Below are positions 1 to 13,333 of a stretch of 13,333 nt of DNA, piece by piece. The DNA is from Pseudomonadota bacterium (lineage in GTDB: Bacteria; Desulfobacterota; Syntrophobacteria; Syntrophobacterales; Syntrophobacteraceae): assembly GCA_023416335.1 (NCBI GenBank), contig JAEZHY010000024.1, forward strand, positions 1 through 13,333. The letters run 5' to 3'. The notes below the pieces were generated by a model. It was given only the letters and a program-made list of their open reading frames with translations, did not search any database and was not told the DNA's origin. The position numbers and the translations under genes are program-made. Every line of letters begins with the position of its first letter. Positions within the stretch are counted from its first letter, which is position 1.

Positions 1-42
1 GCTATACCCCTATTGAGAGACGGGCATAGGCCGGAAAGGGCC

Positions 43-76
43 GTAGGATGGGTGGGAGCGGAGCGGGAACCCATCG
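43..76. repeat. REP-like palindromic element
   Basis: GATGGGT (47-53) and ACCCATC (69-75) form a perfect 7-bp inverted repeat around a 15-base purine-rich loop (GGGAGCGGAGCGGGA). The GTAGGATGGGT start, the GGAGCGGAGCG core and the AACCCATC end follow the pattern of short extragenic palindromes that I recall as common in proteobacterial genomes. It lies outside any convincing gene. It could also act as a terminator for a gene entering from the left, since GTTCTTTGAGGTTCTTT follows on the plus strand. The assignment rests on the palindrome and remembered resemblance; copy number in the genome is unknown. Confidence 0.5.
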
Positions 77-214
77 TTCTTTGAGGTTCTTTCCCCACTC
101 AGTCGCTGGGAAGCTCAGGGGCTGACGAATTGTACTTTCTTTTTCGTATGACAAAATTTCCCGTGTTTCCAGATACCGACTTATGCCTCTCCGGCCAATC
201 GTTCTCGGGCGTTC

Positions 215-240
215 CGAAACACGATGGGTTGTCACCCATC
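215..240 (-). terminator. hairpin downstream of norZ, possible terminator
   Basis: GATGGGT (223-229), a 4-base loop (TGTC) and ACCCATC (234-240) form a perfect 7-bp stem. It lies 45 bases beyond the norZ stop codon. Read on the minus strand the stem is followed by GTGTTTCG, so the U-run is short and termination would be weak. The stem is the same heptamer as in the palindrome at 43-76, so it may instead be a partner REP unit that doubles as a transcript end. Confidence 0.4.
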
Positions 241-285
241 CGCCCACCTCCTTTTCCGGACCGGATGATCAATACGTCGATGCGT

Positions 286-2586
286 TCACTGCGGCTTTTT
301 TTCGAGAGATGCGGCAGCCGCTCCACTACCTTTAATCATCCGGCTGTAGGTCAGGAGGGCCGCAATCACCGCAGGAACGACACCGAAAACGATAAAAACC
401 AGGTCGCCCGGGAGCCGGAACCATTCGATCATCCGGACAAAGCCCAGATTGAGGTAGGTCAGGTCCCTGGCGTGCCAGTATCCGTTTTCCAGGACGTCCC
501 GGAGTTGCATCACGCCGCCGGGGAAAAGATTCAGGACTATCATCAGGGCCAGACCGATATTCAGGCCCCAGAAGGAAATCCTGATGTATTTCTCCGGCTC
601 TTTCCACTGTTCCTCGGTCAGAACGTGCCGCAGACCGAGTACCATCAACGCCATAGCAAGCATTCCGAAAGCTCCCATGAATGCCGAATGGCCGTGATTG
701 GGGGTGAGCAGCGTGCCGACTTCATAGTAGCTAACGATCGGCAGGTTTATGAGAAAGCCGAAAATTCCGGCTCCCACGAAATTCCAGAATCCCACCGCCA
801 TGAGAAAATTGAATGTCCATTTGTGCGGGAGTTCCCCGCATACCGGGCACTCTCTTTTTGTCACTCTTACGAACGACCATGCCTCCAGGGTCAGAAGCGT
901 CAACGGCACGACTTCCATTGCCGAATAGAGTGCCGCAAAGGCCATCGTTATCACGGACTGCCCGGTCCAGTACCAGTGGTGGGCCGTTCCGATGATGCCG
1001 CCTCCGAGGAAAAGAATCGCATCCAGGTAGATGATCGTCACCGCGGTACGGTGAGAAACGAGTCCGAGCTGGTAGAAGATGACCGCCACCAAAGCCGTAA
1101 CGAAAACCTCGAAGAATCCTTCCACCCAGAGATGGATGATCCAGAACCTCCACATGTCCACAACGGAGTAGTTCGAGGAGCTGTCGAAGAAAAAAGCCGG
1201 CAGGTAGAAGAGGGGGATTGTCACGGCAGCCAGGATAAACAGGGTCGAAAGTTCTCCGTATTCCCGGTTTCGCGTGCTTTTGCCCGCGGCGCGCCAGATT
1301 AGCACGAGCCACAGGACGAATCCGACAGTCAGGAGGACCTGCCACATGCGCCCTATTTCGAGAAATTCCCAGCCCTGATCGCCAAACCAGAACCAGAGGT
1401 CCCCGAGCATCTGGCGTATGCCCAGGAGTTCGCCGAGCAGGCTTCCCGCGGCAACAACGACAAGCGCCCAGAACAATATGTTAACTCCGAGTTTTTGTCC
1501 TCTTGGTTCGGAATCGGACAGCGAGGCTGCTATGAGCAGGCCGCCCGCGACATAAGCGGTTGCCACCCAGAAAATCGCAAGCTGGAGATGCCAGGTTCTC
1601 ACTATATTGCTCGGCAGGATGCTCGAAAGATCGAACCCGTAAAAGCTGCCGGGTTCGGCCCGGAAATGCGCGGTTGCGCCTCCGACGAAAACCTGCGCCA
1701 GAAAAAGCAGACTGACGATGACGAAGTACTTTATCGTCGCGCGCTGACTCTCCGTTGGTTTCCCCGGCAGCATCCGCGGTGCGTGCGGGACATCGGCCGC
1801 CTTCCATCCCAGGTACTCGAATTTGCCGAAAACGAACAGAACCGCGGCCAGGCTGCCTAGAAACGTTATGATGCTGAGCATGCTCCACAGGAGCGCATCG
1901 GGTGTTGCCCGGTTTCCCACCGACGGATCGTACGGGAAATTATTCGTGTAGGAGTAGGGCTTGCCCGGCCGGTTTGCTGCTGAAGCCCAGGCGGTCCAGG
2001 AAAAGAATGCGGTGAGGTTTCTCAGTTCCTCAGGGTCGGAGATATAGTTGGTCGAGAGTCCTCCGCTTATAGACGGAGAGGAGAAGTACTCGGCCCAGGA
2101 TGCGATCTGACCTTTGAAGGAGTCGGCCTCGGGCTGCGTGAAAACCAGTGTCCGCGTGACCGGGTCGTAGCGATTTGTTTTGAGCTGAGCGCTCACCTTT
2201 GCTGCGACGGTTGCACGCTGCTCCGTGTTCAGAGTCTTAAGCCCGGTTCCAAAAATTACCGCCGCAAAATGTTCCCCGGTGAGTTCGGAGAGATTATGGA
2301 GATACTTGGCCGGGAAATCGGGTCCAAGATAGGCCCCGTGACCCCATACCGTGCCGTTTGCCATCAGGCCGTATTTCAGGAACACTTCCTGTCCCGCTCT
2401 GACGTCGTCTCCCATAAAAACCACCCTGCCTCCCGAATCGATCACCCTGTCGGGAATGGGCGGGGCATCCCGATAAGCCGACGCCGAGATAAAGACCAAA
2501 ATTCCCATCCCGAGCACGATCGTAACGATCAGCGCGTATCTCCATGACGGTGAGATTCTGTCCTGGGAGACTTTCAATCCATCCAT
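286..2586 (-). CDS. norZ: quinol-dependent nitric oxide reductase (qNOR)
   Basis: This enzyme reduces two NO to N2O and water in the cytoplasmic membrane with electrons from quinol; many annotations call it norB. The 766 residues match single-subunit qNORs. There is an N-terminal membrane helix (about 16-38), an extracytoplasmic domain (about 40-230) that replaces the NorC cytochrome but has no CxxCH heme site, and then a heme-copper-oxidase-type helical bundle. Ligands are all present: H333 in TWHLQL and H633 for the low-spin heme b, H631 in NHGHSAF for heme b3, and H485, H536, H537 and E489 for FeB. H307 and E311 (AHFRAE) fit the quinol-site pair. The intact His set argues against a nitric oxide dismutase. 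AGGA at 2596-2599, 9 bases from the ATG, supports the start. A CPVCG pair (C580, C583) sits in a loop where I would not expect cysteines. No regulator gene is adjacent. Confidence 0.95.
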   Translation of the reverse strand: MDGLKVSQDRISPSWRYALIVTIVLGMGILVFISASAYRDAPPIPDRVIDSGGRVVFMGDDVRAGQEVFLKYGLMANGTVWGHGAYLGPDFPAKYLHNLSELTGEHFAAVIFGTGLKTLNTEQRATVAAKVSAQLKTNRYDPVTRTLVFTQPEADSFKGQIASWAEYFSSPSISGGLSTNYISDPEELRNLTAFFSWTAWASAANRPGKPYSYTNNFPYDPSVGNRATPDALLWSMLSIITFLGSLAAVLFVFGKFEYLGWKAADVPHAPRMLPGKPTESQRATIKYFVIVSLLFLAQVFVGGATAHFRAEPGSFYGFDLSSILPSNIVRTWHLQLAIFWVATAYVAGGLLIAASLSDSEPRGQKLGVNILFWALVVVAAGSLLGELLGIRQMLGDLWFWFGDQGWEFLEIGRMWQVLLTVGFVLWLVLIWRAAGKSTRNREYGELSTLFILAAVTIPLFYLPAFFFDSSSNYSVVDMWRFWIIHLWVEGFFEVFVTALVAVIFYQLGLVSHRTAVTIIYLDAILFLGGGIIGTAHHWYWTGQSVITMAFAALYSAMEVVPLTLLTLEAWSFVRVTKRECPVCGELPHKWTFNFLMAVGFWNFVGAGIFGFLINLPIVSYYEVGTLLTPNHGHSAFMGAFGMLAMALMVLGLRHVLTEEQWKEPEKYIRISFWGLNIGLALMIVLNLFPGGVMQLRDVLENGYWHARDLTYLNLGFVRMIEWFRLPGDLVFIVFGVVPAVIAALLTYSRMIKGSGAAAASLEKKPQ

Positions 2587-3007
2587 TGTTATTCATCCTG
2601 AAGTTGGTCGGAAGGGCGGTGCAGAAGGTCAGGAAAGCCTGGATTGATTTTCCCGCAATCGCGCAAAATCCGAGCTGTCCTGTAGATTACGTCAAAGTGC
2701 AAAGAGAGGCCGCCGATTGCTTTCAGCATGGGAGGTTTGCAGGGCTGGAATTGCTCACTCCGACGCTGTTTGATCAAGAAATTAAGGTTCTCGGCAGCAG
2801 ATTTCAATATTAGTGATTGACAAGCTGAGCCGTCCAAAGCGAAAAGCCTTCCGGGGCGACCCGCTTTGCGCAACCCTGCCGTTTTCACTCGTGCCGATTT
2901 CAGTGTCCGAAAGGGCACAGGCTTGGAACTCTTCTCAGTCCGATGAGTGATCATTCGGAGCCCTGGAGATTAGACCAAAACTATTGGAGGGATGCCGAAA
3001 GTAGACT
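2587..3007. other. divergent intergenic region, norZ / 809-residue membrane protein
   Basis: This 421-base spacer must hold the promoters for norZ (leftward) and the plus-strand gene at 3008. I see no convincing sigma-70 pair, sigma-54 site or full FNR box (TTGAT-N4-ATCAA). Two small symmetric motifs stand out: the 8-bp palindrome TTGATCAA at 2770-2777 and the inverted repeat TCAAT-N7-ATTGA at 2804-2820. Either could bind a regulator, but both are short enough to be chance. A 121-codon minus-strand reading frame (2589-2954) fills much of the spacer, with a loose AGGG before its ATG. It has no recognisable domain and its composition does not look like a gene, so it is not called. Confidence 0.4.
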
Positions 3008-5437
3008 ATGGTTGGCAGCATTCCGAATACTTATGATGAAAGGATTCGAACTTACCAGATGGATAAAGCGGTTTTTGCTTGTCGCCTGAAGTATATCCAA
3101 AAGCTGTATGAAAACGCATGCGACACACTAGTGCATGTTTTCGGCTCTGCGGAAGCTAATCAACGCGCCTTCTTTATTCGGTTTGCATTGGTTGCCTACG
3201 TATCTTTGTTGGTTTATCCGATAAGGATACATAGAATCATTGCAGGCCTGGATCCCTCCTGGATCCTGGCCCTCAACTACCTGAGAGGGACGCATTATCG
3301 TTTCGGGTCCGATGTTGTTTGGACGTACGGACCTCTCGGTTTCTTGGCCATGCCCCTAAATATCGGGAACAATCTTCCCGTTTCCCTGATTGTTCAATTC
3401 TGCACCTGGGCATTGACCATACTGACACTTTCACTGCTCATATACAGAAAAAAAATTTCGGTTCATCAGCTGTTTACATTCGCAATCTGCATCTGCTTCT
3501 GCAGGTTTTCTTTCGATTATTCCCTGTGCTGCCTCATACTGATTCTGATCGCAATCACCATTGTTTTCGAATCGCTCTCGGCATTTGTTTTGTCCCTGGT
3601 GATAACCATAGTGCTCACAATGGTCAAATTCAGTGCAGCAATATTCGGACTCTCCGCCATAGTGGCATGCATTGCAGTACAACTCTTCAGGAACAGACGC
3701 TTTGCGGTTGTACAAACAGTTCTTGCTTCCGTCGGAATCCCGGGGGGCTTTCTCCTTTTATATTACCTTTACAATCCTTTATTTCTGCCCGATGTCGTTC
3801 TTTATCTGAAAGGCGCGTTTGAGATTTCGTCCGGTTACAGCGTTGCCATGAGCCTGATCGGAAAACAATACTTCCTGGTGATGGCAGTTTTGGTCTCTTT
3901 TTTGCTCTTCGCCTTGGGCTTTTTTCTCTTCAAAGCTCGGGAAAAATCTTTTTATATTCTGCTCGTTTGTATCCTCCCGCTCTTTTTGACTTTCAAACAT
4001 GGGTTTGTCCGGCAGGACGGTCACATTGTGATCTTCTTTGAAATTGTCCTTTTTATTGTGGGACTGCTTTGTCTCTTCACCAATCTGGATATTGCCGCGG
4101 GCAGAAGACTACCTATTATCATCGGTCCACTGCTCATCATTTATATTTTCATGTACCAGCAACAACTGCATTCAGTGCCTGTCGACCGAGTACTTGCCAT
4201 AGACACAGTCAGGGATATCGAAGCGATCGCAAACAATCCGGAAAGAATTTGGGGTGAAGCCGATTTAACTGAGGATAGACTTCCTCCCCGGATCAGGAAC
4301 GCGGTCGGAAATGACGCGGTAGGGGTGTTCCCGTGGGAAATCACCTATATATATGCAAATAACCTGAACTGGTCCCCTTTCCCGGTTTTACAGGCCTATT
4401 CCGCCTATACGCCCTATCTCGATTTGCTCAACGCAGGCCACCTTAGTTGTCCGAAAGCTCCGCCCTGGCTTCTGTTTGACTTCCTTGCCATAGACGATCG
4501 GCACCCTTTGATAGATGTTCCAGGTACCTGGACGGAGATTTACAGGTGGTATGAAGTCGAGGATCGAACTGATAGACTCCTCCTTTTGAAAAGGAGAGCC
4601 ACTCCAAGGTTTGGAGAAATGGAACCCATTGGAGAGGGTGAATACGGAATTGGGCAGACTATTCCGATTCCGGATTCCAGCCAGCCCGTTGCGGCCAGGA
4701 TCCACTTGAATCTCAGCCCGTTGGGGAAGCTGGAGAAATTTCTCTATAGGATAAACCCCATCCGAGTGGCCCTCTACGACAAGTTTGGGCGGGTTTCGAT
4801 TTACAGAGTTGTGCCGGACACCCTAAGTGAAGGTGCGATATTGAATTTCGTTCCCCGAAATCTGCACGAGGCCGACGGACTGATGAGCAGAGTGGAAACC
4901 GCAAAGTTCGACTCGTTCTCGTTGTTCGGCGAAGGAATAAAATCCTATCGCGACAGGGTATCCATAGAATTCTACCGGATTCCGGGCTTAACGATCCGAG
5001 AGGATCTGCATGAGACCGCATTGATCGAGGCCTTCGGTGGCTTGCCCTCACGCGGAGAACTCGGATCGACCGTCCTGTATTCGATTACCCAGATCAATTT
5101 GGAACGCAAGATCATGGCGAAGAAGAAAGCGGTGGTGCACGATAAAGATCAGTTCATTACGATTTTAGGATGGGCCGTGGACAGTTCGGCGAGAAGCGCT
5201 TCCGGAGGGGTCCAGATACTCATCGACGGGAAGAGCTACCTGGCATTTTGCGGGTTGCCCTCCGAAAGCACCGCAAAGAAGTTCAACGTTCCCGGGTACG
5301 GACATGCCGGATTCAAACTGACCATGCCCATTTCAGCAATCGGACCGGGCCAACATTCCCTGTCGTTGAAAATACTAACGGAGGACAAGAAGGCATGTTA
5401 CCGGCCCGAAGAAAACTTCGTGATCGAAATAAAGTAA
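3008..5437 (+). CDS. multi-pass membrane protein, DPSW/TYGPLGFL family, with C-terminal beta domain
   Basis: Function is not known. Hydrophobic segments cover about 57-75, 126-146, 155-225, 235-262, 286-308, 315-330, 340-360 and 368-384, with a long soluble part after about 385. Motifs that recur, as I recall, in an uncharacterised bacterial family are LDPSW (81-85), FGSDVVWTYGPLGFL (99-113), KFSA (207-210), KHGFVRQDGH (330-339) and QAYSAYTPYLD (462-472). The acidic motif in the first exposed loop and the many helices resemble GT-C glycosyltransferases, but that is inference. The last ~100 residues form a separate beta-rich domain with GWAVD (near 721) and GVQILIDGK, like surface-protein sandwich domains. 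The in-frame stop at 3002 rules out a start upstream of 3008. Ribosome binding is weak: GGAGG lies 17 bases upstream, better placed for an out-of-frame ATG at 2992; M18 (3059) is an alternative. The gene converges on the neighbouring sugar-transfer cassette. Confidence 0.82.
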   Translation: MVGSIPNTYDERIRTYQMDKAVFACRLKYIQKLYENACDTLVHVFGSAEANQRAFFIRFALVAYVSLLVYPIRIHRIIAGLDPSWILALNYLRGTHYRFGSDVVWTYGPLGFLAMPLNIGNNLPVSLIVQFCTWALTILTLSLLIYRKKISVHQLFTFAICICFCRFSFDYSLCCLILILIAITIVFESLSAFVLSLVITIVLTMVKFSAAIFGLSAIVACIAVQLFRNRRFAVVQTVLASVGIPGGFLLLYYLYNPLFLPDVVLYLKGAFEISSGYSVAMSLIGKQYFLVMAVLVSFLLFALGFFLFKAREKSFYILLVCILPLFLTFKHGFVRQDGHIVIFFEIVLFIVGLLCLFTNLDIAAGRRLPIIIGPLLIIYIFMYQQQLHSVPVDRVLAIDTVRDIEAIANNPERIWGEADLTEDRLPPRIRNAVGNDAVGVFPWEITYIYANNLNWSPFPVLQAYSAYTPYLDLLNAGHLSCPKAPPWLLFDFLAIDDRHPLIDVPGTWTEIYRWYEVEDRTDRLLLLKRRATPRFGEMEPIGEGEYGIGQTIPIPDSSQPVAARIHLNLSPLGKLEKFLYRINPIRVALYDKFGRVSIYRVVPDTLSEGAILNFVPRNLHEADGLMSRVETAKFDSFSLFGEGIKSYRDRVSIEFYRIPGLTIREDLHETALIEAFGGLPSRGELGSTVLYSITQINLERKIMAKKKAVVHDKDQFITILGWAVDSSARSASGGVQILIDGKSYLAFCGLPSESTAKKFNVPGYGHAGFKLTMPISAIGPGQHSLSLKILTEDKKACYRPEENFVIEIK

Positions 5438-5630
5438 AACGGCCTTGACGTGACCTGCTCCCCTGCATCACTCGGAGTGCCGCTGCAGCGCCAGATTAGC
5501 GCCCAGCAAGTATGGGGGCTGCATGTCTCGCCCTTCAAACCATTGCATATGGAGCTTTGAAAGCAACTCCATGACAGGGCATGCTGTAGTCCTCGGACAT
5601 TTTGCGGCTCAATAAGCGGTTCGTGTATTC
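5438..5630. other. convergent intergenic region
   Basis: These 193 bases separate two genes ending toward each other, so a two-way terminator would be expected. The best stem found is ATGGAG (5549-5554) with CTCCAT (5567-5572) around a 12-base loop, which has no T-run on either side. I do not call it a terminator. Nothing else recognisable is present. Confidence 0.3.
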
Positions 5631-7346
5631 CTAACGACGCATGGAAATACGATCATTACGAATGTAGATCCTTGTATTATCGATATCTCCCACCAAAGTG
5701 TATCTTTCCCGGATGAAGTCATTCAATTCGGGAAAGTTTTCATGCCCATAGAGAGTTCTGTCTTCGAATGCGAAGTTATCCGGGCCCACTGCGTCAATGA
5801 AGGCCGCCGGGAAACTTTGTTTCAGATCAGTGAGGTATCGCAGTTTATAAAGATCCCTCTGGGGATGACTTCTAATCTGCCTTTCCGTATGTGCCTCTCT
5901 GGTCGCCTGGCGCATCCCCGTTTCGACATAATAGCGGCACATCCACCCCCACATTCCCAATGATTCTCCGGGCTCGGCATATTCTCCGATTTTCACGGAA
6001 ACTGCGCTTTTCTTGAACATCTCGCTAACGTTACGAGGCAAGAAATGGTTTTTCAAGAAAAGGCTCGAAATAAAAACAGTCAACACACAAGCGAAAAAGG
6101 CTCGATGATAGACCTTCAGAGGCAAAGCAGCCTTTTGCGGATTTTCCCCTTCCTCCATTGCGCAATACCCGGGAGAAATGAGCAAGGCAACCAATTGACA
6201 AAGCGGGAAAACAAGAAAGAGTAAGTAATGTGGAAAAGGGCGATTAGGGGTCAGCACTGTAGCCAGAGCACAAATATTGAGGAGAATGACCGAAAGCGTA
6301 AGACCCAAATTTTTCCTGTAATAACGATGATTAAAAAACAATCCGAATATGGCCGACGTACCTGATAACAGCACGAAATTTTGCCAGCTCCGCTCGGCTT
6401 TCAAAAATGACATGACTTCACTCAATACCATCACATGACCTGCTGATACATAAAAGATATTATTTAGAAGATAATAAGCAATAAATGTATTGACCAGTTC
6501 AAAGTATTTCAAATAAGTAAGGAATAAAGCCATTACGCCGACAATCGATAAGTTGAATGCCGACACTCTCATTAGCTTCGATTTGAAAATCCTCTTGGAG
6601 TCCATGATCAAAAACATGTTTATTATGAACCAGAAACAAGCTGAAAAGAGAGCAGCCTGCAACTTGGCGAGTGGTATCAGAAAGACCAGTGTCCCTGCAA
6701 CAATGAGGCTGAATCGCCTTTCAGTTAGCTTGCCGTGGTCCATCACGCAAGCTCGTAGAAAGCAATAGTTTAAAAGGGAAATCATCAGAATGGGAATATG
6801 TTCGCTCGAATAGTGCACAAAATCGAAGAAGTCGGTCAAAGCGAAGAAACATGCCGCCGGGAAGACCGCCAGCCTGGCCGTCTTTTCTGAAAAAAGCGAT
6901 CTGTTGCCCAGATAGAGAAGATACAAACAGGCGAATACTGAGAGTATGCCGATCACTCTTCCAGTATGAAAGTTTATGGGCAGATCGAATAACCTGGGAA
7001 GGAGGAGTGGAAGCTGATCGAATGGGCCGTGGGTTGTACCATCGACCGAGCGCCAGAAAACGGGGTCATGAGAGAGAGTTATCGCTCCCGCCAGCATCTG
7101 TGCTTCGTCGGGATTCAATTCTCTATTGAACAGGATTATGGGCATCCGCGAAATTATAAGTGTAATTAACATCGAAAGGAGATACATGGGCCGGTTGAAT
7201 ACTGATTTCCGAAGTCTTTGATCTGATTCGAGAAAATATGGTAAAGTCGATTGAATGAAGAGAAATATGAGTAAGCCTGATCGAACCAAGTAGAAAAGAG
7301 TACAAAGAAGCCAGTACGGCATGGAAAGGTTTAATGGCAATTGCAT
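5631..7346 (-). CDS. GT-C-like membrane glycosyltransferase, third gene of a gtr-type cassette
   Basis: The 571 residues carry many hydrophobic segments from residue 12 onward and a soluble C-terminal stretch of about 115 residues. The first exposed loop holds NPDEAQMLAGA (78-88; D80-E81), in the place where PMT/ArnT-type GT-C enzymes carry their catalytic acidic pair, followed by WRSVDGTTHGPFD (98-110). The predicted role is to take a sugar from a polyprenyl-phosphate carrier on the outer side of the inner membrane and attach it to a glycan or protein; the acceptor cannot be read from sequence. It sits where the serotype-specific gtrX-type gene sits in gtr operons, 7 bases after the GtrA stop. 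GAGG just ahead of the ATG overlaps the upstream stop codon, which suggests coupled translation. A+T content is high compared with norZ or dprE1. Assignment to the GT-C fold is by topology and motif only. Confidence 0.82.
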   Translation of the reverse strand: MQLPLNLSMPYWLLCTLFYLVRSGLLIFLFIQSTLPYFLESDQRLRKSVFNRPMYLLSMLITLIISRMPIILFNRELNPDEAQMLAGAITLSHDPVFWRSVDGTTHGPFDQLPLLLPRLFDLPINFHTGRVIGILSVFACLYLLYLGNRSLFSEKTARLAVFPAACFFALTDFFDFVHYSSEHIPILMISLLNYCFLRACVMDHGKLTERRFSLIVAGTLVFLIPLAKLQAALFSACFWFIINMFLIMDSKRIFKSKLMRVSAFNLSIVGVMALFLTYLKYFELVNTFIAYYLLNNIFYVSAGHVMVLSEVMSFLKAERSWQNFVLLSGTSAIFGLFFNHRYYRKNLGLTLSVILLNICALATVLTPNRPFPHYLLFLVFPLCQLVALLISPGYCAMEEGENPQKAALPLKVYHRAFFACVLTVFISSLFLKNHFLPRNVSEMFKKSAVSVKIGEYAEPGESLGMWGWMCRYYVETGMRQATREAHTERQIRSHPQRDLYKLRYLTDLKQSFPAAFIDAVGPDNFAFEDRTLYGHENFPELNDFIRERYTLVGDIDNTRIYIRNDRISMRR

Positions 7347-7353
7347 AATATCC

Positions 7354-7791
7354 TCATTGCTTAATTCCTCTATTGAAAACCAATCGCATTGCCATGAAGT
7401 TCATCAGCATGGAAATTGCGGTTGCAGCCATCAACGATATCAGCCTGGACATACCGCCGGTTCTGAGTATATAGAATGCCACCATGTTTGCCCCCATTCC
7501 CAAGGAATAACTGGTATACACCATGAGCATAGTCACAATAATGTATTTCAGCTTTTCCTTGAGAGTGGGTCTATCTTCTAACGATCTCAAGAATCCGGCC
7601 CGGAAAACTAAAAGCGAACTGGTGAGAAACGCGCATCCTATGCCCGCCACGCACCCGATGCCTTTTGCGATCAACTCATATTTGGGCTGGGAGACCGGGA
7701 TGCAGGTACCTGTGAGGTAGTAAACTCCCCAATCGGCAAAAGTATTAACGACCCCTAGTGCACAGAAGTAAATAAAGGTTTTCACGGTCAT
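7354..7791 (-). CDS. GtrA-family membrane protein (polyprenyl-phosphate-sugar flippase)
   Basis: The 145-residue protein has four hydrophobic segments (about 7-27, 40-62, 81-104 and 112-138). It ends in MNFMAMRLVF, the typical N-F-x-x-x-R-x-V-F close of GtrA proteins. Members move polyprenyl-phosphate-linked monosaccharides across the inner membrane, or support the enzyme that makes them. The ATG overlaps the stop of the upstream GT2 gene by 4 bases (ATGA), and the stop is followed after 7 bases by the GT-C-like gene, so the three are almost certainly co-transcribed. Only a weak GGTGA precedes the start, as expected for a coupled gene. The family call is firm; the sugar is unknown. Confidence 0.87.
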   Translation of the reverse strand: MTVKTFIYFCALGVVNTFADWGVYYLTGTCIPVSQPKYELIAKGIGCVAGIGCAFLTSSLLVFRAGFLRSLEDRPTLKEKLKYIIVTMLMVYTSYSLGMGANMVAFYILRTGGMSRLISLMAATAISMLMNFMAMRLVFNRGIKQ

Positions 7792-8720
7792 TCACCAACT
7801 ATTTTGTATATCTTCCTTTTGAAGTAGCTTCTTTCCTGATGCGACAAATTCAGCAAGAGCAAACCGATCACGAAGAAGCCAATACAAAGGAGGCACCCAT
7901 TGAAAAGGCTTACTGACAAAATGCTTGTCCAGCCGAGGATTGCTTTTGTGGTGAACAACTTCTCATATAGGACGTAGCAGATTGACAAACTGAATGCCAG
8001 GAACAAGAAAACAAATAACTTTAGGAATGTGAATAATAAATCTTCTGCATATTCTGCAAGAGAGTAGAAGCCATGGTAGGCCAGGCTCTTAAAATTCATT
8101 TTGGATTTTCCATCTATGCGCTCGCGCCTATTCCATGCTATTTCAGATCTACTGCATTTTAATTTAGATAGATGAGCTGCAAAGTGAACAAAGGGTTTGC
8201 TTGTCACCACCGAAAGGCATGAGCCTTTGATCATCGTATAATTGCCGATGTTCATTAGTCGCCCTGTTATGATTAGAAAAATCAGTTTATAGAGTAGATA
8301 GCTAAGCTGAAATAGAATTCCTTCTTTACGTTTCTTACGAGCAACATGGACAATGTCATAGTCAGTTAGATTAAGTAAATCATCAATGGCACGCGGATCG
8401 TCCTCACCGTCCGAATCCAAAATTATAACGTTATCGAAAGGAAGATTTCGAATATGCAAAAGTCCTTGATAGATCGCTGCCTGATGCCCTACGTTGTAAT
8501 CCAACTCCAGCAAAATGATGTGTTTGTCCGGATTGGCTTTTATGTATCCAACCAAGAGTTCGACAGTATTATCCTGGGACTTATCATCAACTATGAATAC
8601 TTCGAACTGGTGACTATCGGTCGGGATTGATGCAAATAGTTCGTCTAAGAATTTGACTATTACGTGGTTCTCGTTATAGCAGGGCATTAGAATCGCTATT
8701 TTCTTGCTCTGGACATGCAT
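7788..8720 (-). CDS. family 2 glycosyltransferase, GtrB/DPM1-like polyprenyl-phosphate sugar transferase
   Basis: This enzyme is predicted to move a sugar from a nucleotide donor to polyprenyl phosphate on the cytoplasmic face of the membrane. From the ATG at 8720 (310 residues) the GT-A domain shows LMPCYNE near the start, VDD (44-46), DSDGEDDP (102-109) in the place of the metal-binding DxD-plus-acidic motif, NIGNYTMI (157-164) and RRERIDGKSK (198-207). Two C-terminal hydrophobic segments (about 230-252 and 264-291) match GtrB/ArnC-type proteins. The motif DSDGEDDP differs from the usual DADLQDPPE, so the sugar may not be glucose. A TTG at 8738 would add six residues but has no ribosome site, whereas the ATG has GGAG 10 bases upstream. 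It heads the A+T-rich three-gene cassette and overlaps the next gene by 4 bases. Confidence 0.87.
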   Translation of the reverse strand: MHVQSKKIAILMPCYNENHVIVKFLDELFASIPTDSHQFEVFIVDDKSQDNTVELLVGYIKANPDKHIILLELDYNVGHQAAIYQGLLHIRNLPFDNVIILDSDGEDDPRAIDDLLNLTDYDIVHVARKKRKEGILFQLSYLLYKLIFLIITGRLMNIGNYTMIKGSCLSVVTSKPFVHFAAHLSKLKCSRSEIAWNRRERIDGKSKMNFKSLAYHGFYSLAEYAEDLLFTFLKLFVFLFLAFSLSICYVLYEKLFTTKAILGWTSILSVSLFNGCLLCIGFFVIGLLLLNLSHQERSYFKRKIYKIVGE

Positions 8721-8730
8721 GGGTCCCGGG

Positions 8731-8734
8731 CTCC
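8731..8734 (-). promoter_or_regulatory. ribosome binding site deciding the GT2 start
   Basis: GGAG on the minus strand lies 10 bases before the ATG at 8720. The longer reading with a TTG start at 8738 would place this site partly inside the coding region and has no Shine-Dalgarno of its own. Confidence 0.5.
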
Positions 8735-9132
8735 ACAAGAGTTTTAAGGGTCAGGCCGAGACGAGGGAGGCGCCGGCCGGGGTGTGGCTGTTAGTATATG
8801 CAAGACTCAAGCCGAAGCCTTAGCACAATCGGCATATGTTGTCCATAGTCGCGGAAACGGGTTCTTAATGCCGGGGAATGCTGGTCGTCTTTCAATTTCT
8901 CACTGCCTCGGCCTAAGAGCCCATCCGTTTGAAAAAGATTTCGGGAAGATGCCTTCTTGCCAATATGATGTAGCCTCCCAACCCTCTCGTATACTCGACA
9001 TGCCGTTCTATATTTTTCGCGGCTTTATGGGCGTTACCGCCGCGGTTTCTCCGGGATAAAGATTCTGATCATCTTTTGCAGGGTATCCCACCGTTTGAGG
9101 CCCTTTCCCATCGGTAACAAAAAAGGTTGTGC
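8735..9132. other. spacer between the two glycosylation modules
   Basis: About 400 bases without an intact gene. It contains the decayed dprE2 end at 8913-9023. The part from 8735 to 8912 should carry the promoter of the GT2-GtrA-GT-C cassette if that cassette is transcribed on its own, but I find no convincing -35/-10 pair; TATACT in the AT-rich patch near 8790-8800 is the only -10-like hexamer noticed. A 25-codon minus-strand frame (9034-9111) and a 91-codon plus-strand frame (8784-9059) lack ribosome sites and recognisable content. No terminator is evident after the gene ending at 9133; CTTTTTTG follows closely but no GC-rich stem precedes it. Confidence 0.4.
8913..9023 (-). pseudogene. 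decayed 3' end of a second dprE2-like gene
   Basis: In one minus-strand frame this stretch encodes AAKNI-ERHVEYT, then YII, then RRHLPEIFFKRMGS and a stop. That parallels the end of the intact DprE2: AAKDI...GRHVVYT, YIM, IRHLPEIVFKRISF and a stop. By eye 17 of the last 30 residues are identical, with a six-codon gap just before RHV. At DNA level 8923-9004 aligns without gaps to 11144-11225 with about 60 of 82 bases equal. The frame is closed by a stop at 9069-9071 and has no upstream start codon, and nothing of the NADH-binding or catalytic part of the reductase is present. It is therefore a remnant rather than a gene. It lies in direct orientation to dprE2, so the two ends bracket the large membrane protein gene between them. 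Confidence 0.68.
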
Positions 9133-11118
9133 TTACTTGTTGTCGGGATTGGCCGGTTTAAACGACGCCGTTCTAAGCCCCACCAGAATGCTTAACATGC
9201 CGATCATGAGGAGGACTGCGCTCAGTTGGCAAACTCTTCTTGTAATAACCCCGCCCGTTGCCATTTCCCTTGGCCAACTGAACGCAAAGCCTGCGCCTTT
9301 ATCATCTGCAGCACGTATGCGAAAACTTCCTTCAGGGGCTCGAACCGTCACCTGCTGCCAGTAACCGTCCTGTTCATCCAAACAAATCGGAATGGCAGGT
9401 CCTTGAGCGGGGATTATCTCCAGCGATGTCCCGGGGCCGCCTCCGGCAATATCAAAGACAAGCCAGGGATAGCGGCTTTCAATAGGTTGACTGAGGTACA
9501 GGGCTCGATCGAATCGTTCTTCCACTCGGGACCCGTACACTATCCGATGTGGCAGCATTATGAAACCTTGGGGAGTAGCGCCGGGAGAGAAGCCTGAGCA
9601 CTCCGATTCCTTGAGTGGAAGCGGGGCGCGAATTCCAGTTGGAAGGATTTCGCGGAGGCTTTGATCGGCCAGGGTTGAAGCCAGAAATTGAGCTGAAATC
9701 CAGGGGATATGCAGAAACGGTTTATTATAAATAAAAGCTGCATCACCCTTCGTGATATATCCGGCCGTATTCACTTCCTCAATCATCATTATCGCATGCC
9801 GCTCCAATACAGGTTTGGGTATCGGAATCTGGAATACGGATAGCCCGCCCAAAAGGAGGAGCAGCAGCGCGGAAAGATTTGCCGCAACACGGTACCGCTT
9901 TTCGTCCGCCAGCCAGTCGCGGGCCAAAATGAGCAGTGCCGAAAAATTCGCAAGCGTCCCCATCGACAGAAGATCACAGTACCTGGATGCCGTGGGTCCC
10001 ACGGCTCCCCGTGAATAGGACATGGCAGCTCCCTGGAGCAATACCCATACTCCCAGGCAAATCAGAAATGCTTCGAAATCGCCGAGTTTGCGTGAGCGAA
10101 TCCGGCGCCACAACAAGATGGACAGGGGAGCCCACATAAGGGGCATAAGAGGCCAGATATTGAAAGGCCATGCCATAGTTTTGCCGAAAGTGACCATGAA
10201 TAAAATAGGAACAGTGACCTTCATAGCGTCGTGGCGAGGAACGTGTGGGACAATTTCAAACCCGATAACGGCAAGAGCCATACACGCGAGAATGGTGGGA
10301 AGATATCTGTTGAGGCAGGTCCTGTCGAGCAGGATCGAAAGTATTAGTACGCAGCCGACCGCAACGGGAGCGATGAAGCCGGATGCCATGGAGAACTGTG
10401 CAAGCAGCGCAGACGCTAATCCCAGGAACCATGGAATAGAAAACGGACTTGCGCGGAGCAGAATGAGAATTGTGAGAAGTGAGAAACCGAGCAGGAAATA
10501 AAACTGAGATTGGAAACCCGCCAGCGTATTCTCCCAACCGAAAGGAATTATCCCGAGAAGGGCGATCGTCACGCAGTAGAACGGCAGGTAATTTTTCCCC
10601 GAAAGGCGCCAGAGCGCCAGGGCCAGACCTGTCAAAACCAGTCCGTGAATCACCGCGTTGACGGCCATCTGGAGCAGCGGGTCCCACTGGCCGTTCAACT
10701 CAAGGAGGTTGCAGGCAAGCAGGCGTGTCAGGAGAATTCGGTGTTCGTTATGCGGAGAGATCAACTGGGCCGGATCGAGCATCCCCGCCAATAGCGGGGG
10801 GTACATGAGACCTTCGGCGGGCCATTGGTCCCAGTAAGGGACATCGGAACCGAAGCCGGCAATCAGGTGCAGCTTGGCCCCTGCGATGCAGAGAAAAAGA
10901 CCCGAAAAAAAAAGAAAAGGCCTAACCTTTCCCCTGGAGGCTGAACCGGCGGAAGCGACGGTGATCGGATTTGCGGCACGCAGAATCAGAAACGTGAGGC
11001 AAAGCAGGGCCAGAGACGCCCAGAGGACCTCTCCGGCTGACCACTTAATCGAAGACTTTTCGCAGCCGGTAAGCAGTGGGCATGCCGCGAACAAACCGAA
11101 TAAGATGCTGTATTTCAC
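9133..11118 (-). CDS. large membrane protein, putative GT-C glycosyltransferase of the DprE locus
   Basis: The likely role is transfer of the lipid-linked sugar made by DprE1/DprE2; this is inferred from place and topology. Counting from the GTG (661 residues), many hydrophobic segments run to about 427. The first large exposed loop holds YWDQWPAE (95-102) and SPHNEHR (121-127). GWENTLAGFQSQFYF (194-208), SYSRG (367-371) and SRYCD (378-382) follow. These recur, as I recall, in an uncharacterised family; an acidic residue in the first loop is a GT-C hallmark. An outer beta-rich part (about 480-615, with the AGFAFSWP motif) is followed by one last helix (about 630-648), broadly like the C-terminal domain of arabinosyltransferases. 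M. tuberculosis AftA (Rv3792) sits at this position after DprE2, but I see no clear sequence match. The GTG has GGAG 6 bases upstream; an ATG at 11130 (665 residues) has none. The GTG start gives a signal-like N-terminus ending LLTGC. Confidence 0.8.
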   Translation of the reverse strand: MKYSILFGLFAACPLLTGCEKSSIKWSAGEVLWASLALLCLTFLILRAANPITVASAGSASRGKVRPFLFFSGLFLCIAGAKLHLIAGFGSDVPYWDQWPAEGLMYPPLLAGMLDPAQLISPHNEHRILLTRLLACNLLELNGQWDPLLQMAVNAVIHGLVLTGLALALWRLSGKNYLPFYCVTIALLGIIPFGWENTLAGFQSQFYFLLGFSLLTILILLRASPFSIPWFLGLASALLAQFSMASGFIAPVAVGCVLILSILLDRTCLNRYLPTILACMALAVIGFEIVPHVPRHDAMKVTVPILFMVTFGKTMAWPFNIWPLMPLMWAPLSILLWRRIRSRKLGDFEAFLICLGVWVLLQGAAMSYSRGAVGPTASRYCDLLSMGTLANFSALLILARDWLADEKRYRVAANLSALLLLLLGGLSVFQIPIPKPVLERHAIMMIEEVNTAGYITKGDAAFIYNKPFLHIPWISAQFLASTLADQSLREILPTGIRAPLPLKESECSGFSPGATPQGFIMLPHRIVYGSRVEERFDRALYLSQPIESRYPWLVFDIAGGGPGTSLEIIPAQGPAIPICLDEQDGYWQQVTVRAPEGSFRIRAADDKGAGFAFSWPREMATGGVITRRVCQLSAVLLMIGMLSILVGLRTASFKPANPDNK

Positions 11119-11124
11119 GCCTCG

Positions 11125-11128
11125 CTCC
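11125..11128 (-). promoter_or_regulatory. ribosome binding site deciding a GTG start
   Basis: GGAG on the minus strand is 6 bases before the GTG at 11118 and overlaps the ATG at 11130. The ATG itself is preceded by CAGCTTTTAAGCG, which contains the dprE2 stop and no Shine-Dalgarno. This favours the GTG. Confidence 0.5.
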
Positions 11129-11133
11129 ATCGC

Positions 11134-11865
11134 TTAAAAGCTGATCCGTTTGAAAACAATTTCAGGCAAATGCCTGATCACGAGCATGATGTAGCGCCAG
11201 AACCATTTCGTATAGACAACGTGCCTTCCACGCTTCCATCCGGAGTAAATGTCTTTTGCCGCTTCTTCCGGCGTGGCGGCCAGTTTGTCGGGAAGGTCCA
11301 TTCCTTCGGTCATGTGCGTTCGGACAAAACCGGGCAGTACCGTCATTACCCGAACTCTCCGGCTGTGCAGCCGCTGTCTCAGGCCGCTGAGGTATTCCGC
11401 CAGCGCCGCTTTGGCCGATCCGTAGAAGTAATTCTTCTTTCTGCCGCGGATCCCGGCCACGGAACTGATGCCGATGATGAATCCGCGCCCTTTGCTTTCG
11501 AAGTCGCGGGCTATGACTTCGAAAATGCTGACGGCTCCCGTGAAGTTCGAATCGATCACGCGGTGCGCCTGGTCGAAATCCGCCTCGCACTCGCGCTGGT
11601 TGCCAAGCAGGCCGAAGGCAAGGATTACGCCGTCTGGCTTTGGGTCTAGGGCGTCATAGAAAGCCTGATGAGAGCCGAAGTTCAGGGCATCGAAGAATAC
11701 GGGTTCTGCCTTGACCTGGTAGCGGATCTGGAGGTCTGTGGCCAGGAGCCGGAGGGCATCGGGGTTCCGGCCTGCCAGATAGCAGTTTGCCCCTTCGTTT
11801 TTCGCGAACATCTTCGCGGTCTCCCTGGCAATGTCCGAAGCTGCGCCTAAGACGAGCAGATACAT
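11134..11865 (-). CDS. dprE2: DprE2-like polyprenylphospho-2-ketoribose reductase (SDR family)
   Basis: In mycobacteria DprE2 uses NADH to reduce the 2-keto intermediate (decaprenylphosphoryl-2-keto-ribose) to decaprenylphosphoryl-D-arabinose, completing a 2-epimerisation with DprE1. This 243-residue protein is a classical-length short-chain dehydrogenase. It has GAASDIA (7-13) in the nucleotide-binding loop, in the DprE2 style rather than the usual GxxxGxG. AGRN (31-34), SNFTG (106-110), GISSVAG (132-138), the catalytic YGSAK (Y148, K152) and PGFVRT (178-183) follow. The C-terminal YTKWFWRYIMLVIRHLPE is hydrophobic and may touch the membrane. The start lies 2 bases after the dprE1 stop with AAGGTTGGA just upstream, so the pair is co-translated. 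Pairing with an adjacent DprE1 makes the call much stronger than an SDR alone would allow. The exact sugar and polyprenyl chain are inferred. Confidence 0.92.
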   Translation of the reverse strand: MYLLVLGAASDIARETAKMFAKNEGANCYLAGRNPDALRLLATDLQIRYQVKAEPVFFDALNFGSHQAFYDALDPKPDGVILAFGLLGNQRECEADFDQAHRVIDSNFTGAVSIFEVIARDFESKGRGFIIGISSVAGIRGRKKNYFYGSAKAALAEYLSGLRQRLHSRRVRVMTVLPGFVRTHMTEGMDLPDKLAATPEEAAKDIYSGWKRGRHVVYTKWFWRYIMLVIRHLPEIVFKRISF

Positions 11866-11867
11866 GA

Positions 11868-13166
11868 CTATAGTTCCAACCTTTTGGACTGGAGTGAGTT
11901 GAATTTGCCGCGAAGCCCGAAACGTTCGCGGACGGCCAGAAATTCCTCGAGCCTCGGATAGCCGGTGCGGAGCATCCGGGGAGACATGCGCACGTCTTTT
12001 GTGAGATAGAGCCGGCCGCCAAAGTCGGAGACGACCGAATCGAGCCGGTCAAGAACGGAAAACAGCCCCCGCTGAATCCGAAAATCGATGGCGAGGGTAT
12101 AGCCTTCCATCGGGAACGAGAGGTAATTTTTGTTCTCGGGTCCGAAGAGCTTCAGCACAACCAGGAACGAACCCAGTCCCGATGCGGCGATCTCGGAGAT
12201 GATTCTCTTCAGGCCGTCCGACCCCGCCTGCTTGGGGATCACCATCTGGTACTGGGTAAACCCCTTTCGGCCGTAGAGCCTGTTCCATTGACCGATTCCA
12301 TCCAGGGGGTAGAAAAAGGGATCGAAGTGGACACGCCTCGAGGTCTCTCGCTTCCGGACACGCCCGTAGTACAGATTGTTGAAAGCGGCTACGCTGTGCC
12401 GGTTCAGGATGAATCCGGGCATATCGAAAGGCAGGGAAAGCCGCCCCGGTGTCCCGGGATCGAGGCTTCCTTCATTGCTGTGCTCGCCGGTCATGAGAAG
12501 GGACCGGCCGAGCTGGTCGCCCTGCGCGAGGCAGTCGAGCCAGGCCACCGAATAGGTGGCGCCGGAAGTTTCCTCGAAAAGGTACAGGGTCTCTTCGAGA
12601 TTTGCCGACCGGATAATTGTCTCGTCTATGCAGGCGCTGCGAACGGGAGCAAGGCGAAAGGCGACGCGAAGGATTATCCCGGTCAGGCCCATGCCGCCGC
12701 AGGTCGCATGGAAAAGCTCGGGATTCTGCTTTCGGCTGCAGATGACGGTTTCCCCCGAGGGTAGCATGAGGTCCAGCGAGAGGACACATTCGCTGAAGCA
12801 ACCAAGCGCATGGTGGTTTTTCCCGTGCACGTCGCTTGCCACGGCACCGCCCAGGGTGACGAACTTGGTCCCCGGAGTGACCGCCGGAAACCATCCGCGA
12901 GGCAGGAAGCATTCGATTATTTCGGCCAGCGTGACGCCGCTTTCGCACCGGACGACCCCGGCGTCCTCATCGAAATGGAGTATCCGATTCAAGCCCGACA
13001 TCAAAACGACGTTATCGCCAAGCGCGCTGTCGCCGTAGCTCCTGCCCAGACCGTGTGCGATGAGGTCCGATTCTCCCGCCAGGCAGGATGTCACCCCCGC
13101 CTCGGAATCCGGACGCGAGGCAGTTGCGTTTATAACGGGGTATCTTCCCCAGCCGTTCAGTCGCAT
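11868..13166 (-). CDS. dprE1: DprE1-like polyprenylphospho-ribose 2-oxidase (FAD)
   Basis: This flavoenzyme is predicted to oxidise the 2-hydroxyl of polyprenylphosphoryl-beta-D-ribose to the ketone, the first half of D-arabinose donor formation. The 432 residues align along most of M. tuberculosis DprE1 (461): RLNGWGR at the start, GRSYGDSA (41-48), TLGGAVASDVHGKNHH (104-119) with the flavin/active-site His and Lys, YSVAWLD (205-211), FTQYQMVIP (303-311), LKLFGP (338-343), GGRLYLTKD (383-391; K390 matches K418) and KRLEL at the end. The residue matching benzothiazinone target C387 is A359 (TLAIDF against NICVDF). Its ATG overlaps the stop region of the preceding GtrA-like gene by 10 bases, with AGGA 6 bases before it. 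The gene is G+C-rich. The call is secure; the substrate is from family knowledge. Confidence 0.95.
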   Translation of the reverse strand: MRLNGWGRYPVINATASRPDSEAGVTSCLAGESDLIAHGLGRSYGDSALGDNVVLMSGLNRILHFDEDAGVVRCESGVTLAEIIECFLPRGWFPAVTPGTKFVTLGGAVASDVHGKNHHALGCFSECVLSLDLMLPSGETVICSRKQNPELFHATCGGMGLTGIILRVAFRLAPVRSACIDETIIRSANLEETLYLFEETSGATYSVAWLDCLAQGDQLGRSLLMTGEHSNEGSLDPGTPGRLSLPFDMPGFILNRHSVAAFNNLYYGRVRKRETSRRVHFDPFFYPLDGIGQWNRLYGRKGFTQYQMVIPKQAGSDGLKRIISEIAASGLGSFLVVLKLFGPENKNYLSFPMEGYTLAIDFRIQRGLFSVLDRLDSVVSDFGGRLYLTKDVRMSPRMLRTGYPRLEEFLAVRERFGLRGKFNSLQSKRLEL

Positions 13167-13333
13167 ACTTTTTCCTGCCTGTTTCCGAACGAAATATATT
13201 TATGCCCGATATAGCTGGTAAAAATAGGGACCGAGATCCCCACGAAATGAGAAATTTCTTTTCTGTACAGTTCGATCCCCATGGCGGGGAAAACCCGATC
13301 TGCCAGCACCAGCGTCACCGCAAGGGTCTGCAG
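13157..13333 (-). CDS. GtrA-like membrane protein, C-terminal part (cut by window edge)
   Basis: The 58 visible residues end in a hydrophobic stretch, HFVGISVPIFTSYIGHKYISF, split here as HFVGISVPIF (29-38) and TSYIGHKYISF (39-49), then a short charged tail and TGA. The S-Y-x-x-x-K-Y-x-x-F close resembles GtrA-family C-termini. It overlaps the dprE1 start by 10 bases, so it belongs to the same operon. In M. tuberculosis the GtrA-like Rv3789 sits directly before dprE1 and has been linked to arabinose-lipid translocation or scaffolding, which supports this reading. No start is visible, so it could be the tail of a longer protein such as a fusion. Confidence is moderate because only two hydrophobic segments can be seen. 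Confidence 0.6.
   Translation of the reverse strand: MQTLAVTLVLADRVFPAMGIELYRKEISHFVGISVPIFTSYIGHKYISFGNRQEKVCD

Follow-up and report, generated by a model that had tools for sequence, protein, structure and literature searches.

Gene organization of the locus

We analyzed the window, a stretch of 13,333 nucleotides from a Gram-negative and probably Desulfobacterota contig, in which four tightly spaced reading frames occupy the minus strand in the order gtrA-like, dprE1-like, dprE2-like, and a gene encoding a GT-C-like membrane protein of 661 or 665 amino acid residues. The first is the 3′ end of a GtrA-family gene (13157..13333; 58 codons), whose frame runs past the window edge and whose product is predicted to be a flippase or partner protein for a lipid-linked pentose. 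Its stop codon ends at 13157 and the ATG of the following gene lies at 13166, resulting in a 10-base overlap. The following gene (11868..13166) was predicted to encode a DprE1/NoeH-like FAD oxidase of polyprenyl-phosphate-ribose consisting of 432 residues, and the next one (11134..11865) a DprE2/NoeO-like SDR reductase of 243 residues. The putative transferase gene (9133..11130) encodes 665 residues when read from its ATG; an alternative GTG start at 11118, with GGAG six bases upstream, gives 661 residues, so that the gap to dprE2 is 3 or 15 bases depending on the start chosen. This gene order on one strand, the reading-frame positions, and the overlap agreed with an earlier note on this DNA, which had also claimed a qNOR and a gtr cassette; a NorB-type nitric oxide reductase gene and a GT2-GtrA-membrane-protein cassette were indeed found, the latter beginning about 400 bases downstream of the transferase gene.

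A 94-base direct repeat flanks the transferase gene, its two minus-strand copies sharing 72% identity. One copy (11132..11225) is the intact 3′ end of dprE2, and the other (8911..9004) lies within a decayed dprE2 3′ end, whose peptide remnant (9026-8913) gave a local score of 86, versus 49 for the best of 500 shuffles. The presence of two dprE2 3′ ends, one of them decayed, on either side of the gene suggests transferase swapping.

Predicted donor enzymes and related gene cassettes

Residues 2–432 of the DprE1-like protein aligned with residues 12–460 of the solved mycobacterial DprE1 (E 3e-85), bearing out the nearly end-to-end alignment claimed earlier. The residues H132, K134, Q334, Q336, K367, Y415, and K418 of the Mtb enzyme, which we take to be active-site residues, were identical in the window protein, and the position of C387, presumably the benzothiazinone target, was occupied by alanine. 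Against the NCBIfam DprE1 model NF053785, the window oxidase scored 403 bits and fell short of the equivalog cut-off of 500 bits; it is DprE1/NoeH-like and lies outside the equivalog by score. Rhizobial NoeH, a Xanthomonas fragment, and a Flammeovirgaceae protein scored 401, 356, and 434 bits, respectively. The reductase scored 183 bits against the DprE2 model NF053786 (cut-off, 250 bits; rhizobial NoeO, 192 bits) and 316 bits against PRK07102, above its cut-off of 267 bits. The window pair thus scored like NoeH and NoeO, both pairs being below the NCBIfam cut-offs, and this agreement, together with the identity of the Mtb residues, supports a role of the two enzymes in donor synthesis.

The GtrA fragment, comprising 58 codons only, scored 15.6 bits against PF04138, under the cut-off of 26.1 bits. 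By tblastn it matched a full-length protein from L055 (40% over 53 residues) that itself passes PF04138, and its position is that of GtrA in 13 DprE1 loci. UbiA was found in 30 of the 37 stretches fetched around DprE1, including all 13 with GtrA directly before DprE1, which also supports the donor role. The window ends within gtrA, so the corresponding UbiA position lies outside the sequence analyzed; judging from synteny with the other cassettes, a UbiA gene is probably located just past base 13333, adjoining gtrA. A UbiA scan gave no match in viral contigs and one partial match in phages.

The earlier note described the locus as a mycobacterial-style D-arabinose donor locus in an apparently Gram-negative genome. 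The mycobacterial cluster encoding GtrA-like, DprE1, DprE2, and AftA proteins, which we take to be Rv3789-Rv3792, indeed has the same four-gene order and ends with a GT-C-fold protein. The UbiA and phosphatase genes of mycobacteria are located elsewhere. The description stands as far as homology and gene order are concerned, but it is only partly apt, and the locus is not exceptional among Gram-negatives: UbiA-GtrA-DprE1-DprE2 is a recurrent Gram-negative cassette found in rhizobial, alphaproteobacterial, gammaproteobacterial, and Desulfobacterota loci, and because of this common order, the locus most similar in architecture is a Gram-negative rather than a mycobacterial one. PMC11127046 and PMC7389260 describe what Rv3789, DprE1, and DprE2 do, the latter presenting the role of Rv3789 as flippase or anchor as disputed.

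In the noeC-N-H-O-P operon of Agrobacterium pusense IRBG74 and Sinorhizobium alkalisoli, UbiA, GtrA, DprE1, DprE2, and a further protein are encoded on one strand with overlaps of a few bases. The window has the same one-strand GtrA-DprE1-DprE2 order, and its DprE1 is about 47% identical to that of the operon. According to PMC5080398, the product of the operon is arabinosylated Nod factor, the acceptor is a lipo-chitooligosaccharide, and deletion of noeP in IRBG74 abolished Nod-factor arabinosylation. The last gene differs: NoeP (401 aa) showed no significant sequence relationship with the window GT-C protein, and homology between them was rejected, the best profile E-value being 0.017, with one of two NoeP proteins, below the inclusion threshold.

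The GT136 three-component pentofuranose systems of Citrobacter youngae O1/O2, presented in PMC11127046, likewise combine a lipid-phosphate-pentofuranose donor, a flippase, and a GT-C protein with a C-terminal beta-rich domain; they employ a MATE protein, whereas the window encodes GtrA. The same source reports DprE1/E2 homologues for Araf-containing glycans.

Sequence, predicted fold, and distribution of the putative transferase

The GT-C-like protein is predicted to consist of a membrane core (residues ~62–490), a beta-sandwich (~499–625), and a last transmembrane helix. It matched no model at E ≤ 10, within HMMER's filters, in Pfam, which presumably includes models for Aft/Emb proteins; the GT53 profile comparison proposed in the earlier note was thus negative, and the protein differs in this respect from the product of the mycobacterial locus. 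Similarly, 31 family members gave no match at E ≤ 0.1 to Arabino_trans, which we take to be the models of the GT53 Emb arabinosyltransferases. The predicted structure was confident, and its only Foldseek PDB match with E < 0.001 was the arabinosyltransferase EmbB, with a low TM-score of 0.25; the C-terminal domain best matched that of EmbC. The claim that the protein is unlike known arabinosyltransferases therefore held at the sequence level, with no Pfam or PDB sequence match, and less so at the fold level. It may resemble the Emb/Aft enzymes (EmbB, EmbC, AftA, AftB) in fold, as these structural matches suggest, and differs from them in its sequence profile, its low TM-score, and its length of 665 residues versus 1,034–1,087 in the Emb chains compared. 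In a VIA comparison, OST, PMT, and AftB were equally close to its core.

D101, H130, and R383 were invariant in the family, and E106 and Y384 were nearly so. These five bear some resemblance to the residues D31, E34, H106, R349, and Y350 printed for the GT136 protein ORF12 in PMC11127046. No description of the family was recognized in the literature searched, most of it without full text. The likely transferase belongs to a family without known function and is the novel element of the operon.

The family was represented by 72 loci, and for 47 of these the carrier genome was searched. DprE1 (E 5e-76 or better) was found in 14 of these genomes, all 14 of which also had UbiA (E ≤ 1e-8), and DprE1, DprE2, and GtrA all lay within the stretch around the GT-C gene in 7 of the 72 loci. 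Neither DprE1 nor UbiA synthase was found in 28 of the 47 carriers, so that Araf specificity is not a family-wide trait, and the candidate reading that all its members are arabinosyltransferases was ruled out. The closest searchable carriers, G001 (Syntrophobacteraceae) and G006 (Syntrophobacterales), had no DprE1 and no UbiA of the cassette type, which is weak evidence because both are draft MAGs; use of the Araf donor by the window protein accordingly rests on the operon. A tree built by a quick method placed it with P0002, within a clade including Syntrophobacteraceae rows; this placement likewise counted against equating the family with arabinosyltransferases.

Of 84 gammaproteobacterial genomes with UbiA, 40 were fetched; one contained a family member (L211, E 7e-9), encoded directly after UbiA-DprE1-DprE2, and L202 gave a marginal match. 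No family member was detected in 16 stretches around close DprE1 relatives (best E 0.18; 4 of the 16 stop at or near a contig end), in viral contigs or plasmids, or, at E ≤ 1e-20, in 395 genomes of the phylum of G095, a search of little weight that had no positive control. The Emb model PF14896 was found in 0 of 3 genomes with DprE1.

Proposed role and alternative explanations

On the basis of gene order, homology, residue conservation, and predicted fold, we consider it likely that the four genes form the distal part of an extracytoplasmic D-arabinofuranosylation operon with the GT-C protein as the Araf transferase. A UbiA-type phosphoribosyltransferase, predicted upstream of 13333, would form polyprenyl-phosphate-ribose-5-phosphate, which would be dephosphorylated, oxidized at C2′ by DprE1, and reduced with inversion by DprE2 to polyprenyl-phosphate-D-Araf. 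GtrA would flip this lipid, and the GT-C protein would move Araf, on the periplasmic side, onto a glycan bound by its C-terminal carbohydrate-binding-like domain. All of these activities, including UbiA, flipping by GtrA, and Araf transfer, are what we infer, as is a polysaccharide rather than pilin as the acceptor. This proposal is supported by the constant presence of UbiA in DprE1-positive carriers, the seven complete loci, the L211 slot, the EmbB and EmbC matches, and the noeP deletion. It is weakened by the lack of a UbiA gene within the window, by G001, G006, and the other carriers lacking DprE1 and UbiA, by the 16 DprE1 stretches, and by the low EmbB TM-score, the equal proximity of the core to OST and PMT, and the dispute over Rv3789.

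Possibly, though we hold this to be doubtful, the 665-residue protein founds an Emb-like periplasmic arabinofuranosyltransferase family outside Actinobacteria, with members of a broad GT-C family recruited beside dprE2 by modular exchange, as the bracketing repeats may indicate, and one donor cassette serving different acceptors. If true, a large GT-C family of no known function would include Gram-negative arabinosyltransferases with Emb-like architecture, so that a fold that is a drug target could be studied in harmless organisms and the wiring of one lipid-sugar donor to different acceptors could be tested, and D-arabinose would be predicted in the envelopes of Desulfobacterota-like bacteria. 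The surprise is limited because the Araf donor pathway is already known in Gram-negatives.

It is rather unlikely that DprE1, DprE2, and GtrA make and flip lipid-linked Araf while the GT-C protein uses another lipid-linked sugar, e.g., a hexose from the neighboring GT2, the true arabinosyltransferase being encoded elsewhere, e.g., upstream of 13333. The closest relatives without DprE1 and UbiA synthase, with which the tree groups the window protein, the nearby GT2-GtrA cassette, and the repeats, which may mark a late insertion, are consistent with such a division; however, the short distance from dprE2, a slot equivalent to that of NoeP, the distant relative in the same slot of L211, and EmbB as the best Foldseek match argue for Araf transfer.

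We regard it as improbable that the oxidase and reductase use some other sugar, lipid-linked or free, and yield a product other than D-Araf. Both enzymes score below the equivalog cut-offs, and several such cassettes are accompanied by accessory epimerase and FAD-enzyme genes, but NoeH and NoeO, which come from an operon linked to arabinosylation, reach the same level, and the next-best model for DprE1 is far weaker (59 versus 403 bits). The decayed dprE2 3′ end might suggest that cassette exchange has left behind a relic that is decaying or not expressed, but this is highly improbable given the open reading frames (for GtrA, 58 codons only), their tight spacing, and the conservation of the DprE1 residues checked.

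Operon layout and the predicted donor enzymes

On the minus strand of 9133–13333, the 3′ end of a GtrA-like gene is followed in transcription order by genes for a DprE1-like FAD oxidase (432 residues), a DprE2-like SDR (243 residues), and a polytopic membrane protein of 661 or 665 residues, the putative GT-C transferase. As an earlier note had claimed, gtrA runs 10 bases into dprE1, and a 2-base gap separates dprE1 from dprE2. The 15-base gap that it gave after dprE2 holds if translation starts from the GTG at 11118, which has GGAG before it, but not if it starts from the ATG at 11130, from which transferase residues are numbered here and which leaves 3 bases.

The near end-to-end alignment of the oxidase with mycobacterial DprE1 was borne out against the solved enzyme (E = 3e-85), with xylitol oxidase as the next enzyme type matched (E = 4e-9). 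In the same alignment, the important FAD-site and substrate-site residues were identical, and C387 of the mycobacterial enzyme, the residue trapped by benzothiazinones, was replaced by alanine. The window DprE1 and DprE2 scored below the NCBIfam curated cut-offs (403 vs 500 bits and 183 vs 250 bits, respectively). The Agrobacterium pusense IRBG74 proteins NoeH and NoeO, used as controls, scored 401 and 192 bits, which places the window enzymes at the level of the rhizobial ones. Passages of PMC5080398 and PMC2443382 present noeC, noeH, and noeO as corresponding to the mycobacterial donor pathway, and the former reports that noeP deletion in IRBG74 abolished arabinosylated Nod factors. The gene arrangement reported in the note is thus real, and homology and synteny give good support to the predicted donor assignment of the cassette.

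In IRBG74, the gene between noeC and noeH (5582–6004 of locus L115) belongs to the GtrA family (NF037976, 147.6 bits; cut-off 50). Operon order suggests that this gene is noeN, an extra gene of that operon proposed as a phosphatase in a passage of PMC5080398; if so, the GtrA-family match suits a flippase role better.

Relatives of the cassette and the expected UbiA gene

The locus had been called mycobacterial in style, and its order is indeed that of GtrA-DprE1-DprE2-GT-C in Rv3789–Rv3792; however, UbiA-GtrA-DprE1-DprE2 also occurs on Gram-negative plasmids. Among the 7 of 75 plasmid records with DprE1 relatives from which gene orders were taken, this cassette was present in Salipiger, Ruegeria, Azospirillum (with an acyltransferase gene between DprE1 and DprE2), Sinorhizobium, Agrobacterium, and Rhizobium; a member of the Flammeovirgaceae had UbiA-DprE1-DprE2. 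DprE1 was detected at E ≤ 1e-100 in 21 of 395 genomes of the phylum of genome G095 (apparently Desulfobacterota), with up to 62% identity, and a Xanthomonas HAD-UbiA protein had matches at E ≤ 1e-25 in 84 of 369 gammaproteobacterial genomes (the class of G047). The closest relatives of DprE1 and of the transferase suggest that the window, too, most likely comes from Desulfobacterota. Passages of Kelly et al. 2024 (PMC11127046) already report that three-component pentofuranose systems are widespread, assign DprE1/E2 homologues to glycans containing Araf, and point to elaborate examples in Xanthomonas; addition of D-Araf polymers to Pseudomonas pilin by TfpW is likewise reported in part of PMC11841053. 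The kind of cassette is already known; the transferase family and its repeat-bracketed position represent a variation on it.

UbiA lay within 30 of the 37 stretches fetched around DprE1, counts that include near-duplicates, and was not found within stretches L108, L109, L112, and L153–L156. All 13 stretches with GtrA directly before DprE1 contained UbiA, which was directly upstream in 12; in the other (L104), two further genes stood in between and UbiA was itself interrupted. UbiA is therefore expected immediately beyond 13333 in the window operon. At 1018–6977 of L104, the UbiA and epimerase genes were both interrupted by other sequence, about 1.7 and 2.4 kb long, and the DprE1-like frame of L086 (G034:C243) contained one in-frame TGA.

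Donor use within the transferase family

DprE1, DprE2, and GtrA surrounded the GT-C gene in 7 of 72 loci (five Xanthomonas, Luteimonas, and Devosia). A HAD-UbiA protein lay beside DprE1 in both of these loci that were checked with Pfam, the HAD part in L055 scoring slightly below the cut-off. Among the 47 searched genomes carrying a family member, 14 had DprE1 at E = 5e-76 or better (next match, 2e-11), all with a UbiA synthase, and 28 yielded neither. These 28 include G001 and G006, two MAGs whose family members are the nearest to the window transferase. A tree built by a quick method, omitting the too-short G006 locus (L007), placed the window transferase in a clade of Syntrophobacteraceae rows, apart from the DprE1-positive rows. 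A distant member with the D-W, HNEHRI, GFQSQF, and RY motifs directly followed UbiA-DprE1-DprE2 in L211. No family member was found around 16 close DprE1 relatives, and a PMT-type GT gene came after DprE2 in L104. Donor use thus seems to vary within the family, and use of the Araf donor by the window protein is predicted from its operon context. The role of the transferase is less sure than the donor assignment.

Bracketing repeats and neighboring genes

A 94-base direct repeat (11132–11225 and 8911–9004, 72% identical) brackets the transferase gene. Its second copy belongs to a decayed dprE2 3′ end (8911–9026), repeating the end of the intact gene and lying between the transferase gene and a low-GC gtr cassette. 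The decayed frame scored 86 against the window DprE2; the highest score among 500 base shuffles was 49, and none of 57 other DprE2 stretches, which include some duplicates, gave more than 61. The simplest reading of the repeats is a transferase swap, in which a segment with dprE2 and the transferase gene, either acquired from a close relative or duplicated locally, would have come to lie upstream of an older junction between dprE2 and gtr.

The low-GC cassette (5631–8738) encodes a GT2 (GtrB-like, phrog_841), GtrA, and a 571-residue membrane protein, and probably forms a second cassette for lipid-sugar decoration. In the Opitutae loci L011, L036, and L043, homologues of the 571-residue protein occurred near GT-C family genes. 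The plus-strand gene at 3008–5437 encodes an 809-residue membrane protein for which no family match was found; one homologue directly followed GT-C in a Ramlibacter locus (L042), and a second one from that genome (L111) neighbored UbiA-DprE1-DprE2. An NAD epimerase and an amine-oxidase-like FAD enzyme, possibly changing the lipid-linked sugar further, recurred with the donor cassette, GT-C, or both in L003, L004, L037, L038, L055, L104, L110, L213, L215, L227, and L228.
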